This document shows, one piece after another, positions 1 through 64,000 of a stretch of 64,000 nucleotides of DNA. Position numbers and translations under genes: made by a program. Under the pieces are notes generated by a model. The model had not been told where the DNA came from. It was given only the letters and a program-made list of their open reading frames with translations, and searched no databases. The DNA lies in the NCBI RefSeq assembly GCF_038022665.1, contig NZ_CP150629.1, forward strand, positions 1,780,480 to 1,844,479, given 5' to 3'. Numbering within the stretch: position 1 is the first letter of the stretch; the number at the start of each line of letters is the position of its first letter. Origin of the DNA: Methanolobus sp. WCC4. Lineage in GTDB: Archaea; Halobacteriota; Methanosarcinia; Methanosarcinales; Methanosarcinaceae.

Positions 1-192
1 TTCCACCACAGCATCATCTATCCCCTGGAATGCAAGGGATTCGTAGATCGACATGCTTGCAGCCCTGTCAACATCATAACTATCTGATACCATTGAATCC
101 CATTCATCAGTAGATGAGCTGTCATCGTCCCCGCCTGAGAACAGGAGGAACAACAATACTATTCCTATTATTGCGATCGTTCTTTTTTTCAT
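1..192 (-). CDS. Hypothetical membrane-anchored or secreted protein (N-terminal part, runs off the window)
   Basis: Only the first 64 codons lie in the window. The ATG is at 190-192 on the minus strand and overlaps the TGA of the upstream 724-aa gene by 4 bp (ATGA), which implies translational coupling. The start reads Met-Lys-Lys-Arg followed by about 15 hydrophobic residues (positions 5-19), then a Gly-Gly-Asp-Asp-Asp and Ser-rich acidic stretch, as in a signal anchor with an extracellular low-complexity linker. No domain can be named from this fragment. Its position after another secreted protein suggests a small envelope operon. Confidence 0.6.
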   Translation of the reverse strand, partial: MKKRTIAIIGIVLLFLLFSGGDDDSSSTDEWDSMVSDSYDVDRAASMSIYESLAFQGIDDAVVE

Positions 193-2363
193 AGGTCGTA
201 TTCCTCCCCGTTATTGTAGGTTATTTTAGGATTGCTACGCTTGACCACCTGGCAGTTGTCCCATTTCCATGGTTTCCAGCTGCTTCCGGAGTCTTTCAGG
301 GCAATATCACCAACAGGATTCTCGTCTTCATCCATTGGTACGTAATAGGTTCCACTTTTTGTTGTGACCTTCTTCCAGTGGTCCGGGCTGATCTCATGCT
401 CTTTTCCATTTTCATCGGTATAAGGCAAAGAATAAGATGGTCCATCCTGGGTTTGTGTCATTTTTCCATAAGAATCCAGGAATGCGTTAGGTGTGGAAGT
501 TCCGATCGGACCGTTCGTTATAACTCCCTGTCTTGCATCGCTGTTCTTTATAGCATCATCAAGTTCAGGCATGACCATGACCGTCTTTTCAGCTACTTCT
601 AATCCGGTTTTTATAAGGCTGCCAACCACAGGTATTTTGTCTGCAACTTCCTGACCAACCTTTACAGTTCCATACAAAGCTTTTGCAGCGGTACCTGATG
701 ATCCTTTCATTTCACTGAGCTTCTTTGTATCTTTGTAGGCACCAACGTACTTGTCCACTTCTTCTTTTATACTATTGACCTTGTCTGCTTTCTCAAAGTA
801 CTTTGATATCTTTGAGTCTCCATAAGTCTCTGAAAAGAAAGAAGCTGCTTCGTGTCCGGTCTTCAGTGTCTCCATGCTTTCCTTTCTGCTCTTGTCAAAT
901 GCATCGAGATATGGTGTTTCACTGAGTTTTTCAGCGACCTTTTCCTTTCCCTCATAATCAGGTCCGCTACCTACAGTTACTGAGCCGTCGTCTTCAAAGT
1001 TAAAACCATCTCTGAAGACCTCTTTGATAATAGCTTTATTAGCTTCGACGTCCTGCTCTTCGCTTGTATCTATTTCATCAAGTTTGTCTATGTCTTCGGA
1101 GCTTTCATCCCTTAACATATCGAGGATCACAGCTTCCTGCTCCATCAGTTCCACGAATTCCTCGGGAAGGATATAGTTCATCTGTATGTTCTGGATATCT
1201 TCAATATCCTGCCTGTCAATGTCCTCAACATCGAGTTCTCCTTCATATTCGATAAGACCTTCTTCAAAGAGTTGATCATACTTTGCGAAGAGTCCATCGA
1301 TCTCAGCAAGTACTTCTTCAAATTCATTGTCGTTGAACTCATCATCCCATTCGGTGGATTCAGTTCCATCTGATCCTGCTTCATCATCCGTAACTATTGG
1401 AATGTCATCAGAAACAGTGTCCTGCTGGGAATCGCTTTCGATATCTCCTATTGAAGTTCCTGTAGGAGTATCCTGTGTGCCTGTATCCGCTGTTACCCCG
1501 TCACCAATGGCACCACTTGCTTCTGACTGTTCCACAAGAGTGGTAAATATGACTTCAGCTACCGGTTGTATATCAGAGAGACCAATATTGTAACCATCTA
1601 TAGTTACCAGCACCACGTTCCCATATGGTGTCGGAGCACTGAAAGTGATATCACTGCTGACAGTCCAGTCCGGATTTTCGGACATTATCATCATCTTATC
1701 CATGTCCCAATAGTCAATGCTCTGCATTTCAGGTTCCAGGTCTGTCTCTGAAAAATAGATAAGACCAAGATGCTCACTATCACCGACATACCAGACCCCG
1801 TCATCATTGATATCAGCATTTACCTCTCTTGCAGCACCAAGGACCACTTCATAGATGTCTGCCTCGCTGTGTTCTATGACCTCAGGAACCGTATTGCTTG
1901 CAGTTTCAGAAAAAACTCCGCTGGCTTCCGCTTCTTCTACAAGTCTGATAAAGATGTTATCAACTACCGGTTCGATCTCAGACAGAGGAAGTTCATAGCC
2001 TTCAAAGGTAACATAGACCTGTTCCCCTCCCGGGGTTGGAGCCATAAATGAAGCGGAGCTCATTAGAAATCCATTCTGGTCAGTATTCTCCACTTTCCAC
2101 ATAACATCAGGATTATCTACATACCAGTAATCCCGATCTTTCATTTCAGGCTTTAGCACCCCGTTTTCCCAGAAGCCCACGACTCCTACATGGTCCTCGT
2201 CCTCAACATACCATGTAAGGTCTTCAGTAAAACCGGGTTTTACCTCTTTCCCGGCTTCGTAGATTATTTTTTTCACTTCGTCATGGTTGTACTCTGCTGC
2301 TGCTATGGGCGCAGACATCAGGACAACAATTAATATACTCACTAATAATATATCCAGCCTCAT
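189..2363 (-). CDS. Secreted 724-aa protein with an internal duplication, function unknown
   Basis: A clear signal peptide occupies residues 1-23 (hydrophobic core ending in Ala-Ala-Ala before Glu-Tyr-Asn). Two homologous modules follow, at about 24-155 and 168-290. Each contains a 'WYV..(D/E)..H.G' block, a 'PEM...DYWDMD/YWYVD' block and a 'FSAPTP/FMAPTPGG' block followed by 'I..L.E..EASG'. A Thr/Asp/Ser-rich acidic linker leads to a long, mostly helical C-terminal half (about 345-600) and a short tail with a 'YYVPMDEDENP' block. The protein is strongly acidic, as is common for exported proteins of marine or halotolerant methanogens. I do not recognise a family. It is translationally coupled to the next anchored protein. 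Confidence 0.7.
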   Translation of the reverse strand: MRLDILLVSILIVVLMSAPIAAAEYNHDEVKKIIYEAGKEVKPGFTEDLTWYVEDEDHVGVVGFWENGVLKPEMKDRDYWYVDNPDVMWKVENTDQNGFLMSSASFMAPTPGGEQVYVTFEGYELPLSEIEPVVDNIFIRLVEEAEASGVFSETASNTVPEVIEHSEADIYEVVLGAAREVNADINDDGVWYVGDSEHLGLIYFSETDLEPEMQSIDYWDMDKMMIMSENPDWTVSSDITFSAPTPYGNVVLVTIDGYNIGLSDIQPVAEVIFTTLVEQSEASGAIGDGVTADTGTQDTPTGTSIGDIESDSQQDTVSDDIPIVTDDEAGSDGTESTEWDDEFNDNEFEEVLAEIDGLFAKYDQLFEEGLIEYEGELDVEDIDRQDIEDIQNIQMNYILPEEFVELMEQEAVILDMLRDESSEDIDKLDEIDTSEEQDVEANKAIIKEVFRDGFNFEDDGSVTVGSGPDYEGKEKVAEKLSETPYLDAFDKSRKESMETLKTGHEAASFFSETYGDSKISKYFEKADKVNSIKEEVDKYVGAYKDTKKLSEMKGSSGTAAKALYGTVKVGQEVADKIPVVGSLIKTGLEVAEKTVMVMPELDDAIKNSDARQGVITNGPIGTSTPNAFLDSYGKMTQTQDGPSYSLPYTDENGKEHEISPDHWKKVTTKSGTYYVPMDEDENPVGDIALKDSGSSWKPWKWDNCQVVKRSNPKITYNNGEEYDL

Positions 2364-2552
2364 ATATTGAGACAGTATATTTTATGGCATAAATATGTTT
2401 TTGATATGTAGCGACGCTGATATGTGCACAGATGCAAACTACGGGTGTTATTGTTATGGCTTTAGTCAACAGGGAACAGGCACATTCCCTCAGTTCCTAT
2501 AAGATACATTTTCCGTGTCACAAGGAAATACCCGTTATCCTTGCCGTTCACC

Positions 2553-3260
2553 TCAGAGCAGTCCTGCCATCTTCAGGAAATTGGTGAACAGTTTCCTTCC
2601 TGTGTTGCAATATTCCTCTGAGAACAGTTCGAAGTCCTTTTGCAGCTCGTCCCTGTCCATCTCCATGAGCTCAGGGTCATTGTCCAGCCATAATGTGAAC
2701 ATCTCCGGTGTCAGTTCGAAATGTCCCTGTATACCATATGCATGCTCACCAACCTTCACTATCTGGTGTCTGCAGTATTTCCCGGTTGCCAGCAACTGCA
2801 TATCCTCTGTAAGGGTTACGGTCTCACCGTGCAGGTGGAATATCTTCAAAGGACCTTCAATGCCATTGAACAGAGGGTCACCTGTGTGCTTATTTTCAAT
2901 ATCGATGGAATAAGGTTTTCCATCCTCTCCCCTGAAGCCTATTTCTTTGATATCGTTCGGAAGTACGGAACCACCATATGTTTTTACAAGTGCCTGCATT
3001 CCAAGACAGATTCCAAGATAGGGTATTCCAGAATCGATAGCCCGACCTATCATCTCAAGTTCCTTTGTCATCTTCTCTGTGGTATCGTTGGCGCTGTCAG
3101 GTCCGCCGAATACCATGAGGGCTGAATATCCTTCCGGTTCAGGGAACTCTTCCCCGGTTTCAAGGTCTATTATATCGTGATGTATATCGTTCTCATCGAG
3201 TATCTTCTGAAGCAGACCGGGTCCTTCTCTTGATATGTTCTTAACAATAAGCAGGCTCAT
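2553..3260 (-). CDS. Class I glutamine amidotransferase-like protein
   Basis: This 235-aa protein has the flavodoxin-like GATase1 fold. The nucleophile elbow is 'GICLGMQ' with Cys85, and the other triad residues lie in 'GIQGHFE' (His180, Glu182), in place of the usual Q-F-H-P-E. It resembles stand-alone GATases of the GuaA-like/YfeJ group, which transfer or hydrolyse glutamine amide nitrogen. No synthetase partner is adjacent, so the acceptor is unknown. A TATA-like element (about 3304-3313, minus strand) sits about 50 bp upstream of the ATG. It may be the GuaA small subunit, but the unusual His motif and absence of guaA nearby argue against a firm call. Confidence 0.8.
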   Translation of the reverse strand: MSLLIVKNISREGPGLLQKILDENDIHHDIIDLETGEEFPEPEGYSALMVFGGPDSANDTTEKMTKELEMIGRAIDSGIPYLGICLGMQALVKTYGGSVLPNDIKEIGFRGEDGKPYSIDIENKHTGDPLFNGIEGPLKIFHLHGETVTLTEDMQLLATGKYCRHQIVKVGEHAYGIQGHFELTPEMFTLWLDNDPELMEMDRDELQKDFELFSEEYCNTGRKLFTNFLKMAGLL

Positions 3261-3678
3261 AGTTTCTAATATTCACTATCATGATAAATGATCTTTGAAG
3301 AAGGTGTATAAATGATGTTGAATTATGGAGGCTCTCTCTGGATGATTAGGAAAAAGATGGACCTTAAAGGCAGGATTACCCTACGTTTTTGAAAGTGAGG
3401 GGGTCACTTCCACGTTTAGTACCACCTGGGAATCTGCAATCTAAGGCCTTTCTCCGGCAAATCACGGTACCACCAACCAAACATACCGCTTTACTGATCA
3501 TGCCACATGGATCGATAGGAACAGAACCATGTTCTAATTTTTTAGGCTTCAGTTATTATTTGCCAACAGTTGCTACTAACTTCTGACATTTAAGTGTTCC
3601 GATATGTAAAAATATTGTAATGGTTATCATTATGATGCTGTTCTATACTACTGAACAGAAGTTTTGTCAAACCAATAT
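3261..3678. other. 418-bp gap with no recognised gene
   Basis: The left end holds the promoter of the GATase gene. The rest contains no convincing ORF: the longest (3389-3586, 65 codons) would need a TTG start and has no recognisable domain or clear ribosome binding site. No tRNA, CRISPR or IS-like terminal repeat was seen. It may be decayed coding sequence or untranslated RNA; nothing decides between these. Confidence 0.5.
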
Positions 3679-4206
3679 CTAGGCATGAATGATGTCATCC
3701 AATGCCTTCGAATAGTAATGATAGGCACTTTCATTGAAGCATATAAGACGAATATCCTCAAGTTCGCTCCCTGCTTCGATATGTTCGATAATGGTTCCAA
3801 CTGCAATTCCCGAGGCCTTTTCAACGGGAAATGCATAGGCACCTATACTTATACCTGGAAATGCGATGCTTGTGATCCCGTGTTCCTCTGCAAGGCTGAG
3901 TGAGTTCATGTACGCACTCATAAGGAGTTTTTCTTCCATGAAGTCCCCTCCTTTCCATATGGGTCCAACTGTATGGATGACCCATTTTGCAGGTAGCAGG
4001 TATCCTTTTGTTATCTTTGCCTCACCGGTGTGACATCCTCCAAGAGTGCGACATTCCTCAAGAAGCTGCGGCCCTGCAGCATAATGGATGGCTCCGTCAA
4101 CTCCCCCTCCTCCAAGCAGGGAATTGTTTGCAGCGTTCACAATAGCATCAACTTCCTGTTCAACTATGTCTCCCATGCTCACGCTTATAATGTCTGAAAT
4201 ATCCAT
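3679..4206 (-). CDS. Macrodomain protein (ADP-ribose-binding, probable O-acetyl-ADP-ribose deacetylase)
   Basis: The 175 residues form one macrodomain. Diagnostic motifs are 'GDIVEQEVDAIVNAANNSL' (12-30) with the Asn-Ala-Ala-Asn pocket, 'GGGGVDGAIH' (32-41), 'GEAKITKGYLLPAKWVIH' and 'FPGISIGAYAFP'. It is the length of the MacroD/YmdB group, which removes acetyl or ADP-ribosyl groups from ADP-ribose and modified proteins in the cytoplasm. The gene stands alone, divergent from the PepD gene, so the physiological substrate cannot be read from context. Confidence 0.93.
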   Translation of the reverse strand: MDISDIISVSMGDIVEQEVDAIVNAANNSLLGGGGVDGAIHYAAGPQLLEECRTLGGCHTGEAKITKGYLLPAKWVIHTVGPIWKGGDFMEEKLLMSAYMNSLSLAEEHGITSIAFPGISIGAYAFPVEKASGIAVGTIIEHIEAGSELEDIRLICFNESAYHYYSKALDDIIHA

Positions 4207-4345
4207 ATGATCCCTTCCGGTCCGTTGTCTAAAAGTATGATCGTCAGTATCGTTCTTATCTCTGTTGTATGAGATAATTTATAGAGAAGCGATACAATAC
4301 TATAGATATACATTTCAGGAATAAGTTGGATCAGGCAGGCATACC

Positions 4346-5881
4346 ATGGACGATATCACAGAGAGGATACTGACACTTTTCAGGGAGATAAGCAGCATAC
4401 CCCGATGCTCCGGCAACGAGGAAAAGATAGCCATGTGGCTTAAAGAATGGGCACTTTCCCATGGCTTCAGTGTGAAGTTCGATAGTGTGAACAATATCGT
4501 GATAGGAGTGCCCGGTTCAAAGAAGTATAAGAACCTGCCAGCGATAGTCATTCAGGGTCATATGGACATGGTGGGGGAGAAGACACGGGAGAGCAGCCAT
4601 GATTTCAGCACAGACCCGATAGTGCCTGTTATCGATGGTGACTGGATGGTAGCACAGGGGACAACCCTCGGTGCGGATAATGGGATTGCTATCGCTATTG
4701 CCCTTGCACTGGCAGAGGACAAAAGTCTGGAGCATCCTCCGCTTGAGCTTCTTTTTACCGTGGATGAGGAAACAGGACTTACAGGCGCCAATGCCCTGAT
4801 GCCTGACTTCGTCACAGGACGTATACTCCTGAATGTGGACTCTGAAGATGAAGGTGTTTTCACCGTTGGCTGTGCAGGGGGTCTGAATACGACTATAAGG
4901 TTGCCATTGGTCTATTCTCCGATACCTGAGGATTCCATGACCTTTGAACTGGTGGTGGATGGTCTTGCAGGAGGTCACTCCGGTGTGGATATCCACGAGA
5001 ACAGGGCAAATGCCAACAAAATGCTTGCAGGTGCTCTGCAGGTTCTTGCAGATGTGATGGGTATCATGATAATTGATATCAAAGGAGGTTCTGCACACAA
5101 TGCAATTCCCAGGCATGCGGAAGCCATTGTAGTGGTACCTGCTGAGAATGAAGAAAAGGCGGTTTCACTTGTATCCGATCTTGAAGGCAGAATGATCACG
5201 GAGTATTCCGAAATCGAAGATTCGGTCACTATCACTATGGAAGAGATTGAAACGACCACAGATAAAGATGCAATAGATAGTGGGTCCACTATCAAGGTCA
5301 TTGGGGTCTTACAATCACTTCCCCATGGTGTTGCTTCAATGTCACCTTCAACGCCGGGACTGGTTGAGACCTCGAACAACCTTGCCACTGTGGGAACAGA
5401 GGATGGTGAACTGGTGATTGTTTCAAGCCAGCGCAGTTCCTTTGATAAAGGTCTTGCTGATATCACTGCAAGGGTCGTTTCAGTTTCTGAAGAATATGGG
5501 GCCACATATTCCCACGGTTCAGGTTATCCTCCATGGCAGCCTGATATGGCTTCTCCTTTGCTTCAGCAATGCAGCGATATATACTCTCAGGTGTTCGGGG
5601 AGTATGCTAAGATAGAGGTCATACATGCCGGTCTGGAATGCGCTGTGATCGGTTCGAAGTTCGATGATATGGACATGATATCCTTCGGTCCGACAATAAA
5701 GAACCCGCATTCTCCTGACGAGAGATTGTACATACCATCTGTCAGGAAGATATGGGACTTCATGGTTGCTTTGCTTGCTTCCTATGACAATAAGAGGATG
5801 TTCGATAGGCCGGGTGGAAAGGACCAGAACAATAAGGATAACGGGAATAAGAAGAAAGGCAGGAAAGGAAGAAAGGCATGA
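4346..5881 (+). CDS. pepD: Aminoacyl-histidine dipeptidase, M20 metallopeptidase (PepD-like)
   Basis: A cytoplasmic zinc dipeptidase that cleaves Xaa-His and related dipeptides. Visible M20 features are 'GHMDMV' (His72 and Asp74), 'LGADNG' (Asp111, bridging metal ligand), 'DEETG' (catalytic Glu141/142), 'NVDSED', and 'HAGLEC' near the C-terminus, which is typical of PepD. The lid domain occupies about 210-390. The length (511 aa) slightly exceeds the usual 480-490 because of a basic Lys/Gly/Asn-rich tail from about residue 487 that is not part of the fold. The next gene starts 31 bp downstream on the same strand. Confidence 0.93.
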   Translation: MDDITERILTLFREISSIPRCSGNEEKIAMWLKEWALSHGFSVKFDSVNNIVIGVPGSKKYKNLPAIVIQGHMDMVGEKTRESSHDFSTDPIVPVIDGDWMVAQGTTLGADNGIAIAIALALAEDKSLEHPPLELLFTVDEETGLTGANALMPDFVTGRILLNVDSEDEGVFTVGCAGGLNTTIRLPLVYSPIPEDSMTFELVVDGLAGGHSGVDIHENRANANKMLAGALQVLADVMGIMIIDIKGGSAHNAIPRHAEAIVVVPAENEEKAVSLVSDLEGRMITEYSEIEDSVTITMEEIETTTDKDAIDSGSTIKVIGVLQSLPHGVASMSPSTPGLVETSNNLATVGTEDGELVIVSSQRSSFDKGLADITARVVSVSEEYGATYSHGSGYPPWQPDMASPLLQQCSDIYSQVFGEYAKIEVIHAGLECAVIGSKFDDMDMISFGPTIKNPHSPDERLYIPSVRKIWDFMVALLASYDNKRMFDRPGGKDQNNKDNGNKKKGRKGRKA

Positions 5882-5912
5882 TTATTAATCTATCAGGTAC
5901 AATATTACTTCC

Positions 5913-6881
5913 ATGAGACAGTTCCCTAGACCAAAGGTCCTTGTAAGCAGATGTCTTGAATTCGATAATATCCGGCATGATGGTCATATTGTCCGCTCTG
6001 ATATTGTTCGTGCTCTGATGCCTTTGGCGGACCTGATGCCGGTATGCCCTGAGGTTGAGATAGGTCTTGGTGTTCCGCGGGACCCTTTGAGGATCGTCAG
6101 GGTCAATGGTGAGGATAGGCTTATAATGCCTTCAACTGGTGAAGATCTCACGGACGCGATGCTTGGTTTTACAAAAGATTTCCTTGATGATCTGGGAAAT
6201 ATTGATGGGTGCATATTCAAAGGACATTCTCCAAGCATGGGAATAGATGATGCCAGGGTCTATGCAAAAGCAAGCCTTTCTCCTGTAGTCAAAAAAAGTG
6301 CAGGACTTTTTGCCGGCAGGGTAATTGACGAGTACCCCGGCTATCCGATAGAGGAGAACGACAGGTTGCGTAATGTCCGTATACGTCATCATTTCCTGAC
6401 ACATCTGTACACTTTTGCAGCCTTCAGGAAGGCGAAGGCAGATGGTTCTATGGAAGCTCTTATTGAGTTCAACAGGAACAACCGCTTTCTATTCATTTCC
6501 TACGACTCTTCGATAGCCACTGAAATGTCCCTGTTGCAGGGGTCAGAAAAGGAGATATCGTTGATATTTGAGGAATACGGTTCACTGCTGGGGTCATTGA
6601 TGAGAAGACCCGGATCCATCGATAAGAAAGTGAATGCTGCACGCGATATGTTCTTCACGCTAAAAGATATCACACAGGAAGAAGGTTCCTTCTTTGAGGA
6701 CATGCTTGGACGTTATGCAGATAACAGAATAAGTGAGGATGCAATGATCGAGGTATTAAGGATGCTGGCATTCCGCACACAGGGTGATGTCTCTTACAAC
6801 AACACCTTCCTGTATCCATATCCTGAGGAGCTTAAGGGAAAAGCGGATGAGACAAGGGATAAGGAATATTGGGATAAGTGA
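5913..6881 (+). CDS. DUF523 and DUF1722 domain protein (YbgA-like)
   Basis: The N-terminal half (about 5-155) is DUF523, with 'VSRCLE...RHDG' and 'CPEVEIGLGVPR' Cys motifs. The C-terminal half (about 190-305) is DUF1722, with 'RHHFLTHLYTFAAF'. The two-domain form is widespread in bacteria and methanogens and has no proven general biochemical role. The conserved Cys residues suggest metal or Fe-S binding. The stop is 11 bp before the left end of a MITE. Confidence 0.88.
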   Translation: MRQFPRPKVLVSRCLEFDNIRHDGHIVRSDIVRALMPLADLMPVCPEVEIGLGVPRDPLRIVRVNGEDRLIMPSTGEDLTDAMLGFTKDFLDDLGNIDGCIFKGHSPSMGIDDARVYAKASLSPVVKKSAGLFAGRVIDEYPGYPIEENDRLRNVRIRHHFLTHLYTFAAFRKAKADGSMEALIEFNRNNRFLFISYDSSIATEMSLLQGSEKEISLIFEEYGSLLGSLMRRPGSIDKKVNAARDMFFTLKDITQEEGSFFEDMLGRYADNRISEDAMIEVLRMLAFRTQGDVSYNNTFLYPYPEELKGKADETRDKEYWDK

Positions 6882-6892
6882 ACATTCAATTC

Positions 6893-7083
6893 GGCTCTGT
6901 AGAAATTCTAATTATTGATGAGCTACACTAAACCGCAGATAAACACAGATACACTCACCTCCAGCGGAGTTGAGTGCCTGCTGAACAATAGTTCAGCAGG
7001 TTACGCAGATATCGATAATTTTAATCTGCGTTTATCTGTGTTCATCTGTGGTTCGTACTACTAGAGGGGATTTCTACAGAGCC
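6893..7083. mobile_element. 191-bp MITE-like element with terminal inverted repeats and an 8-bp target duplication
   Basis: The left end reads GGCTCTGTAGAAATTC (6893-6908) and the right end, reverse-complemented, reads GGCTCTGTAGAAATCC (7083-7068). The element is flanked by an exact direct repeat TTCAATTC (6885-6892 and 7084-7091). Inside are nested inverted repeats, including a perfect 10-bp stem CCTGCTGAAC/GTTCAGCAGG with an AATA loop, and a long outer stem around 6933-6951 and 7034-7052. It has no ORF. The GGCTCTGT end plus 8-bp duplication resembles the IS6 family, so it is probably mobilised in trans by such a transposase; none is encoded in this window. Confidence 0.88.
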
Positions 7084-7127
7084 TTCAATTCTACTACTTA
7101 TATAAGGACTACTAATATGGTGACAAT

Positions 7128-8228
7128 ATGAACCAGTTGGAGCTTGAGGCAAGTTATTGTATTGACTGTAAGAAATGCTGGGATGTCTGTCCTGTGAACA
7201 TGGTCACCGAAGGGAACCGGTTCACCCCGCAGGGAAAGATACAGAGCCTTGGTAAGGTGATCGCAGGGGAGGAACTCACACAGGATGAGATGGATAACAT
7301 CTATCTTTCCACACGATGCGGCGCATGTGATGATGTCTGCCCTGTTAACATTGCTATTACGGATATCATCCAGTATGAAAGGCAGCTTCTGGCAGAGCAG
7401 GGCAGGGAGCCTGCAAAGACCACAGCCATCTCGCAGAACATAATCGAGCGCAACAGTCCCGGGAGCATGGACCCTGCAACAAGGTTCGACTGGATCACTG
7501 ATGACCTTGACCTTGCTGAAAGCTCGGAAATAGCCTACATGGCAGGCTGCTGGGTATCGCACAGCCAGCCTGATATTGCAAGAGCCACCATCCGCCTGCT
7601 CAACCATGCAGGCATCAGGCCTATGATAATGAAGGAAGAGAAATGCTGCGGACTTTTCCTGATCGATAACGGTCACATGGAACAGGCAGAAGAACATGCA
7701 AAGAAGTTCGTGGACTATATCGAGTCACTTGATGTTAAGAAGGTCATAGCCTCATGTCCGGGTTGTTATCTTGTTCTCAGTCACGACTATCCTGAACTCT
7801 ACCGTGAGTTGAACTTCGAGGTTGAGCATTCCCTCAACATCTTCAGGGATATGATCGCTGACGGACGATTGAAACCGAAGAATCTCGACCTTACCGTTTC
7901 TGTCAGGGATGCATGTCCTCTGCGAGAGTCAAAGGATGTGCCACGCAGTATCCTTGAAAGCATGGGTGTGGAAGTCAATGAACTCTTCGACGGCAAACAG
8001 GTCTGTTGTGGCGGACCAGCCGGTCTTAAACCAAATTTCCCTGAGATCGCTGCTGATATTGCCATGCTTTCTGTGAACGACTATAAGGATAAGGCTGAGA
8101 TGATGGTGTCCTATTGTCCATTCTGTGCACATCACATGGGTGGCGTGTGCAAGTCAAAGGACGAGGAAATGAAGATGAAGGATATTTCTGTGCTGCTGGC
8201 GGAAAGTGTGCTGGGAAACAGAGACTAA
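7128..8228 (+). CDS. HdrD/GlpC-like Fe-S protein with two CCG domains
   Basis: The N-terminus carries a ferredoxin motif CxxCxxCxxxCP (Cys11, 14, 17, 21). A second motif, 'STRCGACDDVCP', has Ser61 where the first Cys is expected (Cys64, 67, 71 remain). Two CCG domains follow: 'GCW..EKCCG..SCPGC' and 'ACP..QVCCGGP..YCPFC'. This is the architecture of the heterodisulfide-reductase D subunit and GlpC/GlcF-type subunits, which pass electrons to a non-cubane cluster at the CCG site. There is no adjacent hdrE or flavoprotein gene, so it is a stand-alone paralogue whose partner is unknown. Its ATG lies 36 bp after the MITE's target duplication, so the MITE occupies most of its upstream region. Confidence 0.88.
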   Translation: MNQLELEASYCIDCKKCWDVCPVNMVTEGNRFTPQGKIQSLGKVIAGEELTQDEMDNIYLSTRCGACDDVCPVNIAITDIIQYERQLLAEQGREPAKTTAISQNIIERNSPGSMDPATRFDWITDDLDLAESSEIAYMAGCWVSHSQPDIARATIRLLNHAGIRPMIMKEEKCCGLFLIDNGHMEQAEEHAKKFVDYIESLDVKKVIASCPGCYLVLSHDYPELYRELNFEVEHSLNIFRDMIADGRLKPKNLDLTVSVRDACPLRESKDVPRSILESMGVEVNELFDGKQVCCGGPAGLKPNFPEIAADIAMLSVNDYKDKAEMMVSYCPFCAHHMGGVCKSKDEEMKMKDISVLLAESVLGNRD

Positions 8229-8258
8229 GGGATACAGGTAGCAGAAAAAAGGTACTTT

Positions 8259-8576
8259 GGCTCTGTAGAATTCCTTACTAGAGTGCATAAGTAAAGTTTA
8301 AACAAATATATCATTTCATTCATTTTTCGAATCGTGCCGGCTTCGCCGGGACCCTTCGGGACTGTTTTAGTTGCTGACTTCCGATTAGTCAAACTTGTTG
8401 TTATCTGTGTCTTTTTGTTTCGCTAGTCCTACAAAAATAATCACACACAAAGAACAATGCAACTACCCGCCGCAGGCGGCACATACCCAGACTTCCATCC
8501 TGAAGATTATTGAAATAGTGCAGTTATTGAAAATTGCTGGCATTAAAGTTACAATTTGCAGGACTTATATAGAGCC
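8259..8576 (+). repeat. Dispersed non-coding repeat, copy A (about 318 bp)
   Basis: This stretch lies between two convergent genes. It shares blocks, in the same order, with the reverse complement of 36028-36318: GTGCCGGCTTCGCCGG, a CTAC...CCGCCGCAGGCGGCAC hairpin block, a block ending in ACAAAGAACAA, and a CTGAAGA-TATT-AAATA block. The left end GGCTCTGTAGAATTCC (8259-8274) matches the MITE terminus, and the right end (GGACTTATATAGAGCC, 8561-8576) is a degenerate inverted copy. Two GC-rich hairpins (8338-8352 and about 8469-8482) stand out against AT-rich flanks. No target duplication is visible. The rest of the 395-bp gap holds nothing else. Confidence 0.72.
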
Positions 8577-8623
8577 AAGAATTTATGAAACCATAGAATA
8601 ATATGTATTGGTAGTGGTGGATA

Positions 8624-10831
8624 TCAATCCTTATCCACCAACACTGCATCATTAATAACCACCTTTGCAGTGTACTCATCCCGCTCAATGACTTCCATTT
8701 CCCTGATCTCTATCTTTTTGTGATACATCGGTCCGTCGGTCACGAAACTCTCGAACTCGCCGCCTTCGCCTGCTACGTTCAGGCCGATTTTCTCGTTGAG
8801 CTTGACGAGCTTCTTAATATCATTCTCGGTGATGATACGTCCGACCCAGTTTTTATCAAGGCCGTAAGCGGCTATACTGCTGAAAATGAACTCGAATCCG
8901 AGGTCAAGTAACTGGTACATCTCTTTTTCCTGGTCGATGTGCCACAGGGGTGAGAAAGCCTTCAGCCCGAGTTCGTCACATACTCTTTCTATCCTCTCAC
9001 GCTGGTAATTCGAATAGAGGGCACCGGTGACAACTCCTTCGATTCCGAACTCGTCCTTGGCACGGATGATGGCTCTTTTCATGTCATCAAGTTCCTTCTC
9101 CTTCTCACCCTTTGTCATTTCTTCGATCAGTGGCATTTCCATTGCCTCTGCCTGCAGACGTGCAAGGTCGATGTTAGGGGTATGGAACATATATGAATCA
9201 AGGTTCTGGCTCTTGATCGTGATAAGGCACTCAATGGAATAATTCTGCTGCTGCATCACATGCATGGCATAGTTGCTGTCCTTGCCTGAACTGAACAATA
9301 CTCCAAGCTTCAGGTTTGGCTTTCCGTAGAACTGCTTCAGGTAATCTGTTTTTGTCTTACATCCTGCCTTCTTTGCAAGTTTACCGATGGCCTTGTCGAA
9401 CCTGCTACCGTACTGGGCGGCCTGTTTCCTGCGCTGGCTGACATCGGATGGAATGCCTATCTCATCTGCAAGCATGCGGAGTATGAGTTTGTTCTGTTCC
9501 TCGTTTATCTTGTATTCCGGTGGGATCTTCAGGCAATAGTCCACAAAATGTTTGTCAAGATAAGGAACACGCAGCTCTATGTTGTTGTTCATAGAGACGA
9601 CATCGTCACGATAGGTGTTCTTCTCGTAGATCTTCAGTACATCTGCATAACAATCCCTTGCAATGTCGGTGGAGCGCTTGTGACGGTCATAGCCCGCGAA
9701 TACCTCATCGGCGCCGGAACCTGAGAACATGACCCTGATGCCATCTTCCTTTGCAGCGACACATGCTGCGTACATGGTGAGTGCAACACCGACCTTTGGT
9801 ACGTTACTGTCCTCAACAAGCGGGACCACATCTTTGAGATATTCCTCAACCTCTTCCAGACCTATGGTCTTGATCCTAAGGTCAAGTCCAAGTTCCTCTG
9901 CCATCCTTTTGGCATACTCGATGTCCGGTGGCAACTGTACTCCTGAAAGACCTGCGGTGTAACATGTGAAGTCAACTCCGGGTTCTTTTCCCATCATTTT
10001 GCACATGTATGCGATTATGGTCGAGTCGAGACCGCCGGAAAAGAGTATTCCGAACTTCTCTTCAGGCATTCTTATGGAAACCGCATCTTCAAGAAGCTCA
10101 TGCATTTTCGCTTCTACTTCATCGATGCTACCCTCATGCTCTGGAGTAATTGAGAAGAACTCACGGTTGTATTTCTCAATGTTACCAGAGTTATCAGTTG
10201 TATCAATGCCATTACTGTCTATTCTGTAGGCCAGTATCTCCCTGGGGTTGAGTTCTTTGATATCTGCATATCCGTTCCTTGCAAGTGCCTTCTTCTCCGA
10301 GGCGAATGCGAATCCCGTCGAACTGCTGTACCAGAGCGGTTTTATGCCGACGATATCTCTGGCGATGTATACCGCATCATCAATCCAGTAAGCGAAAGCG
10401 TAGACACCGATGACCTCTTTCAGCACCTTATCGATGACCTTCATTGTATCGTTGTCTGAGGCTGCATCAGTTCCCGCATCACCAAGTCGTTTCTCGATGA
10501 GCTGTATCAGCAGGTCGGTATCGTTCTCTGCATCGATGCCATATTTTTCTCCAAGTTCTTTCCAGTTGTAGATCTCGCAGTTTGCAACGATCGTTCCCTT
10601 ATATGCTATTGGCTGGAGTACGAAGTTCACCATGGAATGCAGGCGATGTCCGAGAACATTCATTTGACCGCTACTCTCTATGTCGAGCAGGTCAACGGTC
10701 TTTGCACGGTAAAGGCCTGTTCCAGTGTGGATACCTATCCCGTCAAGTCCTCTGTTCTTTGTTATCTCAAGGGCACTGAGTGTATGTTCAACTGCATTGT
10801 CGTTATCAAAAAAACCTGTAATAGAGCACAT
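8624..10831 (-). CDS. Asparagine synthetase (glutamine-hydrolysing) fused to a Dph6-like diphthine-ammonia ligase domain
   Basis: There are three domains in one 735-aa chain. Residues 1 to about 190 are an Ntn-type glutaminase with Cys2 exposed after Met removal ('MCSITGF'). About 235-490 is an Asn synthetase domain with the PP-loop 'FSGGLDST' and 'FSGSGADEVFAGYDRH'. About 505-735 is a second PP-loop ATPase, 'LFSSGKDSNYAM', with 'GVVTGALYSNYQRERIERVC' and 'GEGGEFESFVTDGP', diagnostic of Dph6/TIGR00289. Dph6 amidates diphthine on elongation factor 2 using ammonia. The known role of each half is established; that the glutaminase also feeds ammonia to the Dph6 domain is inference. It is convergent with the upstream Fe-S gene. 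Confidence 0.92.
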   Translation of the reverse strand: MCSITGFFDNDNAVEHTLSALEITKNRGLDGIGIHTGTGLYRAKTVDLLDIESSGQMNVLGHRLHSMVNFVLQPIAYKGTIVANCEIYNWKELGEKYGIDAENDTDLLIQLIEKRLGDAGTDAASDNDTMKVIDKVLKEVIGVYAFAYWIDDAVYIARDIVGIKPLWYSSSTGFAFASEKKALARNGYADIKELNPREILAYRIDSNGIDTTDNSGNIEKYNREFFSITPEHEGSIDEVEAKMHELLEDAVSIRMPEEKFGILFSGGLDSTIIAYMCKMMGKEPGVDFTCYTAGLSGVQLPPDIEYAKRMAEELGLDLRIKTIGLEEVEEYLKDVVPLVEDSNVPKVGVALTMYAACVAAKEDGIRVMFSGSGADEVFAGYDRHKRSTDIARDCYADVLKIYEKNTYRDDVVSMNNNIELRVPYLDKHFVDYCLKIPPEYKINEEQNKLILRMLADEIGIPSDVSQRRKQAAQYGSRFDKAIGKLAKKAGCKTKTDYLKQFYGKPNLKLGVLFSSGKDSNYAMHVMQQQNYSIECLITIKSQNLDSYMFHTPNIDLARLQAEAMEMPLIEEMTKGEKEKELDDMKRAIIRAKDEFGIEGVVTGALYSNYQRERIERVCDELGLKAFSPLWHIDQEKEMYQLLDLGFEFIFSSIAAYGLDKNWVGRIITENDIKKLVKLNEKIGLNVAGEGGEFESFVTDGPMYHKKIEIREMEVIERDEYTAKVVINDAVLVDKD

Positions 10832-11005
10832 ATTTTCAACTGGTGGATGTATTTTTGGTTAGAAGGGCATTCCAGCCTGATAAAGGCTTTGAGTACATAT
10901 AAAATAATAGCAATGGCTTAGGGACTGAAAACAGTCAACATTTAAATTTAAGGATAATCAGAAATGAATGAGAAAAGAGAGGACTAAAAATAAAAAAAGA
11001 GATGC

Positions 11006-11392
11006 TCAGGGTTTGCATTCCAGAGCAACACGCTGTTCAGGTGTAAGTGATATGTAGAACCTCAGGATATCATCCGGGTCCATGTCGACACCGAGCTTGT
11101 ATCCTCGAGTTCTCCCGGCATCAAGGAAACGTTCTTCTTTTTCGTGTTTCTTGTGCATCAGGGCTTTGACCTCTTCATTGCTGAGTGGTGACATATCGAC
11201 CTTTTTAAGAAGACCTATGAGCAGGAAGTTGTTCTCAATATGCTCGTAAAAGCTTTCCATTTTGTTCTCAACCTTCTTCTCAGGTTCGAACAGGTAGGCT
11301 GTCTCGCCACCGGAACCCTTGTATGCCAGTGATATTTTCTTGAGTACCAGCTTTCCGTTCTCGCAAACCAGTATCTTGCGCTCAGTCTTCAT
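11006..11392 (-). CDS. Small hypothetical protein of methanogens
   Basis: I place the start at the ATG at 11390-11392 because GAGGCA lies just upstream; a longer reading to 11446 is possible but has a poorly conserved-looking extension. The 128-aa product has a short N-terminal beta-like stretch ('KILVCENGKLVLKKISLAY'), a charged helical centre and a C-terminal 'PDDILRFYISLTPEQRVAL' helix. I do not recognise a family. A perfect 8-bp inverted repeat lies 61-84 bp upstream, probably inside its 5' leader. Confidence 0.65.
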   Translation of the reverse strand: MKTERKILVCENGKLVLKKISLAYKGSGGETAYLFEPEKKVENKMESFYEHIENNFLLIGLLKKVDMSPLSNEEVKALMHKKHEKEERFLDAGRTRGYKLGVDMDPDDILRFYISLTPEQRVALECKP

Positions 11393-11452
11393 TTCATTGC
11401 CTCTGTATGTTTTTTGCAGAAACATAATACACAGATGATCATGCAAATCATG

Positions 11453-11476
11453 GGGTCGTACAATCTGTTACGACCC
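11453..11476 (-). promoter_or_regulatory. Perfect inverted repeat in the probable 5' leader of the 11006-11392 gene
   Basis: GGGTCGTA (11453-11460) and TACGACCC (11469-11476) form a perfect 8-bp stem with an 8-nt loop. A TATA-like sequence for the minus strand (ATTATATAG, about 11513-11521) places the predicted transcription start near 11490, so the palindrome would be transcribed as a stable hairpin about 60 nt upstream of the start codon. It could instead be a protein-binding palindrome. Confidence 0.5.
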
Positions 11477-11662
11477 TTCGTATTGTATCTACAATTGATG
11501 ATTTCTCGATCTGCTATATAATGTTATCTTCACTGTACTGTCTAATGAGCATCATTATGATGATATATTGGATCCATAATGTGAACCCGTTCAGACCACA
11601 GGGCAATACCTGAAATAGAAAGAACTTCTAAGAGCTTACAGAATAAAAAGGATCAGGATCAC

Positions 11663-12250
11663 ATGTTCAATGACCAGAAGAATGCAGTAAGGGAATCGAT
11701 ATTACCGTTTGTAAGATGGGTGCCGTTATCTCCAAACTCACTGACTATCATTGGTCTGCTTATCAGTGCCTGGGCTGCATATCAGTTCGCTAAAGGTGAT
11801 CTCCTGGGTGGTGCTCTGTTGATCCTCTTCAGCGGGTTCTTCGATATGATCGATGGTGCCGTTGCCAGGGCAAAGGAATGCATGACCTCTTTTGGCGCAG
11901 TGCTGGATTCCGTGTGTGACCGCTATGCCGATGCTATCATTTTTGTGGGTATCATCTATGGGACCATTTCAGGCACTATAACACAGACAACACTTCTCTC
12001 GATTCCTTTATGGCTCTGGGTCGCATTCGCTATGATCGGATCCTATCTTGTGAGCTATGTACGTTCAAGGGCAGAGACCGCAGGTGCCAGCGCCATGAAT
12101 GTAGGCATTGCTGAAAGGCCGGAAAGGATGATGCTTCTTATTCTGGGTGCACTTACAGGTTACCTTGGTGAGTCCATTCTGATCATAGTTGTCCTTACGC
12201 ACATAACAATTGTACAGCGTGTGATCCATGCAAAGAAGGAACTTGCGTAA
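11663..12250 (+). CDS. CDP-alcohol phosphatidyltransferase, probable archaetidylinositol-phosphate synthase
   Basis: An integral membrane enzyme of 195 aa. The CDP-alcohol phosphatidyltransferase signature D-x2-D-G-x2-A-R-x8-G-x3-D-x3-D is complete: 'FDMIDGAVARAKECMTSFG' followed by 'AVLDSVCDRYAD'. Hydrophobic segments are spread along the protein. In methanogens this family attaches myo-inositol-1-phosphate to CDP-archaeol to give archaetidylinositol phosphate. That assignment rests on overall similarity to the archaeal PgsA-like clade; other head groups are possible. Confidence 0.85.
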   Translation: MFNDQKNAVRESILPFVRWVPLSPNSLTIIGLLISAWAAYQFAKGDLLGGALLILFSGFFDMIDGAVARAKECMTSFGAVLDSVCDRYADAIIFVGIIYGTISGTITQTTLLSIPLWLWVAFAMIGSYLVSYVRSRAETAGASAMNVGIAERPERMMLLILGALTGYLGESILIIVVLTHITIVQRVIHAKKELA

Positions 12251-12404
12251 GATGCAGGGATCTGTACAAAAAGATCAGAGGATAATGCTTTCAATGCAAA
12301 GGTTATAATATCAGGCGTTATTATTTAGGGCTGAGTTTATCTTATAATATCTTATAATTATAGACATCATATTAATATCATCAAATGAGAGATGAGGATT
12401 CCAA

Positions 12405-12656
12405 ATGCAATATCAGGCAGATGTAACCATTGAACTTAAGACCGGTATGCTTGACCCTGAAGGTACAACCATTAAAAGGGCACTTGAACACCTGGGATAC
12501 GAGACCGATAGTGTCAGGACAGCAAAGAAGTACACCATCGACCTTCAGGCAGAGAACATCCACGACGCAAGGGAAACCGTCGAGGAGATGTGCCAGAAAC
12601 TTATCGCTAATCCGATCATCCACAATTATGCTATATCCCTGAGGGAACTACAATGA
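12405..12656 (+). CDS. purS: Phosphoribosylformylglycinamidine synthase subunit PurS
   Basis: An 83-aa protein with the PurS pattern: an N-terminal strand 'ADVTIELKTGMLDPEGTTI', then 'ALEHLGY...VRTAKKYTIDL' and a C-terminal 'ANPIIHNYAISL'. PurS bridges PurL and PurQ in the FGAM synthase complex, which converts FGAR, glutamine and ATP to FGAM in purine synthesis. A GAGG element lies 5' of the ATG. The stop overlaps the purQ start by 4 bp. purL is not in the window. Confidence 0.95.
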   Translation: MQYQADVTIELKTGMLDPEGTTIKRALEHLGYETDSVRTAKKYTIDLQAENIHDARETVEEMCQKLIANPIIHNYAISLRELQ

Positions 12657-13348
12657 GCATCGGTATTGTACAGTTTGGTGGAAGCAATTGTGACCTTGAT
12701 GTGTTGCACGTCCTGAAGGACGTTCTCGGAGTTGACGCTGAACTTGTATGGTACAAGGAAGAAAGTCTGGAACGCTTCGAAGGTATCGTCATCCCTGGAG
12801 GATTCTCATACGGTGACTATCTCAGGGCAGGCGCGATCGCAGCACGTACGCCGATAATGGCATCCGTCAAGAAACTCGCAGCAGAAGGCAAACCTGTTAT
12901 TGGTATCTGCAATGGTTTCCAGGTCCTCACGGAATCAGGACTCCTTGAAGGTGCACTGACAACCAACGAGTATCCTAAGTTCAGATGCGAACCAACATAC
13001 CTCAGGGTCGAGACAACGGACACACCTTTCACTTCTAAGTTCAAGAAGGGTGAGGTTGTAAGCATCCCTATCGCTCACATGGAAGGTAACTTCTATGCGG
13101 ACGAAGCCACACTTTCAAGCCTTGAGGACAATGGTCAGGTAGCTTTCAGATATGTCGATAAGGAAGGCAAATTGACCGACGAGGCAAACCCTAACGGCTC
13201 ACAGGAGAACATCGCAGGTATCGTAAGCGCCAAGAAGAACGTACTTGGTATGATGCCACACCCCGAAAGAGCATCCGAGGAAATACTCGGTTCAAAGGAT
13301 GGCCTCAAAGTCTTCGAATCAATGGTGGAGTTCATCTCCAACAAGTGA
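12653..13348 (+). CDS. purQ: Phosphoribosylformylglycinamidine synthase subunit PurQ (glutaminase)
   Basis: This 231-aa class I glutaminase supplies ammonia to PurL. Motifs are 'FGGSNCDLD' at the N-terminus, 'IPGGFSYGDYLRAGAIA', the nucleophile Cys in 'GICNGFQ', and the 'MMPHPERA' His/Glu near the end. It overlaps purS by 4 bp, so the two are translationally coupled. The next gene, rnhB, is convergent. Confidence 0.97.
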   Translation: MSIGIVQFGGSNCDLDVLHVLKDVLGVDAELVWYKEESLERFEGIVIPGGFSYGDYLRAGAIAARTPIMASVKKLAAEGKPVIGICNGFQVLTESGLLEGALTTNEYPKFRCEPTYLRVETTDTPFTSKFKKGEVVSIPIAHMEGNFYADEATLSSLEDNGQVAFRYVDKEGKLTDEANPNGSQENIAGIVSAKKNVLGMMPHPERASEEILGSKDGLKVFESMVEFISNK

Positions 13349-13409
13349 TTCTTTTTCCTTTACTTTTTTTATTTTGTTTTCACTTTTTGATATTCCGGTT
13401 CCCTGACGA

Positions 13410-14075
13410 TCAGTCCTTATCAGAACCTTCTGTCTGCATTATATTCTCTGCAGTCTTCCAGGAATGCCTCACGAAATCAGGCAGGTCACCATTCTCTTCA
13501 TACCACTCAGAAAGGAACTTCTTTGTCTTCGGGTCGGAAGGATAACCACTTCCAAAGTCCACCTGATATTCTGCTTTGAGCTCTTCTATCAACTCGTCCC
13601 TGCGGACTTTCGCTACGATCGAAGCAGCGGATACTACAGGATAGGTGGCATCAGCCTGATGCTTTGAGACTATCGTCAGTTCATCTGCTTTCTCAGGAGA
13701 TGTCTTCCTGTACTCTTCAAGGAGTCGTCGGCCAAACCTCTCCTCGTTCACGTCTGCAGCGTCAACATAGGCGGTCTCTGGATGAAGCTGTCCGAGTACT
13801 TTAGAGAATGCGACCACCATGATGTCATTCATGCTCATTAATGTCCTCAGTTCATCTATCTGACTGGCTGATATCTCAAATATGAACACGTTATCCGAGT
13901 ACTTCTCTATCTGGCCGGCAAGCTGGGGTCTTTTCTTCTTGCTTATCTTCTTCGAGTCTGCCACGCCAAGGTTCTTCAGTGTATTTACCTTCGCATCATC
14001 GATAAGTACTCCTCCGACACACATGGGTCCTATGACCGGTCCTTTTCCAGCTTCATCAATTCCGGCTATCTTCAT
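13410..14075 (-). CDS. rnhB: Ribonuclease HII
   Basis: Cleaves RNA in RNA-DNA hybrids and at ribonucleotides embedded in DNA. The N-terminus 'AGIDEAGKGPVIGPM' holds two catalytic acidic residues. Others are in 'AYVDAAD' and 'HQADATYPVVSAASIVAKVRRDE'. I use the ATG at 14073-14075 (221 aa), which has AGGA upstream and starts just before the conserved block; a TTG at 14096 would add seven residues that look non-conserved. Confidence 0.95.
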   Translation of the reverse strand: MKIAGIDEAGKGPVIGPMCVGGVLIDDAKVNTLKNLGVADSKKISKKKRPQLAGQIEKYSDNVFIFEISASQIDELRTLMSMNDIMVVAFSKVLGQLHPETAYVDAADVNEERFGRRLLEEYRKTSPEKADELTIVSKHQADATYPVVSAASIVAKVRRDELIEELKAEYQVDFGSGYPSDPKTKKFLSEWYEENGDLPDFVRHSWKTAENIMQTEGSDKD

Positions 14076-14146
14076 CTTATCCATTCCTGGTATCAACTAT
14101 CAATATCAGATGCCTTCAATCCTAAAAAAGGTAATTGCCAGAGGTT

Positions 14147-16330
14147 TCAGATGAACAATGTGAATATCGTGTAACCAATGGCTATCATTATGGTGGAGTG
14201 CTTGAGTCCTGACATAACACTGCCTTCTCCCATTGCACCTGCCATGAGTCCTGAACTGAGTCCCTGGATGATGGCTGCATGCTTGAAGAGACGTGTGTAT
14301 ACCTCAAGGTCGAAGTTACCAAGGAATCCTCCGGATGATGAACCTGACTCTGCCATCCGCTGGCCTGCTTCTGCCATCTCTGTCAGGAAGGTGGTGGATA
14401 TGACGAAGATAACACCAACGAACACCAGGAATGAGATATAGATGATAACGATGTAGATCATCATGCTCATGGAACGTTCCCTTCTCATACTCTGCTCTGA
14501 GGCTGCGTCCCTTGCGGCTACCATAAGCACTTCCCCGATATCACCACTGGATTCATTTGCCTTGGTGATAAGTGAAAGTGACCTTGTGACGACCTGTGTT
14601 CTCAGGCGGTTTGCGAACCTTATCAACCCGTCGTTGATCTCAAGTCCCCAGTAGATGTCATTCCATATCTTCCTGATCTCGCTGCTGAGGTTATCTGTCT
14701 TTGACTTTGCCATGAGCCTGATAGAATCCCTGAGGGTCATACCGGTCTCATTGGTACTGGCAAGCTTCTTGAGGAAATCCGGGAAATTGCTTTCAAGCTT
14801 TCTCTTCTTCCTTGCTTTTATCTCATGGAATATCGAAAGCGGGATGATGACTATGAACAATGCGAATACTATGAGGTCATCAACGAAATCCACAAGGAGT
14901 GGAAGAGTTTGAAGCCTGTTGATGTTCATGAGCAATGGTAGCATGATCACAAGTATCGCAATAGGTATTGTGATGGCCAGTGATGCTAGCGGGTTCCTGA
15001 ACATCGGTGAAAGGGGGTTCTGTATTATCCTTTTGAGTGAGAGTGTCTTCTTGGACCCGATGAAACCTTCAAAGTATCCTCTGTTACGGACCTTGTCCTC
15101 GGTCTCATCGATAAGCTCTCCGTTCTCATCGTAGACCTGTTCGAGGTACTTTGGGACATCAGGTATGCCATGGTCCAGTGTCTCATTCGTAGGAAGTAGC
15201 TTCGGTTCTCCCATCTCCGTCGGTGTTATTATGCTGATCATAACAACGAACATGATGGAGCCTATTGGAAGTACTGCGTAGATGATGGCATAGACCATTG
15301 TGCCTGTCCCTGAGCCCATTACAGCCATCATGACTCCCATGATGATAATGAACAGTGGGCCTGCCACAAATGCGGTCACATAGGATTCTGCAAGAAGACC
15401 CAGTGTTTCAAGGAAACCTTTCTGGTCCACTTCTGCCTTGATAAGGTATTGCTCTGACTTGTCACGGAAATAATTCGGGATATTCCCTCCACTGTCGATA
15501 ACAGTGAGAAGGTTGTACATAAGGTCCTGGAACCTGTCGGATGGTGTTATCTCAGAGGCATTGGTAAGTGCGGTCCTGAGGTCGTGTCCGAAATAGTCCA
15601 TGTCCCTAACAATGGAATCGACTTCCTTTGACACTTCACCGTATGTGTCCTCTGAATCTGCAATGGCCCTGAACACATCGATGATGTTCATTCCACCCTT
15701 GCTCAGAGCATACATGAAAGTGACAGCATAAGGAAGCTGCATGTCTATCTTTCCTTTCCTCTCGCTTGCCTGCAATCCCGGCAGGAGCATGAAAAGTGCA
15801 TAGACCACTCCGCCCATTCCTATCATGAACACTATGGTTATGAATGCTCCAAGGAATATCTCCTTGAATGCAAGGAGTGGCGCCATCCTTGGACCAAATG
15901 TCAGATTAGTTATCTGGTCCGGTAATCCAACCAGTACGATCACAGTATATGTAAGGAAAAGACCGATGATCGCACCTATAATACCTGCTGCAATGGAATA
16001 GAATATCGTATCTGATATGTACATCTCGTGTGAGATGGGGATACGGGCCTGGTTCAGTTGCTTCTGGAGATTCTCATAGGTTTCCTTTCTGGCCTGGATC
16101 TTATCACCTATAAGGGTGAAAGGGATCCTTTTCAGGATACTTATGTATATAAGTATGGTCTTAGTGTAATTGTCGATATCGAAACTCTTTTTTCGTCTCT
16201 TCGATCTTTTCTTCTTGCCTTTGTCGACATCTTCCGTAACAGTTTCCTGAATGTCCGGAGTCTCATCTGAAACGACATTTTCAAGATCGTTCCCGATCAG
16301 TTCTTCAGGAGTTTCTTCGGTCTCGGTCAT
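14147..16330 (-). CDS. Type II/IV secretion platform membrane protein (duplicated T2SSF/TadC-like)
   Basis: An acidic N-terminal region (about 1-45) is followed by two copies of the T2SSF fold, each with a cytoplasmic helical domain ('MQLPYAVTFMYALSKGGMNIIDVF' type and 'FPDFLKKLASTNETGMTLRDSIRL' type) and hydrophobic segments. This is the polytopic platform of archaeal type IV pili or archaella (FlaJ/TadC group) and works with the ATPase encoded immediately upstream. The start at ATG 16328-16330 has GGTGAG just upstream; an ATG at 16348 overlapping the ATPase stop is the alternative. No pilin or archaellin gene lies in the window. Confidence 0.88.
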   Translation of the reverse strand: MTETEETPEELIGNDLENVVSDETPDIQETVTEDVDKGKKKRSKRRKKSFDIDNYTKTILIYISILKRIPFTLIGDKIQARKETYENLQKQLNQARIPISHEMYISDTIFYSIAAGIIGAIIGLFLTYTVIVLVGLPDQITNLTFGPRMAPLLAFKEIFLGAFITIVFMIGMGGVVYALFMLLPGLQASERKGKIDMQLPYAVTFMYALSKGGMNIIDVFRAIADSEDTYGEVSKEVDSIVRDMDYFGHDLRTALTNASEITPSDRFQDLMYNLLTVIDSGGNIPNYFRDKSEQYLIKAEVDQKGFLETLGLLAESYVTAFVAGPLFIIIMGVMMAVMGSGTGTMVYAIIYAVLPIGSIMFVVMISIITPTEMGEPKLLPTNETLDHGIPDVPKYLEQVYDENGELIDETEDKVRNRGYFEGFIGSKKTLSLKRIIQNPLSPMFRNPLASLAITIPIAILVIMLPLLMNINRLQTLPLLVDFVDDLIVFALFIVIIPLSIFHEIKARKKRKLESNFPDFLKKLASTNETGMTLRDSIRLMAKSKTDNLSSEIRKIWNDIYWGLEINDGLIRFANRLRTQVVTRSLSLITKANESSGDIGEVLMVAARDAASEQSMRRERSMSMMIYIVIIYISFLVFVGVIFVISTTFLTEMAEAGQRMAESGSSSGGFLGNFDLEVYTRLFKHAAIIQGLSSGLMAGAMGEGSVMSGLKHSTIMIAIGYTIFTLFI

Positions 16331-16344
16331 GTTCTCACCGGCTC

Positions 16345-18489
16345 TCATTCCAGTCCAAGTTTCCTCAGGACCTTTTCAGGTGTCGACTGGTAAGCGTTGA
16401 TAATGTCGGATATCTCCTGGAAATCGTTGATACCATTGTTGACCATGTGTTCCAGGATCTTCTGGCGGTAGTACAGTTCCTGATCCACTTTACCCTGGTT
16501 CCAGCCACGTCTCATCTTGATGTCGAAGACCGCCTTTGACTCGCCGGTACGGATGAACATGTCGGACTCAGAATCCCACACGAAGATATCATTTGTCCTG
16601 ATGTTCCTTGTGTTCGGATCGATATCGATGATCTCTACCAGTTTTATGTTCCTTCTGACACGTTTTCCTTTGGAATATGTCTGGGACTGGATGCTCATGA
16701 TATCAAGTGCCTGGATCATGGTACGAGGGACACTGATCGGCGGGTTCTCCAGTCTGTGGATAGCAGATGCTACTGAATCCGCGTGCATAGTGGAGAATGT
16801 CGTGTGACCTGTGGACATCGCCTGGAAGAGCGTAAGTGCTTCCTTACCTCTCACTTCACCTACAAGCAGGAATTCAGGTCTCTGCCTGAGTGCTGCCTTT
16901 AGCAGGTCGTACATATCAACTGCACCTCTCTCATCTGCGGTGAAAGAATCCCTTGTAACACTCGGGATCCAGTTCGGATGAGGCAGTTTGAGTTCCCTTG
17001 TATCCTCAAGGGTGATGATCTTGGCCTTTTCAGGAATGAAAAGTGAGACCGCGTTAAGTGATGATGTTTTACCGGATGCTGTACCTCCGGCATAGATAAG
17101 ACTCTTGTTGTTCTCGATACAGAGCCACAGGTATGCCATGGATTCTGACGAGAATGTACCCCACTTGATGAGGTCTACAGGTGTTATCGGTGTATCGCTG
17201 AACTTACGGATGGTGAATGTACTGCCGTGTGCGGTAACGCTTGTACCCAGGGTCATCTGTATCCTTGAACCGTCCGGCATGGTCGCATCTACCATTGGTT
17301 CTGCTACCGAGATGTGTTTTCCACTTCTCTGTGCCATCTGGATGATGAACGAGTTCAGTTCATCCTCATGATAGACAACATTGGTGGCAATGTTGTGGTG
17401 CGCCCTGTGGTAAAGGAATATAGGTACGTCATGACCGTTACCGGATACATCTTCAATGGAATCGTCCATCATAAGTGCGTCTATCTTTCCGAACCTGACA
17501 AAATCCCTCTTGATATAGTATGATATCTTTTCGAGCATATCAGGTGTTATCTCGATAGCGTAATCCTGGATTATCGATCTTATCTTCGAGTCAAGGACAG
17601 CTTCCCTGTCATCTTCTTCCTCGTCGATATCCTCTACAAGGAGTACATCCCTGAGCCTGTCCTTTATCTCATTCAGGAAAGTTGTCTCGAAATCGGTGAG
17701 TTCCGGCTCTACTATGTAGTATAGATGATTGTTCTTGTCCTCGTTGTACAGGATGACAATGAATGCATAGGGTTCGTTCACCCAGTAACGTTCGACCTCT
17801 TCGTATCCTTCAACACCCTTGAATTCCGTGATAGGTCCGTGTACTTCAGGGTCATAGGGTTCGATCACCATCTCCTTTTGCTTGAAGAGTTGTTTGATCT
17901 TATCAAGAACACCCGGTTCCCCTTTTTCCTCTTTATCCGCTACTGCTTTCTCAGCTTCAACTTCATCTCCGGCATCTGATAGCAGTTCTGGTTCTTCGGA
18001 CGTGTCTTCGCCCACTTCGCTCTCTTCTTCAGGTTGAAGAGTGATCTCTTTCTCCTCTTCCTTTTCATCAATGGAGATGTCCTCATCCATGTCCTCAGAA
18101 GTTTCTTCCTCTTCTTCATCCTTTATGTCAATGAGTGGCTTTTTTGGAGGACCGAAGTTTGGTGATCTTGGAAGCAGTATGCCTATCTCAAGGTCTTCCT
18201 CTTCTTCCAGGATGTTGTTTTCAGAAGCATCGTCTTCTTCAGTGGAGGTGTTCTCATCCTCTTCCTCAGAGTCATCTTCAGAAGTATCTATAGCGGTTTT
18301 ATCCAGGATATGTGCAAAATCCTTTTCGAATTTCTCTTCATCTTCTTTTATTCTGGATATCTCTTCCAGGATACTTGTGGTCTCATCATCCGATGTTTCA
18401 TTCTCAACTAATTCATCTTCCTGCATGCCATCATCCTTTTCCCCGTCGCCTTCTACCTTCTCTGAAGCATTTAATTGAGCATCGTCCAT
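16345..18489 (-). CDS. Type II/IV secretion ATPase (GspE/FlaI/VirB11 family) with a long acidic N-terminus
   Basis: The hexameric ATPase that powers pilus or archaellum assembly. The C-terminal motor has Walker A 'GGTASGKTSS', an Asp box, Walker B 'FLLVGEVRG' and the His box 'TGHTTFSTMHAD'. An N-terminal docking domain precedes it. The first 200 residues or so are unusually rich in Glu, Asp and Ser, with little predicted fold, and are much longer than in FlaI. GGTGAAACA lies directly before the ATG. It is probably co-transcribed with the platform protein downstream; the two stop/start codons overlap or abut. Confidence 0.9.
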   Translation of the reverse strand: MDDAQLNASEKVEGDGEKDDGMQEDELVENETSDDETTSILEEISRIKEDEEKFEKDFAHILDKTAIDTSEDDSEEEDENTSTEEDDASENNILEEEEDLEIGILLPRSPNFGPPKKPLIDIKDEEEEETSEDMDEDISIDEKEEEKEITLQPEEESEVGEDTSEEPELLSDAGDEVEAEKAVADKEEKGEPGVLDKIKQLFKQKEMVIEPYDPEVHGPITEFKGVEGYEEVERYWVNEPYAFIVILYNEDKNNHLYYIVEPELTDFETTFLNEIKDRLRDVLLVEDIDEEEDDREAVLDSKIRSIIQDYAIEITPDMLEKISYYIKRDFVRFGKIDALMMDDSIEDVSGNGHDVPIFLYHRAHHNIATNVVYHEDELNSFIIQMAQRSGKHISVAEPMVDATMPDGSRIQMTLGTSVTAHGSTFTIRKFSDTPITPVDLIKWGTFSSESMAYLWLCIENNKSLIYAGGTASGKTSSLNAVSLFIPEKAKIITLEDTRELKLPHPNWIPSVTRDSFTADERGAVDMYDLLKAALRQRPEFLLVGEVRGKEALTLFQAMSTGHTTFSTMHADSVASAIHRLENPPISVPRTMIQALDIMSIQSQTYSKGKRVRRNIKLVEIIDIDPNTRNIRTNDIFVWDSESDMFIRTGESKAVFDIKMRRGWNQGKVDQELYYRQKILEHMVNNGINDFQEISDIINAYQSTPEKVLRKLGLE

Positions 18490-18693
18490 TGTTTCACCGT
18501 CTGATGCATAGTGCTGACACTCTGATCCTTTGTGATATGATCAAAGGCCAATATAAATATCATAAGGATATTATAATTATAATGGTTATTAAAGTTATTG
18601 TCCGGGCGTGTGGTTCTGATCTCTATGATCAGTTCCATTTTTCCTTTTGCCTTTGATCATTTTCTTGTTATTGATATTCTGGCTCATTATGTA

Positions 18694-18805
18694 TGTACAT
18701 AAGTATATACTACATGTACATAAAATTTATTATTAATGTATTTTTATATTCATTGGTTTAACATCAATGTACAAAATTACTTTATTTTATGGCATCCAAT
18801 GTACA
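18694..18805. promoter_or_regulatory. Cluster of four TGTACA palindromes around the promoter of the UbiA-like gene
   Basis: TGTACA occurs at 18694, 18715, 18768 and 18800. The first two form a larger near-perfect palindrome (18694-18720). A TATA-like TTTTTATATT at 18741-18750 predicts a transcription start near 18772, so the paired sites would lie upstream of the TATA box, the third at the start point and the fourth just inside the coding region. This layout suits a dimeric repressor or activator; no regulator can be named. Confidence 0.45.
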
Positions 18806-19697
18806 TACAGTCTGTCCCTGTCCGGGGTTTAGAACCGATATTCTGAAGCTTTTCGGGCTTCTATGGAAAGAGATTGTATTTGGTGGCCATCTCTTCGCCA
18901 CTGGTTCCGTTGCTGTGGTGATAATGTGTGCTACATTGTTCGGGATACCTTTCGGCTGGGATATACTGGCTATTTCATATCTGATGTTCTATGCAATATA
19001 CCTCTATGACTATTCCAGTGGTGCTCCCTCGGATGAACTGACCAACAGTACACGTGCAAGTTATCTTCAATGTAAGAACAGGAGTATGTGCATGGTCATT
19101 GGAGCCTCTGTTCTTTTAGTCATCTCTCTTTTTGCCTTTTCTAATGTCCTGACCACTTTAACAGGTATGCTCATTCTGGCACTGGGTCTTCTTTATGGCG
19201 GTTATTTCAAGAAGCTCACAAAGAAGATACCTGCCTTTAAGAATATCTTCGTATCGATCGTCTGGGCCTTCATGGTCCTTTTTGTTTTTGTATATTATTC
19301 ATTACCTGTTACTTACGGGGCTTTGATGCTTGCAATTTTCATTTTCATAAGGATGATGAATATCCAGATACTCTTTGATGTCAGGGATGTTGAAGGTGAC
19401 AGGGCAGAGGGACTTCTGACGGTCCCTGCTATGTTCGGTGAAAAGAGATGTTCTCTCATACTGAGGCTGGTAAATCTTTTGTCCATATTCTATATTGCAG
19501 CATGTGTGGTCATCGGGATGGTCCCTTTTATGGCCACAGCTGTCATTCCTGTCTTCTATTATGGTGTGGGTTACATCAATAAAGTGATCAGGTCAAAGAA
19601 GAACTATATGTCCTATGTATATGCAGCATGTGAACCTGTGATGTGGATGATGCTTATTGTGGCAGGAAGATTCCTTACTACATTCAATGTGATGTGA
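18789..19697 (+). CDS. UbiA-family prenyltransferase-like membrane protein
   Basis: A 302-aa polytopic membrane protein with about eight hydrophobic segments. The second UbiA Asp motif is clear ('DVRDVEGDRAEG', about 197-208). The first is atypical, 'YDYSSGAPSDELTN' (about 74-87), rather than N-D-x2-D-x3-D. UbiA enzymes join isoprenoid diphosphates to aromatic or glycerol acceptors. The archaeal lipid enzyme GGGP-dependent DGGGP synthase is the best known, but this divergent member could have another acceptor. Its promoter carries several TGTACA palindromes. Confidence 0.75.
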   Translation: MASNVHTVCPCPGFRTDILKLFGLLWKEIVFGGHLFATGSVAVVIMCATLFGIPFGWDILAISYLMFYAIYLYDYSSGAPSDELTNSTRASYLQCKNRSMCMVIGASVLLVISLFAFSNVLTTLTGMLILALGLLYGGYFKKLTKKIPAFKNIFVSIVWAFMVLFVFVYYSLPVTYGALMLAIFIFIRMMNIQILFDVRDVEGDRAEGLLTVPAMFGEKRCSLILRLVNLLSIFYIAACVVIGMVPFMATAVIPVFYYGVGYINKVIRSKKNYMSYVYAACEPVMWMMLIVAGRFLTTFNVM

Positions 19698-19834
19698 ATG
19701 GTCATACTTCCCTGACCATACTTTCTTACTTTCGTTCCAGTGGAACCGGCATCTGAACAAAAACATTAAATGGAAAGCTGGATATGTTCTGCAAGACCAT
19801 ATAAAGAGAACAGGGAAGGAAAGAGGAAACACCG

Positions 19835-21451
19835 ATGCCGATCATTACCCTACCATACGATGACCTTGAACAATTAACCGGAACAGACAAAGATACCATT
19901 ATAGAGCGCATACCCATGATAGGGGCAGATATAGAGCGCATTGAAGAGGAGTCCATAGATATCGAGTTCTTCCCTGACCGTCCTGACCTTTATAGTGTGG
20001 AAGGTGTTGCACGTGCACTGCGTGGTTTCCTTGATATCGAACCCGGTTTCTGCGAATATGAGGTCAAACCCTATACAATAGAGATAACAAAGGATGAGGC
20101 AATAGAGTCCGTACGTCCTGTGCTTGGATGTGCTGTCGTACGTGGTGTCAGGTTCAGTTCCAGTTCCATCAAGACGCTCATGGACCTTCAGGAATCCCTT
20201 CACTGGGGTCTCGGACGTGACCGTAAGAAGGTGTCCATAGGTGTTCATGACCTTTCAAAGGTGCAGGCTCCTTTCCGCTATATTGCAGCAGATCCTGATT
20301 TTAGTTTCGTTCCCCTGGATTTCACAGAACCTATGACAATGACGGAGATCCTTGAGAAACATCCGAAGGGAACACGCTTCGCAAGTATCCTTGATGGATT
20401 CGACAAGTATCCTCTTATTCTTGATGCCAATGACAATGTGCTTTCTTTCCCGCCTATAATCAACGGTACTCTCACAATGGTCACCGAGGAAACAACTGAC
20501 CTTCTGGTGGATGTCACCGGACTCAGCAATGAGGTCTACACAGCCCTTAACATCGTCACAACGGCACTTGCAGAGCGCGGCGGTGAGATCGAGTATGTGA
20601 AGGTCATTACCGCAGATGGTGAGGAGGAGATCCCTCTTGACCTTAGTGCAAAGACAAGGGTTCTGGAAAGGTCAGAGATCGACGGACTTATCGGTATGGA
20701 ACTTCCTGCTGATGAGATTGTCAGGCAGCTCAACAGGATGGGCTTTGGAGCAAAGGAACTTGAGGATGGACGTATAGAGGTACAGGTCCCACGCTACAGA
20801 GCAGATATCCTTGATAACCCGGATATCATCGAGGATATAGCAGTGGGTTATGGTTTTGATAAGATCCCTGCGGTATTCCCTATGAATGCCACTGTGGGCA
20901 AGTCCCACATGCTGTCCGACATCAGTGCGGATATGCGTGAGATCATGACAGGTCTTGGATATTTACAGGTCATGCCTTTCACACTTACAAGCGAAAGGGT
21001 CCATTTCGAATGGATGTGCAGGGAGAAGACGGATGATGTGACCTATGTCCTGCATCCGATAAGTGAGGACCAGACAATGGTCAGGACCACCATACTGCCA
21101 AATCTAATGGAGATCCTTTCCATGAACCAGCACAGGGAACTTCCGCAGCGTATCTTCGAGGCAGGGGATGTTGTCATCAATGGCAAGAACGGTCTTCACC
21201 TTGCAGGTGTTTCCATCAACGCACAGGCTAATTTCACCGAGGTAAGGGAACTCGTCGAGGCTCTCATGCGTGAAAGAATGGTGGAATATGAAGTTGTTGA
21301 GTCTGATGACCCGGCTTTCATGGAAGGAAGAAGGGCCGATATCATCGTTGACGGGAAGAAGATAGGTGTCATGGGAGAACTGTTCCCTCAGGTTATCGTT
21401 AATTTCGGACTTGGACAACCTGTTGTTGGATTTGAGATCGATCTCCTTTGA
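19835..21451 (+). CDS. pheT: Phenylalanyl-tRNA synthetase beta subunit
   Basis: This 538-aa chain is the short archaeal/eukaryotic type of PheT, lacking the bacterial tRNA-binding EMAP domain. It begins '[16 protein letters not shown]', contains the B3/B4 editing region with '[23 protein letters not shown]', the B5 domain (about 270-350), and the catalytic-like core ending '[14 protein letters not shown]'. With PheS it charges tRNA-Phe; pheS is not in this window. A tRNA-Arg gene lies convergently downstream. Confidence 0.96.
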
Positions 21452-21528
21452 TCGGTCATAACTACTTTTTTTGAAATATATTTTCCAATCTTTTTTCCTT
21501 CTTTCAAGGTCTAATATCAAAATAAGAA

Positions 21529-21624
21529 CGGGCCCGCCGCGATTCGAACACGAGTCGATGGGTATCTCCGGACCATATGGTCACATCGAAGCCCATCAGG
21601 ATATCCTGGCTACCCTACAGGCCC
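21529..21624 (-). tRNA. tRNA-Arg (anticodon TCG) with a 22-nt intron
   Basis: The acceptor stem is GGGCCTG (5' end at 21624) paired with CGGGCCC, with discriminator G at 21529. The T-loop is TTCGAAT, the D-loop contains AGCCAGGATA, and the anticodon stem is ATGGG/CCCAT. The anticodon is TCG (21587-21589). An intron (21564-21585) interrupts position 37/38: CTTC pairs with GGAG of the intron, leaving 3-nt bulges GAT and ATA, the archaeal bulge-helix-bulge splice motif. The spliced length is 74 nt. The CCA is not encoded. A TATA-like CTTTAATAC lies about 35 bp upstream. Confidence 0.93.
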
Positions 21625-21689
21625 GCAAAACAACTACTGATTGCCACATCCTGTATTAAAGGTTTCTATCATTCATGGTAAAATACTTA

Positions 21690-22439
21690 TCACAGCATTC
21701 CTGACAGCATTTTAAGTGCCATGATCCAGAGTATGATGCCGAACATCTTCTGCAGTGTCTCCGGGTGGATCTTGCTGTGCATCAGGTGGGATCCCATCTG
21801 TGCACCAAAGAACGAGGCCGTTGCCAGGATAGCCAGCATATGCAGGTCCTGGTTCCATGAGCTTGCATGTGCGATGAACGCTGAAAGGGATGTGAACAGC
21901 ACTATGAACCCGGAACTTGCTGCTGCTCTCTTTATAGTGAATCCCAGTACAAGCAGAAGTGGTACAACAAATGTACCTCCGCCTACTCCAAGCATACCTG
22001 CCACCATTCCTATCAGGAAACCTGCGATAACTATCAAGAGGTATCTTTTATTCTCTCCTATGTGCTTATCCTTGTACAACAACTGTGCCCTGGAGAATAT
22101 CATCTCCTCTCCCACAAAGAGCATCAACAGGGAGAATACAAGAAGAAGGGCCTCGATCGGTACTATCTTGGTGAGATGTGCTCCCGCCTGAGCACCTGTC
22201 ATGGATGCGACTATAAAAGGAATAGCTACCTTGAAGTCCACCATTTTCTTCCTTATATATGTGATCGCTGCCGAACCGGATGTGACTATGTTCAAAAGTA
22301 GTGCTATTGTGACCGATGAGATGAAATCACCGGTAAGCCAGTAAAGGAACGGTACATAGAATATGGCTCCTCCCAGTCCGATCATCGAAAAGAATGAAGA
22401 TGAACAGAACACGATGAGAGCAAGAATGATCGTTTGCAT
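21690..22439 (-). CDS. TauE/SafE (TSUP) family membrane transporter
   Basis: A 249-aa protein with about eight transmembrane helices in two homologous halves. The first half contains 'SMIGLGGAIFYVPFLYW' and the second 'GMVAGMLGVGGGTFVVPLL', the Gly-rich repeats typical of TSUP permeases. Family members export or import sulfite, sulfoacetate, taurine-derived or other small anions. The substrate cannot be told from sequence, and no sulfur-metabolism genes are adjacent. Confidence 0.9.
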   Translation of the reverse strand: MQTIILALIVFCSSSFFSMIGLGGAIFYVPFLYWLTGDFISSVTIALLLNIVTSGSAAITYIRKKMVDFKVAIPFIVASMTGAQAGAHLTKIVPIEALLLVFSLLMLFVGEEMIFSRAQLLYKDKHIGENKRYLLIVIAGFLIGMVAGMLGVGGGTFVVPLLLVLGFTIKRAAASSGFIVLFTSLSAFIAHASSWNQDLHMLAILATASFFGAQMGSHLMHSKIHPETLQKMFGIILWIMALKMLSGML

Positions 22440-22474
22440 TGGTAATTATCCGTAAAGGTGGTCCTTCCTTAGTG

Positions 22475-23170
22475 TCACTTCACCTTTACATACTTTTCCT
22501 TAAAACGGGCTATCTCTTCCTTTCCACCCACAACAGCAACGATATCCCCCTTCTGGATAACTATTGATGGCAGTATGTCAGTAATGATATTTCCATCTCT
22601 CTCAATACCTATGATAGTACACCCGAATCTGTTTCTCAGGTCGATGTCCACGATGGTCTTGTTCGCAAGGTCCCTGTCACCGGTGACCCTGTGCTTCTCG
22701 ATATCTATGCCTTCATACAGCATGATATCCTCGTCCATCTTATTGCATGAGTTGATAAGGCAGGAAGATGTCATCTTTGCAAGCATCTGGCCGGCAACGA
22801 TAGGCAGTGCGGCAACATAGTCGGCACCTGCCTTGTATATCTTGTCGATCGACCTGTAGGAATTTGCCCTGGCTATAATAGTGGACTTAGGATTAAGTCC
22901 TCTTGTAATGAGTGTGGCGAACATGACATCTGTATCGTCATTAAGGCATACGATGACCGTGGAGGCAGTCGGGACCCCGGCCTCCATGAGTATCTCTTCA
23001 TCTGTTGCATTCCCAACAACAAAGTCATGATCAGCACCTTCAAAGCTCAGTTCATTGGAATCAACCACTGAGAATCTGATATTGGTGTATTTGAGTGTCT
23101 CCACAACCCTTCTGCCCACATCTCCGCATCCGAGTACCACTACATCTCCAATTTTTGTCTCATTTTCCAT
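22475..23170 (-). CDS. RCK (TrkA-N plus TrkA-C) potassium-regulatory protein
   Basis: The 231-aa protein has a Rossmann NAD-binding RCK N domain ('VVLGCGDVGRRVVETL', then 'DHDFVVGNATDEEIL') and a TrkA-C ligand-binding domain from about 145. A strong Shine-Dalgarno (GGGGTGAAG) precedes the ATG. It lies 6 bp after the stop of the K+ channel gene, which has its own RCK domain, so the two are an operon. It may form mixed gating rings with the channel or regulate a Trk transporter encoded elsewhere. Confidence 0.9.
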   Translation of the reverse strand: MENETKIGDVVVLGCGDVGRRVVETLKYTNIRFSVVDSNELSFEGADHDFVVGNATDEEILMEAGVPTASTVIVCLNDDTDVMFATLITRGLNPKSTIIARANSYRSIDKIYKAGADYVAALPIVAGQMLAKMTSSCLINSCNKMDEDIMLYEGIDIEKHRVTGDRDLANKTIVDIDLRNRFGCTIIGIERDGNIITDILPSIVIQKGDIVAVVGGKEEIARFKEKYVKVK

Positions 23171-23176
23171 TGAACT

Positions 23177-24193
23177 TCACCCCATGTGTTGTGTCAACTT
23201 TTTCAGGTGAGACAGTTGCTCAGTGTAGCCTATTGCAAGCAGGACGGAATTATCCTTAATGACATCATCAGGTCTGATAAAGAATGTAAGGCTGCCTCCT
23301 TTCCACATACCAACGACATTGGCGCCAGTCTTTTCCCTGATGGCAGCATTTTTCATGGTCTTCCCTATAAGGGGACTTTTCGGGTATATGGGCAGTTCCA
23401 CGATGCTGATGCCTTCAAAGAACTCGGTTGCTCCTGTCAGTCTGTTGACAAAGGGATCTGCAGCTTTCCTTCCGATGAATCTTCCGAACATCTCCTTTGG
23501 TGAGACGACACTGGTTGCACCGGCATATTTCAGATACTTCTTATTGGACCTGTCCTCTACTATGGCTATTATGTTCAGGTCAGTACTTATATTGCGGGCG
23601 GTGAGGATGATATTTGCATTCATCTCGTCCGAACGGTTGGCAATAAGGAACTGTGCTTCTTTGATATTTGCAGAGTTAAGCGTCTCTTCTTCATACACAT
23701 CACCTAATATGGTATGAATGTTCTTTTTTAACATGTCCCTTACAAGTTCCGGTTCATCCTCTATCAGGATGTAGGGGACATCATTCTCCTTCAGTTCCTC
23801 GATAAGTGTTTCTATAAGTCTGTTATAACCACAGATTATTATGTGATCACTTAGTTTCTTCGGAGCCCTTGTGGGTATGTTGGAATGGATCATATTTTCC
23901 ATCCAGGGTATGATCATAAGGGTGAAGAATACCCCGAAAACAAGAGGGATCCCTGATAGCTGTATGAATACTGCGAAGAATTTGCCAAGATCCGATGTTA
24001 CTATTATATCCCCGTATCCCACGGTCGTGAGAGTGGTGACCACCCAGTAGAAAGCATCAACAAGGTTCACATGCTGGGTCTGTCCTTCATAGAGCATTAT
24101 TCTCATGAAAAGAAGCATGTAGAACAGTATGATCGCAAAAGCTCCCATTACAGTTCTCATCAGGGTCTTATGCCAGAGATGCTTTATTTTCAT
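23177..24193 (-). CDS. Two-helix potassium channel with a C-terminal RCK domain (MthK-like)
   Basis: Two transmembrane helices flank the pore loop 'TTLTTVGYGD', a canonical K+ selectivity filter, in the first 95 residues. A RCK N-domain ('HIIICGYNRLIETLIEEL', 'ILGDVYEEETL') and a TrkA-C domain follow. Channels of this type are tetramers gated by Ca2+ or nucleotides at the RCK ring. I take the ATG at 24191-24193, which has GGTGAT upstream; a GTG start at 24205 would add four residues. It is followed at once by a soluble RCK protein. Confidence 0.93.
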   Translation of the reverse strand: MKIKHLWHKTLMRTVMGAFAIILFYMLLFMRIMLYEGQTQHVNLVDAFYWVVTTLTTVGYGDIIVTSDLGKFFAVFIQLSGIPLVFGVFFTLMIIPWMENMIHSNIPTRAPKKLSDHIIICGYNRLIETLIEELKENDVPYILIEDEPELVRDMLKKNIHTILGDVYEEETLNSANIKEAQFLIANRSDEMNANIILTARNISTDLNIIAIVEDRSNKKYLKYAGATSVVSPKEMFGRFIGRKAADPFVNRLTGATEFFEGISIVELPIYPKSPLIGKTMKNAAIREKTGANVVGMWKGGSLTFFIRPDDVIKDNSVLLAIGYTEQLSHLKKLTQHMG

Positions 24194-24240
24194 TTGGATC
24201 ACCACTTTTGTTCGTTCTTATGCCGTGTTGTGGGATGATA

Positions 24241-25998
24241 TCAGAAACCATGTACAAAGTATGGTCCGAATATCATGAACAGGAAAGACATGAGTATCAC
24301 CACTGCAAAGGTTCCTGTTATGCGTGCGGATATGCTCTCTGCTCTTTCCTCATCTCCTGTTATCCTGAGTATAAGTGCATTCAGGTAGTCCCTGAACACG
24401 TGTCCGCCATCAAGGGGTACAGCAGGGAGACAGTTGAAAAGTCCTACGTAGAAGTTCAGCCATCCTATCCACAGGAGTGCATTAGCAAGCCAGAATACCC
24501 CTATTCCGAAAGGTTCTGCCCAGCCGACAGGTTCATAGAACTGTGCCAGGGTTCCGCTGAATCCCGGGAATCCTTCTCCTGCAAAGCCTATTATAGGTAG
24601 TCCCAGAAGGAGTAACCATCCACCGATACTCATCAGCATCTGTGGTATACTTTTAAATAGTTCGAGATATGCGGTTGCAGGGAATTCTCCAACAGTTATT
24701 CCAAGTGACGTAGCAACCTGTCCGTCATAACTTGTGACAACACCAAGGAAACCCTTTGTATCAACATCAGGATGTTGTGTCAGGGTCACATTATATTGCG
24801 TCGTACCTTCCGTATCCTCGGTTCCGATGTCAACGATAACCTCCTGTCCGGGTACGGAGGAATTCATTATGGCCTGGAAATCGGTGTATGAACGTATGGG
24901 GCTACCATCTATGTATTTAATAATGGTGCCGGCTTCAATTCCTGCTGCTGCTGCCGCCGAATCCTCGACGATGCTCTGGATCGTGATCCCTGAAGGTTCT
25001 ATGTCCGGGTCTGTGACATCGGCCTCGTAAACGCTTATTACCCGGTCCGACGCTGCATGGACCATTACCGTGGTTCCCGCATCTAGTCCTTCGAGATATC
25101 CCAGCATATCGTTTACATTATTTATCGGCGTGTCATCTATCTGTGTGATCACCATGTTCTCCCTGAGCCCGGAGCTGTAGGCGAGACTGTCCTCATGGAC
25201 ATCGACTATCATGGTGTCTCCCAGAGGTGACATTGCACCCAGCACAGGTCCGAACAGTAAAGTGAAAGCTATAAGCGCCACCACGAAATTGGCCATTACA
25301 CCTGCTGCAAGTATGCGTGCCCTCTGTGTTCGTGTGGCGATCTTCTCATCTGTGTTTATGACCTTCTCTTTGCTTTTTTCTTCGATCCTTTCAGCTTCAT
25401 CATCAATGATTATTCCAAGGCGTCGGTCCCCGTATGGATCATCCCGGTCATCGAGTTTCTCTTCTTTCTTCCCGAAGAGCTCTTCTTCATCGGGCTCGGC
25501 AAAACCACCTATCGGGACCACTGCAAGCAGCACTCCCATGGATTTGACCCTGATGTCCTCTACACGACAGAGTATGGCATGTGAGAATTCATGCACAATG
25601 AGGGTCACAACAAGTGCGATGATCCCCCATGTGAGTGGTATGAACTCATTGACACCCGGTATAAGGAAGATGTTCCTTGCCTCGTTGAACTTTCCGGGTT
25701 CAGGCATGGAGTTATCTCCAATGGATGACAGCATGGCAATGTCCGATAGTATCACTACTAAGAACATTGCTATCATTCCGATGAACATTAGTCTGATACC
25801 TATGTCCGCATAGAGCCGCCAGGCCTTCTTTGGAATGGCAAGCTTGTCCAGAAGTTTCAGGCCATGTGTTGTCCTTATCATCAGGACAGGGCCGTATGTG
25901 CTTATGTTATACTTTTGCAGTATACCTTTTCTTTCCAGCAGTATCACAGCCAGCCAGTAAAGGATAAAGAGTGTAAAGGCAATGTTTGTTCCGTCCAA
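24241..25998 (-). CDS. Site-2 protease family zinc metalloprotease (M50) with PDZ domains
   Basis: A 585-aa intramembrane protease. The zinc motif 'HEFSHA' lies in one membrane segment, and the third ligand in 'CLPAVPLDGGHVF' near the C-terminus. Between them is a cytoplasmic charged insert (about 165-215) and two PDZ-like regions (about 265-420). S2P enzymes cleave membrane-bound regulators in regulated proteolysis. The start is a TTG with GGAG seven bases upstream. A minus-strand TATA-like element near 26060 fits a start near 26033. Confidence 0.93.
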   Translation of the reverse strand: MDGTNIAFTLFILYWLAVILLERKGILQKYNISTYGPVLMIRTTHGLKLLDKLAIPKKAWRLYADIGIRLMFIGMIAMFLVVILSDIAMLSSIGDNSMPEPGKFNEARNIFLIPGVNEFIPLTWGIIALVVTLIVHEFSHAILCRVEDIRVKSMGVLLAVVPIGGFAEPDEEELFGKKEEKLDDRDDPYGDRRLGIIIDDEAERIEEKSKEKVINTDEKIATRTQRARILAAGVMANFVVALIAFTLLFGPVLGAMSPLGDTMIVDVHEDSLAYSSGLRENMVITQIDDTPINNVNDMLGYLEGLDAGTTVMVHAASDRVISVYEADVTDPDIEPSGITIQSIVEDSAAAAAGIEAGTIIKYIDGSPIRSYTDFQAIMNSSVPGQEVIVDIGTEDTEGTTQYNVTLTQHPDVDTKGFLGVVTSYDGQVATSLGITVGEFPATAYLELFKSIPQMLMSIGGWLLLLGLPIIGFAGEGFPGFSGTLAQFYEPVGWAEPFGIGVFWLANALLWIGWLNFYVGLFNCLPAVPLDGGHVFRDYLNALILRITGDEERAESISARITGTFAVVILMSFLFMIFGPYFVHGF

Positions 25999-26202
25999 AA
26001 AAACTCTCCGACTTTATAGTTTGATCGAATAAGGTTCTAATTCTTTTAATCTGGTATATATGTTTGTCATGTTACGTACGAAAGGCATATATAAATTTTC
26101 AAGCAGGAAAATATGTTGAATCGCCGGGGTGCATAATTATATGGTGCTTATAAATATAATAATTTGTTAGGTTAAACTTATATAGTGGTATCTTTAAATG
26201 TA

Positions 26203-26360
26203 TAACGCAGACGTATGTCCGCGTTTGTACCTGTTTCTTTGTACATGGGCAGGTTGGATCGGTCGGGTCGGTTGGAATGTTCCAGGAGCAGCTATTTGAG
26301 GCAGGTTGTTTTCCGGTGCTACCAATGATGTGACCGAATGTCAATTCCAACTTGCATAAA
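26203..26360 (+). ncRNA. Candidate structured RNA or long ftsZ leader
   Basis: A TATA-like ACTTATATA (26177-26185) predicts transcription from about 26204, exactly where a hairpin begins (AACGC/GCGTT with an inner GAC/GTC stem, 26204-26225). Further possible stems are ACCTG/CAGGT (26229-26255) and GTTGGAAT/ATTCCAAC (26271-26278 with 26344-26351). There is no ORF of note on this strand. A second TATA-like AAGTATAAAA (about 26367-26376) could serve ftsZ, so this may be a separate RNA. No known RNA family was recognised; it is not RNase P or SRP RNA as far as I can see. Confidence 0.4.
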
Positions 26361-26504
26361 AGGATAAGTATAAAAAGAATAAGGGAAATATAGCAATTAC
26401 AGAACTCCGAAACGTTGATAAACGTTGATGAATGGTTACAGTTAATTCGAGCAACAACTAAAAAACAAGTACACTATACCGAAATGCAATATATCCGTGA
26501 GGGG

Positions 26505-27710
26505 ATGAAAGTGCAATCAATAGTTCAGGAAGCGTTAAAACACACAGAGAAAGAGAAAGAGTACCGCCGTTCACTAGCTGTTACTGATGATCAATTCGAT
26601 ATCCTTGGGCAGCCAAGGATAATGATCGTTGGATGCGGTGGTGCAGGAAATAACACTATCAACAGACTTTATAACATGGGTATCGAGGGCGCAGAGACAG
26701 TGGCAATAAACACTGACAAGCAGCACCTTGACCTTATTCGTGCAGACAAGAAGATCCTTGTGGGCAAGACACTGACACGTGGTCTTGGAGCAGGTGGATA
26801 TCCGGAAGTAGGTGCCAAGGCAGCAGAACTCGCACGCGGCACCCTTGAGGAGATCTTCAAGGATGCAGACCTTGTTTTCGTTACAGCTGGTATGGGTGGA
26901 GGAACCGGTACCGGTGTCGCACCTGTGGTCGCTGAGGTGGCAAAGGAACAGGGAGCTATCGTCGTAGGTATGGTATCCAGTCCTTTCAGGGTTGAGAGGG
27001 CAAGGGCAGTAAAGGCAGAAGAGGGACTTGAAGAGTTCCGCCGTGCCGCAGATACCGTTATCGTGCTTGACAACAACAGACTCCTTGAGTATGTGCCTAA
27101 CCTTCCAATAGACCAGGCATTCTCAGTAATGGACCAGATCATCTCTGAGACCGTAAAGGGAATCACAGAGACCATCACACAACCATCACTCATCAACATC
27201 GACTATGCAGACATCAGGGCTATCATGGGCTGTGGTGGCGTTGCAGTTATGCTTGTAGGTGAGAGCAAGAACCAGGACAAGAGCGATGATGTCGTTCGTG
27301 CAGCACTCAATCACCCACTCCTTGATGTGGATTACAGAGGCGCAACAGGCAGTCTTGTACACATCACAGGCGGACCAGACCTCAGTCTCAAGGAAGCTGA
27401 GGAGATCGCTGCTTCACTCACATACGAGCTCTCATCCAGCGCAAATGTGATCTGGGGAGCACGTATCACTCCTGAGTATGAGGGTAAGGTGCGTGTAATG
27501 GCCATCATGACAGGTGTCCAGTCAGCACAGATCCTTGGACAGCCACAGTGCAGTAGTATATCATACGAGAGCGCTCGTGAACCTGCTCAGGCAGAGGCAC
27601 CACGTCAGTACAGGCGTGCAACAACCCCGGTCAACAGGACAACCCGTTCTGTAGTAGAGCCTATCCATTCAAAGAACAATGGCGGTTCTATAATCGACAT
27701 TATCCACTGA
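26505..27710 (+). CDS. ftsZ: Cell division protein FtsZ
   Basis: A tubulin-fold GTPase that forms the division ring. GTP-binding signatures are '[13 protein letters not shown]', '[10 protein letters not shown]' and the T7 loop '[12 protein letters not shown]'. The reading frame is open from 26415 but would need a TTG start and carries a non-conserved leader. I choose the ATG at 26505, preceded by GTGAGGGG, giving 401 aa starting '[11 protein letters not shown]'. The last 35 residues or so are a variable linker ending in a hydrophobic 'GSIIDIIH', probably the SepF-binding tail. Confidence 0.96.
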
Positions 27711-27801
27711 ATTTAAAGCAAGCTGTCCGGTATATGCCGGACATGCCGGTCTTTTCCTGACCGGCAGATATTCTTTTTTACTTTCACTGCTATTTCCACT
27801 C

Positions 27802-29283
27802 ATGAATATTCTCATAGCTACAGGCACACTTGCTGAACAGACTGTAAGAAATGCAGTTGGCGACCTTGCTGATATCGTTGTTGCAGATACGAAGGTCGCT
27901 GCGTTCATCACCCCTCGCAAATTGCTTGCTGCCATTGATCAGCATGTCGAAGATCCTGACTATGACCTTATTTTCATCCCTGGCCTTGTGGCCGGTGATT
28001 TCTCAAAGGCCGAAGCTGAACTCGGATGCAATATAAGACTTGGTCCAAAGCATGCCTATGACCTTGGTTTTGTACTTCCTTTTGTGGGGAAGATGGAGTT
28101 CTCCACAGAAGTGCCTGCCTGTGAGCTACTTGCGGATGTCCGAAGGGGGATGGCTCTTGAGAAGGTCCGGGAACTGGAGGATACTGCTGTTGTAACCATG
28201 AAACTGGGTGACATGAAGGTGGGTGGCAATTCCCGTATGAAAGTACTGGCAGAGGTTGTGGATGCCACCGGACTCGACCCCGAGGCACTTGCCCTGATGA
28301 TAAACAGCTTTGAGAAGAAAGGTGCTGATATGATCGATCTTGGTGCATCCCTGCACGCCACTCCTGAGGATGTGCGCCGCGCCGTGAAGATCGCCCGTGA
28401 TACGACCTCCCTTCCGGTGAGTATCGATACACTTGACCCGGCACTCATCAATGCAGCCCTTGACAGTGGCATAGATCTTGTGTTGAGCCTTGATAGCAGC
28501 AATATATCAATCGTTGGTCCACGCATTGCAGATATGGGAGTGCCTGCTGTTGTTATCCCTGATCAGGGTGAGGGCTTTGATAGTCTCATACGGAATATTG
28601 AACTCGCCCGTGAGGCCGGAATAAAGAAGGTCATAGCTGATCCTGTCCTTGACCCAATAGGACACGGCATAGGAGGTTCCATTGTCAGGTACATGGAGTT
28701 CCATGATCAGAATCCTGATATTCCGGTATTCTTTGGTATCGGCAATGTGACAGAGCTCATTGATGCTGATTCCACAGGTGTGAATGCAACACTCTGTGGC
28801 ATAGGTGCCGACCTTGGTGCAAGCATTCTCTTCACTCCCGAGTACAGCAACAAGACACAGGGTTCTATCAACGAACTGAAGCGGGCTTCTCAGATGATGA
28901 TGCTTGCAAGGGAGCGTGAAAGTTCTCCAAAGGACCTTGGTATCGACCTTATCGAGGCTAAAGAGAAAAGGAGACGTACAGATTCCGTTCTCCCTGAAAC
29001 TTTCGTCCATGCAGAGAAAAGTAAGATGTGGACAGTTGATCCAAAGGGAAGTATCAGAGTTAGTATAATTCCTGAACCTTCAGGAATGAAAGGAGGACAG
29101 ATCCTTGCCGAACACGACAATGCTTCGATAGTCGGCAATACTGCACGTGAGGTCATGGATACCATTCTTAGAATGGAGCTTGTCTCAAGGATGGAACATG
29201 CTGCATATTTGGGTCAGGAGCTTAAAAAAGCGGAACTTGCCCTGAAACTGGGACGAAGCTATTCTCAGGATGATGAATTTTAG
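27802..29283 (+). CDS. Dihydropteroate synthase-related protein
   Basis: The 493-aa protein matches the archaeal DHPS-related family (TIGR00284). An N-terminal domain of about 150 aa (DUF6513-like) precedes a TIM-barrel pterin-binding domain with 'GADMIDLGAS', 'PVSIDTLDPALINAALDSGIDLVLSLDSSN' (split across two barrel strands) and 'ADPVLDPIGHG'. It is thought to act in methanopterin synthesis, joining a pterin to a beta-ribofuranosyl-aminobenzene precursor; that role is inferred. It lies 91 bp after ftsZ. A GC-rich inverted repeat between the two may be a terminator. Confidence 0.85.
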   Translation: MNILIATGTLAEQTVRNAVGDLADIVVADTKVAAFITPRKLLAAIDQHVEDPDYDLIFIPGLVAGDFSKAEAELGCNIRLGPKHAYDLGFVLPFVGKMEFSTEVPACELLADVRRGMALEKVRELEDTAVVTMKLGDMKVGGNSRMKVLAEVVDATGLDPEALALMINSFEKKGADMIDLGASLHATPEDVRRAVKIARDTTSLPVSIDTLDPALINAALDSGIDLVLSLDSSNISIVGPRIADMGVPAVVIPDQGEGFDSLIRNIELAREAGIKKVIADPVLDPIGHGIGGSIVRYMEFHDQNPDIPVFFGIGNVTELIDADSTGVNATLCGIGADLGASILFTPEYSNKTQGSINELKRASQMMMLARERESSPKDLGIDLIEAKEKRRRTDSVLPETFVHAEKSKMWTVDPKGSIRVSIIPEPSGMKGGQILAEHDNASIVGNTAREVMDTILRMELVSRMEHAAYLGQELKKAELALKLGRSYSQDDEF

Positions 29284-29318
29284 AGGACTTTCAGTAAGAA
29301 AATAGAAGTGCAGGAAAC

Positions 29319-31088
29319 CTATGTCTCCTGTATATTTTTTAATGCCTGCTCTGCACTCTGTCTTATCACAGGATATTCGTTCTCATCATTTGATATTATG
29401 CTGAGAATCCCTATTGCTTCAGGGTCATTGATCTGTCCAAGCGATATAGCTGCTGCTTTTCTCAATTCTGGTGAGTCATCGCTGTTTCCAAGTATCTGGA
29501 TCAATGGATTTGTTGCTTTTTTGTCTGCAATGATGCCAAGTCCTTCTGCAGCATCAATTCTCACATACAGGTATTCTTCTCTATCCTGCATCAGTTGAAT
29601 TAGGGTTGGCACAGCCCTGTCATCATTTGTATGTCCAAGTGCACGTGTAATCATAATCCGGGTCCGCTCAGAGGTTTCAGTGCTGAGGGCTTCTATCAAT
29701 GGATCGGTTGAATTTTCGTCTGCTATGTCTACAAGATTCATTGCTGCAACATACCTGACATCATCATGTTCGTCATTTAGTGCCAGAGGTAAATAGTCAG
29801 AGGCTTTTTCGCCAGCTATGTCTTTAAGGATCATTGCAGCTTGCTTCCTCACAGTCCAATCATCATCATTCAGTAAAATATCTGCAACTGGTTCGAAAGC
29901 TATTGATAGTTCTTCCTTATCTTCATCCTCGGATCTTCTGAATGCAGACAGGATGCTTAAGCGTACTTCCATATCCTCAATTTCGAGATTCCTGGCCAGA
30001 ATTTGAATTGCCTCATCCCCGTCAATGTTCATCAATGTCCGTGGAACTCTGGTTCTTACACTTCTTTTTTCCTGTTCATTTTCCAGTATTTTTACAAGAG
30101 GTTCTATGGCATCTTTGTTCTCATATCTTCCAAGGGATGAAATAGCAGCTCTTCGCACATCTTCATCTTCTGTTCTGTCTTCTGCAATTTTCAGAAGTGC
30201 ATTGTAAGCATCCTTTTCTCCTACCAGGCCAAGTGCATAGACTGAGTTAATCCTGACATCAGTGTTCCGCTCATCAAGATTCTCAATAAGCATATCTTCA
30301 ACAGGCGCTCCTAATTTTTTGAGAGCTTCGGCCGAATTTGTAACAGAAAACTCATATTCTTTATCCAGCATGTCTGTTAAAGGCTCAATTGCCCTCTCAT
30401 CTCCAATTTCTCCAAGAGCCCATGCAGACTGGCTCGTAATATATTTCGAATCATCATCAAGAGATTCAATTAGCAATTCAACTGCTCTTTCATCTCCAAT
30501 TTGAGCAAGCGATCTTATTGAATGTTCGCGCATATATTCTGGCTGACTTTGGTTAGCCAGTATGCTCATAAGGGGATCGACTGCTTTTTTATCTCCAAGA
30601 TGCCCCAGGGCAATAGCTGCTCCTGCTCTCAATGGTTCTTCATCTAACATTTCAATCAGCATATCTGTATGCATCTTACTTCCTACCTTACCAAGATTCT
30701 CAGTAGCAAATTCCCTTATCTGGTCGGGTTCTCCATCATCTTCAATAATCTTCAGGAATGGCTTTACAGCTCTGCTGTCTCCTGAATCACCCAGTTTGAA
30801 GGCAGCACGGGACCGGTTGTATTCGTTCTCTGATCTGTCTTCCAGAATCTCGATCCATCGTGTAACATTATCATTCTGGTTGTTATCTAATAGGAATCCA
30901 AAATGTTCTATGACAGATGAAAAGATAATGGGGCTTTCAGTTACCTGTTTATCACTAATATTACTAACATCAATGGCATCATGTTCATCGGAAGCACAAG
31001 CACCTGCAACAATCCCTCCAAAAATAAAAACTGTGATCATTAGCAATGATCCGACAGTTCTTAGTACCGGATAATAAGTTCCTTTCAT
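29319..31088 (-). CDS. HEAT-repeat lipoprotein
   Basis: Residues 1-30 are a signal sequence ending in 'VAGAC' with Cys31 as a probable lipid-attachment site. The rest (about 50-585) is built from about sixteen PBS-lyase-type HEAT repeats of roughly 31-34 residues, with the recurring 'A(A/V)..L....D..A(V/I).PL..(I/M)L' pattern. Such solenoids bind proteins; here the location is outside the membrane. It is the last gene of a three-gene unit, its start overlapping the previous stop by 4 bp, with a strong GGAGGTTGA site. Confidence 0.88.
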   Translation of the reverse strand: MKGTYYPVLRTVGSLLMITVFIFGGIVAGACASDEHDAIDVSNISDKQVTESPIIFSSVIEHFGFLLDNNQNDNVTRWIEILEDRSENEYNRSRAAFKLGDSGDSRAVKPFLKIIEDDGEPDQIREFATENLGKVGSKMHTDMLIEMLDEEPLRAGAAIALGHLGDKKAVDPLMSILANQSQPEYMREHSIRSLAQIGDERAVELLIESLDDDSKYITSQSAWALGEIGDERAIEPLTDMLDKEYEFSVTNSAEALKKLGAPVEDMLIENLDERNTDVRINSVYALGLVGEKDAYNALLKIAEDRTEDEDVRRAAISSLGRYENKDAIEPLVKILENEQEKRSVRTRVPRTLMNIDGDEAIQILARNLEIEDMEVRLSILSAFRRSEDEDKEELSIAFEPVADILLNDDDWTVRKQAAMILKDIAGEKASDYLPLALNDEHDDVRYVAAMNLVDIADENSTDPLIEALSTETSERTRIMITRALGHTNDDRAVPTLIQLMQDREEYLYVRIDAAEGLGIIADKKATNPLIQILGNSDDSPELRKAAAISLGQINDPEAIGILSIISNDENEYPVIRQSAEQALKNIQET

Positions 31089-31957
31089 AGTTCAACCTCC
31101 TTTGCGGAGCTATTCTCTGGTATCATTATCTGTTTCTCAACTGTCTTATCATGCCAGACCGCAGTGAGTCTCACAATATATTGTTCTCCTTTTCTTCCTT
31201 TGACCACTGCCTGAGCTGGCATATAATTCTCGTCCGAATTCTCTCCTGTACTCAGTTCAATGATCCCGTCAGGAGAGTTATGCCATGTGCTGAATGGACT
31301 TTTAGAATATGCAGGAACCACAATGTTCCTTATCTCTGATGAGATCACTTCACCTGTTTCAGGATCTATTATACTCAGGTTCGCTTCTACATTCTCAGCC
31401 CTGCCAAGGCCGATGTTCAACACATAAGCATCTATATTGTAAACTTCCAGCTCTTCCTCTGTTGTCATATCGTAATCCAGTTCAACAGAAAGTTCAGGAG
31501 GCATGACGTCGACAGTGAAGGATCCTTCGTCAAGAATGATCTCGTTGTTCACAATTCTGATATGGACATTCTGCTCTCCTGTTACCTTATATCCAAGTAA
31601 AAGGCTCAGTTTGTTCTCTCCAGGTTCAAGTTTTATCTTGTCCTGTGTTGAGATGTAGTCGCTGTAATGGGACCCACCACTCTCTCTTCCAAAAACAATG
31701 AAAGTATCAACACTCTCACCGTCTGCATTTACAAAAGCATTTTCTGTTTCAAGTTTTATTTCAACTGGCTTTAGTTCGTTGTTCTGTATGATGACCTCGA
31801 TCTCATTCATGTGGTCAGTTCTGATAGTATCTACCCCCAGAGTTCGGGGTGCATTTATCCCTGTGATACTGACGTCGACATTGCTGTCATAATGCCACCA
31901 TATTATGACAGAGATCAGGATGATCCCTAACACAATTAGTGGAAGCTCTTTTCTCAT
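31085..31957 (-). CDS. Membrane-anchored extracellular protein with beta-sandwich-like domains, unknown function
   Basis: A single N-terminal hydrophobic helix (about 6-22) anchors a 265-aa outer part. The sequence has alternating strands and motifs such as 'EVIIQNNELKPVEIKLETENAF' halves, 'LEPGENKLSLLLGYKV' and 'YVLNIGLGRAENVEANLSI', typical of Ig-like or CARDB-type modules. The GGTGAG site sits just before the ATG. It overlaps both neighbours by 4 bp, in an operon with a membrane HTH regulator upstream and a HEAT lipoprotein downstream. I know of no function for it. Confidence 0.78.
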   Translation of the reverse strand: MRKELPLIVLGIILISVIIWWHYDSNVDVSITGINAPRTLGVDTIRTDHMNEIEVIIQNNELKPVEIKLETENAFVNADGESVDTFIVFGRESGGSHYSDYISTQDKIKLEPGENKLSLLLGYKVTGEQNVHIRIVNNEIILDEGSFTVDVMPPELSVELDYDMTTEEELEVYNIDAYVLNIGLGRAENVEANLSIIDPETGEVISSEIRNIVVPAYSKSPFSTWHNSPDGIIELSTGENSDENYMPAQAVVKGRKGEQYIVRLTAVWHDKTVEKQIMIPENSSAKEVEL

Positions 31958-32526
31958 CTGTTCTCACCCCTTATCTTTTCGGTCAGTGAGATGCAGTTAG
32001 TCAGCCCGTATTTCTGCTTGCTGATAATGCCTTTCCTTTCAAGATTGGACAGGATCCTTGATGTCTTGGCCTTGGAGAAATCGAGACGATTGACAAGCTC
32101 GTTCTGGAGCATCTGTCCGTCGTTATCCACAATTGTACGGACGGTCCTTTTCTCATCTCCTTCAAGAGCCATGAGGAGGACCTGTTCCATGTTCTTTGAA
32201 GGTGCAGGTATGATCCATTCCTCTTCGTTGTGTGGTATGGTGTCAGGGATCGCAGTATCCATTGGTGAGGGTACCTCGTGTGTAAAAGGACGGATGTTCA
32301 GGCTTGTCAGTATCTGAAATGCTGCCATTCCTGAGAAAAGACCGCACAGTAACAGCATGTAGGCTTCACCAGTCGTATACGAATAAGGAATCTCAATGAT
32401 CTTAAAAGATTCACCTTCTATCTGTATGACCACAGGTGCTTCCTGCAGGAGGGTACTTACAGCAACAATGCCTGCAAGGATGACAATCCCTGTTGCGAAT
32501 ATGAGTCTGGTCCTTTCTCTTATCAA
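31954..32526 (-). CDS. Membrane-bound winged-helix transcriptional regulator
   Basis: Two hydrophobic segments (about 8-25 and 52-72) precede a cytoplasmic C-terminal winged-helix domain (about 110-185) with 'MLQNELVNRLDFSKAKTSRIL' halves and 'SNLERKGIISKQKYGLTN'. It belongs to the archaeal MarR/ArsR-type regulators tethered to the membrane. It is the first gene of the operon with the anchored beta-sandwich protein and the HEAT lipoprotein, so it may sense a signal outside the cell through them. The start is probably TTG. Confidence 0.8.
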   Translation of the reverse strand: MIRERTRLIFATGIVILAGIVAVSTLLQEAPVVIQIEGESFKIIEIPYSYTTGEAYMLLLCGLFSGMAAFQILTSLNIRPFTHEVPSPMDTAIPDTIPHNEEEWIIPAPSKNMEQVLLMALEGDEKRTVRTIVDNDGQMLQNELVNRLDFSKAKTSRILSNLERKGIISKQKYGLTNCISLTEKIRGENR

Positions 32527-32681
32527 ATGATCATCTCACTGTTGATAGTTGACACGAGGGATGAAACAAATGATATATCTTGACCGCAACAGGTTGTAAA
32601 TTCGTTGCATAATATTGAAACCACTGTTGCAAGCTATGGATTCTTGATAGCAGATCATTCCTGGTCTTTCCTGTCCTGATA

Positions 32682-32733
32682 TCTGTAATATTCAATGACC
32701 ATACATTTCTGTAATATTCAATGACCATACATT
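32682..32733. repeat. Perfect 26-bp tandem duplication
   Basis: A 26-bp unit beginning TCTGTAATATTCAATG occurs twice without a gap (32682-32707 and 32708-32733). It lies between two divergent genes: the membrane HTH operon (start 32526) and the REC/PAS/kinase gene (start 32892). The other parts of this 365-bp gap are AT-rich and hold no ORF. It may be a regulatory site or a slip-strand duplication. Confidence 0.75.
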
Positions 32734-32857
32734 TATTTATACTATAATTTAATTATTTCCCAATGTTTACTGGGACGGTTATATTCTTTTGTTATTCATA
32801 CTTGGAGAGTATGCTTCTTTTTAGATCACTGAAATACTGGTTCAAATAATTAGACAT

Positions 32858-32868
32858 CTTTATATAAA
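32858..32868 (+). promoter_or_regulatory. TATA box of the REC/PAS/kinase gene
   Basis: CTTTATATAAA lies about 27 bp before the ATG at 32892. Since archaeal transcription begins about 25-27 bp after the TATA centre, the mRNA should be leaderless. Confidence 0.6.
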
Positions 32869-32891
32869 TGTAGATTTATATTCTAGGTTGA

Positions 32892-34373
32892 ATGACGGCA
32901 GCTAAACACAAGATCCTTATTGTAGACGATGAACCGCTGAACGTGGAGTTACTCTCAGTTTATCTGGGGGAGGATGAATATGACATAGTAACTTCTTACA
33001 ATGGTAAGGATGCACTCGAAAAGGTCAAAACCGAACATCCTGATCTCATCCTTCTTGATGTTATGATGCCTGAGATGGATGGCTATGATGTCTGCCGTGT
33101 GATCCGTAATGAGTTCAAAATGGATTTCATTCCTATTATCATGGTCACTGCACTTACTGACAAAGCCGATCATCAGAGAGGTATCGATGCCGGAGCAGAT
33201 GAGTTCCTGAAGAAACCCGTGGGAAAGTTCGAGCTTGACAAGAAGATAACCTCCCTTTTGAGGATAAAGGAGCAGCATGACACGCTTCTCACAGAGAAGA
33301 ACAAGGCCTATCAATATCTGGACTATGTGGGTGTACTGGTTGCTGTTCTGGACCTTGACCACAAGATAGTCCATATCAACAAGAAAGGCTCTGATTTCCT
33401 TGGTTACAGTTCTGCGGATCTGCTGGGAATGGAATGGGTCGATTCCTTCATCCCTTATGACCTGGCAGGCGATATACATGACCACTATAACAAACTTGTC
33501 TCAGGTACTGAGAAGGCCTATGAATATTATGAATTTCCAGTCATTATAAGCACAGGTGAAGAGAGACTCTACAGGTGGTACGATTCTCCTTTGCTTGACG
33601 ATTCCGGTAGCACGGTCGGCATCCTGGTATCCGGCGAGGACATAACTGAAAGGAAGGAAGCTGAACTGCAGTTAAAGGAATATGCTGCCGAACTGAAACG
33701 CTCGAACGATCTTAAGGACCTGTTCACTGATGTCATGCGGCATGATCTCCTGAACCCTGCAGGTCTTATCAGATCATTTGTGGAACTGCTGCTTGAAATG
33801 GAGTCAGATGAGAGCAAGAAACGTTTGCTATCAAATGTGAATCATTCAACTGAGAAACTCATCAGTATGATAGAGGATGCAGCACATCTCGCAAAACTGG
33901 AATCCGTTGACGATATAAATTTTGTGAGGATCGACATTGCTTCGATGCTAAAGGATACTATTGACAGTTTTATGCATCAGGCCGGTGAGAAGGGTATGGA
34001 TATCAGGTTGGATCTGAAGGACGATTCACATGCTATTGCAAATCCTATGATAGAGAGGGTGTTCGTCAATCTGTTGTCCAATTCCATAAAATACAGCCCC
34101 GAAGGCAGTATTGTGACCATAGATGTTGTAGGTCATGGGGACAAGCTGAAGATAAGTTTCACTGATCAGGGCGATGGGATACCTGATCCCAGTAAGTCAG
34201 CGGTCTTTGACCGTTTCAAGCGTCTTCACAAGGATGACATACGCGGGACTGGTATTGGTCTTGCCATCGTGAAAAGGATAATGGACCTGCACAAAGAGGA
34301 TATCGGTGTGACGGACAATCCTGAAGGCAGGGGCAGTGTTTTCTGGCTGACCCTCAAGAAGGGATCTTTATAA
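32892..34373 (+). CDS. Hybrid sensor protein: receiver, PAS and histidine kinase domains
   Basis: The 493-aa cytoplasmic protein begins with a receiver domain (about 6-125, phospho-acceptor Asp in 'LILLDVMMPEMDG'). Next comes a PAS domain (about 140-260, ending in 'VSGEDITERKEAE') and a histidine kinase with H-box 'VMRHDLLNPAG' and an ATPase with 'NLLSNSIKYSP', 'DQGDGIP' and 'GTGIGLAIVKRI'. There are no membrane helices. An N-terminal receiver before a kinase is common in methanogens. No separate output regulator lies next to it. Confidence 0.94.
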   Translation: MTAAKHKILIVDDEPLNVELLSVYLGEDEYDIVTSYNGKDALEKVKTEHPDLILLDVMMPEMDGYDVCRVIRNEFKMDFIPIIMVTALTDKADHQRGIDAGADEFLKKPVGKFELDKKITSLLRIKEQHDTLLTEKNKAYQYLDYVGVLVAVLDLDHKIVHINKKGSDFLGYSSADLLGMEWVDSFIPYDLAGDIHDHYNKLVSGTEKAYEYYEFPVIISTGEERLYRWYDSPLLDDSGSTVGILVSGEDITERKEAELQLKEYAAELKRSNDLKDLFTDVMRHDLLNPAGLIRSFVELLLEMESDESKKRLLSNVNHSTEKLISMIEDAAHLAKLESVDDINFVRIDIASMLKDTIDSFMHQAGEKGMDIRLDLKDDSHAIANPMIERVFVNLLSNSIKYSPEGSIVTIDVVGHGDKLKISFTDQGDGIPDPSKSAVFDRFKRLHKDDIRGTGIGLAIVKRIMDLHKEDIGVTDNPEGRGSVFWLTLKKGSL

Positions 34374-34436
34374 GTTCATTTTTTTATTTTCAGATCATTT
34401 TCCTTTTCAAAACAGCCATACAAGTACCCTGACTTC

Positions 34437-34448
34437 GTTAACTATATA
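34437..34448 (+). promoter_or_regulatory. TATA box of mch
   Basis: The sequence GTTAACTATATATTC spans this site, about 50 bp upstream of the mch ATG, and predicts a leader of roughly 25-30 nt. Confidence 0.5.
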
Positions 34449-34495
34449 TTCTCCAGTGCCTAATGTCACTCGATCAACAGCTTTAGAGTGATATC

Positions 34496-35458
34496 ATGAT
34501 AAGTGTCAACGAAAAGGGATTAGCTATAATCGATGAAATGCTTGACTGGGAAGAGGAACTTAAGGTCCAGTCCACAGAACTTGATAACGGTGCTACAGTA
34601 ATTGACTGTGGTGTGAATGTAGAAGGTGGATACGATGCAGGAATGTATCTTTCCCGTCTTTGTGTTGCAGACCTTGCAGACCTCAGCTACACCAAGTTCG
34701 ACCTTGACGGTCTTCCAGTACCTGCTATCCAGGTAGCTACCGACCACCCGACCATCGCATGTATGGCATCCCAGTATGCAGGATGGAGAATCGCAGTAGG
34801 TAAGTACTTCGGTATGGGTTCAGGTCCTGCAAGGGCACTGGGTCTTAAACCAAAAGAGCTCTACGAAGAAATAGGCTACAAGGACGATTCCGAGTTTGCA
34901 GTCCTTGTTATGGAATCCGGCGAATTGCCAAATGAGGAAGTTGTCGAGTACATCGCAAAGCACTGCAGTGTCGACCCGGAGAACGTTTACATCGCTGTTG
35001 CACCAACAGCTTCAATTGCAGGATGCGTACAGATCTCAGCACGTGTTGTCGAGACAGGTATCCACAAGCTCGAATCCATCGGATACGACATCAACACCAT
35101 CAAGAGCGGTTTCGGTGTAGCTCCTATCGCACCTGTGGTCGGTGACGACACAAAGTGCATGGGTTCAACCAACGACTGTATCATCTACTGTGGTGAGACC
35201 TACTACACCGTCGAGCACGGAGATGCTGAGCAGCTTGAGGAGTTCGTCAAGAAGGCACCATCCACAACCTCTAGGGACTTCGGTAAGCCATTCTACACCA
35301 CCTTCAAGGAAGCAGAGTTCGACTTCTTCAAGGTAGATGCAGGAATGTTCGCACCAGCCAAGATCACAGTGAACGATACCAAGACCAAGAAGTCCTTCAC
35401 AAGCGGAAGGATCAACCCTGGTATTCTCCTGGAATCCTTTGGCATAAAAGAAGTCTAA
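34496..35458 (+). CDS. mch: Methenyl-tetrahydromethanopterin cyclohydrolase
   Basis: Catalyses the reversible hydrolysis of methenyl-H4MPT to 5-formyl-H4MPT, a core step of methanogenesis and of methyl oxidation. The 320-aa sequence is of full length and shows family blocks such as '[20 protein letters not shown]', '[20 protein letters not shown]', '[20 protein letters not shown]' (in two parts) and '[14 protein letters not shown]'. Codon use looks like that of a highly expressed gene. A DUF2124 gene follows on the same strand. Confidence 0.98.
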
Positions 35459-35531
35459 ACTCTCTCACATACTCAAATAATACCGATACAACCTTAAAGG
35501 TTGTATTACTTTTTTCCTTTTGGAGATAGTT

Positions 35532-36005
35532 ATGGAGATCATAAGCACTTCAAAAGGTATCGGTGGCCAGCTTACAGAATTCAGGAAATTAGTTAACGAT
35601 TCTAAAAGTATCACATTCATCGGAACCGTAGGTTTCTGCACACCGTTTGCCGAACTCATGGCATTCGTTCTCAGAGGTACTGATAAAAAAGTCGTGTTCC
35701 TGCCTGACCTTCGTTCAGATGAGGCACGCATGATAGTCCCTTCATCCCATGGAATGCAACTGGGAGACAAAGCAGACCCTTCTGCAGATACTGTTGTCCT
35801 CCTGGGTGGACTGGCAATGCCTAAGATTGGTGTCGAACCTGAAAAGATGAAAGTGCTTGTCGATGATCTGTTGAAGGATGCTGAAAATAAGCTCATCATA
35901 GGTGTCTGCTTCCAGTCAATGCTGATAAATTGCAACTGGCCCGGGTTCATTGATTTCGATTACATCATCGATGCAGACCTGACCAACGATGTCAAAAAGC
36001 TCTGA
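35532..36005 (+). CDS. DUF2124 family protein
   Basis: A 157-aa protein typical of methanogens. It has an alpha/beta pattern with 'ITFIGTVGFCTPFAELMAF', 'FLPDLRSDEARMIVPS' and 'VVLLGGLAMPKIGV', conserved in DUF2124. The start at ATG 35532 has GGAG seven bases upstream. Its place after mch may point to a C1-metabolism role, but none is known. Confidence 0.85.
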   Translation: MEIISTSKGIGGQLTEFRKLVNDSKSITFIGTVGFCTPFAELMAFVLRGTDKKVVFLPDLRSDEARMIVPSSHGMQLGDKADPSADTVVLLGGLAMPKIGVEPEKMKVLVDDLLKDAENKLIIGVCFQSMLINCNWPGFIDFDYIIDADLTNDVKKL

Positions 36006-36027
36006 TATCTTATCTTTCTCTTTTTTT

Positions 36028-36318
36028 AGCTCGTAGAAATCCTGTTAATTTCAACTTGGAACTTAGCGATTCTTCTGAGCCTTAAACAACTGTATTATTT
36101 TAGTAGTCTTCAGGTTAGTAGTAAAGGAACGTGCCGCCTGCGGCGGATGGTAGCCTTGTTCTTTGTAGTCAATGATTTTTGCAGGACTATTAGATACACA
36201 AGGACGCAGGTAATGCTGAGTTTGACTGATCCGGGATCATGTATAACTTAAACCATCCCGGAGGGTCCGGCGAAGCCGGCACGGCCCGAAAAGATGACAC
36301 ATATCTTTTACTTTAGCT
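36028..36318 (-). repeat. Dispersed non-coding repeat, copy B (about 290 bp)
   Basis: Read on the minus strand, it matches copy A (8259-8576) in order and spacing: the GTGCCGGCTTCGCCGG hairpin block (at about 36268-36284 on the plus strand as its complement), the CCGCCGCAGGCGGCAC block (36130-36145), the ACAAAGAACAA block and the outer end. Its plus-strand left end AGCTCGTAGAAATCC (36028-36042) resembles the GGCTCTGTAGAAATCC terminus of the MITE at 6893. Like copy A, it lies between convergent genes. The outer limit near 36318 is approximate. No ORF was found. Confidence 0.7.
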
Positions 36319-36360
36319 CTTTTTCTGAATGGTGGTAGTAAAAGCCCTGACTTTTTACCT

Positions 36361-37383
36361 TCAAGTGATCCGGGCATCCACGACAACATGCCATACGCCC
36401 GGTGAATATTTCTTGATCTTTCTGCATTCCAGTATCTCAACATCTCTGCCGGCCTTTGATGCAGCCTGTCGGATACGTTCCGCTGGCCTTGTAGAAATAA
36501 GGCTTTCAGGAGTTGTCTCATGGTAATGAAGGATACCGCCACTCTCTTTCAGGGCAGCTATTCCCTGATCCAGGTAATGGTGTGTGGTATTCACGTAGCC
36601 CATTAGCACCCTGTCAGCAACACCTTTTGGTGTGAGTTCTGCACAGTCCCCATTCAGTGCATCAACTATGTGTTCCACATGGTTAAGTGCTATATTCTCC
36701 TGAAGATATGCGTAAGATCCGGGGTTGATCTCAATGGCAATTATCTTTGCAGGCTTTGCATGGACTGCCATGGGAATAGTGAAATAGCCGATGCCAGCGA
36801 ACATGTCAACGATAGTCTCATTGGCACCTATGTTGCTCATGAGGGCTTTCTCATGCAGGTTCCCTTTGGAGAACATCACCTTTGTCACGTCGAGTTTGAA
36901 GAGGCAGCCGTTCTCTTTATTTATGGTCTCTGTCCTGTTCCCGATGATCACTTCCCTTTGAGGTAGCCTGAACTGTCCGCTTATTCCCAGGTCACGCACC
37001 ACCGTATCGCATGAAGGATACATCTGAAGCAGTGCTTCAGCAATTCTTTCTTTCAGGTGCCCTATCTTTGGGTCTATGGTGACGACCATCACTTTTCCAA
37101 GTATCTGCCATCCTGAAGGTAAGAGGTCAAGTTCCTCATCCGGAATACTTCCTTTCATCCTGTCTTCAAGTGATTGCCATTTGTTGTAGAACACTGGGTC
37201 TTCCTGATCGTATGTCTCAAACTCCTCGATGTCCTCTGTAACTGGTATTTCAAGGAAGCGTACCTCAAGCCCGATCACCCTGATCCTCCTGCCGGGGTCA
37301 AGCTTTCCCGAGTCGGCGATCATGAGCCTGATATTCTCTGCTTTTTCTATTGGTACACGGATAGCTTTTTTAAAAGATCTCAT
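36361..37383 (-). CDS. tRNA(Phe) wybutosine-pathway enzyme, probable Taw2 (or Trm5 family)
   Basis: The 340-aa protein has the TRM5/TYW2 fold with an AdoMet-binding region 'IVDMFAGIGYFTIPMA', 'IIAIEINPGSYAYLQENI' and a motif IV 'MGYVNTTHHYL'. In Trm5 this last motif is usually Asn-Leu-Pro; the 'GYV..THHYL' form favours Taw2, which transfers the aminocarboxypropyl group of AdoMet to 4-demethylwyosine at position 37. The N-terminal domain (about 1-130) fits the same family. Divergent from the MsvR-like gene. Confidence 0.75.
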   Translation of the reverse strand: MRSFKKAIRVPIEKAENIRLMIADSGKLDPGRRIRVIGLEVRFLEIPVTEDIEEFETYDQEDPVFYNKWQSLEDRMKGSIPDEELDLLPSGWQILGKVMVVTIDPKIGHLKERIAEALLQMYPSCDTVVRDLGISGQFRLPQREVIIGNRTETINKENGCLFKLDVTKVMFSKGNLHEKALMSNIGANETIVDMFAGIGYFTIPMAVHAKPAKIIAIEINPGSYAYLQENIALNHVEHIVDALNGDCAELTPKGVADRVLMGYVNTTHHYLDQGIAALKESGGILHYHETTPESLISTRPAERIRQAASKAGRDVEILECRKIKKYSPGVWHVVVDARIT

Positions 37384-37443
37384 TATCTCACAATTTTCTG
37401 ATCATATTGGCCTTATAGGCTTTGACTGTCGTTTTATAACTCA

Positions 37444-37472
37444 TTCGTTAAACAGCGAACATTTAAATATAT
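37444..37472 (+). promoter_or_regulatory. Candidate MsvR box and TATA box before the V4R regulator
   Basis: TTCGTTAAACAGCGAA (37444-37459) is an inverted repeat with TTCG/CGAA arms and the 16-bp spacing of the TTCGTA-N4-TACGAA boxes described for MsvR, as I recall them. ATTTAAATATAT (37461-37472) follows directly as a TATA box, 22 bp before the ATG at 37494. The site would let the protein block its own transcription. Confidence 0.55.
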
Positions 37473-37493
37473 TGCTGCAATATTCAGTATTGC

Positions 37494-38234
37494 ATGAACA
37501 ACGGAGACAATACGGCCATTTTTTCCACTGATGTTGGGGTTATTGCCCTTAATGGTTCTGTAAAGATAAAGATACTTGAGTTCCTTAAAGGTGGCTGCAG
37601 GTCCTTCGATGAGATCGTTCAGCACACGGGCAAGGCTAAATCCACTATTTCTGTTCATCTCAATGACCTTAAGACACAGAGCCTTCTTGAAGAGGCGGTC
37701 GATTGTAATGACAAAAGGAAAAAGGTCTATTCATTGAAGTGTCAGTACGTTGCATGTTCGCAGGAACCGGGCATGAAGCATTATATGGAAATGCTCGATC
37801 TGATGAGTTCCAATGAAGTCAATTCCTTTGGTTGCATCAAATGTCTGTTCCATGCTGTGCAATATGGTTTCCGTGCCCATGGTGTTAACTGCGATCCTAT
37901 TATGAGAAAGATAGGAAACGATGTAGGTGCCAGCATTTCCAGGAACTTCAGCTCCACTGATATGGGCAGTATCATTGATGAGATGATGGACTTCTGGGAA
38001 GATCACGATATAGGAAGTTTCACGATCTTAAGCAAAGACCCGATAAGGATCGCTGTTCATAACTTCCTCGATTGCAGGTCCATACCTATCGAGGAAAAAA
38101 CATTATGTTCTTTTGCCCAGGGGGTCTTTGAAGGTATCTTCAGGGAAAAGCTGGGTATGGAATGCGTGATGCAGATGCTTGGCAAATGCGATGACAACTG
38201 CGATGCATGCCATTTCCAGATGGTAGTACTCTGA
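37494..38234 (+). CDS. MsvR-like transcriptional regulator (ArsR-type HTH plus V4R domain)
   Basis: The N-terminal domain (about 18-90) is winged-helix ('FDEIVQHTGKAKSTISVHLN'). The C-terminal part (about 110-245) is a V4R domain, with Cys residues in 'CLFH', 'CSFAQGVFEGIF' and 'CDDNCDACHF'. MsvR is a methanogen-specific redox-sensing regulator whose Cys residues control DNA binding. The match to this family is by architecture and Cys pattern. A matching palindrome lies in its promoter. Confidence 0.82.
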   Translation: MNNGDNTAIFSTDVGVIALNGSVKIKILEFLKGGCRSFDEIVQHTGKAKSTISVHLNDLKTQSLLEEAVDCNDKRKKVYSLKCQYVACSQEPGMKHYMEMLDLMSSNEVNSFGCIKCLFHAVQYGFRAHGVNCDPIMRKIGNDVGASISRNFSSTDMGSIIDEMMDFWEDHDIGSFTILSKDPIRIAVHNFLDCRSIPIEEKTLCSFAQGVFEGIFREKLGMECVMQMLGKCDDNCDACHFQMVVL

Positions 38235-38256
38235 ACGTATAAATAATGGATATTTT

Positions 38257-38943
38257 TCACTTCTGGGTTCTGATAACCCCAAGCTCACCTTTGACCAACC
38301 TTCCGATGGCGGCAACAATGCCTGGTCCATCTGTTTTCTCCCGGCAGGTGATCATGTGCTCCATAAGTCCAAGTCTTTCTATGCCATATATATCTCTTGA
38401 ATGACCTGTCTTTTTGATGGCAGCTTTAAGTTCAGAACGTGTAACTGAGTTAGCTATTACCCTGTCCTGCTCTGATTTCTTCCAGCTCCACCAGATGTCT
38501 GCCTGTTCCTTTGTGAAAGTACCCTGTTTGGCTTTCTCATCTGTGATCTCGATCTTCACAGGCAGGTGCCTTATGAGGCCAAAACGTGTGGCTATCTGTG
38601 CAGCAGTCCCACTTCCGAGTATCGTGAGAGCCTTTTGCGGGATCGTTACAAGGGTTCCCACATCCACAACGATCTCTTTATCGTGTATCTGACGTATAAC
38701 GCCCATATAGGTCTCATTCCTGGTAAGCCCTTTAACAGGTGTCCCGAATTTCTGGATGAGGAAATTGGATGCGAATTCGCTGTCCTCTCCGTTGATATCC
38801 ACAACTATCCAGTTATCATCCGATACTGAGAATTGTGCAGAGGCATCCAGTTCATTCAATTCATTATTGATAAGGACTTCAGCAGAATGCAGTGCACGTT
38901 CCTTATTTCCATAAACATTCAATAATAGTTTAACAGTGACCAT
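38257..38943 (-). CDS. DUF2110 family protein
   Basis: A 228-aa archaeal protein with 'VKLLLNVYGNKERALHSAEV' halves at the N-terminus and a later block 'RNETYMGVIRQIHDKEIVVDVG'. The middle resembles an S1/OB-like strand pattern, so RNA binding is plausible. A GGATAATAAA site precedes the ATG. The winged-helix gene ends 13 bp upstream, so they probably form one transcript. Function is unproven. Confidence 0.8.
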   Translation of the reverse strand: MVTVKLLLNVYGNKERALHSAEVLINNELNELDASAQFSVSDDNWIVVDINGEDSEFASNFLIQKFGTPVKGLTRNETYMGVIRQIHDKEIVVDVGTLVTIPQKALTILGSGTAAQIATRFGLIRHLPVKIEITDEKAKQGTFTKEQADIWWSWKKSEQDRVIANSVTRSELKAAIKKTGHSRDIYGIERLGLMEHMITCREKTDGPGIVAAIGRLVKGELGVIRTQK

Positions 38944-38956
38944 TTTATTATCCTTT

Positions 38957-39538
38957 CTATTGTTTCATAACCGTGTCAAAGATGTTCTGTATCTCGCTGA
39001 GCTTATCCAGACCTTCATCATCGATAAGGTCTTCATTCTTCTCTATTGAATTTAAGAGTAACTGGATATCCCGGCTAAAAGGACCGATCTTCATCTTCAT
39101 TTCCTGCGGTTCTGAACTCTTTTTGAAAAGATCATCATATGTGGACACTATCTGTTCATGTAACCTGTTAATATGGTCTCTTGTGAGCTTCTTCTCATCT
39201 TCCGAGGCTTCCGTCTCCTGCGCGTCTGGATCATCACCTTCGCTTCCTTCGACACTTTCAGGTGATTCTCCTTCGATGGCCATTATCAGGCTCTTGAGAG
39301 CGTCAACTACCCGGAATCCATGATCGGTAAGCTCTACATATTTGACACGTCCTTCAACTGTGAACTTCACAAGGCCGTGTTCTTCCATTTTAGACAATAT
39401 CTTGGTCGTATGGGCAAAAGTTGAATTGATCTCTTTTGTGATCACTGATGCATACGTTTTTTGAAAGGACCATATAGCCAGAAGGGCAAGAGTTGGTTTC
39501 TCCTGTAAAAAAAGTTGTTCAGCATATTCTTTCGTCAT
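38957..39538 (-). CDS. MarR-like winged-helix protein with a charged C-terminal helix region
   Basis: A winged-helix domain covers about 10-90 ('VITKEINSTFAHTTKILSKM', 'EEHGLVKFTVEGRVKYVELTD'). A Glu/Ser/Asp-rich linker (about 92-115) leads to a helical region (about 118-193). The 193-aa protein is probably a transcriptional regulator; its target is unknown. It sits before the DUF2110 gene. An AT-rich promoter region with several TATA-like runs lies at 39590-39640. Confidence 0.78.
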   Translation of the reverse strand: MTKEYAEQLFLQEKPTLALLAIWSFQKTYASVITKEINSTFAHTTKILSKMEEHGLVKFTVEGRVKYVELTDHGFRVVDALKSLIMAIEGESPESVEGSEGDDPDAQETEASEDEKKLTRDHINRLHEQIVSTYDDLFKKSSEPQEMKMKIGPFSRDIQLLLNSIEKNEDLIDDEGLDKLSEIQNIFDTVMKQ

Positions 39539-39647
39539 AATATATCCCCTTTACAAGCAATTTGAACCCTTTTGTTTGAAAATGTATCATAATACCGTGT
39601 ATTATATATTTTAATATATATCATTAGAATAAAAATAGTATATATTT

Positions 39648-40802
39648 CTATCGGATATTCAAGATAATTCTCTCGATATCCGTAATATTTGCATTCGTTT
39701 TGAAGGAAGTGCCGCTGAAGTGCGTCCTTGATGCAAGGAAGCCATTATCCCTGATTTCCTGTATCAACCTGTCAATTCCGGAAGCCGATACCCCAAGCTT
39801 CTTACATATCAGGTGCTGGTCATAGAACATGGGTATATCGAGTTCGTCCCTGCAGAATTCAAGCATCTTTATTGCCATCTGGCTGGTGCCACTGTTGCGC
39901 TCCTCCAGCTCGGTGATAGTATTGCTACAAAAATCAGGATCATGCAGTTTTCCGAGCCACAAAGGACCAGCTATTATGTTCTCTCCACTACAGTTGCTGC
40001 AATTCTTCTCAATAGGTGCAGCAAGTCCGTTGATCGCTTCCCGGTGACCGCATGCAGGACAATGGGCAATGAACCCCATATCCTTTAACATCTTATCAGC
40101 CCGCTTTGCACCTTTTCTGATCTCAAGATATGTGCGAACGTAGTGTCTTGTGGCATGTGACAGCAGAGGTGTCATGGCTTTATCATGGAGTGAGAGTTCC
40201 CTTGCTACCCTTCCGAGAAGTATGCGCACTCCCATCTCACTATGGAACTCATTGTTGAATGGTATGGCTGCATATTTCCTGATGCCTGAGTTGAGGTGTG
40301 CACCACAAAGAGGTGCAGTATCGGTTGCGGTCACTGCAAGAAGGTTTATGGCGGAACGTGCTGCCGCTGCAAGGAACGGTGCAGGCGTTCCGAATGGGTC
40401 AAGGTCCACTATATTGAAGTGTTTCTCATGTAGCAGGACATTCGCGTTCTTATGGCTTGCAATTGCCAGATCTCCGATATCCAGTCTGTCGATGTTCTGC
40501 TGTATGAGCCCAACAGCATCCTCGTTCCAGTCATTGAGCGTAGTATGGACACCAAGCTCTTTCGCCAGTCGTAGTCCACGAATTCCGGATGCGGATAGTG
40601 CATCCACATAGGTTATGATCTTCTCCGGGTCAGGCTCGATCCCTTCAAGAAAAACAGATGTAGCAGCTATGGAGATATCACGGTTCATCTCCATGGCCGG
40701 ATTATAAAAAACAGGTGCTGCAGAAGGAGCAAAATTAGCCCCTTCTTCGGGGACGGGAACCAGTACTTCAGTATCTCCTTCTTTAATGGTCCTTACTTTC
40801 AT
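39648..40802 (-). CDS. trm1: tRNA (guanine(26)-N2)-dimethyltransferase
   Basis: Methylates G26 of many tRNAs using AdoMet. The 384-aa chain shows Trm1 blocks: '[17 protein letters not shown]', '[18 protein letters not shown]', the catalytic motif '[13 protein letters not shown]', '[12 protein letters not shown]', and a Cys cluster 'CPACGHR...CSNCSGE' (about 245-270) that binds zinc. The length and order match archaeal Trm1. Confidence 0.96.
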
Positions 40803-40824
40803 CCGGTTCCCTGAATATCCTTTC

Positions 40825-41304
40825 TTATTTAACGGTAATGGTTCCCTTCATCCTTGCTTCCCATCCAGGTACCTGGTATGTGTATGTACCTGATTCGTTG
40901 AAGGTATAAGTGAAGGACAATCTGTATCCTAATGACTTATTCTCCCAGAGACCCTCATTACTTACAAGTGTGAATATCCTTTTAGGGTCGTTACGGTTGA
41001 ACCACATCACGGAGTCACCTTCATTGATTTCCAGGTTAGCTGGTTGCGTCAGGAAGTTCTCCATATATATCGTATATGTCTTTGCCCCTTCATACTCCCT
41101 TATCTCAAGCTTTTCATCCTCTTCTTCGCCTGCATCTCCCTCAACAACATCTTCAATGTCCGTTTCATTTTCTGTCTCATTGACAACATCCTCGCCGGTC
41201 AAATTGTCCGTATCGATTCCGTTAGTCTCATCTTCGTCATCGACACATCCGATGACGGTGAAAGAAAGTAATATCAATAATATCAACAAGATCTTTGCTT
41301 TCAT
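40825..41304 (-). CDS. Cupredoxin-like lipoprotein lacking most copper ligands
   Basis: A signal peptide with a lipobox ends at Cys20. A Glu/Asp/Asn-rich linker (about 22-65) precedes a cupredoxin-like beta domain (about 70-159) with '[21 protein letters not shown]' in two parts, and '[20 protein letters not shown]' near the end. In blue copper proteins the sites are His in the first block and Cys-x-x-His...Met in the second. Here Arg replaces the first His and no Cys or second His is present; only the Met remains. It probably does not bind copper in the usual way. It lies in a run with trm1. Confidence 0.8.
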
Positions 41305-41340
41305 GTTATCACCTGCTTTATGATATATTTTCGATGGTTA

Positions 41341-42006
41341 TTATATCTTCTCGCCAGCTTCTATGAGTGTTACATCTACATCGGGTTCATCGGCACTTAT
41401 ATCGAGGTCTATAACAGCAGCAAAACCCAATGCTGCCATTCCGGGGTTGACCACTGTGGTCTTCCCGGATGTCACAATACCCCTTGCTTCATGGATGTGT
41501 CCGCAAACCATAAGGTCGGCTTTATCAAGGAATGTATTGAGCACTTTGCATCCAACATGCTCATTTCCCACATTATCGAGTATCCCAAAAGGTGGTGCAT
41601 GTGTGAGGATGACCAGAGGTTCATTATCAATACCCTCCTGCTCTGTTACATTGCCGAGACTTTCCTCATAATCGCATTCCTGTATCTCGAAGGGAGTGCA
41701 GAATGGCGTTGGGTTGGACCCTCCCATTCCTATGAACCTGACACCTTCAATAGTGACCGACCTCCCATGCAGGTCGGTTGCGGAAGACTCACCTATGAGC
41801 TCTATTATTGAACGCTGATCGCAGTTACCCGGGACTGCAAGCACCTGCTGGTCGAACATTGAGAAGAGTTCAAGTGCCTTCTCATCAGGTCCGAAGTTTG
41901 TGATGTCACCTGCAATAAGCACCACATCTACCTTTCCTGCAATTCTCAGTAATTCCTCTATCTTAGAGTAGTTCCCATGCGGGTCTGCAATAGCGAACAA
42001 TCTCAT
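41341..42006 (-). CDS. Calcineurin-like metallophosphoesterase
   Basis: The 221-aa protein shows the metal motifs 'DPHG', 'GDITNFG', 'GNCDQ', 'THAPPFG' and 'CGHIHEARG' in order, i.e. all five blocks of the family. It is the size of archaeal members of the YfcE-like group, cytoplasmic phosphodiesterases or phosphatases. The substrate cannot be predicted. Confidence 0.92.
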   Translation of the reverse strand: MRLFAIADPHGNYSKIEELLRIAGKVDVVLIAGDITNFGPDEKALELFSMFDQQVLAVPGNCDQRSIIELIGESSATDLHGRSVTIEGVRFIGMGGSNPTPFCTPFEIQECDYEESLGNVTEQEGIDNEPLVILTHAPPFGILDNVGNEHVGCKVLNTFLDKADLMVCGHIHEARGIVTSGKTTVVNPGMAALGFAAVIDLDISADEPDVDVTLIEAGEKI

Positions 42007-42044
42007 TATGTTATTTCTCCACTTTTGATGTGTATATCCTGGAA

Positions 42045-42821
42045 TTAGCGGTCCCCGCCAAGCAGGCTGCCAAGAGCATCACTACCAATACCTGCAAGTC
42101 CTGAGGATTCCTCTTTCTGTGAACCTGTGTGGTATCGTGATGCGGCAACTATCCTGTCTGCAAGACGTGAGAACGGCAGACTCTGAAGGTATACTTTTCC
42201 GGGACCTGTGAGGCTGGCAAGTACCAGTCCTTCTCCTCCGAAGAGTGCGTTCTTGAATCCACCTGCCCACTGTATATCATAGGTTACCCTTTCCTCAAAG
42301 GCTGTGATACACCCTGTATCCACCCTGATGGTCTCTCCCGGTGCCAGGTCCTTCTCTACTATAGTTCCTCCTGCATGTACAAAGGCCAGTCCGTCCCCCT
42401 TAAGTCTCTGGAGTATGAAACCTTCTCCTCCGAAGAGTCCTGCACCTATTTTCCTGGTCAGTGCGATCTCGATGTCTATACCATTTGCAGCACAGAGGAA
42501 AGAGTCCTTCTGGCACAGGAAACTGCCACCGAACTGACCAAGGTCAAGGGCAATTATCTTTCCAGGATATGGTGCACCAAAGGCTACATAGCCCTTACCT
42601 GCTGCCTGATGAATGAAACTTGTGATAAAGAAGCTCTCGCCTGTCAATGCGCGTTTGAAACCTTTCAGGAGCCCGCCACCTGTGGATGTTTCCATCTTGA
42701 TCCCCGGTCCCATGTACATCATTGCACCTGCTTCTGCCCTTACGGCTTCATCTGTATCAAGCTCGATCTCCACAAGCTGCATCTCATTTCCAATTATCTT
42801 ATAATCGATCTCATCTGCCAT
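42045..42821 (-). CDS. AIM24/TIGR00266 family protein
   Basis: A 258-aa protein with repeated beta segments and Gly-rich motifs ('GAMMYMGPGIKMETSTGGGL', 'FGGEGFILQRLKGDGLAFVH' and 'FGGEGLVLASLTGPGKVYLQ'). Members are found across bacteria and archaea, form a beta-barrel-like fold and have no settled function. I use the ATG at 42819-42821, which has GGAGG upstream, instead of the TTG at 42836. It is divergent from the cobamide operon. Confidence 0.9.
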   Translation of the reverse strand: MADEIDYKIIGNEMQLVEIELDTDEAVRAEAGAMMYMGPGIKMETSTGGGLLKGFKRALTGESFFITSFIHQAAGKGYVAFGAPYPGKIIALDLGQFGGSFLCQKDSFLCAANGIDIEIALTRKIGAGLFGGEGFILQRLKGDGLAFVHAGGTIVEKDLAPGETIRVDTGCITAFEERVTYDIQWAGGFKNALFGGEGLVLASLTGPGKVYLQSLPFSRLADRIVAASRYHTGSQKEESSGLAGIGSDALGSLLGGDR

Positions 42822-42893
42822 CAATATGTCCTCCAATACGTACTTTAATAACTTCAGATAGTTCTGTGTTACTCCTATTTATTGGTTTATCCT

Positions 42894-42926
42894 CTGAAGT
42901 CCATTTGAAGTTCGTTTGAAGTCCTA
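42894..42926. promoter_or_regulatory. Three 11-bp tandem repeats upstream of the cobamide operon
   Basis: CTGAAGTCCAT, TTGAAGTTCGT and TTGAAGTCCTA follow each other at 42894-42926 without gaps. The unit is close to one helical turn, so three factors could bind on the same DNA face. The site ends 34 bp before the TATA box of cobD1 (42961) and lies about 75 bp from the divergent AIM24 gene. No known factor matches. Confidence 0.5.
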
Positions 42927-42960
42927 AATTGCGGACTCTAGCACAACTCAACTTGAATAG

Positions 42961-42970
42961 TTTAATATAT
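42961..42970 (+). promoter_or_regulatory. TATA box of the first CobD-like gene
   Basis: TTTAATATAT at 42961-42970 predicts transcription from about 42990, at or just after the ATG at 42988. The mRNA is therefore probably leaderless (TTG at 42991) or has a leader of a few bases (GTG at 43000). A similar box serves the second copy (44515-44524). Confidence 0.6.
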
Positions 42971-42987
42971 CTCCTCTGCGTAACCAC

Positions 42988-44490
42988 ATGTTGATAAGTG
43001 TGCACCGAAAAAATTTCCCACTTCATTTGAAGCCTTATTTGCCTGCACTGCAGGCAAAGAAACACAGCGAAAGGGCTTATGATCTTGCTGAAAAATTAAA
43101 CATTCCAGAATCAGATATTCTTGATTTCAGCACAGATCTAAATCCTCTCGGCACACCTTTCGATCATTCAGGTGAAAAGGACGATATTGAACAAATTATC
43201 CTTACTTCGGTCGATAAGATCGGCCAGTATCCTGATAACAGATATCTTGAGCTCAGAAATGCTGCTGCAGCTTTCATTGGACGCGGGACCACCTTTGAGA
43301 ATATAGTTCCCGGGAACGGTTCATGTGAACTTGTACGTCTTGCGGTCCAGTCGGTTGTAAATGAAGAGGATCTTGTGATAGTTCCCTCTCCTTCATCAGG
43401 TCAATACAGACATCTGTCTGAGGTTTTCGGTGCCCATGTACATTCCTTTACCACAAAGGAAATGTTAACGCTCCCGAAGATGACACTGAAACGGGCAAAG
43501 GTCGTTATCATCCAGAATCCCAATGACCCTACAGGTGAATTGATATCATATAAGTTCCTTGCAAACCTTGCACGTAACTGTGCAGAACACGGCACTCTTC
43601 TCATAGTTGATGAATCATCTATAGAACTTTCCGATCCGGGTATGAGTGTTGCTGGACTTGTACATGATAATGATCATCTTCTGGTTATACGTTCGGTCTC
43701 CGGTATAGCTTCCATGCCGGGTATTCGACTGGCATATGCTATTGCATCCCGACCTGTGGCTGATATCCTGAATTCTGCCCGCCTTTCATGGAATATAGGC
43801 GCATCAGAGGAGGCTATCGGAATTGCATTTCTCTCTATGGGGAATGGTGAGAACTCGGAATATATCTCAAGGTCACGGAATCTGATCAAAAAAGAAAGGG
43901 ACTACATTAGCAGGCGTCTTTCCAGGATATATGGTTTCGATCCTTTAAAGAGCAGTGCACATTATCTTCTGGTTGATATAAATGACCTGTTCCTGGATTC
44001 AGAAAGGCTTACTGAAGGACTTGCTTCCCATGGGATACTTATCCGTGACTGTAGTGACCTTTTCAATGCAGGGAAAAGGTATGTGAGAATATCTGTCAGA
44101 CCCCGGAACGAATTCAAGAGATTGATCCGCACCCTTGATGATGTCTTTGCTGAGCTCAGCAAGGAGGATGCAAGGGAAAAGCTTGAGGAGACCATTGAAC
44201 AGGGTTCCTCTGCTTCAGCCGGAAGAGGCACCTGTGAGTACTATCCATGTCATTTCACAGGACAGGATTGTACATTCTGCTTCTGTCCTTTCTATGCATG
44301 TGAAGATGAAAGGACAGGTGGAAAGTGGATCGAGAGTACCACGGGTGGACAGGTATGGAGCTGCGAACATTGCACTTTATTGCATAGACCAAAAGTTGCC
44401 AGGGGCGTGCTTGACGCACTTATGGCAGACGGAGACACTGACGATAATATAAGGAGGGCATGGAAGGAAATTATTGTGCCGTTGCTTTGA
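42988..44490 (+). CDS. CobD-like PLP-fold protein lacking the catalytic lysine, with a Cys-rich C-terminal domain (copy 1)
   Basis: About 500 aa in two parts. Residues to about 400 are an aminotransferase-fold CobD/HisC-like domain with 'YPDNRYLELRNAAA', 'PGNGSCELVRLA' and 'NPNDPTGEL'. The Schiff-base block, which in copy 2 is 'RSLTKAFAIPGIR', here reads 'RSVSGIASMPGIR': Gly (codon 43702-43704) replaces Lys. 'DEAFIEL' is also changed to 'DESSIEL'. The Cys-rich domain (about 412-470) keeps all eight Cys seen in copy 2. So it cannot work as a normal PLP decarboxylase. The start may be GTG 43000 by alignment with copy 2. Promoter and TATA are its own. Confidence 0.88.
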   Translation: MLISVHRKNFPLHLKPYLPALQAKKHSERAYDLAEKLNIPESDILDFSTDLNPLGTPFDHSGEKDDIEQIILTSVDKIGQYPDNRYLELRNAAAAFIGRGTTFENIVPGNGSCELVRLAVQSVVNEEDLVIVPSPSSGQYRHLSEVFGAHVHSFTTKEMLTLPKMTLKRAKVVIIQNPNDPTGELISYKFLANLARNCAEHGTLLIVDESSIELSDPGMSVAGLVHDNDHLLVIRSVSGIASMPGIRLAYAIASRPVADILNSARLSWNIGASEEAIGIAFLSMGNGENSEYISRSRNLIKKERDYISRRLSRIYGFDPLKSSAHYLLVDINDLFLDSERLTEGLASHGILIRDCSDLFNAGKRYVRISVRPRNEFKRLIRTLDDVFAELSKEDAREKLEETIEQGSSASAGRGTCEYYPCHFTGQDCTFCFCPFYACEDERTGGKWIESTTGGQVWSCEHCTLLHRPKVARGVLDALMADGDTDDNIRRAWKEIIVPLL

Positions 44491-44514
44491 TCCTGTTTTG
44501 GATCAATTGAACAG

Positions 44515-44524
44515 CTTAATATAT
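44515..44524 (+). promoter_or_regulatory. TATA box of the second CobD-like gene
   Basis: CTTAATATAT (44515-44524) predicts a start near 44546, almost the same spacing to the start codons as in copy 1, so the duplication seems to have included the promoter. Confidence 0.55.
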
Positions 44525-44543
44525 TTCCTGTTAACTACATGCT

Positions 44544-46046
44544 TTGATCACTGTGACTGAACAAAGATTACCGCTCCCGATAAAGAAATATCTTCAAAGC
44601 CTTGAGCCATGTGCCCACGGCGGACTGATAAGAAAAAGTTCCCAGAAGTACGGAATACCTGAATCAGAGATGCTGGATGCAAGTGCAAGTCTGAATCCTT
44701 TTGGAACACCTTTTGAGCAGGATGAACCGGAACTCGATATGCAGGAACTTCTCAGGAAAGGACTCGAGAAACTGGAACAGTATCCTGATAACCGATATCT
44801 TGAATACAGGAATGCAGCAGCAGATTTTGTGGGTATGGGAACAACGTATGAGAATATAATCCCGGGCAATGGTTCAACTGAGATCATAAGGCTTGTTGCA
44901 GAATGTGTCATCTCTGAAGGTGACATCGTGCTCATCCCAAAACCAACGTTCAGTGAATATGAGATGCAGTGTAAGGTTATGGGAGCACAGATAAAGTACA
45001 TCGACCAGGAAGATATCCTCGATCTCGATGGCAAGCTTCTTGATGAAGCAAAGATGATCTTTGTATGTAATCCAAACAATCCAACGGGAAAACTGCTCTT
45101 AAAGGAGCAGGTTGAAAGGATCGCTGAGAAATGTGCTGAGCATAAGACCATTCTTTTCCTTGACGAGGCTTTCATCGAACTGGCAGATCCGGAGCAGAGT
45201 GTTGCTTATCTTGTTGAGGATAATGAGTATCTTTTCATCCAGCGCTCCCTGACAAAGGCCTTCGCTATTCCGGGAATAAGGATGGGATTCGGAGTCACCT
45301 CTAAGGAGTTTGCCTCTGTCCTTAATAATGCAAGGCTGTCATGGAACATGGGATGCATTGCCGATACTGTTGCCACGGCCCTTCTGAGAATGGAAGGTGG
45401 GGTGAACAGTAAATATCTGGTAGACTCCAGGGATCTCATCGCAAAGGAGCGTGATTTCCTCATGGAGAAACTCTCAAGAAGGGGCTTTAAACCTATTGAG
45501 AGTACTGTGAATTACATTTTTGTTGACATTTCCGAGCTTTCCATGGACTCAACTGAACTTGCAGAACGTATGGCCTCACATGGAGTGCTGATCCGTGATT
45601 GCAGCTCCTTCCAGGATATTGGCGGAGATTACATCAGGATAGCTATACGTACAAGGGAAGAGAATGAGCGCATTGCATCCACTGTCCGCGAGGCTATAGC
45701 TGAATGGGGCAGGGAACAGGCCAGGATGCAACTGGAAGATAACCTGAAAGCTGCTGCAGACTGTGGTCGCATGGGCAGCAATACTGATTGCCCTTATTAT
45801 TCATGTCACTTTGAAGGTCAGGACTGTACTTTCTGTTTCTGTCCCTTCTACCCGTGCAAGGACTCCCGGACAGGTGGTGAATGGATAGAGAGTTCCAGTG
45901 GAGGAGAGGTATGGAGCTGTCTAAATTGTAAGATCGTTCATGATGAACATGTTGTGGATGGACTGTTATCAGTGTTCACAGCTGAAGGACTTAACAAAGA
46001 AAGTATAAAGAAAGCATGGGATAGTGTTATGGAGAAGAACCTATGA
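44544..46046 (+). CDS. cobD: L-threonine-O-3-phosphate decarboxylase (CobD) with a Cys-rich C-terminal domain (copy 2)
   Basis: Makes (R)-1-aminopropan-2-ol phosphate, the linker of the cobamide nucleotide loop. The PLP site is intact: 'RSLTKAFAIPGIR' with Lys codon at 45255-45257, 'NPNNPTGKL' and 'DEAFIEL'. The C-terminal 'C.YYSCHFEGQDCTFCFCPFYPC' region and 'WSCLNC' hold eight Cys, as in the Methanosarcina CobD reported to have both threonine kinase and decarboxylase activity (recalled). The start is TTG 44544 or GTG 44553. cbiB overlaps its stop by 4 bp. Confidence 0.92.
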   Translation: MITVTEQRLPLPIKKYLQSLEPCAHGGLIRKSSQKYGIPESEMLDASASLNPFGTPFEQDEPELDMQELLRKGLEKLEQYPDNRYLEYRNAAADFVGMGTTYENIIPGNGSTEIIRLVAECVISEGDIVLIPKPTFSEYEMQCKVMGAQIKYIDQEDILDLDGKLLDEAKMIFVCNPNNPTGKLLLKEQVERIAEKCAEHKTILFLDEAFIELADPEQSVAYLVEDNEYLFIQRSLTKAFAIPGIRMGFGVTSKEFASVLNNARLSWNMGCIADTVATALLRMEGGVNSKYLVDSRDLIAKERDFLMEKLSRRGFKPIESTVNYIFVDISELSMDSTELAERMASHGVLIRDCSSFQDIGGDYIRIAIRTREENERIASTVREAIAEWGREQARMQLEDNLKAAADCGRMGSNTDCPYYSCHFEGQDCTFCFCPFYPCKDSRTGGEWIESSSGGEVWSCLNCKIVHDEHVVDGLLSVFTAEGLNKESIKKAWDSVMEKNL

Positions 46047-47032
46047 TACTGCCGGTACAGGCAGATGCAATGGATCTTGTGATAGTACTGTTGCTGGCCT
46101 ATGCCCTTGATCTGATATTCGATGAGCCGCCGGCCTCGGTCCATCCGGTTGTCTGGATGGGAAAGCTTATCGCTTTTTTCAAAAGGAATGTTCCGGCCAC
46201 TAACAGGAAGCTCTATGGGATATTCATGGGGCTTGTCACCATACTGTTCGGTGTTTCCATAGCATTTATTGTACTGTACATATTCGGCCTTGAAGTAATA
46301 CCCTCTCCAATACGCTACTTTGTTGCTGCTTATTTCCTTAAGGCAACATTTGCTATACGCTGTCTCTATGGTGCTGCTACTGAGGTCAGGACCGAACTGG
46401 ATGCCGGCCGACTTGATGAAGCGAGACAGAAGCTTTCCATGTATGTGAGCAGGGATACCTCAAAGCTGGATGAAGGACATGTTTCCTCGGCTATCATTGA
46501 AACGACATCAGAGAACTATGTGGATGGAATACTCACTCCTCTGTTGTTCTATGCATGTTTCGGACCTTACGGATTGATAGCTGCCTACGTTTTCAAGGCC
46601 ACAAGCACCCTTGATTCCATGGTTGGGTATATGGATGAACGCCACAGGGATATGGGATGGTTCTCTGCAAAGCTGGATGATGTACTCAACTGGCTTCCAG
46701 CACGTATTTCCGTATTTTTACTCTCTGCAGCAACACTGGTCCTTGATATCTTTTACCGAAAGGTGAAGGTATTGGATTTCAGGAATGCTTTCAGGAGTGG
46801 ATTCGGAGATGGGATGAAAACCCCGTCCCCGAACTCAGGATATCCTATGGCATCAATAGCCGGTGCACTTAAAGTAAAACTTGACAAACCGAACACCTAT
46901 GTGCTTGGTGAAGGATATAATCATCCTGCATCAGAAGACATCAAACTTACAAGCTGGATAATAATGATAGCGTCCCTATTAGCTATCGTGGTATGTCTGT
47001 TCATAATTGCGGCGTATCATCCAGGATATTGA
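46043..47032 (+). CDS. cbiB: Adenosylcobinamide-phosphate synthase CbiB
   Basis: An integral membrane enzyme that joins adenosylcobyric acid to aminopropanol phosphate. The 329-aa chain has 'LDLIFDEPPASVHPVVWMG' at the start, 'SRDTSKLDEGHVSSAIIETT' in the middle, 'STLDSMVGYMDERHRDMG' and 'DGMKTPSPNSGYPMA', the diagnostic CbiB/CobD(Bacterial) blocks. GGAG lies eight bases before the ATG, which overlaps the cobD stop by 4 bp. Confidence 0.96.
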   Translation: MILPVQADAMDLVIVLLLAYALDLIFDEPPASVHPVVWMGKLIAFFKRNVPATNRKLYGIFMGLVTILFGVSIAFIVLYIFGLEVIPSPIRYFVAAYFLKATFAIRCLYGAATEVRTELDAGRLDEARQKLSMYVSRDTSKLDEGHVSSAIIETTSENYVDGILTPLLFYACFGPYGLIAAYVFKATSTLDSMVGYMDERHRDMGWFSAKLDDVLNWLPARISVFLLSAATLVLDIFYRKVKVLDFRNAFRSGFGDGMKTPSPNSGYPMASIAGALKVKLDKPNTYVLGEGYNHPASEDIKLTSWIIMIASLLAIVVCLFIIAAYHPGY

Positions 47033-47053
47033 TATTTACAATTCCCCGAAGTG

Positions 47054-47647
47054 ATGGCAATGAAATTATCAGATATCGAATCAGAAGACCTTAAGAAAGA
47101 CCAGTCAAAGGAACTGGAAGGTGAGATCACCAGGGATATAATCGAGATCCTTGAAGAAGAAGGAATAACGGTTCAGATGCTTGTTGATGCTGCACTGGAA
47201 CTATATGCCCCTCATCCGGGTATAGAGACCAGGGAGCTTGCGGAGGCAAAGTTCCTTCAGGAGCTTGACATCGCCATCTCCGATCCGAACCTCTGTTTAC
47301 TGATATATTCAGGAGTATTGCTGGAAAAAGAAGGACGTGAGGGAAGACTACCTAACATCAGCAAGAGTTCCTATGAAAAGGACCTGACATTCATAATTGC
47401 CGATGAGGTTCTCGGAACGAGTATATCCAGATACATCAGTGGTGACAAAGGTACGTTCGAGTTCGTACGTTTTGATAAACAGAAGCCAGGTATCCTTGCA
47501 GAGCTCGGTCCTTTCATGGATGATGTCATCGGGGGACTTATTGGTGGCGTATCTGCAAGCATGTATACAAGGGCGATGGCAGAGGCAGCTGCCCTGTCGA
47601 AGAAACCTGAGAAAAAAGAACCTGAAAGTGATGTGATCGCAGGATGA
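47054..47647 (+). CDS. cobZ: Alpha-ribazole phosphatase CobZ (PgpA-like)
   Basis: Removes the 5'-phosphate from alpha-ribazole or cobalamin 5'-phosphate as the last step. It was described in Methanosarcina mazei as a non-orthologous replacement for CobC. The 198-aa protein has a charged N-terminus (about 1-45) and a PgpA-like core with 'ALELYAPHPGIETRELAEAK' and 'IADEVLGTSISRYISG'. Candidate starts are ATG 47054 or 47060. Its stop overlaps the cobS start by 4 bp, supporting the function. Confidence 0.88.
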   Translation: MAMKLSDIESEDLKKDQSKELEGEITRDIIEILEEEGITVQMLVDAALELYAPHPGIETRELAEAKFLQELDIAISDPNLCLLIYSGVLLEKEGREGRLPNISKSSYEKDLTFIIADEVLGTSISRYISGDKGTFEFVRFDKQKPGILAELGPFMDDVIGGLIGGVSASMYTRAMAEAAALSKKPEKKEPESDVIAG

Positions 47648-48456
47648 CCGGATTCTTATTAGCCCTTAAGTCAAGTTTCGGTTTCCTTTCAACAATTCCT
47701 GTTGGAATTACCATGGAAGGACTGGATGAGTTTTTCAAAAGAACATATCTGCATCAGGTCGTTGGTATCGTCCTTGGTCTGATGATGGGTGCAGTGGCAT
47801 ATCTGCTCATTAGCTTTTTGCCTGTATACATAAGTGCGGTCCTTATGATCGCTTTCATCTACTATATTACCGGTCTCAATCACCTGGACGGTGTGGCCGA
47901 CCTTGGTGACGGACTGACCGCACATGGTTCTGTTGAGAAGAAACTGAAGGCGCTCAAGGACATGTCTCTTGGTATCGGCGGAGTTGCCTATGCTGCTCTT
48001 ATTATCCTTGCACTCTACGCTTCCCTCATTTCATTGTATGATGAAGCAAGTGTCCTGTATTCAACAACTGCAGACCTGGCGCGTATTTTCTTCTTTGCTA
48101 TGTTCGTATCGGAAGTAAGTGCCATGCAATCCATGCTGACTGTAGCTGCATTCGGGAAGTCCATCCACGAGGGTCTGGGTTCCATACTCGTGAACAATAC
48201 CACAGTACCTAAATACCTTATAGGTTTTGTAATTGGTAGCATTGCCTGTGTTGGAGCATCAATGTACTTTGGTCTTGGAATATCAGGTATATTTGTTTTC
48301 CTGGCGGCAATTGTGGCAACGTTTGTGCTGCTTAATGTAAGTAACAGGCATTTTGGTGGTGTGAATGGTGATGTTATTGGTGCTTCCAACGAGTTTGGAA
48401 GGATAATAGCATTGATAACCGTCACACTGGTACTAATGTACGGAGGTATTGTTTGA
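47644..48456 (+). CDS. cobS: Adenosylcobinamide-GDP ribazoletransferase (cobalamin synthase) CobS
   Basis: A polytopic membrane enzyme joining AdoCbi-GDP and alpha-ribazole (phosphate). The 270-aa sequence shows 'FLSTIPVG', 'TGLNHLDGVADLGDGLTAHG' and 'IGGVAYAALIILALY', all CobS marks, with about seven hydrophobic segments. It overlaps cobZ and cobY by 4 bp on each side, i.e. the operon is tightly coupled. Confidence 0.96.
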   Translation: MTGFLLALKSSFGFLSTIPVGITMEGLDEFFKRTYLHQVVGIVLGLMMGAVAYLLISFLPVYISAVLMIAFIYYITGLNHLDGVADLGDGLTAHGSVEKKLKALKDMSLGIGGVAYAALIILALYASLISLYDEASVLYSTTADLARIFFFAMFVSEVSAMQSMLTVAAFGKSIHEGLGSILVNNTTVPKYLIGFVIGSIACVGASMYFGLGISGIFVFLAAIVATFVLLNVSNRHFGGVNGDVIGASNEFGRIIALITVTLVLMYGGIV

Positions 48457-49085
48457 AAGCTATTGTAATGGCTGGTGGACTTGGAAGCAGGCTTGGTATG
48501 GGGGAAAAACCCTGCGTCGAGGTATTAGGAAAACCTCTCATATCCTATGTATTGGAAACCCTGCAAGAAACCGAAAGTATAGATGAGATATTCGTTGCTG
48601 TGTCCCCTGCAACACCTGACACCGCATCTTATGTGGAAAAGGAATATGCAGGTGAGATACCGGTCATCCATACAGGTGGCGGTAATTACGTCGGTGATAT
48701 GGTATATGCAGTGAAAGTTGCCGGGATAACAGAGCCACTTATGGTCCTTATGGCCGACCTGCCACTTCTGAACCCTGATCTCCTCGAAAAGGTGATAGGG
48801 GAATATAAGGAGTGTGGCAAACCTGCTATGTCCATTTTCTCTCCTATCCATGTTTGTAAAGGTCTGGGCATCAGGCCGGACACCGTTTTCAACTGGGACG
48901 GGAAATTGATAGTACCCTCGGGCATCAACATACTTGATGGCAATGATGTGGAAAATGAACAGGAATACATCAGCCTTGTTCTGGATGATATGGAATTCGC
49001 TCTTAACATTAATACCCCGGAAGACCTTAAGAGATGCAAGGATATGCTTCTTGAGAAAGGACAACCGTCTGTTACAAACCAGTGA
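48453..49085 (+). CDS. cobY: GTP:adenosylcobinamide-phosphate guanylyltransferase CobY
   Basis: The archaeal enzyme that replaces the bacterial CobU and makes AdoCbi-GDP. The 210-aa nucleotidyltransferase starts 'MKAIVMAGGLGSRLGMGEKP' and has the usual 'LMADLPLL' block. The start is a TTG with GGAGGT seven bases before it, which overlaps the cobS stop. It closes the operon; a structured intergenic stretch follows. Confidence 0.94.
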   Translation: MKAIVMAGGLGSRLGMGEKPCVEVLGKPLISYVLETLQETESIDEIFVAVSPATPDTASYVEKEYAGEIPVIHTGGGNYVGDMVYAVKVAGITEPLMVLMADLPLLNPDLLEKVIGEYKECGKPAMSIFSPIHVCKGLGIRPDTVFNWDGKLIVPSGINILDGNDVENEQEYISLVLDDMEFALNINTPEDLKRCKDMLLEKGQPSVTNQ

Positions 49086-49164
49086 TATGGTTTGTGAATG
49101 CATATACTGGCATTGTAGTGGTAGCAGTAGTATGATTTATATTGCATGACCACCAACGATTACT

Positions 49165-49245
49165 ACAGTTCCGGTTGGGCGGAAGCGTTAGGGTGGTTGG
49201 AGATTCATCAGGCACCTTTCAGGTAAAGGTGCCTATACCCTGGTT
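49165..49245 (+). ncRNA. Candidate structured RNA downstream of the cobamide operon
   Basis: A perfect 9-bp hairpin GGCACCTTT/AAAGGTGCC (49211-49219 with 49225-49233) sits inside a closing stem AGGGT/ACCCT (49190-49194 with 49237-49241). A TATA-like TTTATATT lies at about 49136-49143 and predicts a start near 49165. U-rich runs at 49288-49315 could end a transcript. No protein ORF is credible here. It may equally be the 3' end of the operon mRNA. The rest of the 369-bp gap (49086-49454) shows nothing else. Confidence 0.4.
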
Positions 49246-49454
49246 ATTTCCCGTGTACATGACTGAACGTTAGTATATTCAATTGGAACATATTTTTTCT
49301 AACTTATTTTTTCTTATTCTTATCTTCAATTTCTATCGTTTTCGTATCTGTTCTATTTGTACTATTCTTGTTGCATCAGGACTAAACCAAAGAATTTAAA
49401 TCACGTGCAGGAATAGAACAAATAATATTTAGGTTGTTATACTGAGGGTAGGTT

Positions 49455-50303
49455 ATGAACAAAAGATACATGACACTTATTGTGGCTATCATTGTTATGA
49501 TAGCGGTCATTGGCAGTGGTTGTACTGATTCCGGTGATGATGGTATCGAAGAGAAACACGAAGAAACCATAGTTGATACTGAACCTGAGGAGGCCGAGGT
49601 GGATGACAGTACTTATACCAATTCTATTGGTATGGAGTTCGTGAAGGTCCCTGAAGGTGAATTCTACATGGGTGCTTCTGATGACGAAAGATACAGTGAC
49701 AAGGATGAGAGGCCTGTGCACTATGTATCCATAGGATACGATTATTATATGGGTGCATATGAGGTCACTCAGGAACAATGGGAAGCAGTGATGGGAGATG
49801 ATCCATCCAAATTCCAGGGTGATGACCTTCCTGTTGAGAAGGTATCCTGGGTGGATGCCAATGAGTTCGTAGAGAAGCTCAATGGAATGGAAGGCACGGA
49901 GTCATATCGCCTGCCCACAGAGGCTGAGTGGGAATATGCATGCAGGGCCGGAACCGATACAGCATTCTCATTCGGTGATGATTCTGCTCTGATGGTCGAC
50001 TATGGATGGTTCGATGATAATTCAGAGGATAAGACACGTCCTGTCGGTATGAAGGAAGCAAATCCATGGGGTCTCTATGACATGCACGGTAACGTTGCAG
50101 AATGGGTGGAAGACGAATACCACAGCAGCTATAATGGTGCGCCGGAAGATGGAAGTGCATGGCTCGGCGGCGTTGACAGAAGAGTTATACGCGGCGGAAG
50201 CTGGGAAAATGCAGAGGACAACTGTCGTTCTGCTGTAAGGGACAGTATCGGTGAAGGAAGCCGCGCTGATTATGTCGGTTTCCGTATCGTGAAGGAGATC
50301 TGA
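49455..50303 (+). CDS. Formylglycine-generating-enzyme (SUMF1) family lipoprotein
   Basis: A lipoprotein signal ends at Cys23 ('IGSGC'). After a short acidic linker comes the FGE-sulfatase fold (about 52-280), with 'GMEFVKVPEGEFYMGASDDE', 'GAYEVTQEQWEAVMGDDPS', 'YRLPTEAEWEYACRAGT' and 'RVIRGGSWENAEDNCRSAVR'. The true FGE needs a pair of Cys near the C-terminus; only one is evident here, so this is likely a family member without formylglycine activity. It may bind other cell-surface components. Confidence 0.88.
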   Translation: MNKRYMTLIVAIIVMIAVIGSGCTDSGDDGIEEKHEETIVDTEPEEAEVDDSTYTNSIGMEFVKVPEGEFYMGASDDERYSDKDERPVHYVSIGYDYYMGAYEVTQEQWEAVMGDDPSKFQGDDLPVEKVSWVDANEFVEKLNGMEGTESYRLPTEAEWEYACRAGTDTAFSFGDDSALMVDYGWFDDNSEDKTRPVGMKEANPWGLYDMHGNVAEWVEDEYHSSYNGAPEDGSAWLGGVDRRVIRGGSWENAEDNCRSAVRDSIGEGSRADYVGFRIVKEI

Positions 50304-50514
50304 TATCCTTTTTCGGATATCATCTCATCTATTCTTTTTCTTTTTGAATTCAATTTTCTCTCTGCAGGGATACGATAATTCGAAACTTTTAAGTATGATC
50401 CGTGATGCCCTTACTTGAAAAAGTATCTGATCATATGAAACAACCGGCTATGTCAATGCAATATATTTAAATCAAATATCGCAGTAGGAATATCACAATT
50501 ACGATCATATACTA

Positions 50515-50525
50515 ACTATATAATT
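50515..50525 (+). promoter_or_regulatory. TATA-like element before ileS
   Basis: ACTATATAATT lies about 34 bp before the ileS ATG. A second candidate, CAATATATTTAAA at 50459-50470, would give a leader of about 55 nt. A GGAG at 50537-50540 serves the ATG, which favours the upstream element. Confidence 0.4.
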
Positions 50526-50548
50526 GACCTTTACATGGAGAATCCTGA

Positions 50549-53500
50549 ATGATAGAGGAGATCACCAATCAATACGATCCAAAGACAATAGAGAAGAAGG
50601 TGCATGACCTCTGGGCAGAGGCCGATGCCTATTCAAAAGTACGTGAGCACCGCAGGGGTGCAAAGAAGTTCTTTTTCGTAGACGGACCGCCATACACCAC
50701 CGGACATATCCACCTTGGAACTGCCTGGAACAAGATCATCAAGGATTCTATTCTGAGATACCGTTCAATGAATGGTTTTGACATCGTTGATCGTGCAGGC
50801 TGGGATATGCATGGGCTTCCTATCGAGGTAAAGGTGGAAGGTGCACTTGGATTCACATCAAAGAAGGATATCGAGGAATATGGTGTAGGCAATTTCATCG
50901 AGAAGTGTAAGGAATTCGCACTGAACCAGAAGGATGACATGACCGACCAGTTCCAGATGCTTGGTGCATGGCTTGACTGGAAGGACCCATACATGACCCT
51001 CAGGGATGAGTACATAGAGGCTGCATGGTGGACCATGAAACAGGCACAGGAAAAGAATCTCCTTGAGCAGGGTAAACGTGTTGTCAACTGGTGTCCACGT
51101 TGCGAAACAGCAATTGCTGATTCTGAAGTGGAATATGAGGACAGGACTGATCCTTCAATATTCGTCAAGTTCAAGATAAAGGGTGAGGAGAACTCCTTTG
51201 TCGTTATCTGGACCACAACTCCATGGACCATACCATCCAACGTTGCAGTGGCAGTCCATCCGTCATTCGAGTACGCGAAGGTAAAGGCAATAGCTGCTGA
51301 TGGAAATGAAGAGATACTCATTGTAGCTTCCGAACTTGTGGAGAACGTGCTCAGGAAGGGAAGATATACCGATTATGAGATCCTTGAGACAATGCTTGGT
51401 GAGGATCTGACATCACTATCATACGAAAGTCCGCTGGCTGACATGGTGCCAAGACAGGCAGAGATGGAACATGGCATCTATCTTGCAGATTACGTAACCG
51501 CAGAGAACACAGGTTGTGTACACATAGCACCTGGCCACGGTATGGACGACTTTGAAGTAGGAAAGAAGAACGGTCTTCCAATATTCTGCCCGGTAGGTTC
51601 CGACGGACGTTACACCGAAGCTGCCGGGGAATATGCAGGCATGCATATCCGTGAGGCAAACAAGGTTGTTATCGAGGACCTTATCGAACGTGGAAGACTT
51701 CTCTCAGAAGGGACCATCGACCACAGGTACGGACACTGCTGGCGTTGTAAGACCCCTATCATCTATCTGGCAACAGAACAGTGGTTCATCAAGATCGGTG
51801 AGCTCAAGGACCAGATGCTCGATGAGATCGCTCAGGTCAAGTGGTATCCTGAATGGGCAGGCTCTGCAAGGTTCAAGGACTGGATAGAGGGAGCACGTGA
51901 CTGGTGTGTATCCCGTCAGAGATACTGGGGTATCCCAATACCTGTCTGGAAGTGCAGTACCTGTGATAAGATGCATGTTATCGGTACCAAGGAAGAGCTT
52001 CAGCAGGTGTCCGGTGTTCCTGATGACATAGAACTTCACAGGCCATATGTGGATGAGATCATGCTGGATTGTGAGTGCGGTGGCAAGATGAAGCGTGTAG
52101 AGGATGTTTTCGATGTCTGGTTCGATTCAGCCGTGGCATCATGGGCGACACTGCGCTTCCCGCAACAGCAGGAAGATTTCGACAAATGGTGGCCTGCAGA
52201 CTTCATCACAGAGGGACAGGACCAGACACGCGGATGGTTCTATTCACAGCTGGGTGCCAGTATGGTGGCCTTCGGAAAGGCACCTTACAAGAGTGTACTG
52301 ATGCACGGTTTTACCCTTGACGGTGAAGGCAGGAAGATGTCCAAGAGTCTCGGCAATGTCGTTGCACCTGGCGATGTCATTGAAGAGTTCGGCGCGGATT
52401 CTCTCAGAAGTTTCGTATTATCATCAAGTGCTCCCTGGGATGACCTGAAATTCGCACAGGATGAGCTCAGGAATATCCACAGGACACTGAACATCCTCTG
52501 GAACGTGTACCGTTTCCCATTACCTTACATGGTGCTTGACAAGTTCGACCCTGCACAGGTATCACTGGAATCCGTCAAACCGCATCTGCGTAAAGAGGAC
52601 AGGTGGATACTCTCAAAGGCACAGTCACTTGTAGCTGATGTGGACGATGCCATGTCAAAGTGCACACTGCACAGGGCTCTGAGATCGATCAATGAGTTCG
52701 TGCTCGAGGACCTTTCAAGATGGTATATCCAGCTTATCAGACCAAGGACATGGGTAGAGGCTGATGACCCTGACAAACTGGCAGTATATCGTGTACTGTA
52801 CGATGTCTTCGTTCTCACTGCAAAGGTCATTGCTCCTTTCATGCCACACCTTGCAGAGGAGATGTACCAGAACCTTGTGAGGAATGTTGACCCTGATGCA
52901 CCGGTAACCATTCACATGAACGACTGGCCACAGGTGGATGAGAGCCTTGTTGACAAGGACCTTGAAGCTCACATGGACATGGTGCGTTCAATTGTAGAAT
53001 CAGCATCCAATGCACGTCAGAAGGTAGGAAGGAAGCTCAGGTGGCCTGTATCACGTATCGTGCTCACACCTGTGAGCCAGCAGGCAGCAGATGCTGTGAC
53101 CGAGCTTAAGTCTGTACTTATGGACCAGACCAATTCCAAGGACATAGTTCTCACCGGCATCGATGAGGCATGGGATGAACTTGGATTCGAGGCAAATCCT
53201 GACCCCGGTGCCATCGGTCCTGTATTCAAAGGCGATGCAGGAAAGGTCATTGGTGCAATAAAGCAGGCAGATGCCCTTGAACTGAAGAAGGCACTGGCAC
53301 TTGAGGACCAGTATGAACTTGAGGTAGCTGGCGTTTCAGTTACCATCAAACCTGAAATGGTCAATTTTGAGGAAACACTGCCTGAAATGGTTGCAAGCGC
53401 ACAGTCAACTGCAGGTATCATCTATGTGGATGCCAACCTTACCCGTGAGATCGAATCCGAGGGTTTCACAAGGGAAGTTATCCGCAGGGTACAGGATATG

Positions 53501-53725
53501 AGGAAAGAGCTCAATCTTGCAGTTGATGACAACATCAAGACCCATATACAGATCAATGATGAGAGGGTACTTGACCTTGTGCTGGATCGTGAGCAGTATA
53601 TTGCAAAAGAGACCCGTGCCAATATACAGGTAATCGGTCTTGATGTGGATACTTCAGGCTCCCTTGAGAAGGACTGGGATGTTGAAGGTATATCCATGAC
53701 CATCGGCATAACAAAGATGGAATGA
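50549..53725 (+). CDS. ileS: Isoleucyl-tRNA synthetase
   Basis: This 1058-aa class I synthetase has the HIGH-type motif '[17 protein letters not shown]', the KMSKS motif '[12 protein letters not shown]', a CP1 editing domain ('[15 protein letters not shown]') and the archaeal/eukaryotic-type C-terminal anticodon-binding region with '[13 protein letters not shown]'. It charges tRNA-Ile. The pterin gene follows 6 bp after its stop. Confidence 0.98.
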
Positions 53726-53731
53726 GTTTAC

Positions 53732-54361
53732 ATGGACTTCAATGAATGGGAACCCATTTACGAGTCCATCTTAAAGGACATGGGCTTTAGCAGGGAAGGT
53801 GATGAGCGGGCAGCTCTCATCCTCTCTGGTATGCTCGGTCCCTCCAACTCGGTCGCTATCTCAGAGATAAGGAAGCTTGTCGAAGGCAGGGATACCCTTG
53901 TCTGCGGTAATGCCCCGGTTCTTCGGGATGAACTTGAACTCATTGACCCGGATGTTTTCACTATAATTGCTGCTGACGGAGCCACGGCTGTATTAATGGA
54001 CAGGGGAATAGTTCCTGACATCATAGTGACGGATCTGGATGGGGATGTTGAGAAGGAGATCCTTGCAAATAAGGAAGGTTCCCTGATGGTGGTACACGGG
54101 CACGGTGACAACATCGATAAGCTGGAGGCGTATGTTCCGATGCTTAGCAGTATCGTAGGCAGTACGCAGGCAGCTCCGCTGGAAAATGTCTATAATTTCG
54201 GTGGTTTCAGTGATGGTGACAGGTGTGTCTATCTGGCAAAGGAATTCGGTGCAGCCAGTATAACCCTTGTAGGTTTTGACTTTGATGATTTGGATGTCAA
54301 CCCTATCAAGAAAAAGAAGCTCGAATGGGCTCGTATGCTGATCGAGCGGATCGTTCCATAG
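53732..54361 (+). CDS. mptE: 6-hydroxymethyl-7,8-dihydropterin pyrophosphokinase-like (MptE)
   Basis: A 209-aa DUF115-type enzyme. MptE adds diphosphate to 6-hydroxymethyl-dihydropterin, an early step of methanopterin synthesis. Blocks seen are 'VCGNAPVLRDEL', 'IIAADGATAVLMDRGIVPDI', 'VTDLDGDVE', 'VHGHGDN' and 'GFSDGDRCVYLAKEFGA', all typical. It directly follows ileS, so the two may be co-transcribed. Confidence 0.9.
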   Translation: MDFNEWEPIYESILKDMGFSREGDERAALILSGMLGPSNSVAISEIRKLVEGRDTLVCGNAPVLRDELELIDPDVFTIIAADGATAVLMDRGIVPDIIVTDLDGDVEKEILANKEGSLMVVHGHGDNIDKLEAYVPMLSSIVGSTQAAPLENVYNFGGFSDGDRCVYLAKEFGAASITLVGFDFDDLDVNPIKKKKLEWARMLIERIVP

Positions 54362-54458
54362 TTTCACTGAACTTTTTCTATCTTTTATAAGTTCCTTGCA
54401 GATACTGTTTTATCAGAATCTATTTATATTTTCGTTATAAATATGCAACAGGAGTTTC

Positions 54459-55577
54459 ATGCAAACACTGGTTATCTGTATTGACAGGGACAATGATCTT
54501 GGGGACAAGGCAAATGTCACGGCACCTCTTATCGGTAAGGAAGCAAACATAGAGGCAGCTGTGAAACTGGCCACAGCAGATCCCGAGGATTCGGACACCA
54601 ATACCATATTCGGTGGTGTGAAGATACTTGATGAGCTGCTTGCAAAGGGTGTGGATGCTGAGATAGTCACCTTTGCAGGAGATAAGAACATAGGTATCAT
54701 CTCCGATCAGAAGATAGCGAACCAGCTTGACATGATCCTTAAGAAATTTCCGGCAGAGTCCGCGATATTCGTATCCGATGGGGCAGAGGACGAGACATTG
54801 CTGCCTATCGTCCAGTCACGGATCAAGATCGATTCTGTTAAGCGTGTAATTGTAATGCAGAGTGCCAATCTGGAAAGTACCTATTATATCATCAAACACG
54901 CATTCAACGATCCCAAGATATCCCAGACATTCTTCGTACCGCTGGGACTTGCCTCTCTCATATATGCATTCTTCCTGCTGATCGATTACGCACAGGGTGC
55001 GATCATCGGTATCCTTGCAGCTATTGGTCTTTATATGCTTTACAGGGGATTCAGCGATACGGTGGATCTTTACTGGGAGAAACTAAAGGATTCTTTCTAT
55101 TCAGGAAGGCTGACCTTCTTCACCTATGCAATAGCGGCTTTCCTTGTAGTCATCGGAACCATACTGGGTCTTAGGGACGTTTGGTCACTCTATACTGCAG
55201 AAGGTATCTGGTACTATGGTATGATCCCTTTGCTTACTGCTTTCGTCCACAAGACCATATGGATCTATGTCCTGGCACTGCTCTTTGCAGATACAGGCAA
55301 GATAGTGGATAGTAAAAAGCGTGGAGAGCCCATTAACAGGTATCTCGTACCTGCTTTCTTCATACTATCCATAGGTTTCCTTTTCTGGGGAGCCACCAGT
55401 TATCTCACCTCAATGAGTCCTGTACTCACAGGTAGCAATGATATGGTCAGTGGGTTGCAGTTGTTCGTGTATTCGATAGTGTTTGCCATCATCCTTGCAC
55501 TTGCAGGCATCAGGATATCGAATAACCCCGGTTCAAATGACAGAAGGAAAAAAGGTTCTAAAAATGCAGGCAAATGA
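54459..55577 (+). CDS. DUF373 family membrane protein
   Basis: A 372-aa archaeal protein. The N-terminal cytosolic part (about 1-155) has 'VICIDRDNDLGDKANVTAPL' and 'DTNTIFGGVKILDELL'. The C-terminal part has about six hydrophobic segments ('FFVPLGLASLIYAFFLLID' onward). No function is proven for DUF373. A GGAG site precedes the ATG. The next gene begins 14 bp inside its 3' end. Confidence 0.9.
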   Translation: MQTLVICIDRDNDLGDKANVTAPLIGKEANIEAAVKLATADPEDSDTNTIFGGVKILDELLAKGVDAEIVTFAGDKNIGIISDQKIANQLDMILKKFPAESAIFVSDGAEDETLLPIVQSRIKIDSVKRVIVMQSANLESTYYIIKHAFNDPKISQTFFVPLGLASLIYAFFLLIDYAQGAIIGILAAIGLYMLYRGFSDTVDLYWEKLKDSFYSGRLTFFTYAIAAFLVVIGTILGLRDVWSLYTAEGIWYYGMIPLLTAFVHKTIWIYVLALLFADTGKIVDSKKRGEPINRYLVPAFFILSIGFLFWGATSYLTSMSPVLTGSNDMVSGLQLFVYSIVFAIILALAGIRISNNPGSNDRRKKGSKNAGK

Positions 55578-56358
55578 TACAGTGTATCAGGAAACGGACC
55601 TTGCTGCAGCGGTTATCGGAGGTGTTGCTTTTAGCTCAGAGGGTCCATCCAAAGAGCTTGAGGTAAGCACTCCCTATGGAAAGGTCCCGGTCAGTATCTC
55701 GGTCATTGGTGGCCGCAATGTGCTCCTTATGTCCCGGCATTCAGGTGATAATGGACATCTTCCTCCTCACAGGATCAACTATCGGGCTAATATCCATGCT
55801 ATACATGAACTGGGTGTCAGGAATGTCATTTCCACCAATTCAGTGGGGACCATGAAGAACCATCCTGTTGGAAGTTTCTTCCTGCCTGATGATTTCATAG
55901 ACCTTACAAAGAACAGGCCATCCACTTTTTTCGATGAAAAGACTGTACACGTTGATGTCAGTGAACCCTATTGTCCCTCTATACGTGACCTTATGAAGGA
56001 TTCCCTTGAGGAAAGGAATATCGGTTTTTCAGAGGGTGTCTATGTATGCACTGAAGGACCACGCTTTGAAACAAAGGCTGAGATCCGTATGATGAGGCAG
56101 TTCGGTGATGTAGTGGGTATGACAGGTCTGCCTGAGGTCGTCCTGGCAAAGGAAATGAACATGTGCTACGCATCCATCTGCACTGTCACGAATGATGCCT
56201 GTGGGCTTGGTAATAACAAAATGACCGTCAGCGAGGTACTGGATACCCTTGCAGATGTCGATGAGAGATTACAGGATGTAATATCCGATGTGATAGAGGC
56301 GTTGCCTGAGAAGAGTTCCTGTAATTGTAAATATTCAACTTCTGATTCTGAACTTTAA
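55564..56358 (+). CDS. Nucleoside phosphorylase, MTA phosphorylase-like (MtnP family)
   Basis: The PNP/UDP-phosphorylase-type fold with 'SRHSGDNGHLPPHRINYRAN', 'ISTNSVGTMKNHPVGSF', 'YVCTEGPRFETKAEIRMMR' and 'GMTGLPEVVLAKEMNMCYAS'. These are blocks of the MTA/hypoxanthine phosphorylase group, which splits methylthioadenosine or related nucleosides with phosphate for salvage. The start is taken at ATG 55564 (264 aa), overlapping the DUF373 gene by 14 bp; an ATG at 55537 is possible. The exact base used is not certain. Confidence 0.87.
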   Translation: MQANDTVYQETDLAAAVIGGVAFSSEGPSKELEVSTPYGKVPVSISVIGGRNVLLMSRHSGDNGHLPPHRINYRANIHAIHELGVRNVISTNSVGTMKNHPVGSFFLPDDFIDLTKNRPSTFFDEKTVHVDVSEPYCPSIRDLMKDSLEERNIGFSEGVYVCTEGPRFETKAEIRMMRQFGDVVGMTGLPEVVLAKEMNMCYASICTVTNDACGLGNNKMTVSEVLDTLADVDERLQDVISDVIEALPEKSSCNCKYSTSDSEL

Positions 56359-56395
56359 CATAGTGAAAAAAGAGGTATTTTGCATGATGTATCCA

Positions 56396-57235
56396 TCATG
56401 CGATATCCTTTGACGTGTCTATCTGTACACCGTCACCTATCTTGAACTTGATGATCTCAGTACTTGGTATCATTCCCCTTATCTTTGGGATCGCAAGTTT
56501 GCTGTCGATCTTATCAGCACCTTTGTCGAGCATGGATTCAAAGATCACATCACAAAGGCCATAGACAAAGTTCTCTACATCATGACCGTTGCCGTTCTTG
56601 ATCCCATAGAGATATGTCAGGCATCCGAGTTCCTTTGTTGTTTCGTAGAGCACGTTGATAAGTTGTCTGATAAGACCTTTGTTCACAGTAAGTTCCATGA
56701 AGAACGAGAATGAATCAAATATTATGTTCACTTCCTCGCCGCTGGAATCGTTTGCAATGTTGCGTAGATTGTACTCTGTGAACTCTATGATCTTCGAGTC
56801 TATGAACTCGTTCCCGACATTATCTGACATGTCGCCACATGAAGTACAGTAATATTCGCTATATATGTCAACGAAGACGATGTTCCCGGGGTCGAATCCA
56901 AGGTTTATCACGTCGTTGAGCACATAACGTGGTCTTCTTGATGTCGTGAAATAATAGGTTGTTCTCGATTGGGTGAACTGGTAAAGGAAAACTTCTGACA
57001 TCGACCGTGGGTCCGCTGAGAAATATGTCAGTGAACCGGTTGGCAATCCTCCTCCCAGTGTCCTGTCAAGAACATTGATCCCGGTTTGTGTAAGACGTAC
57101 GCCTTCTTCGATCACAAGGCTCTGGTCATGATCCTGTTTTTTAAGACTGTCATATAAAGAGGTTTCTATAGCTTCTATGGATTCTGCCTCTTGATCGATG
57201 TTTTTTGTTTCCAGCATGTTTTTAGGACCCGCCAT
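56396..57235 (-). CDS. RecA/KaiC-like protein with a degenerate P-loop
   Basis: The 279-aa protein follows the RadA/KaiC-like core from about 50: 'GINVLDRTLGGGLPTGSLTYF', strands with 'NIVFVDIYSEYYCTSCG', 'VNIIFDSFSFFMEL' (Walker B-like Asp) and a C-terminal 'GDGVQIDTSKDIA'. The Walker A position reads 'FSADPRSMSEVFLYQF', with no Gly-Lys-Thr/Ser, so normal ATP hydrolysis is unlikely. A Cys pair (CTSC) is unusual. It is divergent from the helicase gene. Probable regulatory or adaptor role; inference only. Confidence 0.82.
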   Translation of the reverse strand: MAGPKNMLETKNIDQEAESIEAIETSLYDSLKKQDHDQSLVIEEGVRLTQTGINVLDRTLGGGLPTGSLTYFSADPRSMSEVFLYQFTQSRTTYYFTTSRRPRYVLNDVINLGFDPGNIVFVDIYSEYYCTSCGDMSDNVGNEFIDSKIIEFTEYNLRNIANDSSGEEVNIIFDSFSFFMELTVNKGLIRQLINVLYETTKELGCLTYLYGIKNGNGHDVENFVYGLCDVIFESMLDKGADKIDSKLAIPKIRGMIPSTEIIKFKIGDGVQIDTSKDIA

Positions 57236-57320
57236 TTCTATCCTGTATGAGTTAATGTTTATATTAACTTTAATATTATAAAAATCTTATTTTACATATA
57301 TACAATAGTATTTATAGGCT

Positions 57321-59819
57321 ATGGATCATCAAAGGTCAGCGATGACTCTCTGGATACTTGCAAGTGCCGAAAGGTCAAAGATAATGATCCTGACGATACG
57401 GGATAAGAAGAAAAAGCCTCTTTTTGTCGGTGAGCTTATCCTGAGAGATACGGATGCAGGTCCACGTCCCCATAAGTTCAAGGTCAAGACCAATGGAAAA
57501 GGAGAGTTCAAGCCCCCTTCTGAGTTCATCGACCTTTTGAGGACAGCTGACCGTATAATGATAGCAAAGGGCGGGGATGAAAGACAGACGGCGAATTTTG
57601 CTGAGATGCTCAGTGGATTCCAGATGAGCGCTGATGTTGTGAATGCATGCAGGTTCTGTCTTCTTAAGAACAGGTTCAATTTCCTGAACCGACGTTCTAT
57701 AAGGTATCACAGGGAGAAGGTCTGTGAGGACTGTGCACGTGAGGAGCTCTTCCGCACGCTCCAAAGTTCCCATATGAACTATGGTGATGAGGTCTGTGAG
57801 CGTTTCGAGGAGATGATGCTCAAGACAAAGGACCTTGACAGGACAATGGCCATGATAAGTCCTGATGACATCGACCCAGACCTTACAAGGTTCGATTCGA
57901 TCGCTGCTAATACTTCGGTGCCCACTGAGAAGATAATGGGTCTGCCTTTGCATAAGAGCTTCAAGAAGATCCTCCTTGCAAAGTCCGATACTCTCCTGCC
58001 TGTACAATCACTGTCGGTCGAGAATGGTCTTCTCAAGGGGCAGAACCAGCTCGTTACGTCCGTGACGGCTACGGGAAAGACATTGATAGCCGAACTTGCA
58101 GGTATAGAGAACATTCTCAGGAAGAAGGGCAAGCTGCTTTATCTTGTACCCCTTGTCGCACTTGCCAACCAGAAGTATGACCAATTCACGAAAAGATATT
58201 CACCTATAGGTATCAAGACCTCCATACGTGTCGGTAGTGAGCGTATAAAGACAAAGAAGAGCGCCTCTATGAAGAGAACCCTCGATTCTGATATCATAGT
58301 TGGAACATACGAGGGTTTCGACCAGGTTCTGAGAACCGGCAATGCGGACCTGTTCGGTCAGATAGGAACGGTGGTCATAGATGAGGTGCACACGATCGAG
58401 GATTCGGAAAGGGGTCATCGTCTGGATGGCGCCATTGCAAGGTTGAAGTATGTTGCACCGGGAGCTCAGTTCATCTACCTTTCCGCGACCGTGGCAAAAC
58501 CAAAACTAAGGGCAAAACAACTTGGTGCTAAACTGATCGAGTATGAGTATCGTCCCGTGCCTATAGAAAGGCATCTTATTCTGACACCCGAACATTCCAA
58601 GACAAGAATAATGGCACGTCTTGTACGTCAGGAGTTCTCAACGACCTCCTCAAAAGGACACAAGGGCCAGACTATCATATTCACAAATTCAAGACGTAAT
58701 TGTCATCGTATAGCAGAGGCGCTACCGATCTCAGCTTCCGCGTACCATGCGGGTCTTACGAGCCAGGAGAGGAAGAAGGTGGAGATCGCTTTTGTCAAGG
58801 GTAAGCTCCCTGTTGTGGTAACAACGGCAGCACTGGCAGCAGGTGTCGATTTCCCTGCATCACAGGTAATCTTCGAATCCCTTGCAATGGGTATCGAATG
58901 GCTCACCATGCAGGACTTCCTCCAGATGCTGGGACGTGCAGGAAGACCGGATTATCATGACCGTGGTGAGGTAGTTGTGCTTGCTGTTCCCAATAAGAAA
59001 TACTCGAATGACAAAGGTGATACTGAGGATGCTGTTGCCCTGAAACTGTTGAAGGGGGAGATGCAGCACACGAAGGTCGAATATGGCGAGGATGAGAAGC
59101 TGGAAGAGATCCTTGCTTCGGCTGCTGTCACTTCATCGAAGAACGACCTGAAAAGCATCCATTCTAAAATGCTTGCAGATTATAATGTCGATATACTGCT
59201 GGATAAACTGGCACGGAACAAATTCCTGCATAAGAAGGAAGACTTCATATCACTTACAAGGTTCGGTAAGATAGCTGCAGGACATTTCCTGTCCGTCTCA
59301 AAGGCTTTTCTCATACGTGACTCAGTACTTGTGGACCAGGATCCTATCGTCACGGTCTCGAACCTCGAGTTCTTCGATGCGGTCTATTACAAGTATGCTG
59401 CACGCGTGTCTGCTGCTCTTAATGTGAACCTGCCTTCCAGGGTTTTCCAGGGTGCTTCACTGGACATTCTCTTTGAGGGTGAGAACATGGATAGACTGGA
59501 TGTGACACTGCGTGATCAGCTAATGGATTTCGCAGCGGATTTCCTTACCTGTAGTTGTCGTGATTCGCCTTATTGTGGTTGTGCTGAACGCAAGTTCTCT
59601 GAGAAGATAATCTCCATAAGGGCTGAAGGATATGACCCTGAGGGTATTGTAAAAAAGCTGGAGCATCTCTATGGTATCACTGCGTACCCGGGTGACGTGC
59701 TGGGTTATCTTGATAATGTGGTGCGTAATCTGGAGGCTGTGGAGATGATAGCTTCTGCTCATTCTAAGAGGGAAATTGCATCAAAGGCTCGTGGTCTCAG
59801 GAAACTTGTTGAAGGATGA
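57321..59819 (+). CDS. Ski2-like DEAD/DEAH helicase with a Cys-rich N-terminal region (DUF5814)
   Basis: The 832-aa protein has helicase motifs I 'SVTATGKT' (Gly-Lys-Thr kept, otherwise variant), II 'DEVH', III 'SAT', 'TAALAAGVDFP' and VI 'QMLGRAGRP'. The first 230 residues are unlike Hel308 and hold 'CRFC...CEDC', a zinc-ribbon-like set. The C-terminal part has a further Cys cluster, 'CSCRDSPYCGC' (about 745-755). It may act on DNA or RNA in repair or processing. The start may instead be ATG 57342, with AGGT upstream; a TATA-like CATATATA near 57294 fits either. Confidence 0.9.
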   Translation: MDHQRSAMTLWILASAERSKIMILTIRDKKKKPLFVGELILRDTDAGPRPHKFKVKTNGKGEFKPPSEFIDLLRTADRIMIAKGGDERQTANFAEMLSGFQMSADVVNACRFCLLKNRFNFLNRRSIRYHREKVCEDCAREELFRTLQSSHMNYGDEVCERFEEMMLKTKDLDRTMAMISPDDIDPDLTRFDSIAANTSVPTEKIMGLPLHKSFKKILLAKSDTLLPVQSLSVENGLLKGQNQLVTSVTATGKTLIAELAGIENILRKKGKLLYLVPLVALANQKYDQFTKRYSPIGIKTSIRVGSERIKTKKSASMKRTLDSDIIVGTYEGFDQVLRTGNADLFGQIGTVVIDEVHTIEDSERGHRLDGAIARLKYVAPGAQFIYLSATVAKPKLRAKQLGAKLIEYEYRPVPIERHLILTPEHSKTRIMARLVRQEFSTTSSKGHKGQTIIFTNSRRNCHRIAEALPISASAYHAGLTSQERKKVEIAFVKGKLPVVVTTAALAAGVDFPASQVIFESLAMGIEWLTMQDFLQMLGRAGRPDYHDRGEVVVLAVPNKKYSNDKGDTEDAVALKLLKGEMQHTKVEYGEDEKLEEILASAAVTSSKNDLKSIHSKMLADYNVDILLDKLARNKFLHKKEDFISLTRFGKIAAGHFLSVSKAFLIRDSVLVDQDPIVTVSNLEFFDAVYYKYAARVSAALNVNLPSRVFQGASLDILFEGENMDRLDVTLRDQLMDFAADFLTCSCRDSPYCGCAERKFSEKIISIRAEGYDPEGIVKKLEHLYGITAYPGDVLGYLDNVVRNLEAVEMIASAHSKREIASKARGLRKLVEG

Positions 59820-59930
59820 GGCTCTTTTAACTGACAGTTGGCTGGCCGTTAATTTTGATCAATCAGTGCAGCCTTATCAAAAATTATAAAGGTCATGCAT
59901 ACAGATAGAATCAATTGAGGATACGGTGGT

Positions 59931-60332
59931 ATGGACACAGAAGTACCAGAAGGTAAGATAATGACCGAGAAACCGGAAGAGATAAAGAAGAAAAAGAGTG
60001 TGAAGATCGAGCTGTATAAGCCGGATGATTTCAAACAGGTATATTCCATAGGCGCAGTCGGAGGACACAGCCCTTATGATTTCAGGATAGGGTTCTACAA
60101 TGATATGCCCATGGCAACGGGTAAGTCCGACGGTGAGCAGGTCATTCAGAGAAGACTTGAGACAGAGGTCATACTTTCTCCTCTGGCAGCAGTGGAACTC
60201 GCACGCTGGCTGGGTCAGCATATCCAGAACTATGAGGCCGCATTCGGTCCTATAACAAAGCCACAGGTCAAAGCTTCTAATAAGAAGTCCGAATCGGTAC
60301 AGGACAGTACCGATCTGCAGGGTTATATCTGA
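59931..60332 (+). CDS. DUF3467 family protein
   Basis: A 133-aa protein whose core 'YSIGAVGGHSPYDFRIGFYN' and 'EVILSPLAAVELARWLGQHI' match DUF3467, a small widespread family without a known role. A Lys-rich start and a Ser/Lys-rich tail flank the core. The start may be the internal ATG at 59961. It sits between the helicase and an LSm gene on the same strand. Confidence 0.8.
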   Translation: MDTEVPEGKIMTEKPEEIKKKKSVKIELYKPDDFKQVYSIGAVGGHSPYDFRIGFYNDMPMATGKSDGEQVIQRRLETEVILSPLAAVELARWLGQHIQNYEAAFGPITKPQVKASNKKSESVQDSTDLQGYI

Positions 60333-60451
60333 TAAGAAAGGCCATCTTTATCAGGTAAATCGCTAAGAATAAATATGATATTGGCTATTTTAATAAGCCT
60401 GAGAATTAATGGCATTCACATTATTCTTTTAAATGAAAGAGAGGATTAATT

Positions 60452-60676
60452 TTGTTCCCAAATAAGAAAGTCCAGAAGTTGATCGGATCTAAGATCCAGG
60501 TTGAGATGAAAGGTGACCTTCACCATCTCGAAGGAACTTTAAAGAGTGCAGATGACTACATGAACCTGCATCTGGTGGACACCGTTGAGATCGCTGACGG
60601 TGAGCGCCTGCGTTCCCTTGGTTCCGTGGTGTTGCGTGGTAACAACATCATTCTTGTTGTCCCGATGGAAGAATAA
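60452..60676 (+). CDS. LSm (Sm-like) archaeal RNA-binding protein
   Basis: 74 residues with the Sm1 and Sm2 folds: '[20 protein letters not shown]', '[16 protein letters not shown]' and '[16 protein letters not shown]'. Such proteins form heptameric rings that bind U-rich RNA. The start is a TTG with GAGG eight bases before it. Its neighbour downstream encodes a winged-helix regulator. Confidence 0.93.
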
Positions 60677-60695
60677 CTCTTCAGTGGAAACTAAC

Positions 60696-61046
60696 ATGAG
60701 TATTGAAGAGACCGCATTGAACATTATTCGCGACAGCAAGGAGGGGGTTTTCCAGAACGAGCTCTGGAAGATCCTTGATATTGACAGTCGTAAATGTTCC
60801 AGGGTAGTGTCCAAGCTTTTGGATGATGACCTTATCACTCGTGAGCAGGCTGTCGCCAATGGAGCAAGGACATATCTCCTTAAAGTAAAGGAAGAGGAGA
60901 AACCATGCTTCGATCTCCTTATGTCCGGTGAGATGTTCTCACCATGTGCAGGATGCAGGGATGCATGTCAGCCTGAGACCTGTGAGAAGATCACTGCATG
61001 GGTCGCGAACATCAGTGATGATGAAAATTCAGCGGAGATTTGCTGA
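60696..61046 (+). CDS. Winged-helix protein with a Cys-rich C-terminal region
   Basis: The 116-aa protein starts at ATG 60696, 19 bp after the LSm stop. Residues 1-65 are an HTH ('GVFQNELWKILDIDSRKCSR', 'VVSKLLDDDLITREQAVANG'). The C-terminal part holds five Cys in 'CFDLLMSGEMFSPCAGCRDA' followed by 'CQPETC', a possible metal or Fe-S site, suggesting redox or metal sensing. Similar proteins occur in other methanogens. Its targets are unknown. Confidence 0.8.
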   Translation: MSIEETALNIIRDSKEGVFQNELWKILDIDSRKCSRVVSKLLDDDLITREQAVANGARTYLLKVKEEEKPCFDLLMSGEMFSPCAGCRDACQPETCEKITAWVANISDDENSAEIC

Positions 61047-61053
61047 TTATCCG

Positions 61054-61066
61054 AAAGCTTTATATA
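61054..61066 (+). promoter_or_regulatory. TATA box of the tRNA-Glu gene
   Basis: AAAGCTTTATATA, about 50 bp before the mature 5' end, predicts transcription from about 61089 with a short leader to be removed by RNase P. Confidence 0.6.
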
Positions 61067-61112
61067 CAATATGTGCTATGTTGGAGTCGCTTCACTAAAG
61101 CGAAATCAACGT

Positions 61113-61190
61113 GCTCCGGTAGTGTAGTCCGGCCAATCATTCCGGCCTTTCGAGCCGAAGACTCGGGTTCGAATCCCGGCCGGAGCACCA
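61113..61190 (+). tRNA. tRNA-Glu (anticodon TTC), CCA encoded
   Basis: The acceptor GCTCCGG pairs with CCGGAGC, the T-loop is TTCGAAT, the D-arm reads GTGTAGTCCGGCCAATCAT, and the anticodon loop is CTTTCGA with anticodon TTC. The discriminator A (61187) is followed by CCA (61188-61190), so the 3' end is encoded. There is one weak pair in the anticodon stem (C/A). No intron. Confidence 0.96.
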
Positions 61191-61427
61191 TACAATTTTT
61201 CAAATAAATTATTGAAGTTAACATCCCATGTTTTACTTGTAAATTGTTGACCCTTAAAGGCTTGATATCGTTTTTTTAGAACACAACCATGATCTTATCT
61301 ACAGATGTTCTACTGTATGGAATATGTTGCAGAGTCTGGCAAGAAGGACAATAGATAATCGTTCCTTGCAGAAGCCGGACAGGATGCAATTTCCAGCGAG
61401 CCTTGCAGTGTAACTTGAGGTACAACT
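61191..61427 (+). promoter_or_regulatory. Long leader of the DEAD-box helicase gene
   Basis: The 237-bp gap between the tRNA and the helicase has no ORF of note. A weak TATA-like CCTTAAAGG (61252-61260) would give a leader of about 140 nt. Long leaders are reported for the cold-induced deaD of Methanococcoides burtonii, to my recollection. GAGGTACAACT stands before the ATG as the ribosome site. Confidence 0.45.
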
Positions 61428-62933
61428 ATGTCATTCGATGATCTTAATCTAATATTTCCGCTTCAACGGGCTTTGTCCGATGAAGGCTATACTGATCCCA
61501 CTCCTATACAGGAAGGGTCCATACCACATCTTTTGAAAGGTGAGGATATGATAGGCATTGCCCAGACAGGTACGGGCAAGACAGCTTCGTTCATATTACC
61601 GATCCTGCACAATATGTCAGCTTCAAAGAAGAGGGCACGTCCGAGAAGCCCCCGTGTACTGGTGCTTGCACCAACAAGGGAACTTGCTGCCCAGATAGGG
61701 GACAGTTTCTCGACATACGGCAAATACACCCGTTTCAAGCACACTGTGATCTTTGGTGGTGTTGGTCAGAGTCCACAGGTCAGAGCCATCTCAAAGGGCG
61801 TAGATTCCCTTGTAGCGACTCCTGGCAGATTACTGGACCTTGTGGACCAGGGACACATCGATCTCTCTGATGTGGAGTATTTCGTCCTTGACGAGGCTGA
61901 CAGGATGCTTGACATGGGCTTTATCAACGATGTGTATAAGGTCGTTGGATTATTGCCGCAGAAGCGCCAGTCTCTTTTCTTCTCAGCTACCATGTCACCT
62001 GAGATATCAAAGCTTGCTAAGAAGATGCTGACAAATCCTGTGACCGTGGAGGTAACTCCACAGGCAACAACGGTCGAGCGTATCGACCAGTACATTTTCT
62101 TTGTTGACTCCGAGGACAAGAACGAGCTTATACTGCAACTCCTCAGGAGCAAGCACCTTGAATGTGTGCTGATCTTCACCCGTACGAAGCACCGTGCCAA
62201 CAAAGTAGCTCAGACGCTTAACAAGAACAGGATACCTGCAGATGCGATACATGGTAACAAGTCCCAGACACACCGTACAAAGGCACTTCAGGATTTCAGG
62301 ACAGGACAACTGCGTGTACTGGTTGCAACAGACATTGCAGCCCGTGGTATTGATATCGATGATATATCACACGTGATCAACTATGACCTGCCTAACATCC
62401 CAGAGAGTTATGTACACCGCATCGGGCGTACTGCAAGAGCAGGAGCCGATGGAACAGCATTCTCTTTCTGTGCTTCAGATGAGCGTGATCACCTCCGTGA
62501 GATAGAGAAGCTTATCAGGATGGAGATCGAGGTTGCCGAACATGACTATCATTCAGAGAAGGCAATGAACGCCACAGGTGCTGATGCAAAACCCGCTCCG
62601 AGACAGCATGGACAAAGGAAAGGTCCCGGTCCTAAAAGAGGTCATGGCAGGGGTAAGAAAGGTGAAGGTAAAGCCAGGTCCGGTGAGGGTAAAGGAAAAG
62701 CTAAAAGCGACGATGGCAAAGCAAGGTCCAAACCTCAAGATGGTGAAACTAAGAAAGAAGGCAGAAGAACTGTCAGAAGGGAAAAGAAGAACGTCAAGGC
62801 CAATGCTCTCAAGTCCTCCCCATCTAACAGGCAAAGCGGTCAGAGGGCCCAGAGCGGACCGAAAGGTCAGGGCAGGAACAAGAGTGGTAAGCGCTCCGGT
62901 TCCGGTAATAACAACCAGAACAGGAACAAATGA
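61428..62933 (+). CDS. deaD: DEAD-box RNA helicase with a long basic C-terminal tail
   Basis: Unwinds RNA secondary structure, usually needed for ribosome work at low temperature. The core (1-375) has Q-motif 'YTDPTPIQEGSIP', motif I 'AQTGTGKT', II 'DEAD', III 'SAT', V 'ARGID' and VI 'HRIGRTARAG'. The last 115 residues or so are low-complexity, rich in Lys, Gly, Arg and Ser ('KGEGKARSGEGKGKAKS' type), similar to the tails of cold-related methanogen helicases. The long leader suggests regulation by RNA structure. Confidence 0.95.
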   Translation: MSFDDLNLIFPLQRALSDEGYTDPTPIQEGSIPHLLKGEDMIGIAQTGTGKTASFILPILHNMSASKKRARPRSPRVLVLAPTRELAAQIGDSFSTYGKYTRFKHTVIFGGVGQSPQVRAISKGVDSLVATPGRLLDLVDQGHIDLSDVEYFVLDEADRMLDMGFINDVYKVVGLLPQKRQSLFFSATMSPEISKLAKKMLTNPVTVEVTPQATTVERIDQYIFFVDSEDKNELILQLLRSKHLECVLIFTRTKHRANKVAQTLNKNRIPADAIHGNKSQTHRTKALQDFRTGQLRVLVATDIAARGIDIDDISHVINYDLPNIPESYVHRIGRTARAGADGTAFSFCASDERDHLREIEKLIRMEIEVAEHDYHSEKAMNATGADAKPAPRQHGQRKGPGPKRGHGRGKKGEGKARSGEGKGKAKSDDGKARSKPQDGETKKEGRRTVRREKKNVKANALKSSPSNRQSGQRAQSGPKGQGRNKSGKRSGSGNNNQNRNK

Positions 62934-63087
62934 TATTCCGATCAGGAATATCTTTCATTTTCCAGTGGTATGATGTCAGCATGAACCGAAAGTGCTAATA
63001 TCTGCCACTGACCTTATAACCGCTTCAGAGCAGTACATTTGTTGTTCTTATGTTGTTCTGCTTTTTAAAAAACGAAAGTGATCTTGA

Positions 63088-63450
63088 ATGAAGTATCTCA
63101 TCCATGTCATCCAATTCGGAATAATTCTTGCTATCTGTTATCTGGGTGACCTGATACACAATTATCTCAGTCTGCCCATCCCTGGAAACGTTCTGGGAAT
63201 GGTTATCCTGCTGATATTCCTGTTGACAGGTGTGATCAAGCTGTCCATGATAGAGGATGTAAGCAATTTCTTCCTGAAACATCTCGCATTCTTTTTCATC
63301 CCGGCAGCTGTGGGAATTATTACGTGTTTCACGATACTTGAAGGAAAGTGGACTGCACTTTTTATCATTTCAGTGGTCTCGACCTTCATCATTGCAGTTG
63401 TCACCGGTGCAACGGTACAGATACTGATGAGGAGGCGGTCCGTTGAGTGA
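63088..63450 (+). CDS. LrgA/CidA family membrane protein
   Basis: A 120-aa protein with four hydrophobic segments and the family's 'LPIPGNVLGMVILLIFLL' and 'IPAAVGII' motifs. In bacteria, LrgA acts with LrgB in holin-like control of cell lysis and in pyruvate import. It overlaps the downstream LrgB-like gene by 8 bp, confirming the pair. Confidence 0.9.
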   Translation: MKYLIHVIQFGIILAICYLGDLIHNYLSLPIPGNVLGMVILLIFLLTGVIKLSMIEDVSNFFLKHLAFFFIPAAVGIITCFTILEGKWTALFIISVVSTFIIAVVTGATVQILMRRRSVE

Positions 63451-64000
63451 GCTTATCTCCCAGCTAGTGCAGTCACCTGTGTTCGGCATAGGTATCTCCC
63501 TGCTGACATTCTATGCAGGTGGACTGGTCTACAAAAGGACAGGGTCCCCCTTCATGAATCCCCTTGTCCTGAGCATGCTGATGATAATAGTCCTGCTCTT
63601 AGGTTTGCATATCAGTTTCGAGGATTACAACAGGGGTGGGCAGTTCATATCGTTCTTCCTGGGTCCGGCCACTGTTATCCTTGCCGTGCCACTGTACAGG
63701 AAGATAAGCCTTCTGAAGGAGAATGTGTTCCCGATAATCGCCGGCATCAGTGTAGGTTCTGCTGCGGGGATCATCAGCATCATTGTGATGTGCAGGATGT
63801 TCGGACTGGATGAGCTGGTGAGCGTCTCCATGATACCTAAATCGGTCACGACACCGATCGGTATCGAGATCTCGAACCAGCTTGGAGGTCTGCCATCAAT
63901 TACCGTGGCTGCAATTGTCTTTACAGGTATAGCCGGTGTGATGCTGGGTCCGATGGTCTGCAAGCTGTTCAGGATAGATGATGAGGTGGCGGTGGGTGTT
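63443..64000 (+). CDS. LrgB family membrane protein (C-terminus beyond the window)
   Basis: The reading frame starts at TTG 63443 with GGAGG seven bases upstream and is open to the edge (186 codons). Motifs 'SPVFGIGISLLTFYAGGLVY', 'NPLVLSMLMIIVLLLGL' and 'PKSVTTPIGIEISNQLGG' are those of LrgB/CidB. About five hydrophobic segments are in view; the family is usually about 230 aa, so around 45 residues are missing. It is the partner of LrgA and overlaps it. Confidence 0.9.
   Translation, partial: MSELISQLVQSPVFGIGISLLTFYAGGLVYKRTGSPFMNPLVLSMLMIIVLLLGLHISFEDYNRGGQFISFFLGPATVILAVPLYRKISLLKENVFPIIAGISVGSAAGIISIIVMCRMFGLDELVSVSMIPKSVTTPIGIEISNQLGGLPSITVAAIVFTGIAGVMLGPMVCKLFRIDDEVAVGV

Follow-up and report, generated by a model that had tools for sequence, protein, structure and literature searches.

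Gene content of the locus

The window analysed here, a stretch of 64,000 nucleotides from the closed 2.85 Mb genome of Methanolobus sp. WCC4 (closest named relative by copy 1, Methanolobus profundi, 77%), carries an operon on its forward strand in the order copy 1, copy 2, cbiB, cobZ, cobS and cobY, with both CobD-like genes in tandem at its start. Copy 1 (42988..44490) encodes 500 amino acids, with an aminotransferase class I/II domain at residues 76-382 and a cysteine-rich domain (PF04071) at residues 415-479, and lacks the pyridoxal phosphate (PLP) lysine. Copy 2 (44544..46046) starts at TTG, also encodes 500 amino acids, and has the lysine as Lys238. The adenosylcobinamide-phosphate synthase gene cbiB (46043..47032) was assigned by profile match and synteny, and the alpha-ribazole phosphatase gene cobZ (47051..47647) and the cobamide synthase gene cobS (47644..48456) by profile match. 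The final gene (48453..49085) encodes a CobY-like guanylyltransferase that scores below the cut-offs of both TIGR00454 and NF045495 and matches PF12804 (NTP_transf_3). Against the NCBI CobD model TIGR01140, which has a cut-off of 290.55 bits, copy 2 passes with 294.9 bits while copy 1 falls below with 220.6.

The first-pass annotation of this DNA described two genes of about 500 residues aligning throughout, and the two proteins do align end to end over 499 residues, with 221/499 identical (44%) and 335/499 positive. They are adjacent, as the description of tandem paralogues implied, but not the product of a recent duplication: the 44% identity, their placement in separate clades and the lack of gene conversion mark them as old paralogues. 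The ATG of copy 1 at 42988 is replaced by CTG or another codon in most relatives, and the conserved start is probably the next codon, TTG at 42991, which would match the TTG start of copy 2. A promoter of its own had also been proposed for copy 1. A promoter-like element is indeed present at 42941..42985, with the TATA-like sequence TTTAATATAT at 42961-42970, and both the element and its flanks are well conserved across Methanolobus. Copy 2 has one too, since comparison of sequences places a similar TATA-like element, CTTAATATAT, at 44515..44524 in the present species and upstream of copy 2 in many others. A search of the surroundings of the locus against Rfam for regulatory RNAs, including cobalamin riboswitches, gave a sub-threshold lncRNA as its sole match.

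Loss of the lysine and of PLP-contact positions

The codon at the Schiff-base position is GGT (Gly239; 43702..43704, motif RSVSGIASMPGIR) in copy 1 and AAG (Lys238; 45255..45257, motif RSLTKAFAIPGIR) in copy 2, so the lysine is absent from the first protein and present in the second, exactly as first noticed. The accompanying change of DEAFIEL to DESSIEL is equally real; DESS replaces DEAF at 43609..43620 with the Asp and Glu kept, and all 33 copy-1 orthologues share the first Ser. The "NP..PTG" block, previously described as kept, is present as NPNDPTG, but Asp has taken the place of its second Asn, which is N179 in copy 2 and corresponds to Asn157 in Salmonella CobD; 9/33 copy-1 orthologues have Asp at this position.

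Residues are numbered below as in copy 2, with Salmonella CobD equivalents, taken from an alignment with 1lc5, in brackets. The Schiff-base position in the copy-1 clade (n = 33) is occupied by Asn in 24 proteins, His in 6, and Asp, Gly and Arg in one each, while Lys is found in 32/32 copy-2 proteins and 88/88 other CobDs sampled, or 120/120 outside the clade. Along with K238 (K216), absent in 33/33, copy 1 has lost F136 (F108; 0/33), which by analogy with other fold-type-I enzymes would stack on the cofactor ring, and A209, which is Ser in 33/33. C175 is never retained (0/33), and R342 (1/33), T237 (4/33) and S111 (16/33) are retained in part. Four of these positions, F136, T237, A209 and S111, align with residues that contact PLP in Salmonella CobD. 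Kept in all 33 are D45, N51, the run Y80-P-D-N-R-Y85 (Y56 and its neighbours), D207 (D185), E208, R234, S235, R264, W267 and R365 (R337). Copy 1 cannot form the internal aldimine and therefore, judged by its residues, cannot carry out decarboxylation by the standard mechanism.

The fold itself is predicted to be retained. An AlphaFold2 model of the copy 1 monomer keeps the CobD fold with a mean pLDDT of 84, and its top Foldseek matches in the PDB are 1lkc (the best), 1lc8, 1lc7 and 1lc5, all Salmonella CobD. That enzyme shares the fold at 23% identity, but has the catalytic lysine that copy 1 lacks and has no cysteine-rich domain. The residues that presumably reach into the active site of the partner subunit (Tyr56* and others) were assigned by analogy with fold-type-I enzymes in general; these nine candidate positions (YPDNRY, R264, W267 and N268) are kept in copy 1 of 27/27 Methanolobus genomes. 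With both classes assigned by homology, the fraction kept at partner-subunit versus PLP-contact positions is 1.00 versus 0.41 in Methanolobus and 0.89 versus 0.22 in the second genus carrying the pair.

The cysteine-rich domain is found at 44230..44424 in copy 1 and at 45771..45980 in copy 2 by domain search, and the PF04071 set of eight Cys and two His is present in both. Examination of invariant columns bears out the earlier claim that copy 1 keeps this domain fully: Cys 416, 421, 428, 431, 433, 438, 459 and 462 are all there, together with His422 and His466. The eight Cys, two His and Trp492 are retained in 43/43 proteins without the lysine. The AlphaFold model of the domain alone found no match in the PDB with E < 1.

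Conservation of the pair

A survey of 112 Methanosarcinaceae genomes for CobD pairs found a Lys-less copy followed by a Lys-bearing copy in 27/27 Methanolobus genomes and in six from a second genus, probably Methanomethylovorans, so the loss of the lysine is not a sequencing oddity. Wherever the contig reaches, the pair precedes cbiB-cobZ-cobS-cobY and follows genes for an AIM24 protein and a phosphoesterase; the sole exception is one locus (L119) where the latter two were not detected upstream within the stretch examined. Decayed or frameshifted forms of copy 1 were sought in these relatives and none was found, the reading frame being open in 33/33, although about 20 N-terminal residues are absent in one MAG. 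Nearly all Methanosarcina genomes sampled have a single CobD match.

Selection was estimated by domain with codon models in three clades (the main Methanolobus clade, a second Methanolobus clade and the second genus, in that order below). The catalytic domain has an omega of 0.145, 0.150 and 0.188 in copy 1 and 0.071, 0.082 and 0.103 in copy 2, while the cysteine-rich domain has 0.056, 0.078 and 0.052 in copy 1 and 0.086, 0.076 and 0.143 in copy 2. Single-copy Methanosarcina CobDs have 0.117 and 0.045 for the two domains, respectively. NG86 dN/dS, calculated for pairs up to a dS of 2, gave nearly the same ordering. The catalytic domain is thus less constrained in copy 1 than in copy 2, and the cysteine-rich domain more so in two of the three clades; within copy 2 the two domains are either level or in the reverse order. 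Species-matched pairs in the main clade have the copy 1 catalytic domain more divergent than that of copy 2 in 105/105 and the cysteine-rich domain less divergent in 101/105; in the second Methanolobus clade the corresponding counts are 55/55 and 29/55, the cysteine-rich domains of both copies being about equally constrained there.

The search for a Lys-less clade with low dN/dS, suggested when the pair was first noticed, thus ends in a clade that spans two genera, and an omega of about 0.15 indicates that copy 1 is maintained. The division of labour suggested at the same time agrees with the opposite constraints on the two domains, but only for the catalytic domain in one of the three clades. 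Gene conversion does not explain the conserved tail, since identity between copy 1 and copy 2 is the same within genomes (0.567) as between them (0.566). It is barely credible that copy 1 is a superfluous remnant under no functional constraint, although its catalytic domain evolves at about double the rate seen in copy 2, because omega stays near 0.15 (0.05-0.08 in the cysteine-rich domain), the frame is open in 33/33 genomes, and the operon order and promoter element are conserved; the initial argument against mere decay therefore stands, ordinary decay being very unlikely.

Other CobDs without the lysine

Two CobDs are also found in 8/8 Methanohalophilus genomes, where the CobD of the cbiB operon lacks the lysine (Thr, Asp, Asn or Tyr instead) and the Lys-bearing CobD lies elsewhere. 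In the IQ-TREE phylogeny the Lys-less protein branches with the downstream one of the tandem copies in Methanococcoides and a related MAG (UFB 98), and its Lys-bearing counterpart with the upstream one (UFB 100); the operon position of the Lys-less copy agrees with this placement. The possibility that every Lys-less copy goes back to one loss was considered. FastTree groups them, but IQ-TREE separates Methanohalophilus, and monophyly of copy 1 with the Methanohalophilus Lys-less copy is rejected (AU p = 0.018). Two genomes, one from Methanolobus and the other from the second genus, encode a third Lys-less CobD-like protein that has lost most of the pocket, and monophyly of all three kinds is not rejected by a faster search (p = 0.09). 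Two losses of the lysine are thus better supported and a third is possible, and the loss in Methanohalophilus appears, from these trees, to be independent of that in Methanolobus. A test of copy 1 and copy 2 as a single clade did not reject it (p = 0.18), a result compatible with both duplication and transfer.

The Methanohalophilus Lys-less copy has a low omega that nevertheless exceeds that of its Lys-bearing partner (0.21 versus 0.07 in the catalytic domain), but unlike in Methanolobus the cysteine-rich domain is not singled out by omega. The fraction kept at partner-subunit versus PLP-contact positions, as assigned by homology, is 0.72 versus 0.22 in Methanohalophilus and 0.17 versus 0.11 in the third copies. 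Several or most of the candidate interface residues are lost in 6/8 Methanohalophilus Lys-less copies and in both third copies. One of the third-copy genomes (L257) has a CbiZ gene nearby.

Proposed role of copy 1

CobD of Methanosarcina mazei (MM2060) is reportedly both an L-threonine kinase and an L-threonine-phosphate decarboxylase with a metal-containing C-terminal domain, and archaeal CobD is an enzyme with two reported activities and an unexplained metal-binding tail. The two-domain architecture is common to MM2060 and both copies, and the operon neighbours are the same in Methanosarcina. Copy 2 is of the M. mazei kind; copy 1 differs in lacking the PLP lysine and several PLP-contact positions, but has all the ligands of the C-terminal PF04071 domain. 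The loss of the lysine from copy 1 is real, conserved and repeated. Since the decarboxylase chemistry has been lost, apparently more than once, and the tail never, evolution separates the functions of CobD, and the tail rather than the old chemistry is suggested to be the part of copy 1 still at work. Emphasis accordingly moves from a CobD without PLP to a cysteine-rich module that a dead CobD still carries.

The reading we favour, which from sequence comparison we would put only a little short of an even chance, is that copy 1 is a maintained non-catalytic pseudo-enzyme that carries the cysteine-rich module and acts as a partner of copy 2, of CbiB or of both. The predicted intact fold, the candidate interface positions kept in Methanolobus, the unvarying order of the two genes and the shift in constraint all point to a non-catalytic subunit. 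Copy 1 would have lost PLP chemistry and retained the CobD fold as a scaffold for a cysteine-rich, probably iron-binding, module. It would most likely pair with copy 2 in Methanolobus and its sister genus, copy 2 supplying the lysine and decarboxylating, and copy 1 supplying an intact cysteine-rich domain and the partner-subunit residues. The cysteine-rich domain of copy 1 may then link the supply of aminopropanol-phosphate to CbiB, encoded by the next gene, which uses this compound in a membrane step. We infer metal binding by copy 1, its pairing with copy 2 and its contact with CbiB. The persistence of purifying selection on the catalytic domain of copy 1 suggests that it does more than hold the tail.

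Precedents exist for both kinds of partnership. In serine palmitoyltransferase, LCB1 has no PLP lysine and works with LCB2 (PMC3794620); LCB1/SPTLC1 resembles copy 1 in being a fold-type-I paralogue without the lysine that persists alongside a catalytic one (PMC3794620). The same arrangement of a Lys-less beside a Lys-bearing paralogue is found in 33/33 Methanolobus and second-genus genomes, but the pathways are unrelated and the pairing of the CobD copies is only proposed here. LCB1 is not known to have a cysteine-rich domain. The beta component of cobinamide synthesis in P. denitrificans consists of CobC and CobD, that is, a decarboxylase and a CbiB homologue (PMC6249242), and CbiB and CobS have been proposed to anchor a membrane complex (PMC8092220).

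The main rival to a pseudo-enzyme partner is a threonine kinase. A bifunctional ancestral CobD would have been split, with copy 1 as the L-threonine kinase of the pathway and the decarboxylase left to copy 2. The M. mazei protein is described as bifunctional, with metallocentres, in titles cited in PMC9986279. The four GHMP kinases found in the present genome are a mevalonate kinase, a shikimate kinase, a pantoate-like kinase and beta-RFAP synthase, PduX not being among them. Methanolobus copy 1 also retains, at 93-100%, the equivalents of His8, Asn34, Asn298, Arg323 and Arg337, which bind the substrate in Salmonella CobD. Nevertheless, we regard a kinase role as unlikely: copy 1 has no visible kinase motif and no split site can be discerned, since only trivial positions such as L478 and P498 are shared by copy 1 and the single-copy CobDs to the exclusion of copy 2. 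The His8 and Asn298 equivalents are found in 0/8 Methanohalophilus Lys-less copies, the third copies lack Arg351 as well, and the cysteine-rich module is also found in proteins that have no CobD domain.

A regulatory role is more doubtful still. Copy 1 would act as a ligand-binding or metal/redox-sensing protein that adjusts copy 2 or transcription without chemistry of its own; candidate ligands are L-threonine-phosphate, aminopropanol-phosphate or a corrinoid. The retention of substrate contacts by copy 1 in Methanolobus, the intact cysteine-rich domain, and the position of the gene at the head of the operon behind a conserved promoter element are consistent with such a role, but domain search finds no DNA-binding domain in copy 1, no known riboswitch or regulatory RNA lies near the locus, and the other Lys-less lineages do not keep the substrate contacts. 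It is very improbable that copy 1 uses PLP through another lysine, or holds PLP or PMP non-covalently, and catalyses some reaction. Asp208 (the pyridine-nitrogen position) is kept in 33/33, Arg247 is kept in 27/27 Methanolobus genomes and the model predicts an intact aminotransferase fold; however, few if any orthologues keep the ring-stacking Phe136, Thr237 and Ala209, and the Schiff-base site varies freely (N, H, D, G, R), with no replacement lysine next to it in the aligned motif.

For copy 1 as a non-catalytic partner, pairing with a catalytic CobD is not the common role of all Lys-less copies, because most of those of Methanohalophilus and the third copies lose candidate interface residues. 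Also counting against the favoured reading are the second Methanolobus clade, where copy 1 has no tighter cysteine-rich domain than copy 2, the Methanohalophilus omega values, and the PF04071 proteins that lie away from cbiB or are fused to GDPD. The shared role may instead be that of the tail acting with CbiB. Two annotations of threonine-phosphate decarboxylase in genomes of this kind do not mean two decarboxylases. Culturable methanogens with such natural copies allow direct tests of what the tail does and of where the kinase resides.

The cysteine-rich domain outside CobD

The settings of PF04071 were surveyed in 247 genomes of the phylum. The domain is fused to CbiZ (L259, L279) and to GDPD, an unrelated enzyme (L293, L294), and also occurs as a free protein of about 120 amino acids. 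Of 20 free PF04071 reading frames examined, nine lie directly 5' of cbiB on the same strand, several of them overlapping it, and 11 have no adjoining cbiB within the stretch examined. The free proteins before cbiB and the CbiZ fusions share the domain and pathway of copy 1 but not the CobD fold, and the existence of free and CbiZ-fused forms indicates that PF04071 functions in cobamide salvage without CobD. More tentatively than for copy 1 itself, we propose that PF04071 is a self-contained iron-protein module that acts with CbiB late in cobamide assembly, and that dead CobDs have repeatedly been selected as its dedicated carriers. Such carriers would have arisen in Methanolobus together with its sister genus, in Methanohalophilus and possibly as the third copies, CobD being only one carrier of the module. 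One free PF04071 protein is encoded between genes for BtuF-type and BtuC-type transporter components, with cbiZ alongside.

CobD copies with and without the PLP lysine

The Schiff-base (PLP) lysine is absent from the operon cobD in all eight Methanohalophilus genomes (L249-L256, genome stretches of ~14 kb each), and in those genomes with both genes placed on one contig a Lys-bearing CobD lies ~20-25 kb from the operon cobD. For the Lys-less copy 1 of the Methanolobus sp. WCC4 operon, the conserved start is probably the TTG at window position 42991, the next codon after the ATG.

A third, highly diverged CobD, also Lys-less and with an intact Cys-rich domain, is encoded in one Methanolobus genome and in one of a second genus, probably Methanomethylovorans (L257:5442-6887, minus strand, and L258:5660-7168, plus strand); near the L257 copy there are genes for CbiZ and for a BtuF-like protein.

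Methanococcoides has two Lys-bearing cobD genes with cobY in between (L128:6074-9923) and a second cobY at the operon end; in Methanosalsum cobY is 5' of cobD. Genome G029 (genus g9) has two Lys-bearing copies far apart (L135 and L136), one of these loci being without the remaining operon genes within the stretch covered. In a single Methanococcoides MAG the downstream cobD is split into two adjacent frames (L124:6403-7883, minus strand).

The Cys-rich domain outside CobD

The Cys-rich domain of CobD (PF04071) also occurs as free proteins of ~120 aa (L290, L291, L292, and L298-L305); cbiB is directly 3' of most of these genes, frequently overlapping them. The domain is fused to CbiZ in L259:826-1755 and L279:871-1758, and to glycerophosphodiester phosphodiesterase (GDPD) in L293:4215-5255 (minus strand) and L294:3956-4882 (plus strand), the genomes with GDPD fusions belonging to a single family within the same class.
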